From Aquimarina brevivitae (GTDB lineage: Bacteria > Bacteroidota > Bacteroidia > Flavobacteriales > Flavobacteriaceae): a stretch of DNA of 64,000 bases. The first letter of the stretch is position 1. Every line of letters starts with the position of its first letter. The DNA lies in contig NZ_SGXE01000002.1 of the NCBI RefSeq assembly GCF_004216895.1, positions 248,001 through 312,000 of the forward strand. Reading direction: 5' to 3'. Shown here one piece after another: positions 1 to 64,000 of this stretch. The notes under the pieces are model-generated. The model ran no database searches. It saw only the letters and a list, made by a program, of their open reading frames with translations, and was not told the origin of the DNA. A program made the translations under genes and the position numbers.

Positions 1-446
1 CCTTCTGCCAAAGTAATTGCGGTTCCACTGGGAGCATCTAGCTTTTGAGTATGATGTATTTCTTCCATAGTTACTTCATAATCAGAAATCCCATTCATCA
101 TTTTTGCTAACTTTTTGTTGAGCTCAAAGAAAAGATTAACGCCCAGGCTATAATTAGAAGCATAGATAAAAGCTCCCTTTTTTTCTTTACAAAGTGCAAT
201 TACTTTGTCATACTCTTCTAACCATCCAGTGGTTCCTGATACCACAGGAACACCCTTAGTAATGCATTTGGTAATATTTGAAACTGCCGCATTCGGTACA
301 CTAAAATCAATCGCTACATCTGCATCGGCGAGTTCGTAATCCGTATCGTCTTTATCTACACGAAGCACAATATGATGGCCTCGGTCTGTTGCTATTTTTT
401 CAATGGTTTTACCCATTTTTCCATATCCGAGAAGTGCAATTTTCAT
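1..446 (-). CDS. dapB: 4-hydroxy-tetrahydrodipicolinate reductase, C-terminus cut by window edge
   Basis: The enzyme reduces 4-hydroxy-tetrahydrodipicolinate with NAD(P)H in the cytoplasmic lysine/diaminopimelate pathway, which feeds peptidoglycan synthesis. The visible N-terminal ~148 residues start MKIALLGYGKMGKTIE, a Rossmann nucleotide-binding turn (GYGKMG). They continue through VAIDFSVP, VSGTTGW and ASNYSLGVNLF, which are family signatures, and the central EIHHTQKLDAPSGTA segment is also present. Family members are about 235-270 residues, so roughly a third is missing at the left edge. The ATG at 446 begins right at the Rossmann strand. It is followed on the lower-coordinate side only by the edge, and the DUF5683 gene lies 13 bp upstream, so the two are probably co-transcribed with parA/parB. 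Confidence 0.95.
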   Translation of the reverse strand, partial: MKIALLGYGKMGKTIEKIATDRGHHIVLRVDKDDTDYELADADVAIDFSVPNAAVSNITKCITKGVPVVSGTTGWLEEYDKVIALCKEKKGAFIYASNYSLGVNLFFELNKKLAKMMNGISDYEVTMEEIHHTQKLDAPSGTAITLAE

Positions 447-459
447 AAATAGTCGTTTT

Positions 460-1050
460 CTAGAAGCTATAGCTCAGGGAAAGCCCATAATTAGGCTTTG
501 CGTTTAAATCATTAAAGTTCATTTTTGGTCGAAGGGAAAGATCTTCTGAGATGCTATATTGTTGTAAATGTGCTGTAACATTAGCATCTACAATGTTGAG
601 TACATATAGCCCTACTGTAACTAACAACGCCAACTCTGCATCCCTTCTAAACCTTCTTTGTAAATCAATTAACTGATTGTCTGTAAGGTTTGAGAACTCC
701 AAATTATTAGGATCTTCTCCTGCTAGTCGGGCCTTATAGGTATTTCTTAAATCCCTATAGGTGTTGTTATTCTGCCTGTAAAAATAAATTCCTGTTCCAA
801 TGGCACCATAAACGATCGGTATTTTCCAGTACTTTTTGGTATAGGCTTGACCTAATCCGGGTAGTATTGCAGAATAAAAAGCGGCTCTTGCGGGTGCCAA
901 AGGTTCGTAAGGAGGTATTTCTTTTTCTTTTTTCTTTTTAACTGCCACCTCTTCTGTAGTTATCTTTAGCTCATCGTTTTTATCCTGAGCAGTAACAGCA
1001 GTTATGTAGAGACTACAAAATATGAGAATGTAGTAGACCTTATTTTTCAC
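460..1050 (-). CDS. DUF5683 domain membrane protein
   Basis: A 196-residue exported or membrane protein of unknown function. It starts with a signal-peptide-like segment (residues 1-21, ending TAVTAQ), then a Lys/Glu-rich linker. A Pro/Gly-containing hydrophobic block with LPGLGQAYTKKYWK (residues ~62-75) is typical of the DUF5683 family, and a second hydrophobic stretch lies near 140-158. It overlaps the end of parB by 11 nt and sits 13 bp upstream of dapB. The order parA-parB-DUF5683-dapB recurs in Bacteroidota (from general knowledge), which supports a single operon. A role in the envelope or in cell-cycle-linked growth would be an inference only. Confidence 0.85.
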   Translation of the reverse strand: MKNKVYYILIFCSLYITAVTAQDKNDELKITTEEVAVKKKKEKEIPPYEPLAPARAAFYSAILPGLGQAYTKKYWKIPIVYGAIGTGIYFYRQNNNTYRDLRNTYKARLAGEDPNNLEFSNLTDNQLIDLQRRFRRDAELALLVTVGLYVLNIVDANVTAHLQQYSISEDLSLRPKMNFNDLNAKPNYGLSLSYSF

Positions 1051-1954
1051 TATTGACCAGCTTCTTTAATCTTTTAAAATCTTCTTCTGATGAAAAAGGA
1101 ATTATAAGTTTTCCTTTTCCGTTAGGAGAAACTTTAACGTCAATTTTTGCACCAAAGTATTCAGCAAATTCTTTAACGCCTTTGGATACATATTCCGGCA
1201 CTTTTGTTGTAGTTGCCGATGATTTTGTTCCAGTTGTTGCTCCTGATTTGTCATTTAAAGACCTCACTAATTCTTCAGTGTTGCGGACACTTAGGGAATC
1301 TCCGATAATTTTTTCGTAGATGTCTAATTGTTTTTGTTGTTCGTCTACATTAATCAACGCCCTTCCGTGGCCCATGGAAATAAAACCATCGCGCATACCG
1401 GTTTGGATAATTGGATCAAGTTTTAAAAGACGAAGGTAATTCGCAATAGTAGATCTTTTTTTACCTACGCGATCACTCAGCTGCTCCTGCGTTAGTTTAA
1501 TTTCGTCCATCAGTCGTTGATAAGACAATGCAATTTCGATCGGGTCAAGATCCTGGCGCTGAATGTTTTCTACTAAAGCCATGGTCAGAGATTCCTGATC
1601 ATTGGCAATACGGATATAAGAAGGTATGGTTTCCAACCCTGCAAGTTTAGAAGCACGATAACGTCTTTCTCCCGATACCAGCTGATATTTATTAAAATCC
1701 AGCTTACGAACCGTAATGGGTTGAATCACCCCAATTTCTTTGATTGAGGTTGCTAATTCACGTAGGGTTTCATCATTAAAACTGGTTCTTGGTTGAAAAG
1801 GGTTGACTTCAATACTTTCTAACTCGAGTTCAATAATATTTCCAACTACCTTATCTGCATTTTTATCATCTACAGATTTGATATCATTCTCTGGGTCTTT
1901 CAATAGCGCAGAGAGCCCTCTTCCTAGTGCCTGTTTTTTGGTTGCCTTCGCCAT
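1040..1954 (-). CDS. parB: Chromosome-partitioning protein ParB (Spo0J family)
   Basis: A 304-residue CTPase/DNA-binding clamp that loads at parS sites near the origin and works with ParA in chromosome segregation. Visible parts are an N-terminal basic tail with GRGLSALL, the ParB/Srx domain (about residues 45-135) with the CTP-binding GERRYR box at 95-100, and the helix-turn-helix region with LTQEQLSDRVGKKRSTIANYLRLL (about 153-177, split around the recognition helix). A Ser/Thr/Lys-rich linker and a C-terminal dimerisation domain follow. It lies 6 bp downstream of parA in the same operon. No parS-like TGTTTCACGTGAAACA palindrome was seen in the window. Confidence 0.95.
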   Translation of the reverse strand: MAKATKKQALGRGLSALLKDPENDIKSVDDKNADKVVGNIIELELESIEVNPFQPRTSFNDETLRELATSIKEIGVIQPITVRKLDFNKYQLVSGERRYRASKLAGLETIPSYIRIANDQESLTMALVENIQRQDLDPIEIALSYQRLMDEIKLTQEQLSDRVGKKRSTIANYLRLLKLDPIIQTGMRDGFISMGHGRALINVDEQQKQLDIYEKIIGDSLSVRNTEELVRSLNDKSGATTGTKSSATTTKVPEYVSKGVKEFAEYFGAKIDVKVSPNGKGKLIIPFSSEEDFKRLKKLVNSEK

Positions 1955-1960
1955 AAATCC

Positions 1961-2725
1961 TTAACTGTTTTTCTTTATAATTTCGTGTGCTAAACTTAAG
2001 TAGTTGCTCGCACCTTTACTCGCTGCATCATAATTAATGATACTTTCTCCATAACTTGGTGCCTCACTTAGTCTTATATTTCGCTGAATAATGGTTTTAA
2101 ATACCATTTCGTTAAAATGTTTTTGCACCTCTTCTACGACCTGGTTAGAAAGTCGTAAACGCGAGTCATACATGGTTAATAGGAGTCCTTCAATATCTAA
2201 GTTCTTATTGTGTATTTTTTGTACACTTTTTATGGTATTTAATAACTTCCCTAAACCTTCTAATGCAAAATACTCGCATTGAATCGGAATGATAACAGAA
2301 TTTGATGCGGTTAATGCATTAAGGGTTAACAACCCTAAAGATGGTGCGCAATCGATTAGTACGTAGTCGTATTTTTCGGTCACATTACCCAGCGCCTTTT
2401 GCAGCATGTACTCTCTTTGATCCTTATCTACGAGCTCAATTTCGATCGCTACTAGATCAATATGTGCGGGAATAATATCTACATTAGGAGAGTTCGTCTC
2501 TATAATTGCTTCTTCTGGCGCAATAGTATGCTCCAGTATTTGATATGTTCCTTTTTCAATAGTTTCTACGTCTATACCTAATCCAGAAGTGGCATTAGCC
2601 TGAGGGTCAGCATCGATTAACAATACTTTTTTCTCTAAAACACCTAGTGCTGCGGCTAAATTAACCGAAGTTGTAGTTTTTCCTACGCCACCTTTTTGAT
2701 TGGCAATTGCAATTATTTTACCCAT
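1961..2725 (-). CDS. parA: Chromosome-partitioning ATPase ParA (Soj)
   Basis: A 254-residue deviant Walker ATPase that acts with ParB in origin segregation. The deviant Walker A motif KGGVGKTT is at residues 11-18. The Walker A' aspartate lies in LLIDADPQANAT, and the Walker B-like strand is in YDYVLIDCAPSLGLLT. The length is normal. It is the first gene of the parA-parB-DUF5683-dapB run. A plausible flavobacterial -7 box (TATTTTTA on the minus strand, near 2750) lies about 25 bp upstream of the ATG, so the operon promoter is probably there. Confidence 0.96.
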   Translation of the reverse strand: MGKIIAIANQKGGVGKTTTSVNLAAALGVLEKKVLLIDADPQANATSGLGIDVETIEKGTYQILEHTIAPEEAIIETNSPNVDIIPAHIDLVAIEIELVDKDQREYMLQKALGNVTEKYDYVLIDCAPSLGLLTLNALTASNSVIIPIQCEYFALEGLGKLLNTIKSVQKIHNKNLDIEGLLLTMYDSRLRLSNQVVEEVQKHFNEMVFKTIIQRNIRLSEAPSYGESIINYDAASKGASNYLSLAHEIIKKNS

Positions 2726-2803
2726 TGGGGAAGATTTGGTTTTAAGTGGTAAAAATACGATTAATTATATATTATAAAAATCTAAAATATTAACATTGTT
2801 AAC

Positions 2804-2832
2804 AAAAAAAGCCACACTAACTGTGGCTTTTT
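2804..2832 (-). terminator. Rho-independent terminator after the SDR gene
   Basis: GCCACA (2811-2816), a 5-nt loop and TGTGGC (2822-2827), flanked by A and T runs on both sides. It lies 26 bp past the stop of the minus-strand SDR gene. The run of T on the minus strand (2804-2810) makes it a good intrinsic terminator, and it separates this gene from parA. Confidence 0.8.
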
Positions 2833-2857
2833 ATAAGTATTGAGCTATACCTTGTGT

Positions 2858-3739
2858 TTACTTACTTTTTTTAGCGCGGATCATCGCTTCTAATTGATCC
2901 CACATCGCTTCTGGTATTTGCTCTAAAAGGTTAAACTGACCAGCACCTTTAAGCCACTCACCACCATCGATGGTAATTACCTCTCCATTGACATAAGCGG
3001 AGAAGTCTGAAACTAGATAGGCTGCTAAGTTAGCCAACTCCTGGTGCTCACCAACCCGTGCTAAAGGCACTTGTTTTTTCATGTCAAATTTATCTTTTAG
3101 GTCTCCTGGGAGCAGACGATCCCAAGCTCCTTTAGTAGGAAATGGTCCTGGGGCGATAGCATTAAATCGCATGCCGTATTTTGCCCATTCTACGGCTAGT
3201 GACCTTGTCATTGCTAATACACCAGCTTTTGCTGTAGCACTAGGAACCACATAAGCAGATCCTGTCCAAGCATAAGTAGTAACAATATTAAGGACTACAG
3301 TGTTTTTATATTCGGTATCGATCCAATGCTTACCAAAAGCTAGTGTACAGTTTTTGGTTCCTTTAAGTACAATATCTATGATCGTATCAAATGCATTAGC
3401 AGATAAACGTTCTGTTGGAGAAATAAAATTACCAGCAGCGTTATTCAATAAAATATCCACGGTGCCAAATTCTTTGATCACCTGATCTCTCATCGCTTCT
3501 ACCTGGTCATTATGTCTAACATCGCATTGTACAGCTAAACAAGTTCCACCGGTTTCTCCTTCTAATTCTTTTGCGGTATTTTGGAGTTTTTCAAGGTTTC
3601 TGGAAGTTATTGCCACTTTGGCACCTAGCTCCAAAAAATATTTTGTCATCGCTTTACCTAGTCCACTACCACCACCGGTAACTACTATGTTTTTGCCCTT
3701 AAGAGCATCGTCTCGAAGCATTTTAGCTGTATAATTCAT
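2858..3739 (-). CDS. SDR-family oxidoreductase, 2,4-dienoyl-CoA reductase-like
   Basis: A 293-residue short-chain dehydrogenase. The nucleotide-binding TGGGSGLG is at residues 21-28 and the structural NNAAGNF follows at about 99-105. The usual YxxxK active site is replaced: the segment reads VPSATAKAG, so Ser takes the Tyr position while Lys is kept. This pattern, with AMTRSLAVEWAKYGMR just after it, matches the mitochondrial/peroxisomal 2,4-dienoyl-CoA reductase branch (DECR), where Tyr is also absent. The likely role is reduction of unsaturated acyl-CoA during beta-oxidation of unsaturated fatty acids. It stands alone upstream of its own terminator and next to the methylmalonyl-CoA mutase gene, which is compatible with fatty-acid/propionyl-CoA metabolism. 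The exact substrate is inferred. Confidence 0.85.
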   Translation of the reverse strand: MNYTAKMLRDDALKGKNIVVTGGGSGLGKAMTKYFLELGAKVAITSRNLEKLQNTAKELEGETGGTCLAVQCDVRHNDQVEAMRDQVIKEFGTVDILLNNAAGNFISPTERLSANAFDTIIDIVLKGTKNCTLAFGKHWIDTEYKNTVVLNIVTTYAWTGSAYVVPSATAKAGVLAMTRSLAVEWAKYGMRFNAIAPGPFPTKGAWDRLLPGDLKDKFDMKKQVPLARVGEHQELANLAAYLVSDFSAYVNGEVITIDGGEWLKGAGQFNLLEQIPEAMWDQLEAMIRAKKSK

Positions 3740-3819
3740 ATGTTCTCTTTATTATTATTTTTTGTTTAAGTTGGCGAAAGTTACTATTTAATTTTAAAAA
3801 ACTATGCACGCATAGTTTC

Positions 3820-5949
3820 TTATGCTCGTGCTGCTATTAAAATCTCTAAGATCGAAATGGCAGCTTCACTTATTTTGGTTCCTGGACCAAAAATCGCAAC
3901 TGCACCTGCATCATATAAATAATCATAATCATCCGGAGGAATTACCCCACCTACAATGATCATAATATCTTCACGATCATATTTTTTCAATTCGGCAACA
4001 ATCTGGGGAACTAAAGACTTGTGTCCCCCTGCTAGTGAAGAAACCCCTACGATATGTACATCGTTCTCCACGGCTTGTTTTGCTGCTTCTGCTGGAGTTT
4101 GAAATAGGGGACCGATATCTACGTCAAATCCTACATCGGCATAACTGGTAGCTACGACCTTAGCTCCTCTATCGTGACCATCCTGACCCATTTTAGCGAT
4201 CATGATTCGTGGGCGTCTTCCTTCGAGATCGGCAAACGTATTGGCTAGCTCTCTGGCTTTATGAAAAGAGGGGTCGTCTTTTATTTCTTTAGCATACACT
4301 CCGGTAAATGATTTTATTTCTGCTTTGTAGCGTCCAAATTCCTTTTCCAAAGCTTCACTAATTTCACCTAATGTAGCTCTCAATCTGGCAGCTTCAACAG
4401 CTAATGTTAACAAATTTTCACGGCCACTTTTTGCAGCATTGGTTAAAGCGGAAAGCGCATGTTGCACCGCTTCTTCATTTCGATTTTGTTTTACTTTTTC
4501 TAAACTTTGGATTTGTTGTTTGCGAACAGCATTGTTATCAACTTTAAGCGTGCTAATAAGCTCTTCTTCTTTCAGTTTATGCTTATTAACGCCAATAATT
4601 ACGTCTTGTACACTATCAATCCTGGCTTGTTTTTTTGCAGCTGCTTCCTCGATTCGCATTTTAGGGATACCGGCTTCAATAGCCTTTGTCATACCGCCTA
4701 ACTCTTCTACTTCTTGTATAAGCTCCCAAGCTTTTTCAGCGATTTCATTGGTCAATGATTCTACATAATAACTACCTGCCCAAGGGTCTACAGTTTTTGT
4801 AATATTGGTTTCTTCTTGTAAGAAAATTTGAGTGTTTCTGGCAATTCTAGCAGAAAAATCAGTAGGTAGGGCAATCGCTTCATCTAAGGCATTGGTATGT
4901 AAACTTTGAGTACCTCCAAAGGCTGCTGCACTTGCTTCTATACAGGTTCTTGCTACATTATTAAAAGGATCTTGTGCGGTTAAACTCCATCCGCTCGTTT
5001 GGCAATGTGTTCTGAGCATTAAAGACTTGGGGTTTTTTGGGTTAAACTGTTTCATCAGCTTAGCCCAAAGCATTCTACCTGCTCTCATTTTGGCAATTTC
5101 CATAAAGTGATTCATGCCTATTGCCCAGAAAAACGATAGTCGCGGTGCAAATGTATCGATATCCATACCTGCTTCTATACCTTTGCGGACATATTCTAAT
5201 CCATCCGCTAGGGTGTAAGCCAGTTCAATATCACAAGATGCGCCAGCCTCTTGCATATGGTACCCTGATATACTTATAGGATTAAAGCGAGGCATATTTT
5301 TAGAACAATAGCTAAAAATATCACTGATGATTTTCATGGATGGCGTAGGTGGGTAAATGTACGTATTACGTACCATAAACTCCTTTAAAATATCGTTTTG
5401 TATCGTACCCGAAAGCGCTTCTTTTTGTACACCTTGTTCTTCCGCAGCCACAATATAAAATGCCATAATGGGGAGTACCGCTCCGTTCATGGTCATAGAA
5501 ACAGACATTTTATCCAATGGTATTTGGTCGAACAGCACTTTCATATCTTCAACCGTATCAATAGCCACACCTGCCATACCTACATCGCCAAATACCCTTT
5601 CATGGTCACTATCATAACCTCGGTGCGTAGCTAAATCAAACGCTACTGAAAGTCCTTTCTGTCCTGCCGCTAAATTTCTTCTATAGAAAGCATTACTTTC
5701 CTCTGCTGTAGAATAACCTGCATATTGTCGTATTGTCCAAGGACGTCTAACATACATCGTGGAGTAAGGTCCACGTAAATAAGGTGGAATACCCGCCGCA
5801 AAATTGAGATGCTCGAGATCCTCGATGTCTTCAGTGGTGTATCGGGACTTAATTTCAATGCCCTCTGCAGTAGCATATTTTTTTACTGAAGCCTGTTCAG
5901 TAGTATTCGGAGTTGTTAATTGAATGTGCTGAATGTCTTTTCTGGTCAT
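3820..5949 (-). CDS. mutB: Methylmalonyl-CoA mutase, large (catalytic, B12-binding) subunit
   Basis: A 709-residue adenosylcobalamin-dependent mutase interconverting (R)-methylmalonyl-CoA and succinyl-CoA. The N-terminal TIM-barrel part contains [24 protein letters not shown] and [11 protein letters not shown], typical of the CoA-binding barrel. The C-terminal cobalamin-binding domain carries the DGHDRG box (D590, H592, G595) whose His is the lower cobalt ligand, followed by [13 protein letters not shown]. The length is normal for the large subunit. The partner subunit lies upstream (6776-8155), separated by one hypothetical gene. A 13-bp palindrome about 57 bp upstream of the start may be an operator. 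Known pathway role: propionate/branched-chain/odd-chain fatty acid breakdown. Confidence 0.96.
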
Positions 5950-6005
5950 TAGTAAGATCTTCCTAATATATTATTAAAAACAGACCATAAAAATACACTT
6001 TTATC

Positions 6006-6018
6006 AGTGATTATCACT
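6006..6018. promoter_or_regulatory. Small perfect palindrome upstream of mutB
   Basis: AGTGAT-T-ATCACT, two perfect 6-bp arms around one base, lies 57 bp upstream of the mutB start and 48 bp past the stop of the upstream gene. The 1-nt centre argues against a hairpin terminator and for a protein-binding site. No second copy was noticed in the window, so the assignment is weak. Confidence 0.3.
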
Positions 6019-6065
6019 AAAAAATAAGAATTGAATATATACTTAGCATTAAAAATAGTGGTCTT

Positions 6066-6698
6066 TTATCCGAATGCCTTTTCGATAACCATTAGGATAG
6101 AGTAGTAAATGTCAAAAGCAATAAACTTTTTAATTTCTGAGGTATTAAATTCCTTATCAGTAATATAATATAAACGCTGAGCAATAAGGGATGTACTTAC
6201 ATTAGCATCTTTTTCGAGTGTGGAGATGATGTCTTTGAAATCACTACTTTCATTCGTGTTTTTAAGACATTGTATTACACCGCCTCTGTAGTTGAATATG
6301 AAAATCTCTTCTCCATTTTTTTTATCTGTGGTACCAGATTTTGCCTTTAATTCTGGATATTGATTTTCATATTCTGCTAAACGAATCCATAACGAATTTT
6401 TAGAGTTAGCTTGTTTTTTGAATTGTCTGGTAATTTGTATAGAGCGATCCGTAGGTAATTTTCGCAGATTGACCGACAGGGTAGCAATTTCGGTAAGAAA
6501 GGTTTTGTATGTCTTTACTGTATCAGTACCAAAATTGTAATACTCAAAAATATCTTCTTCAAAGGCTTTGAACGATTTTGAAAGCAGACCAGTCTCGTCC
6601 ACAGAGAGACAATCAAATTTTTTCTGAGCAGATATACTAATAGCGCTTAAACCTATTAGTAGTATTAAAGCGATGTTTCTAAATCTAATCTGGGGCAT
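6066..6698 (-). CDS. Hypothetical exported protein between the mutase subunits
   Basis: A 210-residue protein with no family I can name. It begins with a hydrophobic signal peptide (about residues 8-24, IALILLIGLSAISISAQ), so it is probably periplasmic. The rest is soluble and rich in Lys/Glu/Thr. It is placed between mutA and mutB on the same strand, with 77 bp to mutA and 116 bp to mutB, so it may share their transcript. No B12-chaperone motif (MeaB/ArgK GTPase) is visible, so a link to mutase function rests on position alone. Confidence 0.7.
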   Translation of the reverse strand: MPQIRFRNIALILLIGLSAISISAQKKFDCLSVDETGLLSKSFKAFEEDIFEYYNFGTDTVKTYKTFLTEIATLSVNLRKLPTDRSIQITRQFKKQANSKNSLWIRLAEYENQYPELKAKSGTTDKKNGEEIFIFNYRGGVIQCLKNTNESSDFKDIISTLEKDANVSTSLIAQRLYYITDKEFNTSEIKKFIAFDIYYSILMVIEKAFG

Positions 6699-6775
6699 TG
6701 ATTGAGATATAGTTTTATGTTGGTTAAATATTTGTTAAAACGCGTACTATTTAGGGCTAAGATAGCAATAAAGTT

Positions 6776-8155
6776 CTAAACTTTTAATTTCGCTAGCATT
6801 TTTTTCTCTATCTCCATGGCCAATCTTTTGGGGATGATGGGTTCAATTAAAGTTTTTCTATTGTCTTTAGGTATAAATATCTCTTTTTGGAGGGGAGGGA
6901 TGAGCTCTTCATCATTTTGATACGCATTAACACCAGTAAGTATAACCTTTTGATCATCAAATAGCTTTTGCTCTTTGGAGGCACTTTCTTTAATTTTTCG
7001 TTGGACAATACCTTCTTTCAACTGATTTAGAAAGCCTCCACCTTGCTCAATGTTTTTGAATACTTCAAGCGCTTCTTGAGCCATAGTAGTTGTTAGGCTT
7101 TCGATATAATAAGATCCTGAAGCCGAGTTATGTACCTGATCAAAATAACTTTCTTCTTTTAGGATCAACAACTGATTTAATGAGATCCTGGTTCCGAATT
7201 CATTCTCTTTATTATAGATATAATCATAAGGCAAATTGTAAACCGTATCTGCTCCTCCTAAAATCGCACTCATACACTCAGTAGTGGAGCGTAACATATT
7301 TACATTATAATCCAAGATACTTTTGTTGCGTAATCCAGGACTTGCAATTATGTGACAATCTATAGACAACTTATAGGCACCAATTAAGCTATCCCATAAA
7401 TTTCGTAACGCTCGTATTTTAGCAATTTCAAAAAAGTAATTGCTTCCTACAGCAACCTGAAACACGATCGAAGTTTGCGATAAATTTGCGTTTTTGTTTT
7501 GGTTAAAATGATTAAGGTATTCATTAGCTTGGGCTATGGCATAAGCCAGTTGTTGAATACTATTGGCTCCAGCATTTTGATATAAAGTCGTATCTACAGA
7601 TAACACACTTTTTAACCCTGTGCTTTGACTAACAATTTGATCCAGTGTACTATGATCTTCTTTGAGATTGGTATACCAGTTGCCTGTTTTAGCCAGCTGA
7701 TTAATAATATCTGTTAAAAGATATATGGTGTGGTTAGATTGAACAGCAAAATCGTTTAACTTTTGAACAAAGGAAACGGAAAGGAAATCGGTGGTTATAT
7801 ATAAAACCACTTCCGTATCGAGTTCTTTACATAGAATCGCAGGATCAACAGCGGTATCCGTTATCAAAAAGTATAAACTCTCAGCTCCTTTATCGATGGC
7901 TTCTTTAGCCTTTTGGTTTCCTTCTTCTGCGTGAGTAACTTCAATTTTAACACTATTTTTCCAAGCGTTACCTACAGTGAAGTCTGATGATTCTTTAATA
8001 TCGTCTTGAGTATAGAAAGGCTTGATGGCAATATTTTCTAAGGAATTGTAAATGAGCGTTTCATTGTAATCAGCTCCTTTGAGATCGTATTGTATTTTTT
8101 GTTTCCATTCTTTAGTAGAAACCGGATTGAATTCTTCAAATAATGATTTAGTCAT
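6776..8155 (-). CDS. mutA: Methylmalonyl-CoA mutase, small subunit
   Basis: A 459-residue non-catalytic partner of MutB. It begins with the FEEFNPVSTKEWKQKIQYDL segment typical of the small subunit and carries barrel segments related to MutB (NVNMLRSTTECMSAILGGAD). It lacks the C-terminal cobalamin domain and the DxHxxG box. It is shorter than the ~620-residue actinobacterial small subunit, and the short form is the one generally seen in Flavobacteriia. It overlaps the upstream FtsB-like gene by 8 nt, so translation is probably coupled. Confidence 0.92.
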   Translation of the reverse strand: MTKSLFEEFNPVSTKEWKQKIQYDLKGADYNETLIYNSLENIAIKPFYTQDDIKESSDFTVGNAWKNSVKIEVTHAEEGNQKAKEAIDKGAESLYFLITDTAVDPAILCKELDTEVVLYITTDFLSVSFVQKLNDFAVQSNHTIYLLTDIINQLAKTGNWYTNLKEDHSTLDQIVSQSTGLKSVLSVDTTLYQNAGANSIQQLAYAIAQANEYLNHFNQNKNANLSQTSIVFQVAVGSNYFFEIAKIRALRNLWDSLIGAYKLSIDCHIIASPGLRNKSILDYNVNMLRSTTECMSAILGGADTVYNLPYDYIYNKENEFGTRISLNQLLILKEESYFDQVHNSASGSYYIESLTTTMAQEALEVFKNIEQGGGFLNQLKEGIVQRKIKESASKEQKLFDDQKVILTGVNAYQNDEELIPPLQKEIFIPKDNRKTLIEPIIPKRLAMEIEKKMLAKLKV

Positions 8156-8507
8156 TTTCGTTGTCTTTAGGGATACTGTCTTCGTATTCTATAATATAAA
8201 CTTCTTCATTATCGCGTTTCATAAAATATTCTTCGCGTGCAAATCTTTCGAGCTCACCACTATCTTTGAGCGTTTTTATATTTTTTTGATCTTTGACAAT
8301 TTCTTTAATGTAGTATTCTTTGTTGTTTTCTAATTCGTTAATCTCTTGGTCTAGCTCTCTGTGTATTAACCAAGAATTCGTATCAAAAAATAGCATCCAA
8401 ATAACAAATAATAAAACAATGAGTACATATTTGTTAAGCAAAATAGCAAATACCGGGATCAGTGCCGGCTTGTTTCTAAGCTTATTAAAATACTCCTTTA
8501 TCTTCAA
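8148..8507 (-). CDS. Septum formation initiator family protein (FtsB/DivIC-like)
   Basis: A 119-residue bitopic membrane protein. It has a short basic N-terminus, one transmembrane helix at about residues 26-43 (NKYVLIVLLFVIWMLFF) and a periplasmic coiled coil (about 52-90, ELDQEINELENNKEYYIKEI), followed by the LERFAREEYFMKRDNEEVY box characteristic of FtsB/DivIC. The family bridges FtsL and FtsQ in the divisome. Its stop overlaps the start of mutA, so a division gene is transcriptionally tied to propionate metabolism. The udk gene lies 47 bp upstream on the same strand. Confidence 0.9.
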   Translation of the reverse strand: MKIKEYFNKLRNKPALIPVFAILLNKYVLIVLLFVIWMLFFDTNSWLIHRELDQEINELENNKEYYIKEIVKDQKNIKTLKDSGELERFAREEYFMKRDNEEVYIIEYEDSIPKDNEND

Positions 8508-8554
8508 AGTTTTCTATTCTTATTATAAAAAATAATGTGGTAAAGGTACAAAAG

Positions 8555-9163
8555 TTAATTCAAGCGATCCTTAACAATAGTACGTACGATATCAACAGCA
8601 ACCGTATTGTAATTATTATTAGGTATGATGATATCTGCAAATTCTTTGGTAGGATCAATGAATTGTTGGTGCATGGGTTTTAAGGTAGTTTGATAACGGT
8701 CCAGTACTTCATTGATGTCTCTTCCACGCTCGGCGATATCTCTTTTTAATCTACGGATAAGTCGTTCATCACTATCCGCGTGTACGTAAATTTTAATATC
8801 AAACATTTTGCGTATTGCCGGATTGGTAAGAATAAGAATTCCTTCTACAATTACGACTTTTCTGGGTTTAGTAGGAAGCGTTTCTCCGGTGCGATTGTGG
8901 TCAATAAAAGAATAGACCGGCTGTTGAATGGTTTCTCCTTTTTTTAATTTTTTTAAATGTGAAATTAAAAGTTCAAAATCAATAGATTGAGGATGGTCAA
9001 AATTTATTTTAACGCGTTCTTCGTAGGGTAGATGACTTGTATCATTATAATAAGAGTCTTGAGAGATAACACAAACTTCGTCAACGGGTAATTCACTTAT
9101 AATTTGATTGACCACTGTGGTTTTTCCACAACCTGTTCCACCCGCAATACCAATAATTAACAT
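8555..9163 (-). CDS. udk: Uridine kinase
   Basis: A 202-residue kinase phosphorylating uridine/cytidine with ATP or GTP (pyrimidine salvage, cytoplasm). The P-loop GGTGCGKTT is at residues 8-16 from the chosen start. VISQDSYY, NFDHPQSIDF (uridine-binding) and VIVEGILIL follow, all Udk signatures. I chose the ATG at 9163 because the protein then begins MLIIGIAGG directly at the P-loop strand, as in the family. A TTG at 9184 would add only seven residues. The gene leads into the FtsB-like/mutA run. Confidence 0.95.
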   Translation of the reverse strand: MLIIGIAGGTGCGKTTVVNQIISELPVDEVCVISQDSYYNDTSHLPYEERVKINFDHPQSIDFELLISHLKKLKKGETIQQPVYSFIDHNRTGETLPTKPRKVVIVEGILILTNPAIRKMFDIKIYVHADSDERLIRRLKRDIAERGRDINEVLDRYQTTLKPMHQQFIDPTKEFADIIIPNNNYNTVAVDIVRTIVKDRLN

Positions 9164-9272
9164 TACTATTTGTTTTTGGGGCAAATTTAGCTATTGTTTT
9201 TGACTAAATCCTAATACAAATTGAGATCTGTTTGATTTTTAAATCGGTTTCAGGCAACGCTATAAAAAGTGA

Positions 9273-10361
9273 CTAAGGGTAGTATATAACACCGCTGCTA
9301 GAATCTTTAGTAGCTCCGGTTACTGATTGTAGGCAGTTGACTTCGTTTCTATCTCTAAGCACCCCTAAAAATGCAAATACCAACGCTTCTTTAAAATCGA
9401 TCATTTTTTCGTTAGGAGTGATCACATCAGCAAGATTTTCTAATTCTTTTTTAATCGTAGTTATTAGAAAGTTGTTTTTAGCGCCTCCACCTGTAATGAA
9501 CACTTTTGCTTTATGCTTAGTCGTGTAAGATTTTATGACTTGCCCTATTTGATGTGCAATATGCACTGTAGAGGTGTGTAATAGATTGGCGACGGTATCT
9601 TTTGTGCTTTCTATTAAAGGAATGCAATGTTGAGTAAACCATTCCTGTCCTAAGGATTTTGGTGGGTTAAGATTATAGTGCTCTAGTTTGTTTAAATGAT
9701 CTAATAGTCGCAAATTTAGAGTTCCGGATTGTGCAATGTTACCGCCCTTATCATACTCCAGGTCGATTTTGTTACTTAGGTAATTAAGCAACATATTTAC
9801 AGGAGATATATCAAAGGCAATTCGTTTCCCTGTTTTTTCTTCAAAAGAAATATTGCTGAATCCCCCTAGATTGAGGCAAAAATCATATTTACTAAAAAGT
9901 AATCTATCCCCAATGGGAACCAAAGGGGCGCCTTGTCCTCCTAGAGCAACGTCTTTTGTTCTAAAATCGCATATCACCTTCTTGTTTGAAGCATTGGCCA
10001 AATGTTGTCCTGAACCTATTTGATAGGTGAGTCCTTTATCGGGTTGATGAAAAATCGTATGTCCGTGGCTAGCAATAAAGTCAACTGCCAGGTTGTGTTG
10101 CGCGATAAATTGCTTAGCCTCTGTACCTAACCAATGTCCGTATTCGTTATGTAATAGCAACAGTTCAGTAGCGTCTAAATGAAGAGCCTGTTGTAATTTG
10201 TTTTTTAATTGTTGGCTATAGGCTATTGTTTTTGTGTCTAAAATCGTAAAAGACCATTTGGCATAGTCATACTGAAAATTACAAAAGGCGATATCTAATC
10301 CATCCAAGGAGGTTCCGGACATTAAACCGATGACCTTATATTGATGAGTGTTGTTTGACAT
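9273..10361 (-). CDS. anmK: Anhydro-N-acetylmuramic acid kinase
   Basis: A 362-residue cytoplasmic kinase that hydrolyses and phosphorylates 1,6-anhydro-MurNAc to MurNAc-6-P during cell-wall recycling. The N-terminal GLMSGTSLDGLD (residues 12-23) is the ATP-binding signature. FIASHGHTIFHQP, the LNLGGFSNIS segment, DISPVNMLLNY and the C-terminal VFITGGGAKN are family blocks. It stands alone 89 bp upstream of udk, with the tRNA-Pro gene starting divergently 188 bp away. Confidence 0.95.
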   Translation of the reverse strand: MSNNTHQYKVIGLMSGTSLDGLDIAFCNFQYDYAKWSFTILDTKTIAYSQQLKNKLQQALHLDATELLLLHNEYGHWLGTEAKQFIAQHNLAVDFIASHGHTIFHQPDKGLTYQIGSGQHLANASNKKVICDFRTKDVALGGQGAPLVPIGDRLLFSKYDFCLNLGGFSNISFEEKTGKRIAFDISPVNMLLNYLSNKIDLEYDKGGNIAQSGTLNLRLLDHLNKLEHYNLNPPKSLGQEWFTQHCIPLIESTKDTVANLLHTSTVHIAHQIGQVIKSYTTKHKAKVFITGGGAKNNFLITTIKKELENLADVITPNEKMIDFKEALVFAFLGVLRDRNEVNCLQSVTGATKDSSSGVIYYP

Positions 10362-10518
10362 GCGTTTGATGACTTATCCAGTTTTAAAAAACGGAAGATA
10401 TTTAGAGTAATTAAGGAATCCAAAAACTTGTGGAAAATTTACGCTAAGGATATTTTAAAAAATTTGATTAAATCTTGACTTTAGCTGCTAAGATGCTTTT
10501 ATAAGTAAAAAGAATATG

Positions 10519-10526
10519 TATATTTG
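10519..10526 (+). promoter_or_regulatory. Flavobacterial -7 box for tRNA-Pro(TGG)
   Basis: TATATTTG matches the TAnnTTTG -7 consensus of Bacteroidota sigma-A promoters exactly and lies 23 bp before the mature tRNA. No convincing -33 TTG is seen at the usual spacing. Confidence 0.6.
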
Positions 10527-10549
10527 CACCTGCTTAAAAAGAAGACCAT

Positions 10550-10624
10550 CGGGGTGTAGCGTAGCCCGGTCATCGCGCCTGCTTTGGGAGCAGGAGGTCG
10601 CAGGTTCGAATCCTGCCACCCCGA
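10550..10624 (+). tRNA. tRNA-Pro (anticodon TGG)
   Basis: Cloverleaf by eye: acceptor CGGGGTG pairs with CACCCCG (10617-10623). The anticodon stem CCTGC/GCAGG (10578-10582 and 10590-10594) encloses the loop TTTGGGA with anticodon TGG at 10585-10587. The T arm has GGTTCGAATCC. The discriminator is A and CCA is not encoded. A strong hairpin terminator follows immediately. Confidence 0.95.
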
Positions 10625-10625
10625 C

Positions 10626-10669
10626 AACTAAAAATCCAATCAATATTTTGATTGGATTTTTAGTTTTTT
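10626..10669 (+). terminator. Terminator of tRNA-Pro(TGG)
   Basis: A perfect 18-bp inverted repeat (AACTAAAAATCCAATCAA and its complement) around TATT, positions 10626-10665, ends in a T run. It starts one base after the tRNA. Its ATCCAATCA core resembles the terminator of the second tRNA-Pro gene. Confidence 0.85.
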
Positions 10670-10824
10670 ACCACCTTGGACTTTTTACATAGTTGTCATA
10701 AAAGTTATTTCTTTCTTTAAAATGATGGTTAACAATATCACATTAAAGCTGCACAGAACTTTCAACATTATACAGAAATATTGACGTTTTTTGTAATTGG
10801 GTTATTGATAATAGGAAAAACATG

Positions 10825-10885
10825 TTAATTTTATATAGAATTAAATCAATATTTCAGTAATTGCTTCAATTCTATATAAAATTAA
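10825..10885. repeat. 18-bp perfect inverted repeat upstream of the giant repeat protein
   Basis: TTAATTTTATATAGAATT at 10825-10842 is the exact complement of 10868-10885, with a 25-bp spacer. It ends 51 bp before the ATG of the 2156-residue protein gene. The arms are AT-only apart from one G/C. It may be a leader hairpin, a regulator site or an inversion site. The spacer is too short to hold a promoter. The rest of the interval 10670-10936 shows nothing else recognisable. Confidence 0.7.
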
Positions 10886-10936
10886 AAAGAAAAATATTCT
10901 TTGTAATAGGGAATATACCTTAATACATTCGTCCTT

Positions 10937-13900
10937 ATGAATCTATCTTTACCAGTTCTTAGTTATAGCAAGGCCCTATCCTTTCTGTTTTTCTTAGCGT
11001 TATACTGCAACCTTGCCGTTGCTCAAAACAGAATTATAGTAAACCCTTCTTTTGAAAGTGGTTCCGGTATACCACATACAGAAAATGTTGTGTATTTAGA
11101 ATCACAGATCGGCGATAATCCTGAAATTGATGGTTGGTTTTCAACGCATCCTACTTTCGATAATTCCGAAGGCGCAATTGAGCATTGGAAAAGCGGCTTT
11201 AATGGTGTAAACTCTCAAGAAGGAGGATATTTTGTTGAACTTAATGTATCACAACCCTCACGATTATATCAAATAGTATATTTAGTAAATGGCGAAACTA
11301 TTGAATGGGAATATTATCATCGAAAAAGAATAGGAAGCCAGACGGAAACTGTAGAGTATTCAATTTATAGCCAAGATGGTAATAGTAAGCTGTTTACGAT
11401 AAGTTCGCACACTGCAAGTGGCACTTCGGCTTGGGATGAAGTGTCAGGAACATTTAACTTTACTGGAGCCACGGGAGTGTATCAAATTGGTTTTGAAGCT
11501 ACTTCACCTGCTACTGGTGGTTCGGGTAATTTTTTGGATAATATAAATATTGGTTTAAATGCGCTAACTGAGTTTCCGGTGAATAGTATAACTGTAGATG
11601 AAACTGATAATGCGTTCAATCCAAGTCTTCAAATCAATGGTGAGGTAAAATCTAGTTCAACAGTTACATTTTCAGTGGTTGGAGGAACGGCGGTGGAAGG
11701 AGTAGATTTTACCTTTACGAATAAAACGCTTACTATTCCTGTCGGAAAATATGGACTATCCGATACCATTCCAATTGATTTATCACTCATCGACAATGCT
11801 TTTGTTGATGGAGAAAAGAACATACAAATTGCTATAAGTTCGGTATCGGGCGATATTACTAATCTGGATACTGATGGAGATGGTTACATCGGCACACTTA
11901 ACCTTGTCATACAAGATGATGAAACTGCTCCTGGTGGAGTATCAGGAGTTAACCTTTGGCTCAAAGGAGATGTAGGGGTGTCTGAAAATGCTGGAAACCT
12001 TACCAACTGGCAGGATCAGACTCAGCGTAACACTTTTTCTGTAAATGGTTCACCTACGGTTACCTCTAATGCGATCAATTTTAGTCCTGTAATTTCATTT
12101 GCTAATACGGATGCAAAAAATGCATTGCCAACAAATCGCCTGGATGGAGATGAGGTTATTAATGTAGTAGAAGGTTTTGCGGTGTATAGATATAACTCTA
12201 GTTCAAATAGTGGGGCTGTAATCGGAAGCACGCAATCAGGTTCCAATTATGGGAAAGCCATTTTTGCAGCGGATAATGATCAACGGGTGTATTTTGGTAA
12301 TGGATTAAATAGCACCTATCAAAGTTATGCGAATTCCGCTTTGGATACTCGATTTACCATAAATAATCTAGATATTTCATCAACAATTTCTCCTTTTGCT
12401 ACAGGAAGATTAAATGGCGAAAATCAATCTATTTCAGCAGGAGTAGGTGGTGATTTTGCTACCATAGCTATAACACCGATGATAGGAGGAACCAATAATC
12501 TAGACGGTGATAATGTCACCTCAGGATGGTTCCCATTAAACGGAGATATTGCTGAAGTTGTGTTATACGCTACAAGTTTAATGAATGCCGATAAACAAAA
12601 AATTGAGTCTTATTTGGCGTTAAAGTATGGAATTCATCTTTTTGGAAATTATGTAAATAGTCAAGGTTCAATAATTTGGGATGCCACTGTAAATACTAGT
12701 TATCATAATGATGTGTTTGGAATTGGAAGAGATGACAATGGCGGATTAAATAAAATACAAAGCAACAGTATTATGACTGGCAGTGGTGACGGTACTGGTC
12801 AAAGTGGTGCTGCTAATATTGTATTAAGTAATCCCAGTGATTTACAGGATTTAGAATATTTGCTTGTGGGTCATAACACGGATGCGCTAACTGAGTTATC
12901 ATTGGGTGAACAGTTACCTTCATCTTTTTCGGGATATAGAAGGCTTGACAGGGAGTGGTGGATAAAACGAATTGGAAATCCGGGAACCGTAGATTTAACT
13001 ATAGATATTACTGGATTAACAGTATCTGGCTCAGGAACATTAGATTTTAGGTTAATTATTGACAATGATGGTGATGGTGACCTTAGTACAGGACAATTAA
13101 CGGTAGTGCAACCTAATGATTTAACAGCAAATGTACTTACCTTTAATGCTATAAATTTACCGGATAATCAAGCATTTTCCTTAATAACCCAGGTGCCAAC
13201 AGCAGGAGGTGTAGGTAATGAAATTTTATGGCTCGAGGCTTCTAAAGGAGTAAGTTTCTCTGGTAGTACAGTTGATGGATGGTCAGATCAGACAGGATTT
13301 AATACTTTTTCGGTGGTTGGAACTCCAGAGTACGAGGAAAATGCAATTAATTTTAATCCTGTGATATCTTTCAATAATACAGATGCCAAAAATGTGTTAC
13401 CTACTAATCGGCTCGAAGGTAATCAGGAAATTGATGTAGTAGAGGGTTTTGCGGTGTATAAATATAATTCGACAACAAATAGAGGTGCAGTTTCGGGTAG
13501 TACCATATCAGGAGTGAACTTTGGAAAAGCAATTTTTGCTGCGGATAATGATCAACGGGTTTATTTTGGAAATGGCGTAAATAGTTCATATCAAAGCTAT
13601 CAAAATACCATAATTGATAATAACTATACCATTAATAATTTAGATGTTTCTGCTTCTATATCTCCTTTTGCCACAGGTAGGTTGAATTCAGGATCTCAAA
13701 CAATAACTGATGGTGGTGGCGGTGATTTTTCAAGTATTTCAATTACCCCGATGATTGGAGGTACGAATAACGTGGATGGTGACAATATTTCTTCAGGATG
13801 GTATCCATTTAATGGAAATATAGCTGAGTTAGTTCTTTTTCCCAGTAATCTAAGTTTAACTGAAAGGGTTGAAATTGAATCTTATCTAGCTTTAAAATAT

Positions 13901-16900
13901 GGAATAACTTTGGATACATCTGTGGTTAATTATTTAGCATCTGATGGTACAACTATTTTTTGGAATGATCTTACGTATTGGAATGATGTTTTTGGTATTG
14001 GAAGAGACGATGCTAGTGGACTTATGCAAGAGCAAAGTAACAGTATACATACAGGAAGTGGAGATGGAACCGGACAAGTTGGCCAGGGAAATATTGTTTT
14101 AAGCAATCCGACTAGTTTAGATAATCTTGATTTTTTAATGATAGGACATGATAATGCTGCTTTGATTGAACAATCAACTGATATACCAGCATCCGAGTCT
14201 TGCTTTGCTCGGTTAGCCAGAGAATGGAAGGTTGATGTAACAGGGGATCCAGGACTTGTGACACTTAGTTTTGATCTCAATGCATTAACCGTTGGAGGAA
14301 CCTTGTTAGAAGATTTTAAACTATTGATTGATAGTGATGGTGATGGTGATTTTACTACAGGTGCAAGTACAGTACTTCCCACAAGTTTTAATTCAAACCG
14401 ATTGACTTTTGAAAACTTAACCCTTACTGATAATGTCATATTTACGTTTATAACAGGACAAGAATCGATTGCTCCAGTCATTAGCTGTCCTGCAGATATA
14501 ATTCAATCAAATGATCCAGGTAACTGTTCTGCTATTGTTAATGGTTTAACTCCTACTACTAGTGACAATTGTCAAATTGTATCTCAAACCTGGACATTAA
14601 CCGGTGCAACTACTGGGAATAGTTCTTCAATTGATATTAATGATGCTAGCGGTCAAGTTTTTAATATTGGTGTTACAACAGTAACGTATACCGTGAATGA
14701 TGCTGCAGGAAACACCAACTCTTGTCAATTTACAGTGACAGTAAATGATACTGAAAATCCAGTTGTAAATTGTATTTCTAATCAAACCAAGTCGGCTGAT
14801 TTAGGTGAATGCTTTTACACGGTAGTCGGGACTGAATTTGATCCTCTTTCAACTACTGATAATTGTTCAGTAGCTTCAATTAGTAATGATTTTAACAATT
14901 CAAATACATTAGATGGAGCGCAATTGATTGATGGGACGGTTGTTGTTTGGACTGTGGTAGATACTGCTGGTAATTCAAATACCTGTAGTTTTACGATTAC
15001 TATTGAGGATAACGAGGATCCAACCATAGCTACAGTAAGTGCTGTTACAGTAAGTACTGATTTGGGACAATGTTCGTATGATAGTACTCAATTAGCACCT
15101 CCTGCAACTACAGATAATTGTGGGGTAGCAAGTGTTTTGGCCAGTCCTTCTAGCTTAAGCCTTGGAGAAAATACAGTAACCTGGACAGTAACAGATGATG
15201 CTGGTAATACCAATAGTTCGATACAATCAGTTACTGTTGTGGACAATGAAAATCCTACCATTGCTACAGTAAGTGCTGTTACAGTAAGTACAGATTTAGG
15301 CCAATGTTCATATGATAGCAGTCAATTAGCACCTCCGGCCACAACAGATAATTGTGGGGCAGCAAATATTGTGGCCAGTCCTACAAATTTAGACCTTGGA
15401 GAAAATACAGTAACCTGGACAGTAACAGATAATGCAGGAAATACGAATAATTCTATTCAAACAGTAACTGTTGTAGACGATGAAGATCCCACCATAGCAA
15501 CAGTAAGTGCTGTTACAGTAAATACAGATTTAGGCCAATGTTCGTATGATAGTAGTCAGTTAGCACCTCCGGCCACAACAGATAATTGCGGGGTAGCAAG
15601 TGTTACGGCTAATCCTTCTAGCTTAAGTCTTGGTGAAAATACGGTCACCTGGACAGTAACGGATAATGCTGGTAATACACGTAGTTCTATACAATCTGTA
15701 ACTGTTGTCGATATTGAGAATCCTACAATAGCAACACTTGGTGCTATCACGGTCAATACGGATTTAGGACAATGTTCTTATGATAGTACTCAATTAGTTC
15801 CGCCAACAACTACAGATAATTGTGGGGTAGCAACTGTTATGGCTAATCCTTCTAGTTTAGGCCTTGGAGAAAATACGGTTACTTGGACTGTAACAGATAA
15901 TGCAGGTAATACACGTAGTTCTGTACAATCCGTAACTGTTTTAGATAATGAGAATCCTACAATAGCTACGATTAGTGCTGTTACGGTTAATACGGATTTG
16001 GGACAATGTTCGTATGATAGTAGTCAGTTGGCGCCTCCGGTAGCCACAGATAACTGTGGTGTAGCAAGTGTTTTGGCCAGTCCTTCTAGTTTAAGCCTTG
16101 GAGAAAATACAGTAACCTGGACAGTAACAGATAATGCAGGTAATACAAATAGTTCTATACAAACGGTCACTGTTGTAGATAATGAGAATCCTACAATAAC
16201 TACACTTAGCGCTGTTACAGTGAATACAGATTTAGGACAATGTTCTTTTGATAGCACTCAATTGGTTCCACCAACAACCACAGATAATTGTGGGATTGCC
16301 AGTGTTGTGGCCAGCCCTTCTAGCTTAAGCCTCGGAGAAAATACGGTCACCTGGACAGTAACAGACAATGCTGGTAATACGCTTAGTTCTATACAAACGG
16401 TCACTGTTGTAGATAATGAGATTCCTACAATAGCTACACCAGCCGCTGTTACAGTGAATACAGATTTAGGACAATGTTCTTTTGATAGCACTCAATTGGT
16501 TCCACCAACAACCACAGATAATTGTGGGATTGCCAGTGTTGTGGCCAGCCCTTCTAGCTTAAGTCTCGGAGAAAATACTGTCACCTGGACAGTAACAGAC
16601 AATGCAGGTAATACCAATAGTTCTATACAATCCGTAACTGTTGTGGATAATGAAAATCCTACTATAGTTACGGTAAGCGCTGTTACCGTTAATACAGATT
16701 TAGGACAATGCTCGTATGATAGTTCTCAATTGGTACCACCCTCAACATCAGATAATTGTGGTGTAGCAAGTGTTGTTGTTAGTCCATCTAGCTTAGAACC
16801 TGGAGAAAATACCGTTACCTGGACAGTAACTGATAATGTAGGAAACGTACAAAGCACCACACAAATCGTTACTGTTGTAGATACTGAAAATCCTCAACTT

Positions 16901-17407
16901 AATTGTCCAACCGATCAAACCGTTAATATTAATAGCGGTGAAACATATGTTCTGCCTGATTATATTGCAGATTTTCAAATTGAACCTAGTGATAATTGTA
17001 GTGGAACTTCTCAGATTTCTCAGGATCCTATTCCTGGTACCCAGTTATCCGAAGGAGTCTTTACGATAAGTTTTAGTGTTCAGGATGCTAACGGAAACCC
17101 AGCATCTTGTAGTTTTCAATTAACTGTAGAAAATACCCTCGGAATTGAGGAGGAAACCGAGTTGTCAAATGAAATTAAAATTTATCCTAATCCAATAGGT
17201 AATTTCCTATATATTCAAAGTAATAACGCTATCAAGCTAAATACCCTAACCGTATTTGATATTGCGGGCCGGATAGTTGAAAAATTTAATTTAGAAGATA
17301 TGGGGAATGAAAAAATGTTAGATTTATCTGGGCTGGAAAATGCAGTATATTTAGTGATTATCCAAAGCGAAAAAGGAAAATTGGTCAAATCAATTGTTAA
17401 AAAGTAG
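10937..17407 (+). CDS. Giant secreted repeat protein: LamG-like/DUF8202 modules, HYR repeats, T9SS sorting domain
   Basis: A 2156-residue surface or secreted protein. A signal peptide (residues 1-29, LAVAQ) is followed by a jelly-roll-like segment (30-205) and a Calx-beta-like segment (~215-325). Then come two ~424-residue copies of a module (about 332-755 and 757-1180), each ending its first half with IESYLALKYGI and containing VFGIGRDD, as in LamG/DUF8202 proteins. Eleven HYR-type Ig-like domains follow. Eight of them (residues 1360-1983) are exact 78-residue units with two cysteines each (GQC, DNC). The tail (~2080-2156, YPNPIGNFLYI to IVKK) is a type A T9SS sorting domain. HYR/Calx-beta repeats usually mediate adhesion, so an adhesin role is inferred. 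No catalytic domain was seen. It is flanked by two tRNA-Pro genes. Confidence 0.93.
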   Translation: MNLSLPVLSYSKALSFLFFLALYCNLAVAQNRIIVNPSFESGSGIPHTENVVYLESQIGDNPEIDGWFSTHPTFDNSEGAIEHWKSGFNGVNSQEGGYFVELNVSQPSRLYQIVYLVNGETIEWEYYHRKRIGSQTETVEYSIYSQDGNSKLFTISSHTASGTSAWDEVSGTFNFTGATGVYQIGFEATSPATGGSGNFLDNINIGLNALTEFPVNSITVDETDNAFNPSLQINGEVKSSSTVTFSVVGGTAVEGVDFTFTNKTLTIPVGKYGLSDTIPIDLSLIDNAFVDGEKNIQIAISSVSGDITNLDTDGDGYIGTLNLVIQDDETAPGGVSGVNLWLKGDVGVSENAGNLTNWQDQTQRNTFSVNGSPTVTSNAINFSPVISFANTDAKNALPTNRLDGDEVINVVEGFAVYRYNSSSNSGAVIGSTQSGSNYGKAIFAADNDQRVYFGNGLNSTYQSYANSALDTRFTINNLDISSTISPFATGRLNGENQSISAGVGGDFATIAITPMIGGTNNLDGDNVTSGWFPLNGDIAEVVLYATSLMNADKQKIESYLALKYGIHLFGNYVNSQGSIIWDATVNTSYHNDVFGIGRDDNGGLNKIQSNSIMTGSGDGTGQSGAANIVLSNPSDLQDLEYLLVGHNTDALTELSLGEQLPSSFSGYRRLDREWWIKRIGNPGTVDLTIDITGLTVSGSGTLDFRLIIDNDGDGDLSTGQLTVVQPNDLTANVLTFNAINLPDNQAFSLITQVPTAGGVGNEILWLEASKGVSFSGSTVDGWSDQTGFNTFSVVGTPEYEENAINFNPVISFNNTDAKNVLPTNRLEGNQEIDVVEGFAVYKYNSTTNRGAVSGSTISGVNFGKAIFAADNDQRVYFGNGVNSSYQSYQNTIIDNNYTINNLDVSASISPFATGRLNSGSQTITDGGGGDFSSISITPMIGGTNNVDGDNISSGWYPFNGNIAELVLFPSNLSLTERVEIESYLALKYGITLDTSVVNYLASDGTTIFWNDLTYWNDVFGIGRDDASGLMQEQSNSIHTGSGDGTGQVGQGNIVLSNPTSLDNLDFLMIGHDNAALIEQSTDIPASESCFARLAREWKVDVTGDPGLVTLSFDLNALTVGGTLLEDFKLLIDSDGDGDFTTGASTVLPTSFNSNRLTFENLTLTDNVIFTFITGQESIAPVISCPADIIQSNDPGNCSAIVNGLTPTTSDNCQIVSQTWTLTGATTGNSSSIDINDASGQVFNIGVTTVTYTVNDAAGNTNSCQFTVTVNDTENPVVNCISNQTKSADLGECFYTVVGTEFDPLSTTDNCSVASISNDFNNSNTLDGAQLIDGTVVVWTVVDTAGNSNTCSFTITIEDNEDPTIATVSAVTVSTDLGQCSYDSTQLAPPATTDNCGVASVLASPSSLSLGENTVTWTVTDDAGNTNSSIQSVTVVDNENPTIATVSAVTVSTDLGQCSYDSSQLAPPATTDNCGAANIVASPTNLDLGENTVTWTVTDNAGNTNNSIQTVTVVDDEDPTIATVSAVTVNTDLGQCSYDSSQLAPPATTDNCGVASVTANPSSLSLGENTVTWTVTDNAGNTRSSIQSVTVVDIENPTIATLGAITVNTDLGQCSYDSTQLVPPTTTDNCGVATVMANPSSLGLGENTVTWTVTDNAGNTRSSVQSVTVLDNENPTIATISAVTVNTDLGQCSYDSSQLAPPVATDNCGVASVLASPSSLSLGENTVTWTVTDNAGNTNSSIQTVTVVDNENPTITTLSAVTVNTDLGQCSFDSTQLVPPTTTDNCGIASVVASPSSLSLGENTVTWTVTDNAGNTLSSIQTVTVVDNEIPTIATPAAVTVNTDLGQCSFDSTQLVPPTTTDNCGIASVVASPSSLSLGENTVTWTVTDNAGNTNSSIQSVTVVDNENPTIVTVSAVTVNTDLGQCSYDSSQLVPPSTSDNCGVASVVVSPSSLEPGENTVTWTVTDNVGNVQSTTQIVTVVDTENPQLNCPTDQTVNINSGETYVLPDYIADFQIEPSDNCSGTSQISQDPIPGTQLSEGVFTISFSVQDANGNPASCSFQLTVENTLGIEEETELSNEIKIYPNPIGNFLYIQSNNAIKLNTLTVFDIAGRIVEKFNLEDMGNEKMLDLSGLENAVYLVIIQSEKGKLVKSIVKK
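15014..16885 (+). repeat. Eight in-frame tandem 234-bp repeats
   Basis: The stretch is exactly 8 x 234 bp (1872 bp) within the giant gene and codes for eight 78-residue HYR-like units starting E(D/N/I)PT. Units 6 and 7 share an identical 120-bp stretch (16210-16329 and 16444-16563), which indicates recent duplication or gene conversion. Unit 8 is the most divergent. Confidence 0.95.
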
Positions 17408-17495
17408 ACTTTATATTTCTAACTTGGGTTTAATATATGATGTAATGTTCTTTTTATTTAGATAAGAAATAAGGCTGCTATTTTCTTAAACTTTT

Positions 17496-17503
17496 TATAT
17501 TTG
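17496..17503 (+). promoter_or_regulatory. Flavobacterial -7 box for tRNA-Pro(GGG)
   Basis: TATATTTG, a perfect TAnnTTTG box, 15 bp before the mature tRNA. It is the same octamer as at the first tRNA-Pro gene. Confidence 0.6.
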
Positions 17504-17518
17504 CATTCCGAAAAATTG

Positions 17519-17593
17519 CGGGATGTAGCTTAGCCCGGTTAAAGTGCGCGTCTGGGGGGCGCGAGATCGCTGGTTCGAATCCAGTCATCCCGA
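17519..17593 (+). tRNA. tRNA-Pro (anticodon GGG)
   Basis: Acceptor CGGGATG pairs with CATCCCG (17586-17592). The anticodon stem CGCGT/GCGCG (17547-17551 and 17559-17563, last pair T-G) encloses the loop CTGGGGG with anticodon GGG at 17554-17556 after T33. The T arm has CTGGTTCGAATCCAG. Discriminator A, no encoded CCA. Its 3' end and terminator are duplicated 169 bp downstream. Confidence 0.93.
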
Positions 17594-17803
17594 CCAATAT
17601 AATCCAATCACCGAAGTGGTTGGATTTTTTAATTTCCAGACGTAGGCTTGTAAAGCTTTAAGGTAGGAAATTAAAAAAGCTAAACAGCCGCAAGGCTGTG
17701 TAGGATTATGTTGAGCAACAACCCCTAGTATCTGGATCACTTTGGTAATCCAGTCATCCCGACCAATATAATCCAATCACCGAAGTGGTTGGATTTTTTA
17801 ATT
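17578..17803 (+). repeat. 57-bp direct repeat of the tRNA-Pro 3' end plus terminator, 169 bp apart
   Basis: The segments 17578-17634 and 17747-17803 are identical. Each contains the last 16 nt of the tRNA (3' side of the T stem, acceptor, discriminator) and the whole terminator. The 112-bp insert between them contains a 13-bp perfect inverted repeat (17625-17637 with 17666-17678, overlapping the repeat edge) and a GCAA-tetraloop hairpin (17684-17699). CTGG at 17732-17735 could mimic the other T-stem strand of the second copy. No ORF or recombinase is present. It may be an att-like scar, a decayed tRNA copy or a small structured RNA. Confidence 0.8.
17601..17630 (+). terminator. Terminator of tRNA-Pro(GGG)
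   Basis: An 11-bp stem AATCCAATCAC/GTGGTTGGATT around CGAA (one T-G pair), followed by a T run. A second identical copy lies at 17770-17799. Confidence 0.85.
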
Positions 17804-17892
17804 GCTGATAAAAGTGAAATCAAGGTTTGCTATACGATTTATAATTTTATATTTATCTAGTAAAAACATTCTATATAAAGTCGTGTCGCCCC

Positions 17893-19665
17893 ATGAATAA
17901 CCTATATTTTGGTAGTGTTTATCTTCTGTTCCTATGTTGGCTACCTAATAGTTATGCTCAAACTCATAGGAGCAAAGAGATTGTAGAAGCCGATTCTTTA
18001 ATAACAAAAAGTTATCAAGAATTAAATGATGCCTTTTATGATAATTTAACCAATGACGATTTATATGACCTGTATGCCAACGCTTTTTTAAAAAAAGCAT
18101 ATCAAGAAAAAGACACTGTTAAAATGGCAAGAGGCTATTTTAATAAGACCTATAGGAGTGAGGATAAATATTTTACTGGTCTTGATAGCTTAATTAAATA
18201 TGCCCAATTTATTGATAAGAAGTTTTGGTTGTGGGCGGCATATTACCGAAAAGGTACCTACTACAGTGATCGAAGAGAATTTAAAAAGGCATTAGCAAAT
18301 GAAATCAAGGCATATCAGATAGCAGTAGACAGTAAATTGGAGCATTATGAGGATATGTCGCTTACAAGTCTGGCAATTTTGAAACAAAAGGTAGGTAATA
18401 ATCAAGAAGCCTTAAAAGACTTTAAAAAAAGTTATCTGTACAATCGACAATTATTATACAATGCTCCAGGAGACACTATCGATAAAAATATGGGTATTGC
18501 TTATCTCAATCGATTGCATTTATTGTCAAATTCTTACCGATTAAACGGAATACTTGACTCAGCAAATCAACTAAATATGGAAGCCCAAAAATATAGAAAA
18601 TATCCCTGGGCTAAACCAAACCTTAATAAAATAAGACTTAATGGAGCAGAAGTGCATTTTGATAAATCCGAATATGCACTGGCTATAGATAGTGCGGCAT
18701 TAGCTGTACCAGAATTTATAGAAAATGAAAATTTTAAAAGTGTCGCGGTATGCTATTATATACTTGGGATGTCTAAAATAAAGCTGGGTCAAAAGAAAGA
18801 GGGTGTACGAGATTTAAGAAAAATGGATAGTATCTACGTGGTATTAGGCAATATCTATCCGGCGGTACGACCAGGATATGAATATCTCAAAAAATACTAT
18901 GCTAGCAGAAGAGAACTCAAAAATCAATTGTATTTTGTTGAACAACTTTTACGTTTTGACAGTATCGCACACACCAATTATGCTTTTGTTTCAAATGAAA
19001 TTACCGAAAAAATTGACAAGCCTAATTTATTACAGGAGCATAAAGAGCTTCAGGAGCAGTTAGCTGATACGTCTAAAAAATCTAAAAAATGGTATGTGAT
19101 AGGAATTGGATTAATTCTAATTCTAATTTTCGAAATACTGAGGAGAAAGCGAATCATACGCAAAAAAAATAGAGAAAAGGATGAGTTACACGACTATTAT
19201 AAAAAACAGTTCGATTTCTTAATTGCAAAGAATGAAATTCATACCATAGAGCATAATAAAAAAGAGGTATTAGATGTAACTGCCAGAATGCCTGTTGATG
19301 AGCTCGATATTTCTAAAGAAATTATAACATCTGTACTCCAGGGACTGCGAAGGTTTGAAGATCAACAAAAGTTTGTAGATGCTGATATCACGGCATCATC
19401 ATTAGCAAAGAAATTAGGAACTAACGCAAATTACCTGGGTAGAATTATTAAATTTCATTATCAAAAGAGTTTTAGAAATTATTTAAATGATTTAAGACTG
19501 GATCTTGCCCTAAATAAATTGCGAAACGATAAATCATTTAAAAACTTTTCAGTTGAAGCTATGGCAAGAGAAGTAGGTTTCAAAACTGCAGAACCTTTTT
19601 CCAAATTATTCAAAAAAAGGACCGGTTTTTACCCTTCGGAGTTTATAAAACAATTCACATCTTAA
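17893..19665 (+). CDS. TPR-repeat membrane regulator with C-terminal AraC-type HTH
   Basis: A 590-residue protein. It has an N-terminal signal (residues 1-22, PNSYAQ), TPR-like helical repeats over about 40-350, and a single transmembrane helix near 396-413 (YVIGIGLILILIFEI) followed by a basic stretch. A cytoplasmic linker leads to an AraC/HTH_18 domain at about 490-588 (SLAKKLGTNANYLGRIIK, then FSVEAMAREVGFKTAEPF and FSKLFKKRTGFYPSEF). This layout, periplasmic TPRs sensing something and a tethered HTH domain, is common in Bacteroidota. It lies 297 bp upstream of the pectate lyase gene on the same strand and may regulate it. That link is inferred from position only. Confidence 0.9.
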   Translation: MNNLYFGSVYLLFLCWLPNSYAQTHRSKEIVEADSLITKSYQELNDAFYDNLTNDDLYDLYANAFLKKAYQEKDTVKMARGYFNKTYRSEDKYFTGLDSLIKYAQFIDKKFWLWAAYYRKGTYYSDRREFKKALANEIKAYQIAVDSKLEHYEDMSLTSLAILKQKVGNNQEALKDFKKSYLYNRQLLYNAPGDTIDKNMGIAYLNRLHLLSNSYRLNGILDSANQLNMEAQKYRKYPWAKPNLNKIRLNGAEVHFDKSEYALAIDSAALAVPEFIENENFKSVAVCYYILGMSKIKLGQKKEGVRDLRKMDSIYVVLGNIYPAVRPGYEYLKKYYASRRELKNQLYFVEQLLRFDSIAHTNYAFVSNEITEKIDKPNLLQEHKELQEQLADTSKKSKKWYVIGIGLILILIFEILRRKRIIRKKNREKDELHDYYKKQFDFLIAKNEIHTIEHNKKEVLDVTARMPVDELDISKEIITSVLQGLRRFEDQQKFVDADITASSLAKKLGTNANYLGRIIKFHYQKSFRNYLNDLRLDLALNKLRNDKSFKNFSVEAMAREVGFKTAEPFSKLFKKRTGFYPSEFIKQFTS

Positions 19666-19920
19666 GTGCTTAAAATTCAAGTTACTGAAGCATTGTGTAA
19701 AGCTCGTCATTTTAAAATTAGGAGTACCGAATCCAAAAAATACTTTTAAGAAATAGAATATCTCCTTTACTTAGCACCGCAATTAAACGTCTTGTTGTCA
19801 AAGTATTAAAAGTCATGAATTTTAAGATTTTGATGTAGACAGCCCTACTGATTGAGTTTCATTTTGGATCAATGCCTAAACGTACTCAATTATATAATTA
19901 TGACTTATCAATACTAAAAA

Positions 19921-19932
19921 AACACCGGTGTT
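19921..19932. promoter_or_regulatory. Perfect palindrome AACACCGGTGTT upstream of the pectate lyase
   Basis: A 12-bp perfect palindrome centred on CCGG lies 30 bp upstream of the ATG at 19963, in otherwise AT-rich DNA. The size, symmetry and position suggest a repressor or activator operator for the lyase gene. The remaining interval 19666-19920 shows only a 7-bp inverted repeat ATTGAGT/ACTCAAT and no gene. Confidence 0.45.
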
Positions 19933-19962
19933 GATGCTAAAACTTACTTTAAACATATTCAC

Positions 19963-22900
19963 ATGAAATTTAATTTTTTAACCACTTTACTGGTATTTCT
20001 TTTTGCCACACTATCGATTGGTGCAAAAACCTACTATGTTTCGCCGAATGGCAACGATAACAATTCAGGTAATTTATCGGATCCTTTACAAACTTTACAC
20101 AGAGCGATAGACTTGGTCTCTTCTGGCGATATAATCTATCTAAGAGGAGGAAATCACAATTACAGCAATTCAGTCATAATCACTAAAAATGGAAACTCTT
20201 CAAATCCTATAAAAGTTTTTGCCTACAATGGCGAAAATGCGGTTTTAAACTTTGCGATGAGTGAAAACTCATCAAATAGAGGGGTTGTACTTGAGGGAGA
20301 TTACTGGCATTGGAAGGGCATCACTATTCAAGGAGCCGGAGATAACGGAATGTTACTCTCCGGAAATAATAATATTATTGAAGACTGTATTTTTAGAAAT
20401 AATAGGGATACTGGGCTTCAGTTAAGCAGATATAGCTCCAGCGCTAATACTATTGGTGATTGGCCTTCCAATAATTTGATTTTAAGATGTGAATCTTATG
20501 ACAATAAAGACAGCGATAATGAAGATGCAGATGGATTTGCAGCAAAACTGACTTGTGGAACCGGAAATGTATTTAAAGACTGTATTGCACATCATAATAT
20601 TGATGACGGATGGGATTTGTATACCAAAAGTGAAACCGGTCCAATAGGCATTATTACACTAGAAGGTTGTATTGCCCATAATAACGGTAAGTTAACGGAC
20701 GGTATCACCTCTGGGGCAGGGGATAAAAATGGATATAAATTAGGCTCTTCCGCTCATAAAATTAATCATATCGTTCGTCGTTGTATCGCTTTCAATAATG
20801 GAAAACACGGCTTTACGGATAATGGTAATATAGGGAATATTGAATTTAGCAATAACACTTCATTTAACAATGAAGGTTATAATTTTCATACCCGAGATGG
20901 AGGAGGCCATACTTTTGTAAACAACATTTCTTTTGGTACTACTCAGAAAGATAGACTAAGAGGAAATTATACGGCACCTAATTCTTTCGTAGGAGAAGAG
21001 GGTGGTTTTGCAATAGATAATTCAGATTTTGAAACTTTGGCTCAAGGACCAAACTCTGACCCTACTGTTAATGGATTTTTAATGTTAAAAGAAGGTAGTA
21101 ATTTAATCGATGCCGGTACAAATGTTACAGGTATCAGTTATAATGGATCAAGCCCTGATCTAGGTGCTATTGAATTTGGAGCAGTTGAACCGCCCAAAGA
21201 TCCAGAAATAATCCTTTCTAGTACTGCAGGAGATGGAGTGGTGGATTTAAGTTGGACGGTAGAAAATTTAGACGTTTCAGCATTAGAAGTATATAGAGAT
21301 ACAGATCCAGATCCTAAGGGAAGAAGCCGAATAGCATTTCCTGCAAGTGACTCTAGAAATTTTAGAGACACTAATGTCAGCAATGGAACTACGTATTATT
21401 ATTGGGTAAAAGCTAATGCTTCTGTAAACTCAAATCGAGTTTCAGGCACTCCGGGAAATCCAGCAATTTATTTAACTACTGAAGCTGGAGATGGTAGTGT
21501 AGCATTGAATTGGGGGTTACAAGATCTGAGCGCTACTGCATTAGAAGTGTATAGAGATACAGATGCAGACCCTAAGGGTAGAGTACGTATAGCTATGGTA
21601 TCCGCAGATAGCCGCACATATACGGATACTAACTTAGATAATGGAACGACCTATTATTACTGGATAAAAGCTAATGCTTCATTAAATTCTAATGTTGCTT
21701 CAGCCCAACCCGTAGGTAGCTCTAAAATTAATTTATCTGCTAATGCAGGGGGTGATAACATTACTTTGTCCTGGTCTATAGAAAACTTGGCAGTATCTTC
21801 CTTAGAAATCTATAGAGATACGGATTCCAATCCTCAAGGAAGATCAAGAATTGCCATGGTATCACCAGATAGTAGAAATTTTACGGATAATGAAATCATC
21901 AGAGGGACAACTTATTATTACTGGATCAAGGCGAATGCCTCACTAAATTCTAATATTGCTTCAGCGGCAACAGAAAGCGGTTCAGCAGTACGTTTATCCA
22001 CCAGTGTTGAAAACAATAGCGTTACGCTCTTCTGGGATATAGAAGACTTATCGGTGTCATCGCTTGAGATATATAGAGATACAGATCCTGACCCTAAGGG
22101 AAGATCTAGAATCGCGTATTCTCCCACAGATTCCAGAGCGTATACAGATAGTAATGTAATACCGGGAACCACATATTACTATTGGATCAAAGCAAATGCT
22201 TTTTTAAATTCGAATACTGCTTCAGCAACTCCTACTAACGAAGACAATACGGTAAATTATGATTTAATTGGATATGCGACATTAAATGGCGGAACTACAG
22301 GAGGAGAAGGAGGTATTAGTATCACTTGTAGTACGGGTGATTGTATTTTAGAAGCGATACAGCAGAAAAAAGATGGAGATATTACTGAGCCTCTTATTAT
22401 TTATGTTAATGGAACGGTAACACCTTCAAATACATCCGCTTCAAAAATTGATGTTAAAGAAGTCCAGGATATTTCCATTATTGGGGTAGAAACCGATGGG
22501 TTATTTGATGGTATCGGGATCAAGATATATAAAGCTAGTAATATCATTATTCAAAATGTAACCGTAAGAAATGTAACTATCGGAGATAAAGATGCAATTG
22601 GTATCGAAGGTCCGGCAGATCACATATGGATAGATCATTGTGAACTTTATGCAGAGTATCAAAATGTGGATAAAGATTATTATGATGGATTGTTAGACTG
22701 CAAAAGAGATGTGGAGTTTATTACCTATTCTTTTAATTATTTACATGATAGTTGGAAAATGATGCTGGTAGGTAGTTCTAGTAGCGATACTTATGATAGA
22801 AAATTGACGATGCATCATAACTATTTTGATAATGTCAATTCCAGAACTCCATTATATCGAGGTGGATCCGGTCACGTATTTAATAATTATTATAGCGGTA

Positions 22901-23466
22901 TAGGATCTACAGGGATAAATACCAGAGCGGGAGCTTGTCTAAAGGTTGAGAATAATTATTTTAAAGACGCAATAAACCCGATAGTTTGGGCTTATGGAGA
23001 TGTCGCAGGTAGTGTTGATCAAAGTAACAATACTTTTGAGAATGTTAGTTGGGATTTTTCTAGTGATAGTGTCAATGAACCAGGTTCTTGTCAATTATCA
23101 ATTCCGTACCCGTATAGTACCTCATTGCATGCTACTGAGGATGTACCTTCCATTGTAATAGCTCACGCTGGAGTAGGTAAAATAGGAAATACTTTAAGTA
23201 ATTTTTCTCAATTCGGCACTTCAGCTAAAGGGGAGTTAATGGCATATCCTAATCCTGTGGGTGCAGCGAATGTGCTTACCATTAACATACCTAACTATAG
23301 AGGAAACGAGCAGATAAGAATTGTGAATTTGCTTGGAAAAGAAGTGCTTAAGAGACCTGCCAAAAGTAATACAGAATATATCGATGTTGCTGATTTTCCA
23401 AGTGGACAATATATTATTCAAGTTAAAACGACTACCTCAACTCAACTGAAAATGTTTGTTAAGTAA
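19963..23466 (+). CDS. Secreted two-domain pectate lyase (PL9 + PL1) with T9SS sorting domain
   Basis: An 1167-residue exported enzyme. After the signal peptide (1-20) comes a PL9-type right-handed beta-helix (about 22-405, starting TYYVSPNGNDNNSG). It keeps the calcium aspartates (D188/D190, D214, D215, D218 in DDGWD) and the catalytic-base lysine candidate K259 in NGYKLG, as known for Pel9A. Four ~86-residue fibronectin-III-like linkers follow (about 413-760, each with LEVYRDTD or LEIYRDTD and TTYYYW). Next is a PL1 beta-helix (about 765-1080) with WIDH (D891), DGLLDCKRD (D908, D912, D916) and the RTPLYR motif (R961, R966) containing the catalytic arginine. A T9SS tail (~1090-1167, YPNPVG) ends it. 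Both heads should cleave polygalacturonate by beta-elimination in the medium or at the cell surface. No SusC/SusD pair is nearby. Confidence 0.92.
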   Translation: MKFNFLTTLLVFLFATLSIGAKTYYVSPNGNDNNSGNLSDPLQTLHRAIDLVSSGDIIYLRGGNHNYSNSVIITKNGNSSNPIKVFAYNGENAVLNFAMSENSSNRGVVLEGDYWHWKGITIQGAGDNGMLLSGNNNIIEDCIFRNNRDTGLQLSRYSSSANTIGDWPSNNLILRCESYDNKDSDNEDADGFAAKLTCGTGNVFKDCIAHHNIDDGWDLYTKSETGPIGIITLEGCIAHNNGKLTDGITSGAGDKNGYKLGSSAHKINHIVRRCIAFNNGKHGFTDNGNIGNIEFSNNTSFNNEGYNFHTRDGGGHTFVNNISFGTTQKDRLRGNYTAPNSFVGEEGGFAIDNSDFETLAQGPNSDPTVNGFLMLKEGSNLIDAGTNVTGISYNGSSPDLGAIEFGAVEPPKDPEIILSSTAGDGVVDLSWTVENLDVSALEVYRDTDPDPKGRSRIAFPASDSRNFRDTNVSNGTTYYYWVKANASVNSNRVSGTPGNPAIYLTTEAGDGSVALNWGLQDLSATALEVYRDTDADPKGRVRIAMVSADSRTYTDTNLDNGTTYYYWIKANASLNSNVASAQPVGSSKINLSANAGGDNITLSWSIENLAVSSLEIYRDTDSNPQGRSRIAMVSPDSRNFTDNEIIRGTTYYYWIKANASLNSNIASAATESGSAVRLSTSVENNSVTLFWDIEDLSVSSLEIYRDTDPDPKGRSRIAYSPTDSRAYTDSNVIPGTTYYYWIKANAFLNSNTASATPTNEDNTVNYDLIGYATLNGGTTGGEGGISITCSTGDCILEAIQQKKDGDITEPLIIYVNGTVTPSNTSASKIDVKEVQDISIIGVETDGLFDGIGIKIYKASNIIIQNVTVRNVTIGDKDAIGIEGPADHIWIDHCELYAEYQNVDKDYYDGLLDCKRDVEFITYSFNYLHDSWKMMLVGSSSSDTYDRKLTMHHNYFDNVNSRTPLYRGGSGHVFNNYYSGIGSTGINTRAGACLKVENNYFKDAINPIVWAYGDVAGSVDQSNNTFENVSWDFSSDSVNEPGSCQLSIPYPYSTSLHATEDVPSIVIAHAGVGKIGNTLSNFSQFGTSAKGELMAYPNPVGAANVLTINIPNYRGNEQIRIVNLLGKEVLKRPAKSNTEYIDVADFPSGQYIIQVKTTTSTQLKMFVK

Positions 23467-23814
23467 GTTTTCTATGTTAGCCATTGCCCAAATCTGTAGC
23501 TTTCATTGGTGTTAACCTACAAGGGGAGATCAATTCTATATTATAAAGTGTTTATGTTATGGCAATATTTCATTTATAATTAGAATGTGCCAGAGATTAG
23601 TAAGGGATGCCCTTAACGTAGTTGTATTATGTAACTAAATAGAGGGTATCTCATCTCTGTCATTAACAGTATTACTATTAAGAATAGAAAAAAACATTTA
23701 AGAAAAACTTAATTAATGTTGTGCTTCTCAAGCAGTTTGTGTTGCAGAGTACACTGAATTATTTGTGAATTGTCCAGACTAGTAGCGTTTATTAGTTAGG
23801 CAAAGAGGGGAGAT
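23467..23814. other. Gene-free interval of about 350 bp
   Basis: No ORF of credible codon use, tRNA or clear promoter box was seen between the convergent lyase gene and the envelope operon. The only structure is the bidirectional terminator at its right end (23815-23850). Confidence 0.5.
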
Positions 23815-23850
23815 AAAAAGCTTCGGGACATATCGTTCTGGAGCTTTTTT
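23815..23850. terminator. Bidirectional terminator at the end of the envelope operon
   Basis: AAAAAGCT (23815-23822) pairs with AGCTTTTT (23842-23849), and the stem continues imperfectly through TC-GGGAC/GTTCTGGA. A runs and T runs on both sides allow termination in either direction. It lies 15 bp past the stop of the 701-residue gene. Confidence 0.7.
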
Positions 23851-23864
23851 GATTAAAAAAAATT

Positions 23865-25970
23865 TTAATTATTACCAAAAACCATGTCTTTCACATCTTT
23901 TAAGTTATCCCTAATATTGACATCGCTGAGGTTATTTTTTACCTTTTTACTGGAGGTACTAAACCAATTGAATTCTTGGCTTTTAGTGATAAAATGATTT
24001 AAAATGTATTGTAAAACAAGTTTCTGATCTTCATTTGAAAAGCAGGGATCGTTTTGGATTACCCAGGAGTCGTCGTCATTACTTCTAGTTAGGGTAACCG
24101 AATCACAGTCAATTTGATTAATGCTGGAATTAAAAGCATTCAAATTATTAATTAATTTGCGAATGGAATCACCAGAAAATTCAGCATTTCTGATTTCCTT
24201 TCTTTTAAAATATCCTTTTTGAGTAGCTAATTTTTCTTTCCAATTTTTGGGAACGTTTATACTATATTTTAGCTTTTGTATAGCATCTTTAGACAAGGTG
24301 TCCTCTACTATGCGATATTTGATTTTATTTTCATAAACACCAATTTGGTAATATTTTTTTGTAGCCGTAGTGTCAATACTAAAATCTGTATCAACCAAGG
24401 TGTCATTAACGGATTGACCAACAATATCCGTTTTGTCATATATCCTATCGATCATCGTATTGTAATTCGTAATGAATGCAAGTGTACTATCCGTATACCA
24501 AGTAGCGTGCATTAACGCTAAAGAGTCATTCATGTTATCCATAAGGATATTTTCTATAGACCATTTCGCTTCAGTGAGTTGTGCTATCTCTGATGCAGTC
24601 ACTATGTTATCAGCAATAACCGCAGTGGTCAAATAAGACAACCTGTTGTAAGTTGTTGGTCTTTTTTGATAGTAACATTTTTTGAGCTCCCTAATAATGT
24701 TTTGTAAACGTGCTTGTTTTAGCTCTTTGTTTTTTTGATTGGTCAACCATTGCTCGGTAGCGGTATCTATGGCCAAAATATGTTCAATTTCTCCCGGAAT
24801 TATAGAATCCAATAGTTTAGCTTCTTCAAAGCTTACAAACTTGTCATCAAAAATTTGATTTGTAATTCGTGAAATGGTGTCGTGATGAAAGTGTACTTCT
24901 TTAATTTCATTACCGGTTAATAAGGCCATAAAATTTTTAATGGTTTCTTTGCTTTGTCGCTCTGCTTGCTCAATGATTCCGGCTTTCAATGCCATTTTTT
25001 CAAGTTTATCGATACAATACTGTTTGACTACTTTGGCGTGTTCAAAGTTGGCATTTCTAGCTTCGAGGATTTGAAATCCTGGTATTTGCTTTTCAGGGAT
25101 AAACCAGGGATTAATGTCTTTGGCTAAAATTTTGGGGTATACGCCATAGATATGTATAATTTGATGTTTCTCATCATACACAAAGTTTTGATCATTTAAT
25201 TCACCAAAATCAATACCTGCTTTTACCCAACCTCTACCAATTATCGCAAGATCGGTCTTTAGTTCTTTTTTAATGTCCTTGTCTTTCTTTTTGATATTAT
25301 AATGAAATTCAGAGAATACTTTACCTTCTTTAATTGGTAAATCGCTCAACATGTATTCATTAAATGCCGCTTCATTTAATTCCTGACTTTTCGCTTTTAC
25401 TTCTTGAAAAAGTGACCAAAGCAAATTTCTATATCTATTTTTATCAGTAGACGTAGGCACTCTTTTGTCAAAATAAAATCCTAGTATTTCGGGACTCATG
25501 GGTTTGTGATAAAACAAAGAATCGGTCTGGGGTATGTCTTTGAGTTTTTCTTTGAAGTCTTTTTTGGGTTTACTTACCCAAGGCAGCCAATTGAATGAAA
25601 AGAAGCCTTTTTTCTTCTCCTCTTGAGGCTCTCCGAGGATATCTTTTTCCTTTAAACCTTCCAGATGAACATCTAATACATATTGTTTCATATCTCGAAA
25701 GATATCATTGGCCTGATCGCTAATATCTTCTTCTTCGATTAATTTTAATACGGTTTGGTCGTAGGTTGCTATAGCTTCACCATAGTACTCTGCTGTAATA
25801 AGCTGTCCGATTTCTTTTATGGCAGTAACATTATTAGCTGTATTTTGAAGTTTGAGTCCTCCACCAAAAAGATTCCAGGGGTTGATTAGCACTATAATAA
25901 AGATGATAGCAGCGATAATTAAAATATCGATGAGTAGCTTGCCGTATTTTATAAAAAAGCTCCAAAACAT
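23865..25970 (-). CDS. Large membrane-anchored protein with a DUF4230-like segment, unknown function
   Basis: A 701-residue protein, last gene of a four-gene operon. One N-terminal transmembrane helix (about residues 12-34, LLIDILIIAAIIFIIVLINP) anchors a large Lys/Asp-rich domain. Residues ~230-345 contain GWVKAGIDFGELND, then YDEKHQIIHIYGVYPKIL and a helix ending AGIIEQAERQSKETIKNF. This resembles the DUF4230 pattern also present in the neighbouring 203-residue protein (KTGIDLNDIKPEDIKIDGSK), so the two are probably distant paralogues. The remaining ~350 residues match no family I know. It starts 1 bp after the stop of the upstream gene. A structural envelope role is inferred only from context. 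Confidence 0.8.
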   Translation of the reverse strand: MFWSFFIKYGKLLIDILIIAAIIFIIVLINPWNLFGGGLKLQNTANNVTAIKEIGQLITAEYYGEAIATYDQTVLKLIEEEDISDQANDIFRDMKQYVLDVHLEGLKEKDILGEPQEEKKKGFFSFNWLPWVSKPKKDFKEKLKDIPQTDSLFYHKPMSPEILGFYFDKRVPTSTDKNRYRNLLWSLFQEVKAKSQELNEAAFNEYMLSDLPIKEGKVFSEFHYNIKKKDKDIKKELKTDLAIIGRGWVKAGIDFGELNDQNFVYDEKHQIIHIYGVYPKILAKDINPWFIPEKQIPGFQILEARNANFEHAKVVKQYCIDKLEKMALKAGIIEQAERQSKETIKNFMALLTGNEIKEVHFHHDTISRITNQIFDDKFVSFEEAKLLDSIIPGEIEHILAIDTATEQWLTNQKNKELKQARLQNIIRELKKCYYQKRPTTYNRLSYLTTAVIADNIVTASEIAQLTEAKWSIENILMDNMNDSLALMHATWYTDSTLAFITNYNTMIDRIYDKTDIVGQSVNDTLVDTDFSIDTTATKKYYQIGVYENKIKYRIVEDTLSKDAIQKLKYSINVPKNWKEKLATQKGYFKRKEIRNAEFSGDSIRKLINNLNAFNSSINQIDCDSVTLTRSNDDDSWVIQNDPCFSNEDQKLVLQYILNHFITKSQEFNWFSTSSKKVKNNLSDVNIRDNLKDVKDMVFGNN

Positions 25971-25971
25971 A

Positions 25972-26583
25972 TCATTCGCTTTTAGCTGTGCCTAAATCTA
26001 CTTTGTCAATGGCTAATTCATTACTCGTAAAACTGATATATATTTCTTGGTACCCCAAGGATTTTAATAAGCCTCTAAGTAAAGTTCTGGTATGTTGCTG
26101 GGTGGTTTCTACCAGCCCCATATATTCCAGGTTATTTCGGATATCCAGCTCAGCTCTTCTAAAAAACTCCTCTTGATCTTCTAAAGAAATAACATTTAAG
26201 AATTTATTATCGGTGATTTCTTCATCCAACCGAAACTCTCTTGGAGGGTACGAAAAGTTGAGTACTGTTACTTGCGGTAATTGTAATTCAATTTTAGAAC
26301 CATCTATTTTAATGTCTTCAGGTTTAATGTCATTGAGATCGATTCCGGTTTTGATGATGGCTTTGGAATAGGCTAAAAATCGTGCTTCATTGAGTTTAAC
26401 TACCCAGAATAATTTTTTTGTTTTGGTGCCGTGTACAATTTTATCTATAGTAAATTCTGTTGTGGCGAGTTTAGAAGCTGCTTGTATTTTTCCTACAACC
26501 AGTGGACGTTGATCTTTTTCGCAAGCGCAAAACAAGCAATAAATCATCAACAACAGTATTATGTTTACTAACCTAATCCTCAT
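25972..26583 (-). CDS. DUF4230-like lipoprotein
   Basis: A 203-residue protein with a lipoprotein signal (residues 1-21, LLLMIYCLFCAC, then EKDQ). Its body fits DUF4230: a beta-rich first half with AYSKAIIKTGIDLNDIK, the PPREFRLDEE segment, then helices (EEFFRRAELDIRNNLEYMG, TRTLLRGLLKSLG) and a terminal beta strand YQEIYISF. The function of DUF4230 is unknown. Its start overlaps the end of the amidase gene by 11 nt, and it is followed at once by the 701-residue gene, so the four genes are co-translated. Confidence 0.8.
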   Translation of the reverse strand: MRIRLVNIILLLMIYCLFCACEKDQRPLVVGKIQAASKLATTEFTIDKIVHGTKTKKLFWVVKLNEARFLAYSKAIIKTGIDLNDIKPEDIKIDGSKIELQLPQVTVLNFSYPPREFRLDEEITDNKFLNVISLEDQEEFFRRAELDIRNNLEYMGLVETTQQHTRTLLRGLLKSLGYQEIYISFTSNELAIDKVDLGTAKSE

Positions 26584-28138
26584 AATAATACAGAATACTT
26601 TTGATTACGTTGAACAAACATTCTGCCAGTTCATCTTGTCCTTCATCAGACATTAGATACTTTGCTTCCTGATAATTGTCAAAAAATAAATTCTCTACAA
26701 GCATCGCAGGACATCGTGTGTGTTTGAGTACATACAGGTTCTTTTCTTTGAGCCCTCTAAATTTAAATTTGCCATTAAAAAACTTTTGGTATTCACGTTT
26801 AGCAATTCTTGCCAACTGGTCACTAGGGGTTTCATTAACACTGGTCCAAATCTCAATACCATTGGCAGTAGTACCCTTGCCTTGTAAGGAGGGAGAAGCT
26901 GCATTACTGTGCAGCGATAAATAATAAACAGATTTATCCTTAGTGTACATTCTATTGGCTTCTGCCACACGCTCACTAAGCTTTAGGTCCTCTTCTTCAA
27001 AAACATTTAAGCTGTAATATGGGATTCCGTTTTCTTCTAATTTTTTAATTAGCTTTTTGGCAATCTTACGGTTTACAACACCTTCTAAAACCTCAAACTC
27101 TTCATCTGTTCCTATAAACTTATAACGTTTTTTATTACCAGTGGTATATTCGCCATCTATCGTACCGCCGTGGCCGGCATCAATAATGGGAGTACAGGGA
27201 TAATTACGTTGGCCTTGCCCATCTTCACCAAATTCGGCAACCAGATCTTCTTCTTCTACCTTTGCTGATTCTTTCTCCGTAGAAGCAATGGTACTTGCGG
27301 AGAATGTATTTAGTGTGTCCTTTAGTAATGACAGGTCTTTGGTTTTGTCTTCCAACCCTTCTTTCGCAGCGAAGGCAGCATCTTCTTGAATAAATTGTTC
27401 ATCTTGTGATTTTAAGTTGCCCGCTAAATTGGTAGTTTTAGCACCCGGAGCTGCGTCAGATGGTCTATCCTGGCTATTGTTTTCTGGCGTATTGTTCGAT
27501 GTAGGTGTATTATCTTTCCACCTCGACTGCAAAAAGCGTAAGGACTTATCTCCAAAATAAAAAGCCATCATCATCAAAAAGGCAGTTTCAAAAAATTCAA
27601 ACTGATAGCGGAGCGTGGGGTTTTCCAAAAGTCCTTGTTCCATCCCCATACTAGATATCAAAATTGAGATAGCACCAAATAATAACGTAAATGCCAGCAT
27701 ACCCCGTACTGTTCCAGGAGGAACGCCGAAGGTTTGACTGCGGTATGGGTTAAATTTTGGTTCTTCTAATTCGCTTTGTAAAACCACTTCGCCATTTTTG
27801 AGTCGTTGCTTAGCGTCTTCTATTTTTTCCCAATCTCTAATCGTATAGCCATAATTGACATTGTAGTGATAAACTGCCCATAAAAAATAGCGTAAAAAAA
27901 CCACTAACCAGATTAATAAAAAGATTACTGCTGCAGATTTAAAAGGGTCCTTGGTAATCAAAAAAATGAGAACAGCTGATATCAGTCCCAGGCCAAATAG
28001 AATCCAGGTCAATACACTAGCGTGTCTAAAAAAGAATCTTTTGTAGTCCCCATCTATAAGTTCACTTTTCTTTTTATTGGTATCCGTGGTAGCATTTGAT
28101 TTCATGCTGTCCGATTGGTTTATATCATTATTTTTCAT
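26573..28138 (-). CDS. Multi-pass membrane protein fused to an N-acetylmuramoyl-L-alanine amidase (Amidase_3)
   Basis: A 521-residue protein. The N-terminal ~210 residues hold about four transmembrane helices (near 37-60, 66-90, 145-165 and 180-200), with VPPGTVRGMLAF and FYFGDKSLRFL between and after them. A ~100-residue charged linker follows. The C-terminal ~205 residues are a zinc amidase: IIDAGHGG (Zn ligand H323), FEVLEGVVN (second ligand Glu), LSLHSNAA (third ligand His) and VENLFFDN (catalytic Glu). Amidase_3 enzymes cut the MurNAc-L-Ala bond of peptidoglycan. Fusion of the enzyme to a polytopic membrane module is unusual, since most are secreted. Its start overlaps the end of the DUF5675 gene by 4 nt (ATGA). 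Confidence 0.88.
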   Translation of the reverse strand: MKNNDINQSDSMKSNATTDTNKKKSELIDGDYKRFFFRHASVLTWILFGLGLISAVLIFLITKDPFKSAAVIFLLIWLVVFLRYFLWAVYHYNVNYGYTIRDWEKIEDAKQRLKNGEVVLQSELEEPKFNPYRSQTFGVPPGTVRGMLAFTLLFGAISILISSMGMEQGLLENPTLRYQFEFFETAFLMMMAFYFGDKSLRFLQSRWKDNTPTSNNTPENNSQDRPSDAAPGAKTTNLAGNLKSQDEQFIQEDAAFAAKEGLEDKTKDLSLLKDTLNTFSASTIASTEKESAKVEEEDLVAEFGEDGQGQRNYPCTPIIDAGHGGTIDGEYTTGNKKRYKFIGTDEEFEVLEGVVNRKIAKKLIKKLEENGIPYYSLNVFEEEDLKLSERVAEANRMYTKDKSVYYLSLHSNAASPSLQGKGTTANGIEIWTSVNETPSDQLARIAKREYQKFFNGKFKFRGLKEKNLYVLKHTRCPAMLVENLFFDNYQEAKYLMSDEGQDELAECLFNVIKSILYYYED

Positions 28139-28977
28139 GCTGACTGTACTTTAAGATTGTTAAGGTGTAGTTGTTCGATCCAGTCTTCATCATAAATCAC
28201 TAATCTAACAGGCTCTCCGACTTCCAGGAGCGCTTTGATGTGTTTATAAAATTTAGTATAAGCTTTTACTGAGCTAAGTATTTTCTTTTCTAAAGAAGAG
28301 GCGTGTATGCCATCTGCAATTAAGATACAACCATCGGTATCTCCGTGATCATTACCGATATGAATGTAGATAAAATTGAAATTTTCCACGTTTTTTACTT
28401 CCAAATGATGGGTAAAGAAATCCTTTAAATCGGACCTATTCCTATATTTTTGGGTTAATGGTGATGGAGGATCTGTGATCTCTCTAAATCCTATTTGATA
28501 GGTGCCCGATGGTATCCTGGTTTTTCCTTTAATTTTTTCTTCTCTATAGGTATCCTCTAAAGTATATGCGGTAAATTTATCTCGGACATACAATAAACCT
28601 AGCGTAGTGTGTTCATCATAGGTGTATCGAATCAAAGTTATGGTTGTACCTAAAAAAGGTGTAGTTGTTTTTAAAACAGCTTCTTGTTCTTCAATCTCTT
28701 TTTTTAATTCATTTAATTTTTGCTCTGCATCCTTGAGTTGAGAAGTAACCTCCTTTTGGTGTGTATGGGTAAGTTGATCGACAGTTGGTTCTTCTTTTTC
28801 TTTAGAACCAAAAGCACCTTTCAGCTGATCAAAAATATTTCTAAAAAAACCAATGATGCTTCCTGCAAAACCAATCAGCCAAAGCCAAACTTTGTCGAGT
28901 AGTTTAGGATTAGTAAAGAAAATTACAACCGCTAAAATTAGCGCTGCTATTAATAATAGAGCAAAAAAGCGTTTCAT
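28135..28977 (-). CDS. DUF5675 family membrane protein with coiled coil
   Basis: A 280-residue protein, first gene of the envelope operon. It has N-terminal hydrophobic helices (about residues 4-22 and 31-46) and a coiled coil at about 68-105 (KDAEQKLNELKKEIEEQE). The DUF5675 domain (about 115-265) includes RIPSGTYQIGF and YIHIGNDHGDTDGCIL. The latter, with a His and a Gly-Cys-Ile, recalls the HG...GC catalytic motif of L,D-transpeptidases, but I would call that a resemblance only. DUF5675 proteins often sit with phage or cell-wall-active genes. Here it precedes an amidase by a 4-nt overlap, which strongly suggests a shared peptidoglycan-related job. Confidence 0.82.
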   Translation of the reverse strand: MKRFFALLLIAALILAVVIFFTNPKLLDKVWLWLIGFAGSIIGFFRNIFDQLKGAFGSKEKEEPTVDQLTHTHQKEVTSQLKDAEQKLNELKKEIEEQEAVLKTTTPFLGTTITLIRYTYDEHTTLGLLYVRDKFTAYTLEDTYREEKIKGKTRIPSGTYQIGFREITDPPSPLTQKYRNRSDLKDFFTHHLEVKNVENFNFIYIHIGNDHGDTDGCILIADGIHASSLEKKILSSVKAYTKFYKHIKALLEVGEPVRLVIYDEDWIEQLHLNNLKVQSA

Positions 28978-29099
28978 GTGTGAAAATGTGGTTGAATGAT
29001 TTGTTCATTTGTACTTAAAGGTAGTTCAAATATTGATATAACTGATTGATTTACAGTATTTACGTATAAATTTTATGGTGTTTTGGTAATTTATTTATA

Positions 29100-29350
29100 A
29101 TGAGTTGGGTAAAAAACGTCTTGAAAGTATTAGAAATACTGATGTTGTATTGTGTTTTGTTGTTTTCAATTGAAATCGTATTTGTTTTTTTGATCTTAAG
29201 GTTTAAAGGGGAAAAGAACCCATTGCGAATGAGGTGAAAACCTATGGTATTGATGTAATTAAGCATCATGTTTTTGTAGATCATGAAGAAAACATTCAAA
29301 CCATAATTGTTTTTAGTAGACATAATTTAGTTCGAAATAGTATTCAATAA
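29100..29350 (+). pseudogene. Possible small membrane protein gene with a frameshift
   Basis: From the ATG at 29100 one frame reads MSWVKNVLKVLEIL, then a hydrophobic stretch ending LILRFKG, and stops at 29237 (45 residues). From about 29207 a second frame (-1) reads KEPIANEVKTYGIDVIK and later IVFSRHNLVRNSIQ, stopping at 29350. Joined near 29211 they would make one ~80-residue membrane protein with sensible codons. No canonical slippery heptamer is present at the joint, so this may be a decayed gene, a sequencing indel, or coincidence. The remainder of the interval 28978-29447 contains only the operator and promoter before the SulP gene. Confidence 0.3.
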
Positions 29351-29355
29351 GGACT

Positions 29356-29399
29356 GTAACTCATGTTACTGAACCTTTGCTAACTGAACCTTACCTTTG
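29356..29399 (+). promoter_or_regulatory. Crp/Fnr-type operator and -7 box of the SulP gene
   Basis: GTAAC-TCAT-GTTAC at 29356-29369 and a perfect -7 box TACCTTTG at 29392-29399. The palindrome centre is 29.5 nt before the -7 box, which puts it near -42 from the predicted start: the class II activator position. The same arrangement recurs at 31202, 34817 and 37504. Confidence 0.75.
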
Positions 29400-29447
29400 A
29401 AAAGTTAAAAAGCTAAGCAGTTGTAGCAGCGTTAATGAAAGTATCAT

Positions 29448-31187
29448 ATGTTAAAAAAAATATTCCCAATTATACAATGGTTACCTGTCTATAAGAAATC
29501 CTGGTTATCTGGTGATATTGCCGCAGGGATCACCGTAGGTATCATGTTAATTCCTCAGGGTATGGCCTATGCCATGATTGCTGGTCTACCACCTGTATTT
29601 GGCTTATACGCGGCATTAGTTCCACAAGTTATGTACGCTTTTATGGGTACTTCCAAACAGTTGGCTGTAGGGCCCGTTGCCATGGATTCGCTATTAGTAG
29701 CTTCAGGATTAGGGGCACTTGCTTTGTCTGGGATCGAGGAATACATTGCTATGGCTATTTTCCTGGCTTTATTTATGGGAGCTATACAATTGCTTTTGGG
29801 GCTATTACGGATGGGATTTTTGGTAAACTTTTTATCTAAACCTGTAATCAGTGGTTTTACTTCGGCAGCCGCAATAACCATAGGAATGAGTCAAGTGAAG
29901 CATTTGCTTGGTATAAACGTAACCAACACTACACAATTAATAAGCTTATTTCAACATATAATTGAGAAACTGCACACTATTAATTTAATAGCGGTAAGCA
30001 TTGGTCTGATTTCCATCTTCATTATTTTAGGGTTAAAAAAAATTCATACCAAAATTCCAGCAGCTTTAGTTATTGTTATTTTAGGTATTGTAGCCACATA
30101 TTTTTTTAATTTAGAAGCCTTTGGATTACAAATCGTAGGGAATGTTCCAGAGGGGTTGCCATCTTTTGTATTACCAACCTTAGATACAACGAAATTCCCA
30201 GAACTTTTTACCATAGCCATAACCCTTGCCCTTATAGCATTTATGGAAGCTATTTCAGTTTCAAAAGCAATAGAAGAAAAGCATCAAGATTATGAAGTAG
30301 ATGCCAACCAAGAGCTAATTGCTTTAGGAACGGCTAATATAGTTGGATCGCTTTTTCAATCGTATCCGGTAACGGGGGGCTTTTCGAGGACTGCTGTTAA
30401 TGATCAGGCAGGAGCTAAAACAGGGGTAGCCGCATTAGTAAGTGTATTAATAGTCGGATTAACATTACTATTTTTAACGCCTATTTTCTACTACTTACCA
30501 AAATCGATTTTGGCTGCCATTATTATGGTTGCAGTATTCGGGTTAATTGATATTTCTTATCCTATAACTTTATACAAAAACAGCAAAGATGAATTTTATT
30601 TATTGTTACTTACGTTTGGATTAACCCTACTCATAGGCATCAAAGAGGGAATTTTAATAGGAGTTTTAGCGTCTTTGCTGTTGTTGGTTTATAGAACCTC
30701 AAAACCACATATTGCGATTTTAGGAAATATAAAAGGCACAGATTATTTTAAAAATATTAATCGTTTCGGGGATGAAGTGATTATTGATGAAAAGGTGCTT
30801 ATTTTACGCTTTGATGCTCAATTGTATTTTGGTAATAAGGATTATTTCAAAAAAGAATTATACAAAGAAATTCAAAGAAAAAATGCCAAACTGAGCACGG
30901 TCATTTTAAATGCTGAAAGTATCAATTATATTGACAGCAGTGCTATACATATGCTGAAACAAGTAATTATGGATTTGAAGAAGAAAAACATTTCATTCTT
31001 GGTAAGCGGAGCCATCGGGCCAGCAAGAGATATTATTTTTAGTAGTGGACTGATTGATCTTATCGGTCGCAATAATCTATTTGTAAAAACTGTTGATGCT
31101 TATCAGTATTGTACTTCAATTACAACAAAAACAGAATTGCAGCGAAAAATAGCCTGGCAAAATAAAAGTAAACTATATTTAGATTAA
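29448..31187 (+). CDS. SulP family inorganic anion transporter with STAS domain
   Basis: A 579-residue inner-membrane transporter (SLC26/SulP) for sulfate, bicarbonate or related anions. The N-terminal part holds the family signature GITVGIMLIPQGMAYAMIAG and PPVFGLYAALVPQ, with about 12-14 hydrophobic segments through residue ~410. The sequence NIVGSLFQSYPVTGGFSRTA (residues ~300-320) is the conserved loop. The STAS domain covers about 440-555, with ILNAESINYIDSSAIHMLK. The substrate cannot be read from sequence. The neighbouring MBL/rhodanese and YeeE genes carry the same operator, which favours sulfate, sulfite or thiosulfate over bicarbonate. Confidence 0.93.
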   Translation: MLKKIFPIIQWLPVYKKSWLSGDIAAGITVGIMLIPQGMAYAMIAGLPPVFGLYAALVPQVMYAFMGTSKQLAVGPVAMDSLLVASGLGALALSGIEEYIAMAIFLALFMGAIQLLLGLLRMGFLVNFLSKPVISGFTSAAAITIGMSQVKHLLGINVTNTTQLISLFQHIIEKLHTINLIAVSIGLISIFIILGLKKIHTKIPAALVIVILGIVATYFFNLEAFGLQIVGNVPEGLPSFVLPTLDTTKFPELFTIAITLALIAFMEAISVSKAIEEKHQDYEVDANQELIALGTANIVGSLFQSYPVTGGFSRTAVNDQAGAKTGVAALVSVLIVGLTLLFLTPIFYYLPKSILAAIIMVAVFGLIDISYPITLYKNSKDEFYLLLLTFGLTLLIGIKEGILIGVLASLLLLVYRTSKPHIAILGNIKGTDYFKNINRFGDEVIIDEKVLILRFDAQLYFGNKDYFKKELYKEIQRKNAKLSTVILNAESINYIDSSAIHMLKQVIMDLKKKNISFLVSGAIGPARDIIFSSGLIDLIGRNNLFVKTVDAYQYCTSITTKTELQRKIAWQNKSKLYLD

Positions 31188-31201
31188 CTGGTGTTATATC
31201 T

Positions 31202-31245
31202 GTAACAAAAGTTACGGTATATAATTAATAGCATTAGTATCTTTA
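31202..31245 (+). promoter_or_regulatory. Crp/Fnr-type operator and -7 box of the MBL/rhodanese gene
   Basis: GTAAC-AAAA-GTTAC at 31202-31215, with a -7 box TATCTTTA at 31238-31245. Centre-to-box distance is 29.5 nt, as at the SulP promoter. The palindrome lies 50 bp upstream of the ATG. Confidence 0.75.
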
Positions 31246-31265
31246 CATCGTAAAATTAAGGAAAT

Positions 31266-32681
31266 ATGAAAGTAGAACAAATTTATACAGGATGCCTGGC
31301 ACAAGGCGCATATTATATTGAGAGTGAAGGTGAAGTTGCCATTATAGATCCACTTAGAGAGGTAAAGCCTTATATAGAAAAAGCGAAGAAAAATAACGCA
31401 AAAATCACTTATATTTTTGAGACGCATTTCCATGCTGATTTTGTGAGTGGTCATGTTACCTTATCTAAAGAAACTGGAGCACCTATTATTTTTGGTCCAC
31501 AAGCTAACCCTAGTTTTGATGCGATTATCGCAAAGGATGGACAAGAGTTTAAATTAGGTAACGTAACCATAGTTGCCTTACACACTCCAGGACATACTAT
31601 GGAAAGTACAACCTATTTATTAAAAGACAAAGACGGTAAAGATTACGCTATATTTAGTGGAGATACCTTGTTTCTTGGCGATGTAGGTAGGCCAGACCTG
31701 GCACAAAAAGCAGCGAACATGACCCAGGAGCAATTGGCGGAAACGCTATATGACAGTTTACGCACTAAAATAATGCCATTAGCTGATGATGTTATCGTTT
31801 ATCCTGCACATGGGGCTGGTTCTGCTTGTGGTAAAAATATGATGAAGGAGACCGTAGATACCTTAGGCAACCAGAAGCAAATGAATTATGCACTTCGAGA
31901 GGATATGACAAAAGAAGAGTTTGTAAAGGAAGTAACCGATGGTTTGTTACCTCCACCACAATACTTTCCGCTAAATGTGAAGATGAATAAAGAAGGTTAT
32001 GATGATATTGATGAGGTGTTAGAACGGGGTACGCAAGCTTTATCTCCAGATGCATTTGAAACGGCAGCCAACGAAACCGGAGCTATAGTTTTAGATGTTC
32101 GTCATCAAAATGAATTTGCCAAAGGGCACGTACCCAGGTCCATTTTTATTGGGTTAGATGGTGGATTTGCACCTTGGGTAGGCGCATTGATTGCGGATGT
32201 AAAACAACCAATTTTGTTGGTCGCTCCAGAGGGTAGAATAGAAGAGGCAGTAACTAGACTGAGCCGAGTTGGATTTGATCAAACGCTTGGTTTTTTAAAA
32301 GGTGGTTTCGAAGCCTGGAAAGAAGCAGGTAAGGATTATGATACGGTGGATAGTGTATCAGCAGATACCTTTAAAAAACAATTAGAAGCCGACGATAAAA
32401 CTCCAGTATACGATGTACGAAAGGAAGGTGAGTATGTATCAGAGCACATTGCTGATGCGCAAAATACGCCATTGGACTTTTTAAATGAGTATCTAACTGA
32501 ATTTCCAGAAAAAGAAACCTTCTATGTACACTGTGCAGGGGGATATAGAAGTATGATCGCCGCTTCAATCCTGAAGAGTAGAGGAATTCATAACCTAATC
32601 GACGTTGCTGGTGGCTTTAAAGCAATTAAAGAAGCAGCTATACCGGTTACTGATTATGTGTGTCCAACAACCTTAAAATAA
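31266..32681 (+). CDS. MBL-fold / double rhodanese fusion, persulfide dioxygenase-like
   Basis: A 471-residue cytoplasmic protein. The N-terminal metallo-beta-lactamase domain (1-~240) has THFHAD (H54, H56, D58), TPGHTMEST, FSGDTLFLGDVGRPDL and VYPAHGAGSACG, which match the ETHE1/persulfide dioxygenase group that oxidises glutathione or low-molecular-weight persulfide to sulfite. Two rhodanese domains follow. The first (about 262-355) has no active-site Cys (LLVAPEGRIEEA). The second (about 365-465) has C423 in VHCAGGYRS and should carry sulfur. The layout fits the known bacterial MBL-rhodanese proteins of sulfide detoxification. It lies in the sulfur regulon of this region and has its own terminator. 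Confidence 0.93.
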   Translation: MKVEQIYTGCLAQGAYYIESEGEVAIIDPLREVKPYIEKAKKNNAKITYIFETHFHADFVSGHVTLSKETGAPIIFGPQANPSFDAIIAKDGQEFKLGNVTIVALHTPGHTMESTTYLLKDKDGKDYAIFSGDTLFLGDVGRPDLAQKAANMTQEQLAETLYDSLRTKIMPLADDVIVYPAHGAGSACGKNMMKETVDTLGNQKQMNYALREDMTKEEFVKEVTDGLLPPPQYFPLNVKMNKEGYDDIDEVLERGTQALSPDAFETAANETGAIVLDVRHQNEFAKGHVPRSIFIGLDGGFAPWVGALIADVKQPILLVAPEGRIEEAVTRLSRVGFDQTLGFLKGGFEAWKEAGKDYDTVDSVSADTFKKQLEADDKTPVYDVRKEGEYVSEHIADAQNTPLDFLNEYLTEFPEKETFYVHCAGGYRSMIAASILKSRGIHNLIDVAGGFKAIKEAAIPVTDYVCPTTLK

Positions 32682-32699
32682 ATTGTATAATAAATATAG

Positions 32700-32726
32700 A
32701 AAGTCCGCAACTTGCGGACTTTTTTG
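32700..32726 (+). terminator. Terminator after the MBL/rhodanese gene
   Basis: AAGTCCGC/GCGGACTT with a 5-nt AACTT loop, followed by a T run, 19 bp past the stop codon. Confidence 0.9.
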
Positions 32727-32825
32727 GTTTTATGAGGTTTATACCCTTTTTGTACCATCAGTAACCCTAGATATTTCAAAAAACAAAAAGATTGCGGTAT
32801 CTTAGGATTGTAAACAAAACTTTTT

Positions 32826-33503
32826 ATGAAAACTCTAGGACTTATAGGCGGTACTTCCTGGCACGCTACAGTTGAATATTATCGATTGATCAATACTTTG
32901 GTGGCTAACGAAATTGGTGCACAGGCTAATCCCGAGTTATTACTCTACAGTCTCAACGTTGAGGTGATGCGAAAAGGAGATGATGATGAGATCAATGCAA
33001 AATATCTTGAAGTCTCACAAACCCTACAGGAAGCTGGTGCTGAAGCTATTGTTATCTGTGCCAATACGCCACATATGGTGTACGAATATGTGCAGCCTAA
33101 AATTAAGATTCCGATACTACATATTGCAAGTGCCACAGGTAAAGAGGCTGCTAATAAAGGATTGAAAAAATTAGGATTGTTAGGTACTAAGCCTACGATG
33201 CAGCGAGATTTTATAAGCAATGTGTTGGCAACAGATTTTGGTATCCAAACCCTACTACCCAAGGATTTAGAGCAATGTCATAAGTATATAGCTGATGAAT
33301 TAACGCAAGGTAAATTTACAGCGGAAGCAAAGGAATTTTATAAGCAGCAAATAGAGCTATTAAAAACGCAGGGTGCGGATGGTATTATTTTGGGCTGTAC
33401 TGAGCTTCCTATACTAATGAAAAATGAAGCAACAGTACTTCCTTTACTTTCTACCACAGATCTACACGCCCAGATGGCTGTGGATTTTATTTTGGGTAAC
33501 TAA
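32826..33503 (+). CDS. Aspartate/glutamate racemase family protein
   Basis: A 225-residue PLP-independent amino-acid racemase. The N-terminal GLIGGTSWHATVEYYR is typical of the aspartate racemase (RacX/YgeA-like) subfamily. The two catalytic cysteines are visible: C78 in VICANTPHM and C191 in ILGCTELP. The substrate may be Asp, Glu or other amino acids. The gene stands alone between the sulfur genes. It has a weak -7-like box (TATCTTAG at 32798) and no GTAAC palindrome, so it is probably not part of that regulon. Confidence 0.9.
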   Translation: MKTLGLIGGTSWHATVEYYRLINTLVANEIGAQANPELLLYSLNVEVMRKGDDDEINAKYLEVSQTLQEAGAEAIVICANTPHMVYEYVQPKIKIPILHIASATGKEAANKGLKKLGLLGTKPTMQRDFISNVLATDFGIQTLLPKDLEQCHKYIADELTQGKFTAEAKEFYKQQIELLKTQGADGIILGCTELPILMKNEATVLPLLSTTDLHAQMAVDFILGN

Positions 33504-33588
33504 TACTTTAGAAGCTAATGGTTTTGTTTAAAAATATTATTTTGCTCTATCAAATAATAAGTAAAATTTAAGGTAAGGAAGTACAAAC

Positions 33589-33870
33589 ATGATATTACTA
33601 TTTATCTTCTTTATTTCAGTGTTTCAATTCCTAATCTACTACGTTAAGAATAGATATAAATTAAGGTTCTCAGATCTTTTTATTTATGTACTAATATTAG
33701 GAGGTTACATTTTTATTTTCCCAAAATTCCTTTACCCAAAAACTGTTGAGAACGATATTAAATGTGGTATGCCGATTTTAGGAATCACCTTGGCTCTATG
33801 GTTATTTGGTTTCCTGGCAAGTACAATAACTCATTTGATTTGGAGATTAAGATTAAAAATGATAGGTTAA
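33589..33870 (+). CDS. Small hypothetical membrane protein
   Basis: A 93-residue protein with about three hydrophobic segments: 1-18 (LLFIFFISVFQFLIYYV), 30-47 (IYVLILGGYIFIF) and 63-85 (ILGITLALWLFGFLASTI). It ends in a basic tail (WRLRLKMIG), so it is probably an inner-membrane protein. No family was recognised. It lies 85 bp after the racemase gene and convergent to the desaturase-family gene. Confidence 0.65.
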   Translation: MILLFIFFISVFQFLIYYVKNRYKLRFSDLFIYVLILGGYIFIFPKFLYPKTVENDIKCGMPILGITLALWLFGFLASTITHLIWRLRLKMIG

Positions 33871-33912
33871 AATAAATTGGAAACTACATAGATATTGGAT
33901 TCAAAAATTTGA

Positions 33913-34806
33913 TTATGATTTCTTATTTTCTGTTTTAAACCCATAGCTTACTTGTCCCAGAAAATCCTTAGGGATTTTTTCATCACCAGGAAAACCAATT
34001 TCAACAGTTCCGCTGTCTTCTGGAATATAGTTGGTTTTAAACAGATAATCCCATACACTTAAACTGATACCAAAATTGACACCAAAACTGCCTTTTGGTA
34101 AAGTATAGGCATGATGGTATAAATGCATCACAGGATTATTAAAAATATACTTTAAGGGCCCCCAGGTAATTTTAAGGTTGGCGTGATTGAGATGACCTAT
34201 GGTTATCGCAATAAAATGTACGATGTAAGCCTGCTCTGGTTCAAAACCTCCCAATAGCATTACACCAAGTGTTTTAAGTGGTTTGTAAAAGATGTTTTCC
34301 ATCCAGTGATAACGCAGATGCGCTGCAAACCCCATTTCTTTTACACTATGGTGAATTTGATGGTATTTCCACAGTACTGGATATTTATGTAAAAGCAGGT
34401 GGGTAAACCACTGCACAAAATCCAATATGATAAAAAACACTAATAATTGTAGCCACATCGGCCAGTTAGCTGTATTAATTATTGCCAGAGAAGTGGCGCT
34501 GATGCCTAAATCGTTAAAAAAAAGTGCTATTAGTTTATAAAACCCACTGATAACAATGGCAAAAACAAAGAAGTTGAAAAACATATAAAAGGCATCTAAC
34601 CAAAAATCTTTTCTAAAAACAGCCTGATTTTTTCGCCACGGAAACAATAACTCCAATCCCCAAACTACGACGGAAATTAGAATTAGCCCCCAGAAATAAT
34701 TATGATACCAGCTTACCTGGAATAGTATAGATTTCCAGGTGTAATTAACAGTGCCCAGTAGTGCATTTAAAAAGCCTTCAATATAATACTCCATAATCAT
34801 CAACAT
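33913..34806 (-). CDS. Sterol desaturase / fatty acid hydroxylase family protein
   Basis: A 297-residue multi-pass di-iron membrane oxygenase. The histidine clusters that bind the irons are visible: HLLLHKYPVLWKYHQIHHS (HxxxH then HxxHH), HLNHANL, and MHLYHHA near the C-terminus. About four to five hydrophobic helices surround them. In bacteria this family acts on lipids (hydroxylation or desaturation) and also covers alkylglycerol-cleaving enzymes. The substrate is unknown here. Its promoter carries the GTAAC-N4-GTTAC operator in the same geometry as the sulfur genes, so it belongs to their regulon. The start may be 34806 or the ATG nine bases further in. Confidence 0.88.
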   Translation of the reverse strand: MLMIMEYYIEGFLNALLGTVNYTWKSILFQVSWYHNYFWGLILISVVVWGLELLFPWRKNQAVFRKDFWLDAFYMFFNFFVFAIVISGFYKLIALFFNDLGISATSLAIINTANWPMWLQLLVFFIILDFVQWFTHLLLHKYPVLWKYHQIHHSVKEMGFAAHLRYHWMENIFYKPLKTLGVMLLGGFEPEQAYIVHFIAITIGHLNHANLKITWGPLKYIFNNPVMHLYHHAYTLPKGSFGVNFGISLSVWDYLFKTNYIPEDSGTVEIGFPGDEKIPKDFLGQVSYGFKTENKKS

Positions 34807-34816
34807 AGATAAGGTA

Positions 34817-34860
34817 CAAAAGTACCATTTTTTGATGAGTACCTTTGTAACTCTGGTTAC
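34817..34860 (-). promoter_or_regulatory. Crp/Fnr-type operator and -7 box of the sterol-desaturase-family gene
   Basis: GTAAC-TCTG-GTTAC at 34847-34860. On the minus strand TACTTTTG at 34824-34817 is a perfect TAnnTTTG -7 box. Centre-to-box distance is 29.5 nt, identical to the three plus-strand sites, so the operator belongs to the minus-strand gene rather than cydA. A second palindrome, GGTAC-AAAA-GTACC (34813-34826), overlaps the -7 box. Confidence 0.72.
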
Positions 34861-34965
34861 AGTTTGAGGAATAAGTGGTGGGGTGTTTTTATGGATATTG
34901 TAAAAATGATCGCTGCTATTTTTTGAATAATAGGCAATTATTTTTGCGGGATTCTTAAAGAGAAT

Positions 34966-35009
34966 CTGATGGTCAGCAGTAGTTTTTTGATTTTTGTACC
35001 GTATCTTTG
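34966..35009 (+). promoter_or_regulatory. cydA promoter with a degenerate palindrome at the activator position
   Basis: TATCTTTG at 35002-35009 is a perfect -7 box and places transcription start near 35015, after the alternative TTG start at 34994. The imperfect palindrome CTGAT-GGTC-AGCAG (34966-34979) is centred 29.5 nt before the -7 box, the same spacing as the regulon sites but with different bases. A further palindrome, GATTCT-TAAAG-AGAATC, lies at 34950-34966. Confidence 0.5.
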
Positions 35010-35029
35010 AAACACAAAGTTTCTCTTCT

Positions 35030-36412
35030 ATGGATACAGAAATTCTTGCCAGAATCCAATTTGCTTTTACTGTTGCATTTCACTACATCTACCCGCCATT
35101 AAGTATTGGTTTGGGGCTGTTGATGGTCATTTTCGAAAGTATTTACGTACGCACCAAAAAGAAAGAGTATCACGTGCTCGCTAAATTTTGGACTAAAATA
35201 TTTGCCTTAACCTTTGGGATTGGTGTGGTAACAGGAATCGTTATGGAATTTGAATTTGGAACCAATTGGGCGGTGTATAGCAGATACGTAGGGGATGTTT
35301 TTGGTAGCGCTTTAGCCGCAGAAGGTATTTTCGCATTTGCTTTAGAAAGTGGTTTTTTGGGCGTGCTCTTATTTGGATGGAACCGAGTCAAACCTTGGGT
35401 GCACCTGGTAGCTACGGTAGGTGTGTTCTTAGGGTCTATGTTTTCGGCCATATGGATTGTGGTGGCAAATAGTTGGCAACAAACACCAGCAGGTTATCAT
35501 ATCGTAGGCGAAGGATTGAACGCTCGGGCAGAGATTACTGATTTTTGGGCGATGGTATTTAATCCATCTAGTGTAGATCGATTACTACACGTATGGTTGG
35601 GTGCCTTCTTGGCAGGTGCTTTCCTGGTGCTGAGTGTACACGCTTATTATTTGATAAAAGGAAGGTATGTGGATATTTCTAAAAAAGCATTTAAAATAGC
35701 ATTGGTTGTAGCCACAGTGTTTTCGCTAAGTCAATTGGCTTCAGGTCACAGTTCTGCGGAAGGCGTTGCGGTATATCAACCGGCTAAATTGGCTGCTATG
35801 GAAGGGCATTTTGCTGCAAATGCACCGGCAGATATGTATATACTAGGTTGGGTAGATAAGGAACAGCAAAGGGTGTCGGGGATTAAAATTCCCGGAGGAC
35901 TATCTTTTTTAATGCATTATAATTTTAATTCACCAGTTACGGGGCTTACCGCTTTTCCTAAAGATGAACGTCCGCCTCAGGTAAATGCAGTTTTTCAGTT
36001 TTATCATATTATGGTAGCCATAGGGATGACGTTAATTCTGTTAACGTGTTTAGCGGTTTTCTTTTGGTTTAAAAAATCTTTGTTTGAAAAAAAATGGTTG
36101 TTGTGGATATTTGTATTTGCCGCTATATTACCACAAATAGCCAATCAAGTAGGTTGGTTTACTGCAGAGATGGGGCGCCAACCTTGGGTGGTGTATGGAC
36201 TTTTGAGAACTTCTGAAGCTTTTTCGCAGGCGGTAACAAGCAATCAGATTTTGTTTTCATTAATCCTATTTTTTGCGGTGTATAGTTTGTTGTTTTTACT
36301 CTTTGTCTACTTGCTCAATAAAAAAATTAAGCATGGGCCTTATGATGAGTCTGAAGATGATGATCGACCACTAACCAAAGGTATTACTGAAGTACTCACA
36401 GGAAACGCTTAA
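35030..36412 (+). CDS. cydA: Cytochrome bd ubiquinol oxidase subunit I
   Basis: A 460-residue inner-membrane subunit of the high-affinity quinol oxidase. It starts [20 protein letters not shown], which contains the haem-ligand His of helix I. The GRQPWVVYG signature (about 60% into the protein) and [15 protein letters not shown] are family motifs. There are about nine hydrophobic segments. The ATG at 35030 is preferred over an in-frame TTG at 34994 because the -7 box (35002-35009) lies between them. It is followed by cydB after 3 bp. The bd oxidase resists sulfide and nitric oxide in other bacteria, which fits its placement among sulfide genes. Confidence 0.96.
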
Positions 36413-36415
36413 TTT

Positions 36416-37453
36416 ATGGAAACATTTTTAGGAATAGATTATCCCACTTGGTGGTTTTTAGTTGTAGGAGGTTTATTTTCTGGCTACGCCATATTGGATG
36501 GATTTGATTTTGGAGCAGGAGCGTGGCACTTATTTTTTAAAAGCGGGTATCAAAGACGAATTGCCCTCAATGCTGTGGGACCGGTTTGGGATGGTAATGA
36601 AGTTTGGCTGGTTATTGGAGGTGGAGCATTATTTGCTGGTTTTCCATTGATGTATGCTACCTTTTTCTCCTCAATGTATATTCCTTTTATGCTCTTTTTA
36701 GTATTTATTATTTTTAGAGCAATTGCCATAGAGTTCAGGGGTAAAGAAGAAATGAAATGGTGGCGAAAACTTTGGGATACGTGTTATAGTATCTCCAGCA
36801 TCATGCTTGCATTTTTATTAGGTATTGTATTAGGTAATGTGCTTCAAGGAATCGCTATTGGCGAAAACTATTTGTATCAAGAAGCTGGCTTTTTTGAATT
36901 TCTTAATCCTTATTCCTTAATGACGGGATGTACTTCCTTGGCGCTATTTATGGCACACGGAGCTATTTATTTGCTGCTTAAGACAGAGGGAAGAATGTTT
37001 GCAAAACTTACCCTTTTGTTAAAGAAAGGAATGATTTTCTTTATGGTAAGTTTTGGTATTACTACCTTGTATACCTTATTATATATTCCGCATTTATCAG
37101 ATGATTTTAAACAAAACCCTTACCTTTTTATAATTCCTGTACTAACGTTTTTGAGTATTGCAAATGTGCCGCGATTAGCTAATAAGAAGAGGTTTCGAAT
37201 TGCTTTTTTCTTTTCTTCGTTAACCATAGCATTTTTGTTGATGTTGGTAGCTATAGAGCTATATCCTAATCTTTTGATGTCTTCTATTGACCCTAAGTAC
37301 CATATTGATATCTACAATTCAGCTTCGTCTACCAAATCGTTGAAAATAATGATGACTTTCGTGGCGATAGGTGGGCCGCTGGTCTTGGGATATACCATTT
37401 TTGTGTATAGAACATTTAAAGGAAAAGTTCAATTGGATGAAACCAGTTACTAA
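36416..37453 (+). CDS. cydB: Cytochrome bd ubiquinol oxidase subunit II
   Basis: A 345-residue membrane partner of CydA. It contains GYAILDGFDFGAGAWHLFF and GPVWDGNEVWLVIGGGALFAGFP (split here around conserved DGNEVW), the CydB signatures, and about eight hydrophobic segments. It starts 3 bp after the cydA stop, so the two are co-translated. No CydX-like small subunit ORF is evident directly after it. Confidence 0.96.
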   Translation: METFLGIDYPTWWFLVVGGLFSGYAILDGFDFGAGAWHLFFKSGYQRRIALNAVGPVWDGNEVWLVIGGGALFAGFPLMYATFFSSMYIPFMLFLVFIIFRAIAIEFRGKEEMKWWRKLWDTCYSISSIMLAFLLGIVLGNVLQGIAIGENYLYQEAGFFEFLNPYSLMTGCTSLALFMAHGAIYLLLKTEGRMFAKLTLLLKKGMIFFMVSFGITTLYTLLYIPHLSDDFKQNPYLFIIPVLTFLSIANVPRLANKKRFRIAFFFSSLTIAFLLMLVAIELYPNLLMSSIDPKYHIDIYNSASSTKSLKIMMTFVAIGGPLVLGYTIFVYRTFKGKVQLDETSY

Positions 37454-37503
37454 GTTTTGATCTAGTAGTTACAACAAGCAATTTGCTACTTTTTAGGTGC
37501 TAG

Positions 37504-37547
37504 GTAACATTTGTTACAGACATTTGGGTGGGTATCGATTATTTTTG
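37504..37547 (+). promoter_or_regulatory. Crp/Fnr-type operator and -7 box of the YeeE/YedE genes
   Basis: GTAAC-ATTT-GTTAC at 37504-37517 and TATTTTTG at 37540-37547, a perfect -7 box. Centre-to-box distance is again 29.5 nt. The position implies transcription start near 37553 and supports the ATG at 37562 rather than a TTG at 37511. Confidence 0.75.
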
Positions 37548-37561
37548 TCAAAAAGAAAAAT

Positions 37562-38119
37562 ATGGAAATTTTAATGGATTCCTGGCCTTGGTATATATCG
37601 GGTCCAATGATTGCATTGGTAATGGGAATGTTGATTTTTGTCGGTAAAAATTTTGGAATGTCATCCAACCTTCGAACACTTTGCACGATTTGTGGAGCAG
37701 GTAGAACAACCCATTTTTTTAGGTTTGACTGGAAATCTCAACGCTGGAATCTACTTGTGGTACTCGGTGCCATTATTGGCGGTTTTATCGGTGCTCATTT
37801 GCTAAGTACAACAACAGATGTAGCCATACACCCAGAGGTAATCCATGAACTGAACACATTAGGATTTAATGATGCTGGATCTGCCTATTTACCAGAGAAA
37901 TTATTTGACACAAGTGTTTTTGGAGATGGTATTAGCCTTATATTCTTAATTGTAGGAGGTTTTTTAGTAGGTTTTGGAGCACGCTATGCAGGTGGATGTA
38001 CTTCTGGTCATGCCATTAGTGGACTAAGCAATTTTCAATTACCATCACTTATAGCCGTTATCGGCTTTTTTATAGGCGGTTTGGTCATGGTTCATTTGTT
38101 ATTTCCTTTATTATTTTAA
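37562..38119 (+). CDS. YeeE/YedE family sulfur transport protein, first half
   Basis: A 185-residue membrane protein with about four to five hydrophobic helices. It carries the family's conserved cysteine motifs LCTICGAGR (about residues 40-48) and RYAGGCTSGHAISG (about 142-155). In the YeeE/TsuA family such cysteines pass thiosulfate (or another reduced sulfur species) through the membrane. The protein is half the length of full TsuA, and the second half is encoded by the next gene 3 bp downstream. The substrate, thiosulfate or sulfide-derived, is inferred. Confidence 0.9.
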   Translation: MEILMDSWPWYISGPMIALVMGMLIFVGKNFGMSSNLRTLCTICGAGRTTHFFRFDWKSQRWNLLVVLGAIIGGFIGAHLLSTTTDVAIHPEVIHELNTLGFNDAGSAYLPEKLFDTSVFGDGISLIFLIVGGFLVGFGARYAGGCTSGHAISGLSNFQLPSLIAVIGFFIGGLVMVHLLFPLLF

Positions 38120-38122
38120 GAT

Positions 38123-38536
38123 ATGAGAGCAGTCGTTTATTTAGTTATCGGAGTCATTTTTGGTATAACCATGTATAAATCAGAAGCAGCGTCTTGGTTT
38201 AGGATCTATGAAATGTTTCAGTTTAAATCCTTTCATATGTATGGCATTATTGGCTCAGCTTTGATTGTTGGTGCACTACTGATATTTTTGATCAAAAGAT
38301 TTAAACTAAAATCAATATACGGGGAGCGAATTGTTTTTATGCCAAAAGAGCGGAGTTTTAGCAGGTACATGTTTGGAGGTATTTTATTTGGATTAGGTTG
38401 GGCGCTGGCTGGAGCGTGTCCAGGACCCATGTTTACTTTGATAGGAGCCGGCTATAGTCCTATTTTAGTAGTGATAGCTTCTGCAATTTTAGGAACCTAT
38501 GTTTACGGACTACTTAAAGATAAGCTGCCACATTAA
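38123..38536 (+). CDS. YeeE/YedE family sulfur transport protein, second half (DUF6691-like)
   Basis: A 137-residue membrane protein with about four hydrophobic segments and the motif GWALAGACPGPMF (about residues 93-105), the Cys-containing half-transporter signature that pairs with the previous protein. It starts 3 bp after it, so stoichiometric co-translation is likely. Split YeeE/YedE pairs beside MBL-rhodanese genes are known in proteobacteria and Bacteroidota. Confidence 0.9.
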   Translation: MRAVVYLVIGVIFGITMYKSEAASWFRIYEMFQFKSFHMYGIIGSALIVGALLIFLIKRFKLKSIYGERIVFMPKERSFSRYMFGGILFGLGWALAGACPGPMFTLIGAGYSPILVVIASAILGTYVYGLLKDKLPH

Positions 38537-38546
38537 ACAACATAGG

Positions 38547-40001
38547 TTATTTAAATAATTCAGGAAACGTGGAGAACTCTATTTGCCAAACAAGCGGAAG
38601 TAAATAGTAAACCATCACTGTAGCAATAAGGATAGAAATTATATTCATCCACAATCCTGCACGAACCATTTGTTTTATGGAAAGTAACCCAGAGCCAAAT
38701 ACAACTGCATTGGGGGGTGTTGCCACCGGAAGCATAAAGGCACAGGATGCTGCAATAGTTGCCCCAATCATTAGAAAATAGGGGTGAATATCAATTGAAA
38801 ATGCCAGAGCAGCTAACACTGGCATGAGCATTGCTGCGGTGGCTACGTTGGAGGTGATTTCTGTTAGAAAATTAACTACAGCTACAATCCCTAACAGCAT
38901 TAATAGCATTGGCAGTGATTTAAATATCACCAACTGATCTCCTATCCAGGCTGCTAGCCCAGAGGTTTTAAAACCTTCTGCCAATGCAAGTCCTCCTCCA
39001 AATAGTAGTAGGATCCCCCAAGGTATTCGTTCTGCAGTTTTCCAGTCTATAATACCTAATCTTTTCTTTTTCCCTGAAGGAATTAAAAATAATAGTAGCA
39101 CGCCAATAATGGCTATTACGGTATCGTTGATGCCTGGAAGTATTTTTTTCAATAGAAATGAACTACAAATCCAAGAAATTGCTATTACGATGAATATGAA
39201 GAAAACTGCTTTCTCCTGATATTGCATTGTACCTAATTCTTTTAGTTGCTTATAAATAGCGGATTTGCCCCCGGGTATCTCTTGCAACTTATGAAAAGAT
39301 TTGAACTGAGTTAGATAAACCCAACCAATTACTAGCATTAAGAGGCTAAAAGGTAAACCTATGCACATCCATTGCGTAAAACTGATAGTTTGTCCATAGA
39401 GTTCTTCCACAATACCTACAAAGATGATATTGGTTGGAGTCCCTATAATGGTCGCAATACCCCCTATAGAACATCCATAAGCTATTGCGAGCATTAGGGA
39501 TCGTCCCATCACTTGTTTTTGTTTTTTAGAAACCTCTAAACTGGTGACTATGGCTAGTCCAATAGGCAACATCATTACTGCAGTAGCGGTATTGGAAATC
39601 CACATGCTTAGAAATGCTGTAGCCATCATAAAACCTAAAATCACTTTGTTCCAGTTGGTACCAACCCTATAGATAATAGTTAAAGCAATGCGTTTATGCA
39701 GCTTTGTTTTTTCTATGGCTGCCGCGATGATAAATCCACCAAGAAATAGAAATAGCATTTGATTTGCAAAAGCTGATGAAGTTTCGTTTGCCGAAAGTAC
39801 TCCTGTTAATGGAAATAAAATTAACGGCAATAATGCAGTGGCCGCAATGGGTATCGCTTCAGTAATCCACCAGACTGCCACCCATACGGCAATGGCTAGT
39901 GTAGCAATACCTTTTGGATTTAATCCCTTGGGATGCAGAAAGAAATTCAGTATCACAAAAGATAGTGGTCCTAATAAAAGTCCGATGGTTTTTATTTTCA
40001 T
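38547..40001 (-). CDS. SLC13/DASS family sodium-anion symporter
   Basis: A 484-residue inner-membrane transporter with about 11-12 hydrophobic helices. It contains two SNT-type motifs that bind sodium and the substrate: MWISNTATAVMMLPIG (first half) and TSNVATAAMLMPVLAAL (second half). It also has GTPTNIIFVGIV. The family carries di/tricarboxylates or sulfate with sodium. Two RCK/TrkA-C inserts, common in putative sulfate DASS proteins, are absent, so a dicarboxylate remains possible. It is convergent with the YeeE/YedE pair, 10 bp apart, and lacks the GTAAC operator. Confidence 0.9.
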   Translation of the reverse strand: MKIKTIGLLLGPLSFVILNFFLHPKGLNPKGIATLAIAVWVAVWWITEAIPIAATALLPLILFPLTGVLSANETSSAFANQMLFLFLGGFIIAAAIEKTKLHKRIALTIIYRVGTNWNKVILGFMMATAFLSMWISNTATAVMMLPIGLAIVTSLEVSKKQKQVMGRSLMLAIAYGCSIGGIATIIGTPTNIIFVGIVEELYGQTISFTQWMCIGLPFSLLMLVIGWVYLTQFKSFHKLQEIPGGKSAIYKQLKELGTMQYQEKAVFFIFIVIAISWICSSFLLKKILPGINDTVIAIIGVLLLFLIPSGKKKRLGIIDWKTAERIPWGILLLFGGGLALAEGFKTSGLAAWIGDQLVIFKSLPMLLMLLGIVAVVNFLTEITSNVATAAMLMPVLAALAFSIDIHPYFLMIGATIAASCAFMLPVATPPNAVVFGSGLLSIKQMVRAGLWMNIISILIATVMVYYLLPLVWQIEFSTFPELFK

Positions 40002-40062
40002 TTCAGCAGCATATAAAGTAGGTAAGTTACTTTAATTTATGAAATCGAAATAATCTTAGTCA

Positions 40063-40092
40063 TAAAAAAGGTGCACTGTTATGGTGCACCTT
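40063..40092 (-). terminator. Terminator after the OmpA-like gene
   Basis: AAGGTGCAC (40068-40076), a 7-nt loop and GTGCACCTT (40084-40092). On the minus strand the stem is followed by a T run, 32 bp past the OmpA-like stop. Confidence 0.85.
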
Positions 40093-40123
40093 AAATTCTA
40101 TTAGAATTCAACGTAAAGGAAGT

Positions 40124-40942
40124 TTATCCTTTATCGTTTTTCATATTATTTTTAACTGTTTGGTAAAAGTTATCAAAATTAGGATCAATAATGATTCTGG
40201 TAACGGTTTCTATACTTTCCATACCATACTCACTTTTACCAACTACTTCGATGCGCTTAGGGTCCACCTTGAAATCTTTTTGCAGCGCTCTAGCTACTGC
40301 CGCAGCTTGTAGGGAACTCAAATCCCAATTATCCGAAAGGGGTTTACCATCGAATTTTAGTGCATTGCTATTTCCTTCAACAATTACGTGTAGATCTTTC
40401 TTTTGATTTAGTACGCCAGCGATTTTACCCAGCACACCTTTAGCTTTGTCTTCAAGCTTATAGGATTTGTCTGGATCTCCAAATAAGTTGGCGTTAGGAA
40501 TCACCATATATACCACACCTTGCTTCACCGTAATATTAGCATCACCACCAATTTTATCTTTAAAAATGGTCAAAGCCGCTAAATTGATAGAATCTTTTTT
40601 AGTGATTTCATCATTAATGGTCTTAAGCTGCTTATCTTTCTCCTGCACGGTCTTCAACAATTTTTCGGAGTTCTCAGCTTTCTTTTTAGATAGTTCGGTA
40701 AAACTACCCATATTGGCTAGTAATGATTCATTGGTCTCTTTAAGGCTTTTTACCTGAGCTTCCATTGATTTAGCTTTGGATTCTGCTACAGAAATTTGTT
40801 TGCTGGTCTCCGCTAGTTCGTTTTTGGTAGTTCTAAGCTCGTTTCTAAGTTTGTCAATTTCTGCTAAAAGATCTTTTTTCTTTTGTGCTTGTAGACTGGT
40901 TACCGTTAATACTAAGGTAGTTAATAAAATAAATTTGTTCAT
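40124..40942 (-). CDS. OmpA-like domain protein with N-terminal coiled coil
   Basis: A 272-residue envelope protein. It has a signal peptide (residues 1-19, VTSLQAQ), a long coiled coil (about 22-125, DLLAEIDKLRNELRTTKNEL onward) and an OmpA-like peptidoglycan-binding domain (about 145-255). That domain contains VIVEGNSNALKF, DLSSLQAAAVARALQ and RIEVVGKSEYG, matching the usual LxxxRAxxVxxxL pattern loosely. It may bridge the outer membrane or periplasm to the wall. It is monocistronic, with its own terminator. Confidence 0.85.
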   Translation of the reverse strand: MNKFILLTTLVLTVTSLQAQKKKDLLAEIDKLRNELRTTKNELAETSKQISVAESKAKSMEAQVKSLKETNESLLANMGSFTELSKKKAENSEKLLKTVQEKDKQLKTINDEITKKDSINLAALTIFKDKIGGDANITVKQGVVYMVIPNANLFGDPDKSYKLEDKAKGVLGKIAGVLNQKKDLHVIVEGNSNALKFDGKPLSDNWDLSSLQAAAVARALQKDFKVDPKRIEVVGKSEYGMESIETVTRIIIDPNFDNFYQTVKNNMKNDKG

Positions 40943-41002
40943 AGTTATTATGATTTGTTGCAGGCGCTAAAGTAAAACTTTTTTGCAATAATTAAATTTT
41001 TT

Positions 41003-41443
41003 CTAATCGGTTTTGTTTAATAATTCTTTTGCGTTTTTAATGCTACTATTCACAGCATCACGCATTTGCTCCACTTCTTGTTGTTCTTTTTTTAATTCTT
41101 GTAATTGTTTCTTTAGTTGATCTGGTGTGTAATCATTTAATTTGGTACCCTGATGAGGAAACTTTTCACTAAAATCCTGCATCCAGTCCATCATAAAATC
41201 ATAGGCGTTTTTTAACTCTTCTTGTGCCTGGCTATATTGCTGGCCTATAGCTGTAGTATCTTTTTTTGCTTCTAAATCTTTGATTAAAGAACTTAATTCC
41301 CCCATCTTAGGCATTACGTCATCGTGGGCAAATACGATTTCTTGCATCGTCTTGTCAAATTCTTTTTCTTCTTCTGAAACTGAATTACATGATGTGAATA
41401 TACACAACACTAATGGGATAAAAAGTAAATTATAAATTTTCAT
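41003..41443 (-). CDS. Small hypothetical lipoprotein
   Basis: A 146-residue protein with a lipobox (FTSC, Cys ~19) after a hydrophobic signal, so it is probably a membrane-anchored lipoprotein. The mature part is helical and charged (EEEKEFDKTMQEIVFAHDDV, then KKQLQELKKEQQEVEQMRD), suggesting an alpha-helical coiled structure. Similar short lipoproteins occur in flavobacteria without known function. It stands alone between two genes on the same strand. Confidence 0.75.
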   Translation of the reverse strand: MKIYNLLFIPLVLCIFTSCNSVSEEEKEFDKTMQEIVFAHDDVMPKMGELSSLIKDLEAKKDTTAIGQQYSQAQEELKNAYDFMMDWMQDFSEKFPHQGTKLNDYTPDQLKKQLQELKKEQQEVEQMRDAVNSSIKNAKELLNKTD

Positions 41444-41505
41444 AAATGATTCTTTAAGTTTAAAAATAAGAACTTAAACCTTCTTTTAAAAGTTGGAGCA
41501 GCTTT

Positions 41506-42030
41506 TTATTCGTTAAGATATTGCTTTGGAATTGGGTTTTCAGGTGTTTCTGAACACCAATATACATTGATAATCCACCATCTATTTCCATCGTTAAGGA
41601 GCTGAATACTGTTGATTCCTCTCATAAATGGAGTTTTATCAGATTTACTTTTAAAAGAAGCATAAGTGCTAAAAACTTGTGCTATGTTGCCGTAGGTATC
41701 AACTGATCTGTGTATTTCGTTTTCGAAAAAACCATTGGCAATAAGCCACTTACCCGAGGTCTCTATGTATTGCTGGGGAGATAGAAATCTAACGTTGATG
41801 TCACCATTTTGAGCTTTTCCACTAGGAATTAATTTAGCTTCGGGTTTAAACAAATATTGGAAAAGTGCCCAATCTCGTTCTTCCCCTTTTTCGCCAGAGA
41901 TTACTTCATAAAGTGTATTGATAATAGAATCCACACTGTCAACATGTTTAGCATAGTCCCCGCTATTTTGCTGGGCGTTTACAGCATGGATATAAAAAGG
42001 AAATATAATCAGTAGTAGTATTTTTTTCAT
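41506..42030 (-). CDS. Exported NTF2-like/SnoaL-type protein
   Basis: A 174-residue protein with a signal peptide (residues 1-19, IHAVNAQ). The mature part has the helix-sheet pattern of NTF2-like folds: an N-terminal helix (IINTLYEVISGEKGEERDW), then beta strands with RSVDTYGNIAQVFSTYASF and RGINSIQLLNDGNRWWIINV. The latter is typical of SnoaL/NTF2 enzymes or ligand-binding proteins. A catalytic site cannot be assigned. Confidence 0.7.
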   Translation of the reverse strand: MKKILLLIIFPFYIHAVNAQQNSGDYAKHVDSVDSIINTLYEVISGEKGEERDWALFQYLFKPEAKLIPSGKAQNGDINVRFLSPQQYIETSGKWLIANGFFENEIHRSVDTYGNIAQVFSTYASFKSKSDKTPFMRGINSIQLLNDGNRWWIINVYWCSETPENPIPKQYLNE

Positions 42031-42482
42031 AAGTAAAACTTGATCTTGTACTTATAACAGTATTTATTAAAGAATATTTTAAGCAATTCATAATTTTAAT
42101 TTTAGTTAAAAGACATATCGTAGGTAATACTGTTTATCAATGGAAAAGACTATTGAAGTATAGCCATTAACAACACTTATAAAACAATAGGTACACCAGT
42201 CCCGGTAGCGGATTGAAACGATCCGGTGGCTAAGGAAAAGATACGATCTGTTAACTAATTACATCAATTTAAATACAGGTGTAATGAAAATCAGATAGTT
42301 ATAAATACTTTTTATTTCTTGTTTTTTTATATTTTTAAAAAATCAAACCATTGGGGGTAACACTATATTCATCATATTGATATAGGGATAGAAACCTATA
42401 TTAACAAATGGCTACTATGCTAGATGGTAATTTGCAAGTATTGTAATTCTCCATCTCTGATTTTAGTTTAAACACTTATCAT
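42031..42482. other. Gene-free interval of about 450 bp
   Basis: I see no credible ORF or tRNA. A GC-richer patch near 42199-42235 holds a small hairpin, CGGAT-7 nt-ATCCG (42209-42225), which does not match a riboswitch I recognise. The interval separates divergent genes and presumably holds both promoters, though no clean TAnnTTTG box was found. Confidence 0.4.
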
Positions 42483-43091
42483 ATGAAAACTTACTTTTTA
42501 TGTATTATTTGCGGAGTTCTTTGTTTCTCTTGTTCCAGTGATGACGATGCGGTTGTCATTGTGCCTGATTTTACCGTATCCCAAATCACAGATGAACGTG
42601 ATGGGAATACGTACGCAACAGTAAAAATTGGAACGCAGGTTTGGTTCGCTGAAAACCTCAATTATGAATTACCTAATGGACAGAGTAGGTGCTATGAAGA
42701 TTTGGCTAGTAATTGTTTTACGAATGGAAGATTATACCGAGCAGACGATGCCGCTACTGCTTGCCCTGATGGATGGCATTTACCGAGAGATGCAGAGTGG
42801 CAGGAACTAATTGATTATCTTGGTGGCAATAGTACTGCCTTAGCTTTATTTGAAGTAGATGCGGAATTGCAAGGACAAAAAGTAAATTTCAATTTACTAC
42901 CATCAGGACGCTATTGGTCAAGTCAAGTAGGATATGAGTTTATGAATACCATCGGGTTTTATTGGACGTCAAGCCCAGGAATTTCCCAGTTTACCACTTT
43001 TAAATACAAGGAATTTAATCCAGGTTCCACTCTTTCTACTCTTCAGGAAAATCCTAGTAGAGGTATGAGTTGTCGCTGTGTGAAGGACTAA
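42483..43091 (+). CDS. FISUMP-domain lipoprotein
   Basis: A 202-residue lipoprotein with the lipobox FSCSSDDD near residue 17. The body is the Fibrobacter succinogenes major paralogous (FISUMP) domain: TVKIGTQVWFAENLNY, GRLYRADDAATACPDGWHLP, EWQELIDYLGG and the terminal MSCRCVKD. The domain is common in secreted or surface proteins of Bacteroidota. Its role is unknown, and adhesion or surface display is often assumed. Confidence 0.9.
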   Translation: MKTYFLCIICGVLCFSCSSDDDAVVIVPDFTVSQITDERDGNTYATVKIGTQVWFAENLNYELPNGQSRCYEDLASNCFTNGRLYRADDAATACPDGWHLPRDAEWQELIDYLGGNSTALALFEVDAELQGQKVNFNLLPSGRYWSSQVGYEFMNTIGFYWTSSPGISQFTTFKYKEFNPGSTLSTLQENPSRGMSCRCVKD

Positions 43092-43216
43092 CCCTTTTTT
43101 TAGTGATTTTAAGTGAAAGTAGCTTAGTAACCTTATACTCTAGGTGTGCCTCTATAACTATCTGGTAGCAACAATTTGTTAGGTATATCCGTAAAGCATA
43201 AAGTAGGAGTAAGCTA

Positions 43217-43645
43217 TTATAAACCAAGTAAAGGTGAATTTTTAACTTTATGATAGGTTAAACCGGCTTTTATACAGCTTTTTAGTTCAGTTGCTGGTAA
43301 TCTCTGTTTTAAATCAAAAAGTAGTGCTCTATTTTTTTCATAGGTAAAAAGATCACGATAGACCAGTTTAAATGTTGGTATGAGCTTTGTGGTGCACTGA
43401 AAATACATTGCAAATTGATCCGGTGCTTTTGATTTCCAATCCATACGAAGTGTACTACCTATGTCAGTAGTATAGCTTGGTTCTCCCCATTTTAAACTTT
43501 CTTCAATGGTATGGATTTCTTCGCATGCGTCAGCGGTATCTATAATCAGTTGTCGAAGTTCTAACAAACGACCTCTTACATACGAAGGGTAACTGTTCAT
43601 TTTCTGTTTGGCTTCAGGTGTGGTGATAACAGTTAGAAGATCCAT
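43217..43645 (-). CDS. DUF1801 domain protein
   Basis: A 142-residue soluble cytoplasmic protein. The segment IEESLKWGEPSYTTD, followed by a beta-rich part (QFAMYFQCTTKLIPTF) and the C-terminal LKSCIKAGLTYHK, matches the DUF1801 (YdhG-like) family of unknown function. No signal peptide. It stands alone. Confidence 0.8.
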   Translation of the reverse strand: MDLLTVITTPEAKQKMNSYPSYVRGRLLELRQLIIDTADACEEIHTIEESLKWGEPSYTTDIGSTLRMDWKSKAPDQFAMYFQCTTKLIPTFKLVYRDLFTYEKNRALLFDLKQRLPATELKSCIKAGLTYHKVKNSPLLGL

Positions 43646-43672
43646 TGCTGAGGGAGTTTGCTAGGTTATAGT

Positions 43673-43756
43673 TTATTTTTTCTTTTGATTGAAAACAATT
43701 TTAAGAATCAGTAATCCTAAAAAGAAACCAATAGAAAATAATAGTGCAGTATCCAT
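43673..43756 (-). CDS. Putative 27-residue membrane peptide
   Basis: The reading frame MDTALLFSIGFFLGLLILKI continues to VFNQKKK. It is a single hydrophobic helix with a positively charged C-terminal tail, a typical small bitopic membrane protein. It lies between two minus-strand genes without overlap. No homologue can be checked here. The codon content and complete helix support it moderately. Confidence 0.4.
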   Translation of the reverse strand: MDTALLFSIGFFLGLLILKIVFNQKKK

Positions 43757-43822
43757 AATTATATAGTTTATAAGCCCTTAAGAAAGATAGTAAATAAATC
43801 TGAAATAGGTGTGATACGTTAT

Positions 43823-45355
43823 TTATGACTTTTTCCTTTTTTTAAGAGTAAATAGATCTTTTCTTCTATCCCTCAGGTTTTTAACACTCCCGAATTGATT
43901 TAATTCGCGCAGCAAACTAATATCTACATCTGCAATTAAAATCATCTCGGTATTGGGTGTGGTTTCTGCTTTAATACCATTGGACGGAAAGGCAAAATCA
44001 CAAGGAGTAAACACTGTGGATTGTGCATATTGGATATCCATGTTCTCTACCTTAGGAAGGTTGCCTACACTACCAGCAATAGCCACATAGCATTCGTTTT
44101 CAATTGCCCGGGCTCGCGCACAATTACGGACTCTGGAGTAGCCATTTTGTGTATCTGTTAAGAACGGTACAAATAGTATATCCATCCCTTCATCTGCTAA
44201 TAAACGACTTAATTCTGGAAATTCTGAATCATAACAAATAAGTACACCGACCCTACCACAATCCGTATCAAAGGTTCGGAGTTCATTTCCTCCTTGCATA
44301 CCCCAAACTTTTTCTTCATCCGGCGTTACGTGTAGTTTTTCATAGCGTTCGGTGGTACCATCTCGTTTACATAAATAGCCTACATTGTATAATAAGTCAT
44401 CCTTCATTTCGGGCATACTACCGGTAATGATATTGATATTATAGGAAATGGCAAGTTCTGAGAAACGACGGATTACTTCATCCGTGTGTTTAGCAAGCTC
44501 TCGGATTGCTTGAGCTTCTGGCAGGTGATTGTTTTCGGCCATAAGCGGAGCATTAAAAAACTCGGGGAATAACGCGAAATCAGATCGATAACCAGATACT
44601 GCATCAATAAAATATTCAGCTTGATTCATCACTTCATCCAGATTCTTGTAGGGTCTCATTTGCCACTGAATAAGTCCCAGGCGTACCACTGTTTTTTTGG
44701 TAGCTGCTTTCTTTACTGGTTTTTCATAGTAAATATTATCCCATCTTAGCAGCACTGCATATTCATTGCTGGCTTCATCCCCCTCGAGATAGCCTTTTAA
44801 AACCTGCATAGGATGAAAATCATTGGATATCTGAAAGTTTAATACAGATTCGTGAATCTCTTTTCGCTTCACTCTTTCTATATATTCCTTAGGTGTATAT
44901 TGATCGGCATATTTGTAGTAATTAGGAATTCTACCTCCAAATACGATAGCCCTAAGATTTAAGCGTTCGCACAACTCCTTTCTGTAGTCATACATTCTGC
45001 GTCCTAAACGCAATCCACGATATTCAGGTTTTATAAATACATCAATACCATATAATACATCTCCATCATTGGTATGGGTATCAAAACTATAATCTCCTGT
45101 AATTTCTTTATAGGTATGCGTAGGATCAAATTGATCATAATCTACAATTATAGAAAGCGCACATCCTGCCAATTGATTATTAATTTTAATAACTACCTGG
45201 CCTTCGGGAAACTTTTTGATGAGTGCTTTAATATCATTTTTTTCCCAGTAGGGATCAGGAACGTTGACATACGACTCAATCATCGCTGTTTTCAATTCCT
45301 CATAGTCGCTCATTTTAAGATACTTCAGCTCAATATTTTCAATGTCCCTAATCAT
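43823..45355 (-). CDS. GNAT acetyltransferase fused to a carbon-nitrogen hydrolase (nitrilase family)
   Basis: A 510-residue cytoplasmic fusion. The N-terminal GNAT part (about 1-210) has the acetyl-CoA-binding segment PEYRGLRLGRRMYDYRKELC. The C-terminal nitrilase-superfamily part (about 222-505) shows the Glu-Lys-Cys triad regions: FPEFFNAP (Glu), YEKLHVTPDE (Lys) and VLICYDSEFPE (Cys). This fusion occurs in several bacteria, where it probably acylates and hydrolyses amides or aminoacyl compounds. The substrate is unknown. It has no operon partner. Confidence 0.92.
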   Translation of the reverse strand: MIRDIENIELKYLKMSDYEELKTAMIESYVNVPDPYWEKNDIKALIKKFPEGQVVIKINNQLAGCALSIIVDYDQFDPTHTYKEITGDYSFDTHTNDGDVLYGIDVFIKPEYRGLRLGRRMYDYRKELCERLNLRAIVFGGRIPNYYKYADQYTPKEYIERVKRKEIHESVLNFQISNDFHPMQVLKGYLEGDEASNEYAVLLRWDNIYYEKPVKKAATKKTVVRLGLIQWQMRPYKNLDEVMNQAEYFIDAVSGYRSDFALFPEFFNAPLMAENNHLPEAQAIRELAKHTDEVIRRFSELAISYNINIITGSMPEMKDDLLYNVGYLCKRDGTTERYEKLHVTPDEEKVWGMQGGNELRTFDTDCGRVGVLICYDSEFPELSRLLADEGMDILFVPFLTDTQNGYSRVRNCARARAIENECYVAIAGSVGNLPKVENMDIQYAQSTVFTPCDFAFPSNGIKAETTPNTEMILIADVDISLLRELNQFGSVKNLRDRRKDLFTLKKRKKS

Positions 45356-45438
45356 GCGTATAATTCTTTTTTCTATAGTGGTAAAATTAATTGAAATCCC
45401 AATAAGAATAAATTTAATTTAACAAAGGTTTATCGATT

Positions 45439-46056
45439 TCATTGCTTCTGTTTTAAAGTGAATATGGGTAGCGACACTTTATATGTTACCACCAGTAATC
45501 GTATGGCTATCACAATACCAGTAGTTATGATGTAACTAATATTTTCTTCAATCGAAAACGTATACAATATCATATAGGCGATACCTCCAGCAATGGAGGC
45601 CGTGGCATAAATTTCTTTCCTAAAAATAACTGGAATCTCATTACAGAGAATATCTCTGATGACTCCTCCAAAACAGCCGGTAGTGGTACCCAATGCTACA
45701 CATACAATCGGTGATAGATTTACGCGTAGACCTGTTTCGACACCGATTATCGTGAAGATGCCTAGTCCTATGGTATCAAATAGGAAAAGTGATTTTTTTA
45801 AATAATTCAGTTTATTTCTAAATATAATTGCTAGTGCTGTGGCGGTTCCGATTAGGTATAAATAAATAGTGTTTTCCATCCAGGTCACTGGAGTATTACC
45901 AATTAATACATCTCTTAATGTTCCTCCACCAATGGAGGTTACAAAAGCTATGATGAATATACCAAATAAGTCGAGTCTTCGATTCATGGCCGCAAGTGCT
46001 CCTGAAATAGCAAAAGCCGCAGTACCTAAAATATCAAGAAGATTAAAAATGCTCAT
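45439..46056 (-). CDS. TRIC-type cation channel / UPF0126 (YadS-like) membrane protein
   Basis: A 205-residue membrane protein made of two repeated three-helix units. Each carries the family motif: GTAAFAISGALAAM with FVTSIGGGTLRDVL (first) and VALGTTTGCFGGVIRDIL (second). PF03458 was once called a glycine transporter, but bacterial members form TRIC-like trimeric cation channels. Six to seven hydrophobic helices. No operon. Confidence 0.9.
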   Translation of the reverse strand: MSIFNLLDILGTAAFAISGALAAMNRRLDLFGIFIIAFVTSIGGGTLRDVLIGNTPVTWMENTIYLYLIGTATALAIIFRNKLNYLKKSLFLFDTIGLGIFTIIGVETGLRVNLSPIVCVALGTTTGCFGGVIRDILCNEIPVIFRKEIYATASIAGGIAYMILYTFSIEENISYIITTGIVIAIRLLVVTYKVSLPIFTLKQKQ

Positions 46057-46217
46057 AGCAATTATGAAAAATCAAAAATTAGCGGCAAAAGTACAGGAAA
46101 TGTATTGAATAACAGCGAATAGGCTAACATAATATACAATTATCATTATATAATAATTCTTAATAAAATTAGTGTAAGTTTTCTACTCAAATTACTACTT
46201 TTACAGCAGCAAAATGA

Positions 46218-47192
46218 ATGATTATGTCTGAACATATAGAAAGAATAAAATGTCTGATTATAGGATCTGGTCCAGCAGGTTATACTGCTGCGATTTATGC
46301 AGCCAGAGCAGATCTTAAACCAATTATGTATACGGGTTTAGAACCTGGTGGACAATTGACTACCACAACAGAGGTGGATAATTTTCCAGGATATCCTGAA
46401 GGAATTGATGGACCAACAATGATGGTACAGCTGCAACAGCAAGCTGAGCGTTTCGGTACGGAGGTTCGAATTGGTATGGTAACTGCGGTTGAATTTAGTG
46501 ATGAAGTAGGAGGGATCCATCAAGTTACTGTTGATAATGACAAAAAAATTGAGGCGGAAACTGTGATAATTTCTACAGGAGCTACTGCCAAATACTTAGG
46601 ATTGCCTAGTGAGCAACGCTTGCGTGGAGGAGGTGTATCTGCCTGTGCGGTATGCGATGGCTTCTTTTATAAAGGACAGGATGTAGCTATCGTTGGTGGA
46701 GGTGATACTGCTGCAGAAGAAGCAACATACTTAGCTAAAATCTGCTCACACGTTACGATGTTGGTGCGTAAGGATTATATGAAGGCGTCTAAAGCAATGC
46801 AACACCGCGTGGATAATACGTCAAACATTACCGTGAAGTATAATACTGAGGTAGATGAGGTTTTAGGAGAGCAGGTAGTTGAAGGATTACGCATGGTGAA
46901 TAATGAAACCGGTGAAAAAGAAGAAATAAAGATTACTGGACTTTTTATTGCTATTGGGCATAAGCCAAATACCGATATTTTTAAAGGTCAGTTGACTATG
47001 GATGATGCTGGATATATCAAAACTACTGGTAAGTCAACAAAAACCAATAAACCAGGGGTATTCGCTTCAGGAGATGTACAAGATAAGGAGTACCGCCAGG
47101 CCATTACTGCCGCGGGTACAGGTTGTATGGCAGCGCTTGATGCAGAACGTTACTTAGTAGGTATAGAAACTAAGGAGGAAGTCTCTGCCTAA
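46218..47192 (+). CDS. trxB: Thioredoxin-disulfide reductase
   Basis: A 324-residue cytoplasmic flavoenzyme that reduces thioredoxin with NADPH. FAD is bound by GSGPAGYTAAIYAARA (from residue 17), NADPH by VGGGDTAAEEATYLA, and the redox cysteines are C143 and C146 in SACAVCDG. FASGDVQDKEYRQAITAAG closes the FAD site. The start may be the ATG at 46218 or the one at 46224. A -7-like TACTTTTA lies upstream. A terminator shared with the convergent GIN gene follows. Confidence 0.96.
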   Translation: MIMSEHIERIKCLIIGSGPAGYTAAIYAARADLKPIMYTGLEPGGQLTTTTEVDNFPGYPEGIDGPTMMVQLQQQAERFGTEVRIGMVTAVEFSDEVGGIHQVTVDNDKKIEAETVIISTGATAKYLGLPSEQRLRGGGVSACAVCDGFFYKGQDVAIVGGGDTAAEEATYLAKICSHVTMLVRKDYMKASKAMQHRVDNTSNITVKYNTEVDEVLGEQVVEGLRMVNNETGEKEEIKITGLFIAIGHKPNTDIFKGQLTMDDAGYIKTTGKSTKTNKPGVFASGDVQDKEYRQAITAAGTGCMAALDAERYLVGIETKEEVSA

Positions 47193-47217
47193 TAGTACTA
47201 TAAGAAAGACTAGAAAT

Positions 47218-47247
47218 AAAAAAAGCTTCCTTTTGGAAGCTTTTTTT
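47218..47247. terminator. Bidirectional terminator between trxB and the GIN gene
   Basis: GCTTCC-TTTT-GGAAGC (47225-47240), with an A run before it and a T run after it, ending just before the stop of the minus-strand gene. It serves both convergent genes. Confidence 0.9.
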
Positions 47248-47248
47248 A

Positions 47249-48109
47249 TTAGTTTAAGATAAAACGGTTAGGTGTATAATCCAGGTTCTTTTTATACAAT
47301 GTGGCTTCGTTTAGGAAGACATCGAGTTTAATCTTAGGCTCGCCAAGTAGGTAAATTTCTGCTTCATCTATAGCTTCAATGGTTATCGCATCATTCGATT
47401 TGATATAGCATTCACTTTTACCTTCTGCAATAAGCTTGCTGGTACCCGAAATTAGTTTTTGTCCAAAAAATTCTGAATCCAAACCAGCTCTTACCAATAG
47501 GTTCTTAACTTCTCCTTCTAATTCTGCTTCCGCATTTTGGTATAAATCAACAGTAAGACTATCGGATGTTACCACGCCTTTAAACACTGCTTCTTGATTT
47601 ATTTGGTAGAAGGCTTCAGATGCGGTAGTATGTAAGGTTACATTGGCTTTTTCATGTGCAGTTGCTTTTAATTGTTGAGCCTCTACGGTTAGAAAAACCT
47701 CTGTCTCATTGTGGCATTCGATGAGTATATTTGAAGCTATAAGTGAATTTTTTGCGTTTGCTTGCACTTCGTTATAAAATTTTAAGCTTTGTAATGCTGC
47801 AGCACATCGTATGGTGATGTTTAATGCTTTGGCTCTACGGATATCCGCTTTGGTTTTTATAGTCAACACATCATTAACAACTTCGTACACAATAAACTCT
47901 TGCACATTACTATCCGCTTCAATGGTAATCATAGGATCGCTATCTTCCATGAGCGTAACCTGAAGGTTGTCGTATACTTCTATAGAAGAAAAGTTATCAA
48001 TAATTTTTTGCTCCGTCATGACAATTTTATTGCCTTTGACTTTTTCTTTTTGAGCCAATAGTGTTGCGCTTATCAGTACTATAAAAACAATGCTAAGTTT
48101 AAATTTCAT
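47249..48109 (-). CDS. GIN-domain (DUF2807) exported protein
   Basis: A 286-residue envelope protein with a signal peptide (residues 1-19, LISATLLAQ). The rest is a repetitive beta-helix-like DUF2807 head GIN domain: SSIEVYDNLQVTLMED, ITIEADSNVQEFIVYEV, LTIKTKADIRRAKALNI and further strands rich in Ala/Glu/Val. The family is of unknown function. It is convergent to trxB and apparently monocistronic. Confidence 0.85.
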   Translation of the reverse strand: MKFKLSIVFIVLISATLLAQKEKVKGNKIVMTEQKIIDNFSSIEVYDNLQVTLMEDSDPMITIEADSNVQEFIVYEVVNDVLTIKTKADIRRAKALNITIRCAAALQSLKFYNEVQANAKNSLIASNILIECHNETEVFLTVEAQQLKATAHEKANVTLHTTASEAFYQINQEAVFKGVVTSDSLTVDLYQNAEAELEGEVKNLLVRAGLDSEFFGQKLISGTSKLIAEGKSECYIKSNDAITIEAIDEAEIYLLGEPKIKLDVFLNEATLYKKNLDYTPNRFILN

Positions 48110-48316
48110 AGTTATGGTCTTTATTATGGTAACTCTTTTTTGAATTATAAAGTATACCGAAACTAATATATTTTTTTAATAAAAAGACCTTACTATTTAA
48201 TAAAGGTTGCACGAAAACGTATTTCATTTTACTAACTTAATTAGTAAGATAGGAGTAGTGTTTGTTTTTGGTCAAACCTCGATTTAACTCCTACTTGTTT
48301 ATCATATCGGAGCGCA

Positions 48317-48862
48317 CTAAACGACCGCCATGATTTTCTTAATCAAGAATGGGAATAGTATTCTAAATAGGGTCCAAATGACTAATCCTCCAAGTAATAA
48401 AACTGTTGCGATACCTATAGGTAATACACCTCCGAATGTAAACATCGTACCGAGTACAAAAGCTAATAAGTATAAAGGGTGATGGATGTGCACAAAAATA
48501 GCAAGTAGTAAGGGTGCCCAGATAACAAAGCGTAAAATATGTGCCAAATCAAATTCCCACAGTAAAGCGATACCAGCTCCAAATAATAAAGCAAAGACAA
48601 ACCCTCTGCTTAAAGTGGTTAGGTCATATGCTGTGCTTTCAATTTGCTGTAGTTTTTGACTGATGCTGATCAGTAGTAAGCTTAGTAGAGGAATGGATAA
48701 TAGTCCCCACCAATTGGAGATACCTGGTAAATCCTCTCTTGCTAAAAGATAATGTGTCATCACCGTTCCATCTAGATGATCCCAGGCAATGTGCAGTGCC
48801 ACCACTGCTGCAGCTAGCAGGGAGCATATTTTTTTATTTTTTAAGATAAGTGTGGCAATCAT
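48317..48862 (-). CDS. Hypothetical polytopic membrane protein
   Basis: A 181-residue protein with about five to six hydrophobic segments (e.g. SLLAAAVVALHIAW near 14-28, LLSIPLLSLLLIS, GFVFALLFGAGIALLW, then LLAIFVHIHHPLYLLAFVLG). It contains several His residues (HIHH) inside the membrane region. No family recognised. It lies after the terminator of the PadR operon, so it is a separate unit. Confidence 0.65.
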   Translation of the reverse strand: MIATLILKNKKICSLLAAAVVALHIAWDHLDGTVMTHYLLAREDLPGISNWWGLLSIPLLSLLLISISQKLQQIESTAYDLTTLSRGFVFALLFGAGIALLWEFDLAHILRFVIWAPLLLAIFVHIHHPLYLLAFVLGTMFTFGGVLPIGIATVLLLGGLVIWTLFRILFPFLIKKIMAVV

Positions 48863-48886
48863 AGTGCAATGGTTTTAGAGTTCCAT

Positions 48887-48936
48887 AAAAAAAGCTGTAA
48901 GAAAAATAACGAATTATATCATTCCTTACAGCTTTT
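48887..48936 (-). terminator. Terminator of the PadR-PspC-GIN operon
   Basis: GCTGTAAG (48894-48901) and CTTACAGC (48925-48932), flanked by A and T runs, with a 23-nt loop. On the minus strand it follows the GIN lipoprotein stop and ends in a T run. Confidence 0.7.
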
Positions 48937-48963
48937 ATGAGATTGGTTGGTTGTTATTGAAAA

Positions 48964-49683
48964 TTAATTTCTTCTTACATTACCTCCTGAGTTTTCTACC
49001 TCGTCTATTTTTTCAGGGTTTCCGTAGTAATTGATATCCGCACCGCTACTGGCTTTGCCTCTAAATTCTTGTTTCGCATGAATTTTAATAGAGGATCCAC
49101 TACTTGCGGTAGCACTGGCGATTAAGCTTTCCATATCTCTAGACTTGATATCTGCACCACTAGATGCTTTGGCATCATGTCGGTTTGCTTGACCTGATAA
49201 CTCAATATGCGCCCCACTCGATACTGAAGATTGTAAGGTTTCTGCTCTAACACTTAGTTCAATATCCGAACCACTTGAAGCTTTTAGGGTTAAGTTTCTT
49301 TCCACCACAGTTGCTTCAGAACTAATGCTTGCTCCACTAGAACTGGCGATCTTATTTAGTGATTTATACGAAACAAATACGTTTTTTTCATCTGCTCTGT
49401 AAATATTTTTATCTGAAGTAACATAGAGGGTATTGTTTTCTACATAAACTTCAATGTGTTGATGCAGATTTTCATTCGCTTCTACAATCACTTTGGCATC
49501 ATCACTTTTTATTAAGATTACATCTAGCCCCTTGCTTGCTTTTACACCTGTAAAGGCTTTGTCAATTGTTTTTTCCTTACGAATCACTTCTCCTTCTCCT
49601 TGAATACCATTAAAATTCATATTACAGGAGGCTAAGAATAGGGAAAGGAAAGCGGTTACTAAGATTTTTACTAAAGTTGTCAT
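48964..49683 (-). CDS. GIN-domain (DUF2807) lipoprotein
   Basis: A 239-residue lipoprotein with the lipobox LASC (Cys ~20). The beta-repeat body is rich in Ser/Ala/Gly (KIASSSGASISSEATV, LKASSGSDIEL, KASSGADINYYGN), with the GIN pattern of Ser-Ser-Gly turns. It lies last in the operon of PadR and PspC. The intergenic leader (49684-49784) holds an 8-bp hairpin at 49717-49741. GIN proteins often sit with PspC, suggesting an envelope-stress role. Confidence 0.87.
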   Translation of the reverse strand: MTTLVKILVTAFLSLFLASCNMNFNGIQGEGEVIRKEKTIDKAFTGVKASKGLDVILIKSDDAKVIVEANENLHQHIEVYVENNTLYVTSDKNIYRADEKNVFVSYKSLNKIASSSGASISSEATVVERNLTLKASSGSDIELSVRAETLQSSVSSGAHIELSGQANRHDAKASSGADIKSRDMESLIASATASSGSSIKIHAKQEFRGKASSGADINYYGNPEKIDEVENSGGNVRRN

Positions 49684-49716
49684 GTTGTTAATTTTTAAGT
49701 TAGGCTTCCTTCGGTT

Positions 49717-49741
49717 GCCTCTGCTGTGTGTAAGCAGAGGC
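49717..49741. promoter_or_regulatory. Hairpin in the leader between PspC and GIN genes
   Basis: GCCTCTGC/GCAGAGGC around a 9-nt loop. There is no T run, so it is more likely an mRNA processing or stability element than a terminator. It may set the level of the GIN lipoprotein relative to PspC. Confidence 0.5.
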
Positions 49742-49784
49742 GTTGAAGAAAGGTTTTTTGATTGATTGATTTTTTAATATTGGT

Positions 49785-51533
49785 TTAATTTTCGGATTTA
49801 ATATTTACACCGTTTTTGTCGATTTTAATATCTACTTCCTCATTTTTTATTTCCAGGCCTTTTTTATCTATTTTGACCTTAGATTTAGAAGTGCTATCGC
49901 TGATATTGATATGGATCCCATCTTTATCTTCGTTATACTTCCAATTGTTTTCTGCGGCTTCATCTTCACAGGTACTGCATAACAATTTTCCATCTACTAA
50001 CTGCAGGTAGTTACCTTCTCTACGATCAACTACCAAATAATCGTCGTAACTCCAGGAGTTATTATACCTTCTGGTGTTATTATCTGGGTAAATCGTCATC
50101 CCTTCAGGTAAGGTAATGATAACTTTTACCTCTTGATCGCGGTACTTATTAGCATAATCCGTAAGTGCATATCCATTTATTAATAAGGTATTATCACTTA
50201 CTTCGTATCCAAATATGATATCTTCTGCACGTTTTTTAGCTTCCTCATAAGAGCTTCCATCAGCTTTCTTTTCGATGCTTATTTTAGCAACGGTATCTCT
50301 GCTAGATGCTCTAAAAAACACCTGTACGTCCTTGATTACGATAACTTTATTGTCATTTTCATCACGTCTAATGCTAAATTCATTACCTCTTCGTAGGGTA
50401 TTGATGTATCTAGTATTACGAACCATTTGAATGTTTAAGGTATCATTTTTAGCTACTGGCAACACTTTTTCTTGGGTAATAACCTGTGCATCAAAAGCTT
50501 CTTGTGTAGCTTGTTTGATTCCTAAGAATACAAGTCCAAAAACTGCAGCAATCCAAACTGCTAATAAGCTAATTTTTGCTGGAGTACCGATTGATTTTAA
50601 GTTTGTAATTAAAATCTTTAGTCCAAGTATGAATAGAAAAAAGAACGGTATTCCTATGGCAAAAAAGCATAATAATGAAAGTAACCAAAGTGGTGCTTCT
50701 GGCATATTAGCCACTCCGATATGTTCACTTAGTCCGGTATCTACAAAGTCAAATGTACCTACTGTAAAAAGTCCAAAGAATAATCCGATTAATGTAGCCC
50801 CTGCAAGGATCAATAAAAATACCCCAACAAATTTTACAAAAATTTTAAACAAGGTAAGTGCTACATCTCCTAGAGCTTCAAAGAATGTGGTAGAGCTACT
50901 TTTTACTTTGTTTCCATATTTTTGGTAGTCTACATCTTTTACTTTGTCTGCTACATCATTGAAGCCTTCTTTGATTTTTTTTTCGATATTACTGATATTG
51001 ACAGCTTCTCCTTTCATTGCCAAAAAATCTGCAGTGGTTTTAGCCTCAGGAACAAAAAGCCAAAAAGCAATATAGATTAGGATAAAAGCACCACTAGAAA
51101 ATACGGTGAACAGTATCCAGGCCAACCGTATCCAAATTGGATCAATACCGAGATAATGACCTAATCCTGAACTTACTCCACCAACATATGAATTAGTGGT
51201 GTCTCTAAACAATTGTTTAGTGTTTTTAGTTTGGCTTGATGCCTTTGGTTCGTCTTCAAAAATTTCTTCGTCTATTCGGTAATCTTCAGGTTGACCCATA
51301 ACTTCAATTACTTCGTCAACTTCTTTCATTCCGATAACTTGTCTTTCGTCTTTTATTTTTTCACTAAAAAGTTCTGCAATACGAGCTTCGATGTCTGATA
51401 TGATCTCATCTCTTCCCTGAGAGTCCGTAAATGAACGTTTTATAGCATCCAGATAGCGTTGTAACTTCAGGTAAGCGTTTTCATCTACGTGAAAAAATAT
51501 GCCTGCTAAATTTATATTTACTGTCTTGTTCAT
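49785..51533 (-). CDS. PspC domain membrane protein
   Basis: A 582-residue inner-membrane protein. The N-terminal ~85 residues (VNINLAGIFFHVDENAYL, then SDIEARIAELFSEKI) are a soluble domain common in Bacteroidota PspC proteins. The PspC domain follows (about 107-160: LFRDTTNSYVGGVSSGLGHY, then GIDPIWIRLAWILFTVFSSG). Further helices appear at about 225-345, and then a beta-rich periplasmic C-terminal part (360-582) ends in an alternating Lys/Asp strand. It may sense or control envelope stress as in the phage-shock response. It overlaps padR by 4 nt. Confidence 0.9.
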   Translation of the reverse strand: MNKTVNINLAGIFFHVDENAYLKLQRYLDAIKRSFTDSQGRDEIISDIEARIAELFSEKIKDERQVIGMKEVDEVIEVMGQPEDYRIDEEIFEDEPKASSQTKNTKQLFRDTTNSYVGGVSSGLGHYLGIDPIWIRLAWILFTVFSSGAFILIYIAFWLFVPEAKTTADFLAMKGEAVNISNIEKKIKEGFNDVADKVKDVDYQKYGNKVKSSSTTFFEALGDVALTLFKIFVKFVGVFLLILAGATLIGLFFGLFTVGTFDFVDTGLSEHIGVANMPEAPLWLLSLLCFFAIGIPFFFLFILGLKILITNLKSIGTPAKISLLAVWIAAVFGLVFLGIKQATQEAFDAQVITQEKVLPVAKNDTLNIQMVRNTRYINTLRRGNEFSIRRDENDNKVIVIKDVQVFFRASSRDTVAKISIEKKADGSSYEEAKKRAEDIIFGYEVSDNTLLINGYALTDYANKYRDQEVKVIITLPEGMTIYPDNNTRRYNNSWSYDDYLVVDRREGNYLQLVDGKLLCSTCEDEAAENNWKYNEDKDGIHINISDSTSKSKVKIDKKGLEIKNEEVDIKIDKNGVNIKSEN

Positions 51534-51874
51534 TGTTTCGTATCTTTTTTAGGTTGTGTTACGAGATTTACCGCGTGTCGTAATTCGTCCCAAGTGGTAT
51601 TTAGTTCTTTTAGAAATAGTTTTCCGGTTTCAGTGAGTCCATAATATTTTCTTGGAGGTCCTGATGTGGATTCTTCCCAGCGATAGCTAAGTAATCCTGC
51701 GTTCTTCAGTCTAGTAAGTAAGGGATATATTGTGCCTTCCACTACTAGCATCTTTGCATCCTTAAGCGTGTCAAGAATTTCTGCTACATATGCATCGTCG
51801 TCTTTTAATATCGAAAGTATGCAGTATTCCAGAACACCCTTACGCATTTGCGCTTTCGTGTTTTCGATCTTCAT
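51530..51874 (-). CDS. PadR family transcriptional regulator
   Basis: A 114-residue winged-helix DNA-binding regulator. It begins MKIENTKAQMRKGVLEYCIL, the PadR start, and has the wing region VEGTIYPLLTRLKNAGLLSY followed by PPRKYYGLTETGK. It heads the operon with PspC and GIN, which it probably represses. PadR proteins usually act as dimers. A leader with repeated ATCA units (51907-51930) lies just upstream. Confidence 0.93.
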   Translation of the reverse strand: MKIENTKAQMRKGVLEYCILSILKDDDAYVAEILDTLKDAKMLVVEGTIYPLLTRLKNAGLLSYRWEESTSGPPRKYYGLTETGKLFLKELNTTWDELRHAVNLVTQPKKDTKQ

Positions 51875-51906
51875 AAAGCTGTTTTTTTAAAAAGTTAAAC
51901 TGTTCA

Positions 51907-51930
51907 TTTTTTGATTGATTGATTGATGAT
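51907..51930 (-). repeat. ATCA tetranucleotide leader repeat
   Basis: On the minus strand (ATCA)n followed by A6. The same TTTTTTGATTGAT string on the plus strand occurs at 49754-49770 and 52394-52409, each close to a gene of this cluster (PspC/GIN, padR, DUF4870). Confidence 0.5.
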
Positions 51931-51940
51931 GGTTATGTTT

Positions 51941-52393
51941 TTATTTTAAAAACCGTATGGTTAATGGGTATCTATATTCTTCTCCTTTATTTGCCTTTAT
52001 CGCAGCATTTATTATAAATACTATTTCTAAGAAAAAACCGATTAAGGCAATAATTCCAATAAATGAAGCTCCAATTAACACATTAAAACTACCTGGGTTA
52101 GACATATTTATATGAATATTGTCATTGTGGGTAAGATTCATTAATGAAGCGTCACCAAGGACATTAAATATGAAAAATGGTATGGATAACGTTCCTAATA
52201 CAATAATGTAAAGTAATATACTTAATTGAAAATTGATCGCTTCTTTGCCATTCTTGTCAATAAATTCAGACTTATCCTTATTTAGGGTCCATAATAAAAT
52301 TGGAGCTATAAATCCACCAAATGGGAAAAAATACTTGGAAAAGATTCCTAGATGAATAAAAGTTGCAATGTTTTTGTGATTTGAATTGTCCAT
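51941..52393 (-). CDS. DUF4870 domain membrane protein
   Basis: A 150-residue membrane protein. It starts MDNSNHKNIATFIHLGIFSK and has about four hydrophobic segments with FGGFIAPILLWTLNKDKSEF and NGKEAINFQLSILLYIIVLG, the DUF4870 signature, plus the C-terminal EYRYPLTIRFLK. The function is unknown. I took the ATG at 52393 rather than one at 52435 because a perfect -7 box, TATATTTG, lies at 52440-52433 on the minus strand and would overlap the longer start. It has its own promoter, 66 bp upstream of padR. Confidence 0.88.
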   Translation of the reverse strand: MDNSNHKNIATFIHLGIFSKYFFPFGGFIAPILLWTLNKDKSEFIDKNGKEAINFQLSILLYIIVLGTLSIPFFIFNVLGDASLMNLTHNDNIHINMSNPGSFNVLIGASFIGIIALIGFFLEIVFIINAAIKANKGEEYRYPLTIRFLK

Positions 52394-52556
52394 TTTTTTG
52401 ATTGATGATGAATGATATAATAGTTTCTTATGCAAATATATGGTTAAAAAAAGGTATTATGCAAAACATAGTACCATAATTTAACATAAGTTTAAGAAAA
52501 ATATTACTTCAGCAGCTTGTTTCTTTTAGCTATATTGAACCCAAAATCACAAGGAA

Positions 52557-53009
52557 ATGACGTTAACACCAAGGAAACTCAATATTTTTTCACTTTTCAA
52601 ATTACCATCTGCCTGGTTATGCGGAGTTAGGGTAAAAAGCATAAATGACTCAGAATGCGTAGTAACGGTTAAGCATAGATGGATCAATCAAAATCCTTTT
52701 AACTCTATGTTTTGGGCAGTACAGGGAATGGCAGCTGAATTAACTACAGGAGCGTTGGTTGTAGGGTATATTAGAGATAGTGGTAAAAAGATATCTATGC
52801 TAGTTGCTAATAACAATGCTACGTTTACTAAGAAAGCAACAGGCAGGATACAGTTCGTTTGTAAAGATGGACTTACGGTCAAAGCAGCTATCCAAAAAGC
52901 GATTGCCACGGGAGAAGGGCAAACCGTATGGATGAAATCCATAGGAACAAATAAAGAAGGTGTGGAGGTTTCAACTTTTAATTTTGAATGGACCTTAAAA
53001 GTAAAATAG
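52557..53009 (+). CDS. DUF4442 hotdog-fold protein
   Basis: A 150-residue cytoplasmic protein with the DUF4442 pattern: N-terminal helix (PRKLNIFSLFKLPSAWLCG), VTVKHRWINQNPFNSMFWAV and MAAELTTGALV, then a central beta sheet. The family is related to hotdog-fold thioesterases (PaaI/YiiD-like) and probably handles acyl-CoA or a similar thioester. No operon partner; the AIM24 gene follows after 82 bp. Confidence 0.87.
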   Translation: MTLTPRKLNIFSLFKLPSAWLCGVRVKSINDSECVVTVKHRWINQNPFNSMFWAVQGMAAELTTGALVVGYIRDSGKKISMLVANNNATFTKKATGRIQFVCKDGLTVKAAIQKAIATGEGQTVWMKSIGTNKEGVEVSTFNFEWTLKVK

Positions 53010-53091
53010 GATAGGTAAGTGCTGTAACAAATATACCTGATATACTACTTATTAGGTGATAATTATTCATTAATCACTAAATAAACAACTT

Positions 53092-53892
53092 ATGAATGCA
53101 CACGAAATCGACTACGAAATCATCGGAGAAGAGATGCAATATGTAGAAATAGAACTAGACCCCCAAGAAGGTGTAATTGCAGAGGCGGGAAGTTTTATGA
53201 TGATGAACGATGGTATTAAAATGGAAACAATATTTGGAGATGGCTCTCAGAAAGATCAAGGAGTACTTGGTAAAATATTTGGTGCAGGTAAGCGCATCCT
53301 TACAGGCGAAAGTTTATTTATGACGGCTTTTTATAATCAGGCTGTGGGTAAGAAAAAAGTAAGTTTTGCTTCTCCCTATCCAGGTAAAATCATACCTATA
53401 GATTTGATGCAATATGGAGGTAAATTTATTTGTCAAAAAGATGCTTTTTTATGTGCTGCCAAAGGTGTTTCTGTAGGGATAGAATTTTCAAAACGATTAG
53501 GTAGAGGCTTTTTTGGTGGTGAAGGTTTTATTATGCAAAAACTGGAAGGCGATGGTATGACATTCGTACATGCAGGAGGTACTACAGCACGCAAAGAATT
53601 ACAACCTGGTGAAAAATTGAAAGTGGATACCGGTTGTATCGTTGGTTTTAGTCAAACTATTGATTATGATATCGAATTCGTCGGAGGTATAAAAAACACA
53701 ATATTTGGAGGCGAGGGATTGTTTTTTGCAACCCTAACCGGACCAGGGGTGGTTTATATCCAATCGCTACCCTTTAGTCGTCTAGCAGATCGAATTATAG
53801 CCTCAGCACCTAAGACTGGTGGCAACCGAAAAGGAGAAGGTAGTATTCTAGGAGGTATAGGTGATCTTTTGGATGGTGATAATCGATTCTAA
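53092..53892 (+). CDS. AIM24 / TIGR00266 family protein
   Basis: A 266-residue soluble protein. [20 protein letters not shown] with [15 protein letters not shown] at the start, then [19 protein letters not shown], and near the end [20 protein letters not shown] and [20 protein letters not shown], are the TIGR00266/AIM24 signatures. The family has a beta-rich fold and is linked to mitochondrial biogenesis in yeast. Its bacterial role is unknown. Confidence 0.92.
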
Positions 53893-54025
53893 TAATGTTA
53901 AATTAAGGATTAAAACTCGTTTTTTTAGGTAAAATTATATATATTAGCTAGAACAACTTTTAAAAATATAAGATTATTCCTACAAATTTACTTGTTTTAA
54001 ACCAATTCATTCAAACCCTAGATTT

Positions 54026-54223
54026 ATGGCTAGAGCAATGTTTGATTACACCAAAACAGTACTTAAAAAAGTAAGTTTTGATGTTAATCTTTTTACTAAG
54101 GAAGTAATTAAAGCTGTGAGCAGATTACTACCACACGAGATTGAAGAATTAAAAATCTGGATTCAATCTTTAACTATGAAACATCCAGAATTACAACCTT
54201 GTTTAATTTATCTAAAAACATAA
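54026..54223 (+). CDS. Small conserved flavobacterial protein
   Basis: A 65-residue cytoplasmic protein: MARAMFDYTKTVLKKVSFD, then FTKEVIKAVSRLLPHEIEEL and IWIQSLTM. I recognise this as a short protein seen in many flavobacteria without known function. It is probably helical. It is followed by the terminator shared with oxyR. Confidence 0.75.
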   Translation: MARAMFDYTKTVLKKVSFDVNLFTKEVIKAVSRLLPHEIEELKIWIQSLTMKHPELQPCLIYLKT

Positions 54224-54225
54224 CG

Positions 54226-54251
54226 AAAAAGCGACTTTTTAGTCGCTTTTT
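54226..54251. terminator. Bidirectional terminator between the small gene and oxyR
   Basis: AAAAAGCGACT, a TTTT loop and AGTCGCTTTTT (54226-54251), perfectly paired. It overlaps the 3' end of the minus-strand oxyR gene (stop at 54239). Confidence 0.9.
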
Positions 54252-55189
54252 GCTTTTAGAATAGGGCTTATAATTTCTACATTCTGAAATGCAATTGCTC
54301 CTCTTACTACACCTGCAATAGTGCTATGTAGTGCGTCAATGATTTGCATTTTGAGCTCGCTTTTGCTAAAAATTAAACTAACCTCCCTTGCCGGAGATGG
54401 TTCTGTAAAAAATCGTAGATTTTGTTTCTCTTCTTGTCGAATATCAAGAGTATGTAGATAGGGTAGTAGTGTCATTCCCAGACCTTCATTGGATAATTTA
54501 ATTAAAGTTTCAAAACTTCCGCTTTCCAATTGAAAATGATCATCCTCATAACTTTTGCTTGTTTTACATAGATTGATGATGCCATCTTTAAAACAGTGTC
54601 CGTCTTCTAATAAAAGCATATCATCAATATCAAGATCAGCTACTTCAATCTTATCTTTTTTATGTAATCGATGATTAGGAGGTATATACCCTACAAAAGG
54701 TTCATAGAATAGCACACGCTCTTTGATATTCTCATTTTCTAGCGGAGTGGCTGCTATGGCTGCATCTAAGTGACCATCTTTTAAACGTTCCATAATTGCT
54801 TCGGTATGAAGTTCCTCTATCTTTAATTTAACCTTTGGAAATTTTTTGATAAAGTTGTTTAAAAACATCGGTAAAAGAGTTGGCATTACCGTGGGGATAA
54901 CCCCAATTTTAAATTCACCGCCGATGAATCCTTTTTGTTGATCTACAATATCCTGTATACGCTCGCTTTCATTAACAATATTTCTGGCTTGCATCACCAA
55001 TTTACTACCTACTTCGGTAAGTTCAATTGGTTTTTTACTTCTATCAAATATTAAAATGTCCAACTCTTCTTCAAGCTTTTGTATTTGCATACTAAGCGTT
55101 GGTTGAGTGACAAAAGTTTTCTCAGCAGCTTTGGTAAAGTTTTTATGCTCTGCTACAGCAAGTACATATTTTAATTGTGTGATGGTCAT
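54239..55189 (-). CDS. oxyR: Hydrogen peroxide sensor OxyR (LysR family)
   Basis: A 316-residue LysR regulator. The N-terminal HTH (residues ~5-60, LKYVLAVAEHKNFTKAAEK) is followed by the effector domain. EDGHCFKDGIINLC holds C199 and C208, at exactly the numbering of the E. coli OxyR disulfide pair, so peroxide sensing is well supported. It should activate catalase and peroxiredoxin genes when oxidised. A perfect -7 box TATTTTTG lies on the minus strand at 55219-55212, about 23 bp upstream of the start. Confidence 0.93.
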   Translation of the reverse strand: MTITQLKYVLAVAEHKNFTKAAEKTFVTQPTLSMQIQKLEEELDILIFDRSKKPIELTEVGSKLVMQARNIVNESERIQDIVDQQKGFIGGEFKIGVIPTVMPTLLPMFLNNFIKKFPKVKLKIEELHTEAIMERLKDGHLDAAIAATPLENENIKERVLFYEPFVGYIPPNHRLHKKDKIEVADLDIDDMLLLEDGHCFKDGIINLCKTSKSYEDDHFQLESGSFETLIKLSNEGLGMTLLPYLHTLDIRQEEKQNLRFFTEPSPAREVSLIFSKSELKMQIIDALHSTIAGVVRGAIAFQNVEIISPILKAKSD

Positions 55190-55466
55190 GAAATAGAAAT
55201 TTTGACAGATGCAAAAATAAAAAAGCTATTGAGGATAGCTATTAAAAAATTTATAAAAATTTGTTTTTCTTATAGAGTGAAAGGAGTGTGTTCTAATTAT
55301 AGTTCTCTTTGTGTTTTTTATATTTTATGTTTTTAACATTTTTACTTGTTTATTTACTTTAAATAGGGTTTTATTAAGAAATATCATTAATTATTTAACA
55401 TTTTATTTGTTATTGTTTAAAGTTGTAGTTAGTTTCGCGGCTTACACAAATCAATAACTTATACGT

Positions 55467-58004
55467 ATGAGAAATTATTTTTTTAGGGCGCTCGTTGTCA
55501 GTGTTCTTCTATTAGGGTTTACCGTTTTACACGCACAAAAGATGGTCAAAATCGGAGATGAATTTGATGTAAATCTTAGTGTTAAGCAACAGTATCAAAA
55601 ATTTAAAAAACCAAAATCTACTGCTAACAACAACTCACTACATTTAGTTTATGAGAAGAAATTTGCCTCAAAAAATTCTTCCTATATCAAACTGTATTTC
55701 AAAAATTTTGATCTGGCCCCAGGGGACTATCTAGAGATCACCGGACTAAAGAGTTATGAAACTTTAATCTATGCTGAGCAAGGTAAAATTATCGATCTCC
55801 AAATGACTATGATTAGTGATTTTTGGACTAAAGTTTTGTTTGATGACGCTATAGCTCTTCGGTTGTATTCGTCAGGTAAGGCTGGCAGTCATAAGGGATT
55901 TGAAATTGCTAAAGTAGCTTACGGCTATAGTGAGGAAAAAATTGAGCGATTAATGCAGAATGATCAAGTAGCACAAAAGGCAATTTGTTCTGGTGATGAT
56001 AAAGAGCGTATTGCCTGTTACAAGGGTACAGAAGTGTATGAAAAATCAAAGGCAGTATGTCGACTATTAGTTAATGGTGTAGCTGCTTGTACAGGGTGGT
56101 TATTAGGTAGTGAGGGACATTTGATGACTAATAATCACTGTATAAGTTCTTCGACCGGATCCAATAATACGGACTTTATCTTTAATTATGAATATGAGAA
56201 TTGTTCTGGTAGTTCTTCCACGCGAAGAGATGTTGTGGCCACTACTTCTACCCTTATTAAAACAGATGCTTCATTAGACTATACGCTTTTAAAATTACCT
56301 GTTAATCCAACAAGTACATATGGATATCTAAGTTTAAGCAGTACTGTGCCATCTGTAGGAGATAGAATTTATATACCACAGCATCCTAGAGGGTTGCGTA
56401 AAGAAGTTTCTGTTGTAACGGAGTCTGGTTTTTCTGAGGTTTCTTGTGTGGGCAATTGTGCCACACCAAATGTACCAGAGAAAACCATAAACTATTATGC
56501 AGATACCCAGGGAGGTAGTTCTGGGTCTCCAGTGATTGATTATAATACTAATCTGGTGATAGCTATACACAATACCGGAGAATGTCCAAATGGTTCATTC
56601 GGTAGATGTGATGATTTAATCACTGCAATTGGAACTGATATGCCTAATAACGGTGTTGACGGCACGGGTGGTGGTGACCCTGACACGGATCCCGACCCAG
56701 ATCCGGATCCAGTATGTAGTTCAACAGTAGCGTCGTTTCCATACAATCAAAGTTTTGAAGCCAATGTAGGTTGGACTCAAATTAATGGTGATGATGGAAA
56801 TTGGGTAAGAGACGCATCAGGCACACCTTCTTCTGGTACAGGTCCAGGATCTGCCATAGACGGTAATTACTACCTGTTTCTAGAGTCCTCTACCAATGGA
56901 AGTACGGGTCAAATTGGATCAAACGCAACAGCAATATTGGAAAGTCCTTGTTTTGATCTCTCAGTACTTACTGTAGCTAATTTTTCTTTTGACTATCATA
57001 TGTATGGTTCGAGTATGGGGAGTTTAGTTGTAGAGGCCACATCAGATGGTATAACTTGGAGTAGTATTTGGGCGAGATCTGGTAACCAAGGAAATCAATG
57101 GTATGCAGCAGATATTGACCTCAGTCTTTATTTGGATTCACCGAATTTTAAATTACGGTTTATAGGAACTACAGGATCTAGTTATACCAGTGATATGGCG
57201 ATTGATAATTTGAGTATCAATTCGTATTCAGATCCAGACCCAGACCCTGTTTGCGAGGTTTTAAATTTTAATGATAGCAGTATATTTTCTTTTGCAGACC
57301 AGGACAGAAGAGGGGATTATATGATACAAAATGATGGTACAAGCTTGGTATTAACTAATAACACCTGGAAATATATTCCTATGGAGTATACGGTTACTGA
57401 AAATACGGTTGTAGAATTTGAATTCAGTAGTACTAACGAAGGAGAAATTCATGGGATTGCTTTTGAAAATGACAATAGATTAACTGCAAACCGTTGCTTT
57501 AAAGTGTATGGTACTCAGAATTATGGTATAACGAATTATAATAATTATAACAGTGGAACGGTAAAATATGTCATTCCCATTGGTAATTCTTATACAGGTT
57601 CTATGGACCGGTTAGTTTTTATAAATGATAACGATTATAGTACGGGTAATAATTCAACCTTCTCTAATGTTAAAATTTATGAAGGATCTTGCGGAGCCGA
57701 AGTGGTAAATTTTGAAGCTTACACAATAGGAAGTGATGTTTTAGGTGACCAAGACGAATTGGATACTACTATTCAAATAGCTTCTAATCCTATAAAAAAA
57801 GGACAAACCCTTCAATTGATGGCTTATAATATGGATTGGACTAAGGCTTCTTTTACCATTTATAGTTTAGCAGGTCAATTGCTTAAAAAAGGCTTTATAC
57901 AACAAGCGGGTACGATAAATGTATCAGGAATGCAACAAGGTTTGTATGTTCTAAAGATTAACACTCAATCTTTAATAGTCACTAAACAGTTTATTATTAA
58001 ATAG
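55467..58004 (+). CDS. Secreted trypsin-like serine protease with T9SS sorting domain
   Basis: An 845-residue exported protease. A signal peptide (residues 1-23, LHAQ) and a ~150-residue N-terminal domain are followed by a chymotrypsin-fold domain (about 185-400). The catalytic triad candidates are H224 (TNNHCISS), D271 (DASLDYTLLK) and S352 (GGSSGSP), as in the lysyl-endopeptidase-like group. An Asp-Pro linker near 408-415 leads to a jelly-roll/MAM-like segment (~420-580). A second Asp-Pro linker precedes another beta domain, and the tail (~775-845, ending KQFIIK) is a T9SS sorting domain. It probably degrades protein at or outside the cell surface. Confidence 0.92.
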   Translation: MRNYFFRALVVSVLLLGFTVLHAQKMVKIGDEFDVNLSVKQQYQKFKKPKSTANNNSLHLVYEKKFASKNSSYIKLYFKNFDLAPGDYLEITGLKSYETLIYAEQGKIIDLQMTMISDFWTKVLFDDAIALRLYSSGKAGSHKGFEIAKVAYGYSEEKIERLMQNDQVAQKAICSGDDKERIACYKGTEVYEKSKAVCRLLVNGVAACTGWLLGSEGHLMTNNHCISSSTGSNNTDFIFNYEYENCSGSSSTRRDVVATTSTLIKTDASLDYTLLKLPVNPTSTYGYLSLSSTVPSVGDRIYIPQHPRGLRKEVSVVTESGFSEVSCVGNCATPNVPEKTINYYADTQGGSSGSPVIDYNTNLVIAIHNTGECPNGSFGRCDDLITAIGTDMPNNGVDGTGGGDPDTDPDPDPDPVCSSTVASFPYNQSFEANVGWTQINGDDGNWVRDASGTPSSGTGPGSAIDGNYYLFLESSTNGSTGQIGSNATAILESPCFDLSVLTVANFSFDYHMYGSSMGSLVVEATSDGITWSSIWARSGNQGNQWYAADIDLSLYLDSPNFKLRFIGTTGSSYTSDMAIDNLSINSYSDPDPDPVCEVLNFNDSSIFSFADQDRRGDYMIQNDGTSLVLTNNTWKYIPMEYTVTENTVVEFEFSSTNEGEIHGIAFENDNRLTANRCFKVYGTQNYGITNYNNYNSGTVKYVIPIGNSYTGSMDRLVFINDNDYSTGNNSTFSNVKIYEGSCGAEVVNFEAYTIGSDVLGDQDELDTTIQIASNPIKKGQTLQLMAYNMDWTKASFTIYSLAGQLLKKGFIQQAGTINVSGMQQGLYVLKINTQSLIVTKQFIIK

Positions 58005-58025
58005 TAATCTATTGGTCAAAAGCTG

Positions 58026-58054
58026 AAAAGAGGCTGTATTAACGGCCTCTTTTC
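58026..58054 (+). terminator. Terminator after the protease gene
   Basis: AAAAGAGGC (58026-58034), a loop of about 10 nt, then GCCTCTTTT (58045-58053), 21 bp past the stop. It may also serve the convergent DUF2141 gene. Confidence 0.8.
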
Positions 58055-58079
58055 TTTATTGACTAACTCAAATTGCTTG

Positions 58080-58499
58080 TTATAAACGGATTTCCAGAGT
58101 TAAATCTTCTTGATTGACCGTAAATTTAGCATCATTCCAGCTAGGAGGTCCGTAGCTCATATTGTTGTTAGACACCCCGTAATTTTCCTTTGGCATTCCG
58201 TTAGCTTCAAAATCCATTTTTCCATTATTGTTGGCATCGTGCACGCAAGTGATTCCATATTCTCCTTGTGGCACATTTGTGAAAGTTACTGTAGTTTTTC
58301 CGTTTTTAATTTCTCCTGCAGCTGTTTGTATTGGAGCACGTTTCATAAAAGTATCTTCGGTATAAAGGGCAAACAAAACTTTGCCATCGTTATTATTTAC
58401 GTTAGGTACGGTAATAGTTATCGTATGTTCTTGGGATTCTTGTGCATTGCTTATGAATGATAAAGTGGTCATTGTGATAAAAAGAACTAATGTTTTCAT
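58080..58499 (-). CDS. DUF2141 exported protein
   Basis: A 139-residue periplasmic or secreted protein with a signal peptide (residues 1-19, SFISNAQ). The DUF2141 body shows VNNNDGKVLFALYTED, IKNGKTTVTFTNVPQGEYGI and the calcium-like loop HDANNNGKMDFE, a family pattern. Function unknown. Probably monocistronic. The gap 58500-58707 to the next gene shows no other convincing gene. Confidence 0.9.
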   Translation of the reverse strand: MKTLVLFITMTTLSFISNAQESQEHTITITVPNVNNNDGKVLFALYTEDTFMKRAPIQTAAGEIKNGKTTVTFTNVPQGEYGITCVHDANNNGKMDFEANGMPKENYGVSNNNMSYGPPSWNDAKFTVNQEDLTLEIRL

Positions 58500-58707
58500 A
58501 ATTTACTCTCTTGATTTTTGATTTATTATTTGATTCAAAAGTGCAAGGATTTGAGAAGACTGCATAAACTTAGATACTCAATCGTATAAAAAAAAGGATG
58601 AACTGTAATTTATACTTCTGTCAATCTTATCTTGTGCAAAAATCCTACTATGAATATGACAAAAGGTGTAGACTATTTCTTGGAAAAGCTGTTTGGGTAC
58701 AATTAAA

Positions 58708-60042
58708 TTATAGTAAACCTCGGGCTTTAATTTCCAGGTACTTGTTGATGGTATTTACGGTTAATTCCTCTGGTGGAGTAAGGATGGTATGAATACCATG
58801 TTTTTTTAATTCGTTTACGATCATTTTTTTCTCGTAAATGAACTTTTCTGCGATCGTTTTTTCAAAGATTTGTTTAGTGGTTGTAGCGGATTGGGGGAGT
58901 AAATCGGATAACTCTGTATTTTCAAAGAAAACAACCACCAATAAATGATTTTTAGCGATTGCTTGTAGATAAGGAAGTTGCCGATGTAAGGCGTCCATGG
59001 TTTCAAAATTAGTATACAAAAGCAATAAACTTCGCTGGGTGATGGACCTTTTGATATCGATGTATAATCGACTAAAATCAGATTCAGAAAAGTCTGTCGT
59101 AATATTATACAGGGTTTCAAGGATAAGATTCATTTGACTTTTTCTACGCTGGGCCACCACAATATTTTCTACCTTTCTAGAGAAAGTGAACATACCAGCC
59201 TTATCCTGCTTTTTTAAAGCAATATTAGAAATGACTAAGGTAGCATTGATTGCATAATCCAATAAACTTAACTGATTAAAGGGCATTTTCATCACCCTCC
59301 CGATATCAATAACTGAATACACAGGTTGAGATTTTTCATCCTGGTATTGATTGACCATTAATTCTCCTTTTTTAGCCGTAGCTTTCCAATTGATATTGCG
59401 TATATCATCTCCTGAAACGTACTCTTTTATTTGTTCAAACTCAAGTGTATGACCAATGCGTCTAATTTTTTTAAGACCATAGAGACTTAATTTTTTACTA
59501 AAGGCTAAGAAGTCATATTTTTTCAATTGTAGAAATGAAGGGTAATTAGGAACGGAATGCTGGTCACAAAAAACTTGTTTTCTGGATAATAATCCTATAG
59601 GAGATTTAGAATAAATATTCAATCTTCCAAATGTAAAGTTACCTCTTTCAGTGGGTCTAACCGTGTAGGTTAATTTTTTTTCTTTACCGGCATTTAACGT
59701 GGTTTTTAGCTCAAAATTACGCTCTTGAAATTGAATAGGAAGTTCATCCAATACCTTGATTTGATTCTTAAAAGGATAGGTGTTTTGTAAGTGTATTTCT
59801 ATGGTGTTGTGATCTCCATTGGATAATTTTTCAGGCAAAATTCTATTTGCTTTAATCGGATTTTTCTTTCCGTATAACAGAATTCCGTCAAACACGGTGC
59901 TTATAGAAATGATAGTTAATAAAAGTTTAGCTATTTCAAAAAGATTAATATAGAAATAGGATAATATAAAAACCACTACAATTGAAAAAAATGCAGTAAA
60001 AAAACGTTGATTGATATATAAACTTTTAAGAAAAGACTTCAC
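58708..60042 (-). CDS. DUF58 domain protein
   Basis: A 444-residue protein with two N-terminal transmembrane helices (about 15-50) and a cytoplasmic DUF58/vWA-like domain. The family signature is clear: IRRIGHTLEFEQIKEYVSGD, then DIRNINWKATAK (residues ~210-245). In MoxR operons DUF58 proteins partner the ATPase in folding or activating other proteins. It overlaps the start of the operon's moxR by 1 nt and is the last gene before the gap. Confidence 0.93.
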   Translation of the reverse strand: MKSFLKSLYINQRFFTAFFSIVVVFILSYFYINLFEIAKLLLTIISISTVFDGILLYGKKNPIKANRILPEKLSNGDHNTIEIHLQNTYPFKNQIKVLDELPIQFQERNFELKTTLNAGKEKKLTYTVRPTERGNFTFGRLNIYSKSPIGLLSRKQVFCDQHSVPNYPSFLQLKKYDFLAFSKKLSLYGLKKIRRIGHTLEFEQIKEYVSGDDIRNINWKATAKKGELMVNQYQDEKSQPVYSVIDIGRVMKMPFNQLSLLDYAINATLVISNIALKKQDKAGMFTFSRKVENIVVAQRRKSQMNLILETLYNITTDFSESDFSRLYIDIKRSITQRSLLLLYTNFETMDALHRQLPYLQAIAKNHLLVVVFFENTELSDLLPQSATTTKQIFEKTIAEKFIYEKKMIVNELKKHGIHTILTPPEELTVNTINKYLEIKARGLL

Positions 60043-61040
60043 TATCGTGGTATTTCAATGGTTTCTAATATTTGTAATACTATTTTTTCCTCTGTTAGTC
60101 CTTCCATTTCTCGCTCTGGAGTTAGAATAACGCGATGTCTAAGCACAGGTACGGTTACTTTTTTAATATCATCTGGTGTAACAAAATCCCTTCCGTTCAT
60201 AGCGGCATAAGCTTTAGATGCATTCATAATGGCAATTGAAGCTCTTGGTGAGGCTCCTAAGTATAAATTGCCGTTATTTCGGGTGTTATCAACAATTGTA
60301 GCAATATATTTTAAAAGATTATTCTCAATAAGAATATTTCTTATTATTTCCTGATATTCCTCAATTTGTGCTGCAGATAAAACGGATTTAATATGTGCAG
60401 TAGGTGCATTATCCTTTCTTTCATGATGTCCTTCAAGAATACTTACTTCTTCTTCTAAGGAAGGATATCCAACATTTATTTTGAATAAGAAACGATCCAA
60501 TTGTGCTTCTGGCAAGGCATATGTTCCTTCTTGCTCAATAGGGTTTTGAGTAGCAAATACCAAAAAGGGTCTTTGCATCTCATTTTTGATACCATCAATA
60601 GTGATTTGACGCTCTGCCATTACTTCAAATAAGGCTGCCTGGGTTTTTGCGGGAGCTCTGTTGATTTCGTCAATCAAAATTATGTTGGAAAAAACTGGCC
60701 CTTTTTTAAATTCAAAATCAGAAGTCTTTACATTAAAAATAGAGGTTCCTAAGATATCACTAGGCATCAGATCTGGAGTAAACTGAATTCGGCTGAAGTC
60801 GACATTCATAGTTTTGGCTAATAATTTAGCTGTAACTGTCTTTGCAACACCCGGCACCCCTTCAATCAATGAATGACCATTGGCTAAAATAGAAATAATC
60901 AGTAAATCGATCATTTCTTGCTGCCCAATTATTATTTTACCTAATTGCTCTTTTATTTCTACAACCGCATTTTGAAGATCTTTTAGATCAATTCTGTTAT
61001 TAAATGCTAATGGGTCCTGATTAGGATTGCTTTCTTCCAT
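60042..61040 (-). CDS. MoxR family AAA+ ATPase
   Basis: A 332-residue cytoplasmic ATPase. Walker A is in EGVPGVAKTVTAK, Walker B in IILIDEINRAPAKTQAA, and sensor I in FLVFATQNPIEQEGTYALPE. The C-terminal lid contains YLGASPRASIAI. MoxR proteins act as chaperones together with vWA/DUF58 partners, here encoded downstream. It lies between the DUF58 and DUF4350 genes with very short gaps, so a single operon is certain. Confidence 0.95.
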   Translation of the reverse strand: MEESNPNQDPLAFNNRIDLKDLQNAVVEIKEQLGKIIIGQQEMIDLLIISILANGHSLIEGVPGVAKTVTAKLLAKTMNVDFSRIQFTPDLMPSDILGTSIFNVKTSDFEFKKGPVFSNIILIDEINRAPAKTQAALFEVMAERQITIDGIKNEMQRPFLVFATQNPIEQEGTYALPEAQLDRFLFKINVGYPSLEEEVSILEGHHERKDNAPTAHIKSVLSAAQIEEYQEIIRNILIENNLLKYIATIVDNTRNNGNLYLGASPRASIAIMNASKAYAAMNGRDFVTPDDIKKVTVPVLRHRVILTPEREMEGLTEEKIVLQILETIEIPR

Positions 61041-61045
61041 AATTA

Positions 61046-62233
61046 TTATAATATAAAATCTTCTATTTTTTTATTCAATTCTAGTAAGTCGCTTTCGGTA
61101 TGTACAGTTCTACCGCGAAGCTGAATGATTAAATCAACAAGTTCCTTCGTTCTTTCTGGCGTATTTTTTGTTTTCGCTGTCAGTTTCTCAATAAATACTT
61201 TATCCAGTTTATTAGTACTTATATGATGAGTACTTCGTATTTTTTCTAAGAAATAGGTAATCTTCTTAGCTATAATATCACTATAATCCTTGTATTGAAA
61301 ATAGAGGTCTCCAACCGTTTTAGTAAATTCAATTGAGGTATTTTCTAAAGGTTTTATAACGGGGATAATACGTTGCTCTCTTTTTGCTTTAAATATCACA
61401 AAAAGAATAAGTCCTAAAATTAACAGGTAATATGACCATTTTAGGGGAGCTTGTGTCAATACAAATCGCATAGGAGATTTTATGATTCTTCTACCGCTTT
61501 TAATGTAGTCATCCCAATAAAGTTGATCCAATGGTTGTATATATGATAGTGCATTAGATGCATATTTTTGATTCTCTGATAGGAGATAGAAATTGGAAAA
61601 GGCTTCTGGTAAAGTGTTTAGATATAGGTTACCTTTTCCTTTTTTGATTTGTATAAAATTTATTTCTTCTAAGCTATCATTTTTGCTATTGTAATACCCC
61701 AATACTTTGGTGTTAAGGGTATCAAAAGCATTAAATACCGTTTTGTAAACCCTGCTTTTATAGGTGAAACTATCGGATGATGAAAATGTGTTTGAAGTAA
61801 AAATCGGATGAATCTCTGTTTCGGTGATTTGATAATCGGTAGTGGTTTCAATCTGCAATGAATCCTTAAAAATTGTTCCAAAGCCGTGTGCTGCAATGAA
61901 TATAGAATTTCCTTTTTCTACATAATCGATCATTTTTTCATAGGATCTTTTATCAATATTAAATTCTGGATTGATAAATAGATATGCACTCTTATTACTT
62001 ACCTCTGTATTGCTTAAAAAATCATAAGGATTTTTAGATACAGCTGTTATTTTATCGGATCCTTGAATTTCCTTGAGTTCATTAAATAATACATAGGAAC
62101 CGAAAGGGATTTTATCTGCCGAGGTGTAACTGTCTTTCCAATTAATAGGCTTTGGCTTAAACAACTCAACCAAAATTATAGTTAGCAATGCTAAACCTAA
62201 AAGTGTTAATATGAATTTAGACCTTTTATCCAA
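61046..62233 (-). CDS. DUF4350 domain membrane protein
   Basis: A 395-residue protein. The N-terminal transmembrane helix (residues ~8-24, FILTLLGLALLTIILVE) is followed by a DUF4350 periplasmic domain (about 35-230, with SYTSADKIPFGSYVLFNELK and GNSIFIAAHGFG). A second helix (about 265-283, SYYLLILGLILFVIFKA) and a cytoplasmic tail come last. The family is a constant partner in flavobacterial MoxR operons. The function is unknown; a ligand-binding role of the GATase-like fold is inferred. Confidence 0.9.
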   Translation of the reverse strand: MDKRSKFILTLLGLALLTIILVELFKPKPINWKDSYTSADKIPFGSYVLFNELKEIQGSDKITAVSKNPYDFLSNTEVSNKSAYLFINPEFNIDKRSYEKMIDYVEKGNSIFIAAHGFGTIFKDSLQIETTTDYQITETEIHPIFTSNTFSSSDSFTYKSRVYKTVFNAFDTLNTKVLGYYNSKNDSLEEINFIQIKKGKGNLYLNTLPEAFSNFYLLSENQKYASNALSYIQPLDQLYWDDYIKSGRRIIKSPMRFVLTQAPLKWSYYLLILGLILFVIFKAKREQRIIPVIKPLENTSIEFTKTVGDLYFQYKDYSDIIAKKITYFLEKIRSTHHISTNKLDKVFIEKLTAKTKNTPERTKELVDLIIQLRGRTVHTESDLLELNKKIEDFIL

Positions 62234-62236
62234 TGC

Positions 62237-62980
62237 TTATTTTATTAATGAATTTAAATTATCAAAGGTCCGCTTCGCTTTATCAAACCCTCCTTGATCT
62301 AGTTCAAACTTACCATACCAGATGTAGTCATACAGGTAAGATACCCTACTGAAACCTTGTTTTATGGATGGATTAGCAATCTCTTGGAAATAGTCGGTAT
62401 TTGTCTTTTCAAAATGATACTCAACAATGGCAGAAGCTGATAAGTTTTGTAATACCTTGAGGTACATGTATCGTATTGCTAGTCTATAATTTTGATTTGC
62501 CAAAGCTTCGCTGATGAGATCTTCTAGGTTGATTTTTTCGATATCTTCTTCAGCTATATGGATAGGTAAATTGACCGAGGTGTTTTTTCTTTTAAAAAAA
62601 GAAATTGCATCTTTTCCTGCTAAAATGCGGATGACAAGATAGATGGCAAACCCTATGAGGATGATATATATGATAGTTTCAATTACTTTGAGGATAGCAG
62701 GATCTATTTTGATACCTAGCATATCGGCTATACCATTGGAGACCCAGTTTATAAATCGAGCCAATAAATTTCGCGATTCTACAATATCCTGTGTATAATC
62801 AAATTCAGAACCATTATATTTATCGTTTAAGTCTTTGGAGAATTCAATGGTTTGAATAGTAGTGCTATCAATAACAACTTTAGTATCTTCTTTTTGCTGA
62901 GCACTGACTATTATCGTAAAATAAAAAAAACAGAATGATATGTATCGTATGCAATTACTCACCCTGTCCGATTTGATCAA
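62237..62980 (-). CDS. DUF4129 domain protein
   Basis: A 247-residue protein. It has an N-terminal hydrophobic signal (residues ~10-27), a Ser/Thr-rich periplasmic part, a transmembrane helix (about 95-118, TIIYIILIGFAIYLVIRI) and the cytoplasmic DUF4129 domain at the C-terminus (about 145-245, DLISEALANQNYRLAIRYMY). The latter is typical. It overlaps the upstream membrane protein gene by 26 nt and leads to DUF4350. Confidence 0.9.
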   Translation of the reverse strand: MIKSDRVSNCIRYISFCFFYFTIIVSAQQKEDTKVVIDSTTIQTIEFSKDLNDKYNGSEFDYTQDIVESRNLLARFINWVSNGIADMLGIKIDPAILKVIETIIYIILIGFAIYLVIRILAGKDAISFFKRKNTSVNLPIHIAEEDIEKINLEDLISEALANQNYRLAIRYMYLKVLQNLSASAIVEYHFEKTNTDYFQEIANPSIKQGFSRVSYLYDYIWYGKFELDQGGFDKAKRTFDNLNSLIK

Positions 62981-63872
62981 TTCTCTTTTTCATCATCACA
63001 TTATACTTCTCCTCGTGTACAGAAAAATATAAAACCCCATTAATAAATTGTGATAAAGATTGGGAGTAAGCCATTACGATTAAAACCAGGGTAAGACCAA
63101 TAGTGTAAATAACCGTTGCAACAGCAGAGGTTTCCAGTGCGTCTCCTGTCTCTACAGCATGAAAGGTATATATTCCTATTAAAATACCAGGTGCGGTTAA
63201 TAACAAAAGAAATAGCAATCCTAAAAGGAATCCGATAATAAAATTAACTCCAACACATTTCCAAAAAGCACTTTTAACTAAAACCCAACCTTCACCAAGA
63301 CTTTCAACTGCTCCTTTCTTTTCATTTAACATTACCATAAAAGAAATACCTATCCATGAACTAATAAAAAACTGAATGATATTCTGTGCAAAAAAACCAA
63401 GTAATGGGATAAATGAAAGAATCAGGTAAGCAATACCAAAAACAAAGTAAATCACTATAACTAAAATTATAAATAGTATAATGCTACCTATATTATTTAC
63501 AATTAGATTCCATACATCTTTCTTTTTTACATCAGTATGCTCTTGTTTATTATAATTGACCATGTATGAAGAAGCTAGACTGTAATTTAACGCAGCAGTG
63601 GTAATTAGAACGAGAAAAAAACCGATAAATCCAAAGCCAATCATCATCATTGCCGATTGATCATTACCTCCTGATTTTTCTATAGCAATAGAATCCATTA
63701 TCCCTGAAACCATTAGATAACTAGACCCTAATAATAATAAAATAAAGAGGCCATTGTACCTTAAAAAGATATTAGTAAATCCTTTTATATTTTGTTTAAA
63801 AAAATCAAAATAAACGGTAATGATTGCGCCAAAGTCTCTACGTTGTTTAAGTTCTATGTAATTCTTTTTCAT
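62955..63872 (-). CDS. Polytopic membrane protein of the MoxR operon
   Basis: A 305-residue protein with about six hydrophobic helices (near 38-55, 76-100, 130-155, 160-180, 213-240 and 250-275). The N-terminus (KKNYIELKQRRDFGAIITVY) is cytoplasmic. It fits the glycerophosphodiester-phosphodiesterase membrane-domain-like or DUF4013-like proteins found at this position in flavobacterial MoxR operons, but I cannot fix the family. It overlaps the SpoIIM-like gene by 26 nt. Confidence 0.8.
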   Translation of the reverse strand: MKKNYIELKQRRDFGAIITVYFDFFKQNIKGFTNIFLRYNGLFILLLLGSSYLMVSGIMDSIAIEKSGGNDQSAMMMIGFGFIGFFLVLITTAALNYSLASSYMVNYNKQEHTDVKKKDVWNLIVNNIGSIILFIILVIVIYFVFGIAYLILSFIPLLGFFAQNIIQFFISSWIGISFMVMLNEKKGAVESLGEGWVLVKSAFWKCVGVNFIIGFLLGLLFLLLLTAPGILIGIYTFHAVETGDALETSAVATVIYTIGLTLVLIVMAYSQSLSQFINGVLYFSVHEEKYNVMMKKRIDQIGQGE

Positions 63873-64000
63873 ATTTTTTACTTAGTAGGATGGGGTATAT
63901 GATATAGTAGTATACGATTAAAAATAAAGAGGCAAATATAATTATAAAAGCTAACCAAGTTGGCATATTTGAATAACGGGTTATAAATCCTTCAATAAAA
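63847..64000 (-). CDS. Stage II sporulation protein M (SpoIIM) family protein, C-terminus only
   Basis: The visible 50 C-terminal residues begin FIEGFITRYSNMPTWLAFII and end in a basic tail (LLSKKYEKELHRT). FIEGFIT is the conserved end motif of SpoIIM-family membrane proteins, and the family is expected just upstream in MoxR operons. The rest lies beyond the right edge. Its stop overlaps the next gene by 26 nt, showing translational coupling. Confidence 0.7.
   Translation of the reverse strand, partial: FIEGFITRYSNMPTWLAFIIIFASLFLIVYYYIIYPILLSKKYEKELHRT

Follow-up and report, generated by a model that had tools for sequence, protein, structure and literature searches.

Four promoters of Aquimarina brevivitae, located within the 64,000-nucleotide stretch of DNA analysed here (the window), probably constitute a dedicated regulon of a Crp/Fnr-family protein, termed R, that is predicted to activate sulfur-handling genes from the class II position (probability roughly 0.8). 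All four carry the palindrome GTAAC-N4-GTTAC in its exact form, precisely where a preliminary description of this DNA had located it, each with a TAnnTTT(G/A) -7 box and a downstream gene as follows.

29356..29369, plus strand: operator 1, GTAACTCATGTTAC, exact palindrome of the SulP promoter, 22 nt ahead of the -7 box
29392..29399, plus strand: -7 box TACCTTTG of the SulP promoter, after a 22-nt spacer
29448..31187, plus strand: SulP anion transporter with STAS domain (Pfam Sulfate_transp 4e-113, STAS 3e-16)
31202..31215, plus strand: operator 2, GTAACAAAAGTTAC, exact palindrome of the MBL-rhodanese promoter
31238..31245, plus strand: -7 box TATCTTTA of the MBL-rhodanese promoter, after a 22-nt spacer
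31266..32681, plus strand: metallo-beta-lactamase (MBL) fold plus rhodanese domains, persulfide-dioxygenase/sulfurtransferase-like (Lactamase_B 4e-13, Rhodanese 1e-28 in two stretches)
34847..34860, minus strand: operator 3, GTAACCAGAGTTAC, exact palindrome in the promoter of the fatty-acid hydroxylase-family gene
34817..34824, minus strand: -7 box TACTTTTG of the operator-3 promoter, first T at 34824, after a 22-nt spacer
33913..34806, minus strand: membrane enzyme of the fatty-acid hydroxylase/sterol desaturase family (Pfam FA_hydroxylase 5.8e-24)
37504..37517, plus strand: operator 4, GTAACATTTGTTAC, exact palindrome of the YeeE/YedE promoter
37540..37547, plus strand: -7 box TATTTTTG of the YeeE/YedE promoter, after a 22-nt spacer
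37562..38119, plus strand: first half of a YeeE/YedE-type sulfur transporter (Sulf_transp 1.5e-17; longer frame 37511-38116)
38123..38536, plus strand: second half of the YeeE/YedE transporter (Pfam DUF6691 4.2e-11, Sulf_transp 1.5e-9)
G000:C1:1067794-1068423, minus strand: R, candidate Crp/Fnr-family regulator of 210 aa, on another contig than the regulon

Pfam matches support the four kinds of controlled gene originally proposed, namely SulP, MBL/rhodanese, sterol-desaturase family and split YeeE/YedE. Regarding gene starts, an in-frame ATG at 34794 is perhaps the true start of the fatty-acid hydroxylase-family gene, and the first YeeE/YedE half starts at ATG 37562, the listed TTG at 37511 falling within operator 4.

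A chance origin of the palindromes was rejected. The window holds four exact copies against 0.05 expected from dinucleotide shuffles, with at least four in 0 of 100 shuffles, and these are the only four in the whole genome (3,880,543 bases, 12 contigs). A genome scan for the palindrome plus TAnnTTTR with up to two mismatches returned the four exact sites, nothing at a single mismatch and 11 sites at two, compared with 15 matches for the reversed control pattern. Sites scattered randomly over the genome with no spacing preference would have spoken against a regulon; instead, all four exact sites lie within 8.2 kb and share the 22-nt spacer. The same palindrome occurs 194 times in 80 related loci, compared with 1.8 expected and five for a scrambled control.

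The distance to the -7 box is equally constrained. From the palindrome centre to the first T of the box it is 29.5 nt at all four window promoters, which confirms the identical spacing noted previously. TAnnTTTR has a background frequency of 0.0017 per position in the window; among the sites of the 80 related loci, offset 22 has 152 occurrences of this box, and no other offset has more than 10. Since transcription starts of F. psychrophilum place TAnnTTTG at -12 to -5 (PMC9723704), the palindrome centre is predicted to lie at -41.5, as for class II activators and close to the -42 suggested beforehand. Of the 194 sites, 140 show this geometry, their box following after exactly 22 nt. An R dimer would thus bind GTAAC-N4-GTTAC centred at -41.5, replace the usual -33 contact and activate sigma-A at the TAnnTTTG box, and its targets would be SulP, the MBL-rhodanese persulfide-oxidising enzyme, the fatty-acid hydroxylase-family enzyme and the split YeeE/YedE transporter. 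Crp/Fnr proteins centred at -41.5 usually activate, which argues against R being a repressor that, bound to the palindrome, keeps polymerase from its -33 contact in the absence of a releasing signal. We regard repression as very unlikely, even though the -33 element would be expected right at the end of the palindrome and the known sulfide regulators CstR and SqrR/BigR repress (PMC9774590): in 140 of 194 sites the spacing is exactly 22 nt, as befits an activator that touches polymerase, and a repressor would tolerate more positions.

The regulator had been expected outside the window, and R, encoded on another contig, is the candidate. R combines an N-terminal cNMP-type beta-roll with a C-terminal HTH_Crp domain, the architecture of the Crp/Fnr superfamily (PF00027 32.3 bits, PF13545 36.1 bits, both above cut-off). 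Its orthologue in related locus L014 likewise carries cNMP-type and HTH_Crp domains (32.3 and 34.4 bits), and the structure model of this orthologue matches CRP, NtcA and 3dv8. The R gene lies inside the fetched flanks of the sulfur cluster in 64 of the 80 related loci. At least one exact site is present in 61 of these 64 R-linked loci (three have none) versus 8 of 16 loci without R (p 5e-5). Over 296 genomes, the composite of palindrome, 22 nt and TAnnTTTG is present in 26 and its control in none; with an R cut of 241 bits, chosen after the scores were known, the 29 genomes at or above the cut include 21 with the composite, the 267 others 5. Because of this linkage, the co-occurrence over 296 genomes and an operator shift that accompanies the recognition helix (see below), R is very probably the regulator of the four promoters. 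Together with the class II geometry, these lines of evidence also lend good support to the single Crp/Fnr-type activator proposed initially, and we infer that R binds the sites and activates from them.

The preliminary description had further suggested looking for a Crp/Fnr gene with the same site; in the A. brevivitae genome, none of the 15 sites with up to two mismatches is near R. Autoregulation as a general feature was rejected, as only four oriented sites are found ahead of R in the 80 loci, with none near R in the window's genome. A different Crp/Fnr-type protein might bind the sites, R being linked to them only by history. The genome encodes nine cNMP-domain and three HTH_Crp_2 matches, R is unlinked from the regulon in this genome, and the Crp/Fnr homologues of a Flavobacteriales bin have been read as MalR-like carbon regulators (PMC8510549). 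We nevertheless consider this unlikely: the two remaining HTH_Crp_2 proteins, of which one entered the search with part of its sequence, produce at most eight weak matches of no more than 23.5 bits in the 80 loci, the six weak matches shown are R proteins themselves, and the operator is tracked both by the presence of R and by a residue of the R helix.

This residue, number 183 of R, corresponds to CRP E181 and is Val in 65 of 65 R proteins from linked loci or from the genome itself. Val at this residue, as opposed to Glu, goes with A in place of G as third base in either half-site. Where the R helix has Glu, the operator tends to GTRAC-N4-GTCAC with unchanged spacing. The helix was read in 63 hand-picked genomes of the 117 with an R match. 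The TTAC composite occurs in 18 of 26 Val-type versus 3 of 29 Glu-type genomes, and the TCAC composite in 17 of 29 Glu-type versus 6 of 26 Val-type genomes; the former is missing from 8 of the 26 Val-type and the latter from 12 of the 29 Glu-type genomes. These counts leave out G202, which has both types, and seven genomes whose R-like protein has C77 without C83 (G007, G012, G017, G022, G049, G107 and G186), while G002, G134 and G269 were counted by their CX5C protein, their C77-only R-like proteins being ignored. Three Glu-helix genomes contain TTAC sites: G162 has two, one ahead of an MBL-rhodanese and one ahead of a TauE gene, G154 has one TTAC and one TCAC site, and G099 has one TTAC site. 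The Val/Glu label needs only three changes on the R tree and an independent-pairs test leaves one to two pairs, so that p-values for the helix-operator association overstate independence; the tendency has few evolutionary switches behind it.

The consensus GTAACnnnnGTTAC has been printed before, for HcpR2, which has Pro at CRP position 181 (Rodionov 2005, PMC1274295). HcpR2 is like R a Crp/Fnr-family protein from the same phylum, and this consensus, GTAACnnnnGTTAC, equals the window operator, which favours assigning the sites to an HcpR2-type heme/NO regulator. Five genomes bear the composite but fall below the R cut, and among them G230 and G238 contain hcp. The G238 site is directly ahead of hcp (Prismane 8e-154); in G230 the site precedes a DUF2492 gene, and the Crp gene adjoining hcp has SRPSLAR. 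HcpR2 accounts for the G238 site and probably for that of G230. As regulator of the window promoters it was rejected and is highly improbable, as a PF03063 search of the A. brevivitae genome found no hcp gene (of 14 genomes tested, only G230 and G238 have one) and sulfur genes make up most of the targets in relatives. The two HcpR-like proteins inspected, L266 and L267, also lack the CX5CC motif present in R, and the R profile, which scores R, one of its own members, at 368 bits, gives L266 18.9 bits and leaves L267 unreported. HcpR2 differs from R in controlling hcp and in having Pro where R has Val (65 of 65), and heme is bound by the HcpR of B. thetaiotaomicron (PMC13370916); despite the shared consensus it is a distinct protein.

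Targets in relatives include MBL-rhodanese, TauE, SulP, SQR-like, sulfite-oxidase-like and DsrE genes, families named by scanning one representative each with Pfam. Among 145 oriented ORFs behind sites, relatives plus window, MBL-rhodanese is the commonest family (44), while SulP-type and fatty-acid hydroxylase-family genes account for 11 each. The operator is also found ahead of genes of unclear role, encoding fatty-acid hydroxylase-family, DUF983, YgaP-like membrane and TolC-type outer-membrane proteins.

R carries C77, C83 and C84 (C77-X5-C83-C84), invariant in 65 of 65 R proteins, at the position of the CRP cAMP phosphate-binding cassette; in the structure model this loop has low confidence, with a pLDDT of 64-66. 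Residues Glu72 and Arg82 bind the phosphate in CRP; they align with Met79 and Lys89 of the L014 orthologue. Paired conserved cysteines, as in R, are a hallmark of thiol-based sulfane-sulfur sensors, as are di- to tetrasulfides formed between them and an altered DNA binding. The signal suggested at the outset (sulfide, persulfide or redox state) would fit the genes controlled and the cysteines; our guess is that sulfane sulfur or persulfide would link C77/C83/C84 and thereby switch R on. Such sensors have been described from the CsoR, ArsR, MarR and Fis families (PMC9774590); one from Crp/Fnr was not found in the open-licence PMC literature searched. We tentatively propose, at slightly under even odds, a Bacteroidota Crp/Fnr subfamily in which CX5C(C) replaces the cAMP phosphate cassette, an activator sensing sulfane sulfur or persulfide that reached the operator of HcpR2 via Val, not Pro. 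It is possible, though we would not bet on it, that R answers to something else: oxygen, peroxide, general thiol redox, a small ligand or an Fe-S cluster, which the three cysteines could hold. Peroxiredoxin genes are among the targets (four oriented ORFs), but most targets are reduced-sulfur genes. A usual cluster is disfavoured because Glu-type R, a class defined by C77 and C83, lacks C84 in 18 of 29 genomes, leaving too few cysteines.

Comparison with known systems sets R apart. NtcA of cyanobacteria, the second PDB match by sequence for the L014 orthologue, shares Val at the residue corresponding to CRP E181 and acts by class II activation from GTA-N8-TAC, which GTAAC-N4-GTTAC fits. NtcA senses 2-oxoglutarate, and R differs from it in its cysteine motif and sulfur targets, scoring 46.1 bits against the NtcA equivalog cut-off of 244.95. 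CRP and FNR of E. coli resemble R in fold, palindromic operator and class II position, but their operators differ; R scores 55.7 against the CRP family (cut-off 266), and its three invariant cysteines contrast with the four of the FNR [4Fe-4S] site. The first PDB match of the L014 orthologue by sequence and fold is 3dv8, a Eubacterium rectale Crp/Fnr protein with cysteines aligned to C77 and C83 and Glu in the helix (23% identical, TM 0.56, rmsd 14.8 over both domains). CstR, SqrR/BigR and FisR parallel the proposal for R in cysteine-based control of sulfide/persulfide oxidation genes; they belong to the CsoR, ArsR and Fis families, CstR and SqrR/BigR being repressors and FisR a sigma-54 activator (PMC9774590).

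Neither a named regulator of flavobacterial sulfide/thiosulfate handling nor a paper on this regulon was found in the open-licence PMC literature searched. Flavobacteria are major heterotrophs of sea and soil, and the present analysis offers a candidate regulator, operator, promoter geometry and target genes for their sulfur handling, as well as a one-residue specificity prediction for R that gel shifts can test. GTAAC-N4-GTTAC in Bacteroidota should not be assigned to HcpR by default; the gene behind it must be checked. The unclear-role genes that share the operator, of the fatty-acid hydroxylase family, DUF983, YgaP-like and TolC-type, become candidates for studies of sulfur stress.

The GTAAC-N4-GTTAC palindromes and their TAnnTTT(G/A) −7 boxes were found, on re-reading the window, where the preliminary description had placed them:

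29356-29369, plus strand, palindrome; box at 29392
31202-31215, plus strand, palindrome; box at 31238
34847-34860, minus-strand promoter, palindrome; box at 34824
37504-37517, plus strand, palindrome; box at 37540

TAnnTTTR lies exactly 22 nt past each palindrome, oriented to the downstream gene, and the identical spacing claimed for the four promoters therefore holds. The exact palindrome (GTAACNNNNGTTAC) occurs four times in the window versus 0.05 expected from shuffles and four times in the whole 3.88-Mb genome, every copy inside the same 8.2-kb stretch. The proposed genome scan thus found exact sites that are not scattered (4/4 in 8.2 kb, at fixed spacing), with a chance on the order of 1e-8 that four genome-wide sites share such a span. 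Allowing up to two mismatches, palindrome plus box yielded 4 matches with none, 0 with one, and 11 with two, and the reversed control pattern yielded 15. The target genes named previously are likewise present: SulP, an MBL (metallo-beta-lactamase fold) protein with two rhodanese stretches, FA_hydroxylase, and YeeE/YedE in two halves. No exact site was found at the cydAB, racemase, or SLC13 genes of the window cluster. The interval 35002-37453, between operators 3 and 4, contains the cytochrome bd genes cydA and cydB and an apparent separate promoter for them (TATCTTTG, 35002); oxidases of the bd type are known to tolerate sulfide. Elsewhere in the window, GTAAGTGCTGTTAC or a near copy at 15035, 15269, 15503, and 16673, spaced by multiples of 234 nt, looks like a repeated coding domain unconnected with the operator.

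Related loci were fetched with the MBL-rhodanese protein (best 80 of 575). They contain 194 exact sites, versus 1.8 expected from base composition and 5 for a scrambled control, counts that are not independent because the loci are akin to each other; at least one site is present in 69/80. TAnnTTTR stands at offset 22 in 152 cases and at any other offset within 0-62 in at most 10, flanking at least one side of 140/194 sites and both sides of 12. A weak TG directly 3′ of the palindrome (T 0.53, G 0.60; 140 sites) may be a remnant of a −33 element. In Flavobacterium psychrophilum, PMC9723704 places the sigma-A box TAnnTTTG at −12 to −5 of mapped starts. With the first T of the box at −12, the palindrome centre falls at −41.5, a class II position, in agreement with the predicted placement near −42. 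Among 156 oriented site-strands from the 80 loci and the window, 145 have an ORF behind them, with families named by scanning one representative each.

Families of the ORFs behind oriented sites (80 loci and window)
MBL-rhodanese, 44/145
TauE, 25/145
FA_hydroxylase, 11/145
SulP, 11/145
TolC-type, 10/145
Pyr_redox_2 (SQR-like), 8/145
Molybdopterin sulfite-oxidase-like, 7/145
DUF983, 7/145
YgaP-like membrane protein, 6/145
R itself (the candidate regulator), 4/145
Peroxiredoxin, 4/145
DsrE, 4/145
Tll0287-like/cytochrome c, 3/145
YeeE, 1/145, the window's own

YeeE is likewise behind a palindrome-box site in genome G002. We conclude that the four-promoter sulfur regulon is real, dedicated, and of class II geometry.

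The regulator had been expected outside the window, and the candidate R, a Crp/Fnr-family protein of 210 aa, is indeed encoded on another contig (C1, 1067794-1068423, minus strand; the window is on C2). The genome has nine cNMP-domain and three HTH_Crp_2 matches. R relatives above 200 bits occur in 64/80 loci, and 5 of the 16 loci without one are ended early by contig ends; for the remaining two HTH_Crp_2 proteins, one of which was searched in part, the 80 loci yielded no more than 8 weak hits, none above 23.5 bits. At least one exact site is present in 61/64 loci with R compared with 8/16 without (p 5e-5). Among 296 genomes of the phylum, the composite of palindrome, 22 nt, and TAnnTTTG is found in 26 (reversed control, 0/296), and R matches at 1e-20 or better in 117. 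Applying an R cut of 241 bits, chosen once scores had been seen, the composite occurs in 21/29 genomes above and 5/267 below (p 3e-21). The latter are G230 and G238, both with hcp, and G007, G099, and G154, where it precedes TauE, an OEP/TolC-type gene, and a rhodanese, respectively. R is very probably the regulator of the sulfur regulon.

C77, C83, and C84 are invariant in 65/65 R proteins, and the first PDB hit, 3dv8, has cysteines aligned to C77 and C83. This motif overlies the cAMP cassette of CRP in the alignment. Glu72 of CRP aligns to Met79 of R, and Arg82 to Lys89; with these residues replaced, R is not expected to bind cAMP. The AlphaFold model of the L014 orthologue has a pLDDT of 87.9 overall, with low values relative to the rest (66 and 64) in residues 71-90. 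Considered alongside the targets, which include persulfide-dioxygenase-like, sulfurtransferase, and sulfur-transport genes, the motif suggests that R may sense sulfane sulfur through its thiols, as do the analogous CstR, SqrR, and FisR (PMC9774590).

In the R recognition helix, SRVVISR, Val183 aligns with CRP E181 and with a Val of NtcA. Position 181 is linked, in Rodionov 2005 (PMC1274295), to the base distinguishing TTGAC from GTAAC motifs. Some R relatives carry Glu here, and GTGAC-type half-sites are therefore expected for them. Within 160 nt upstream of 30 MBL-rhodanese genes (27 genomes), GTAAC-N4-GTCAC at 22-nt spacing precedes 11, all in one genus (g2), in which the two further Glu genomes, G218 and G057, show GTAAC-N4-ATCAC and GTGAT-N4-ATCAC, respectively. 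GTGAC-N4-GTCAT is found in G076 and G194, one gene of G162 keeps the unchanged GTAAC-N4-GTTAC, and 14/30 have no clear site in that interval. Genome-wide, the GTRAC-N4-GTCAC (TCAC) composite occurs in 25/296 genomes and its control in 1. The helix was read in 63/117 R-matching genomes, picked with priority for high-scoring genomes and for those carrying a composite, and a comparison was made between the 26 whose CX5C-type R proteins uniformly have Val and the 29 where they uniformly have Glu; Glu-type R lacks C84 in 18/29. The original (TTAC) composite is present in 18/26 Val versus 3/29 Glu genomes and the TCAC composite in 6/26 versus 17/29, with TTAC:TCAC site totals of 45:6 and 4:22 (Fisher p 3.5e-10). 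The association of helix residue and operator is clear, but its independence from descent is not, because the R tree needs only 3 Val/Glu changes and an independent-pairs test holds one well-supported pair (agreement in 0.6 of draws, disagreement in none). G162 runs counter to the association, with Glu and 2 TTAC sites. A separate R-like clade (G012, G017, G022, G049, G186, G007, G269) combines CIMSFLGG or CVMSFLGG with ARVVVSR or DRVVVSR; the TTAC composite is absent from 5/7 of these genomes, and Val alone is thus not predictive of the site. In four Aquimarina loci the MBL gene is closely followed downstream by a second, more distant R paralogue, which has C77 as its only motif cysteine and a helix reading SREV:

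L025, 11910-12554, second Crp/Fnr paralogue
L035, 11510-12151, second Crp/Fnr paralogue
L037, 11910-12584, second Crp/Fnr paralogue
L081, 11905-12549, second Crp/Fnr paralogue

GTAACnnnnGTTAC is also the consensus printed for HcpR2, another Crp/Fnr regulator, with Pro at position 181, in PMC1274295. The A. brevivitae genome has no hcp match; hcp is present in G230 and G238. The palindrome with a box at 22 nt precedes hcp in G238 (L093) and a DUF2492 gene in G230 (L094). An HcpR-like protein adjoining hcp in G230 has the helix SRPSLAR and lacks the cysteines. A search with the R profile did not report it, and gave 18.9 bits for the corresponding protein of G238. Judged from these promoter sequences, the HcpR2-type promoters appear to share the 22-nt spacing, and, given the same consensus and distinct HcpR-like proteins, one operator appears to be common to two regulator lineages.
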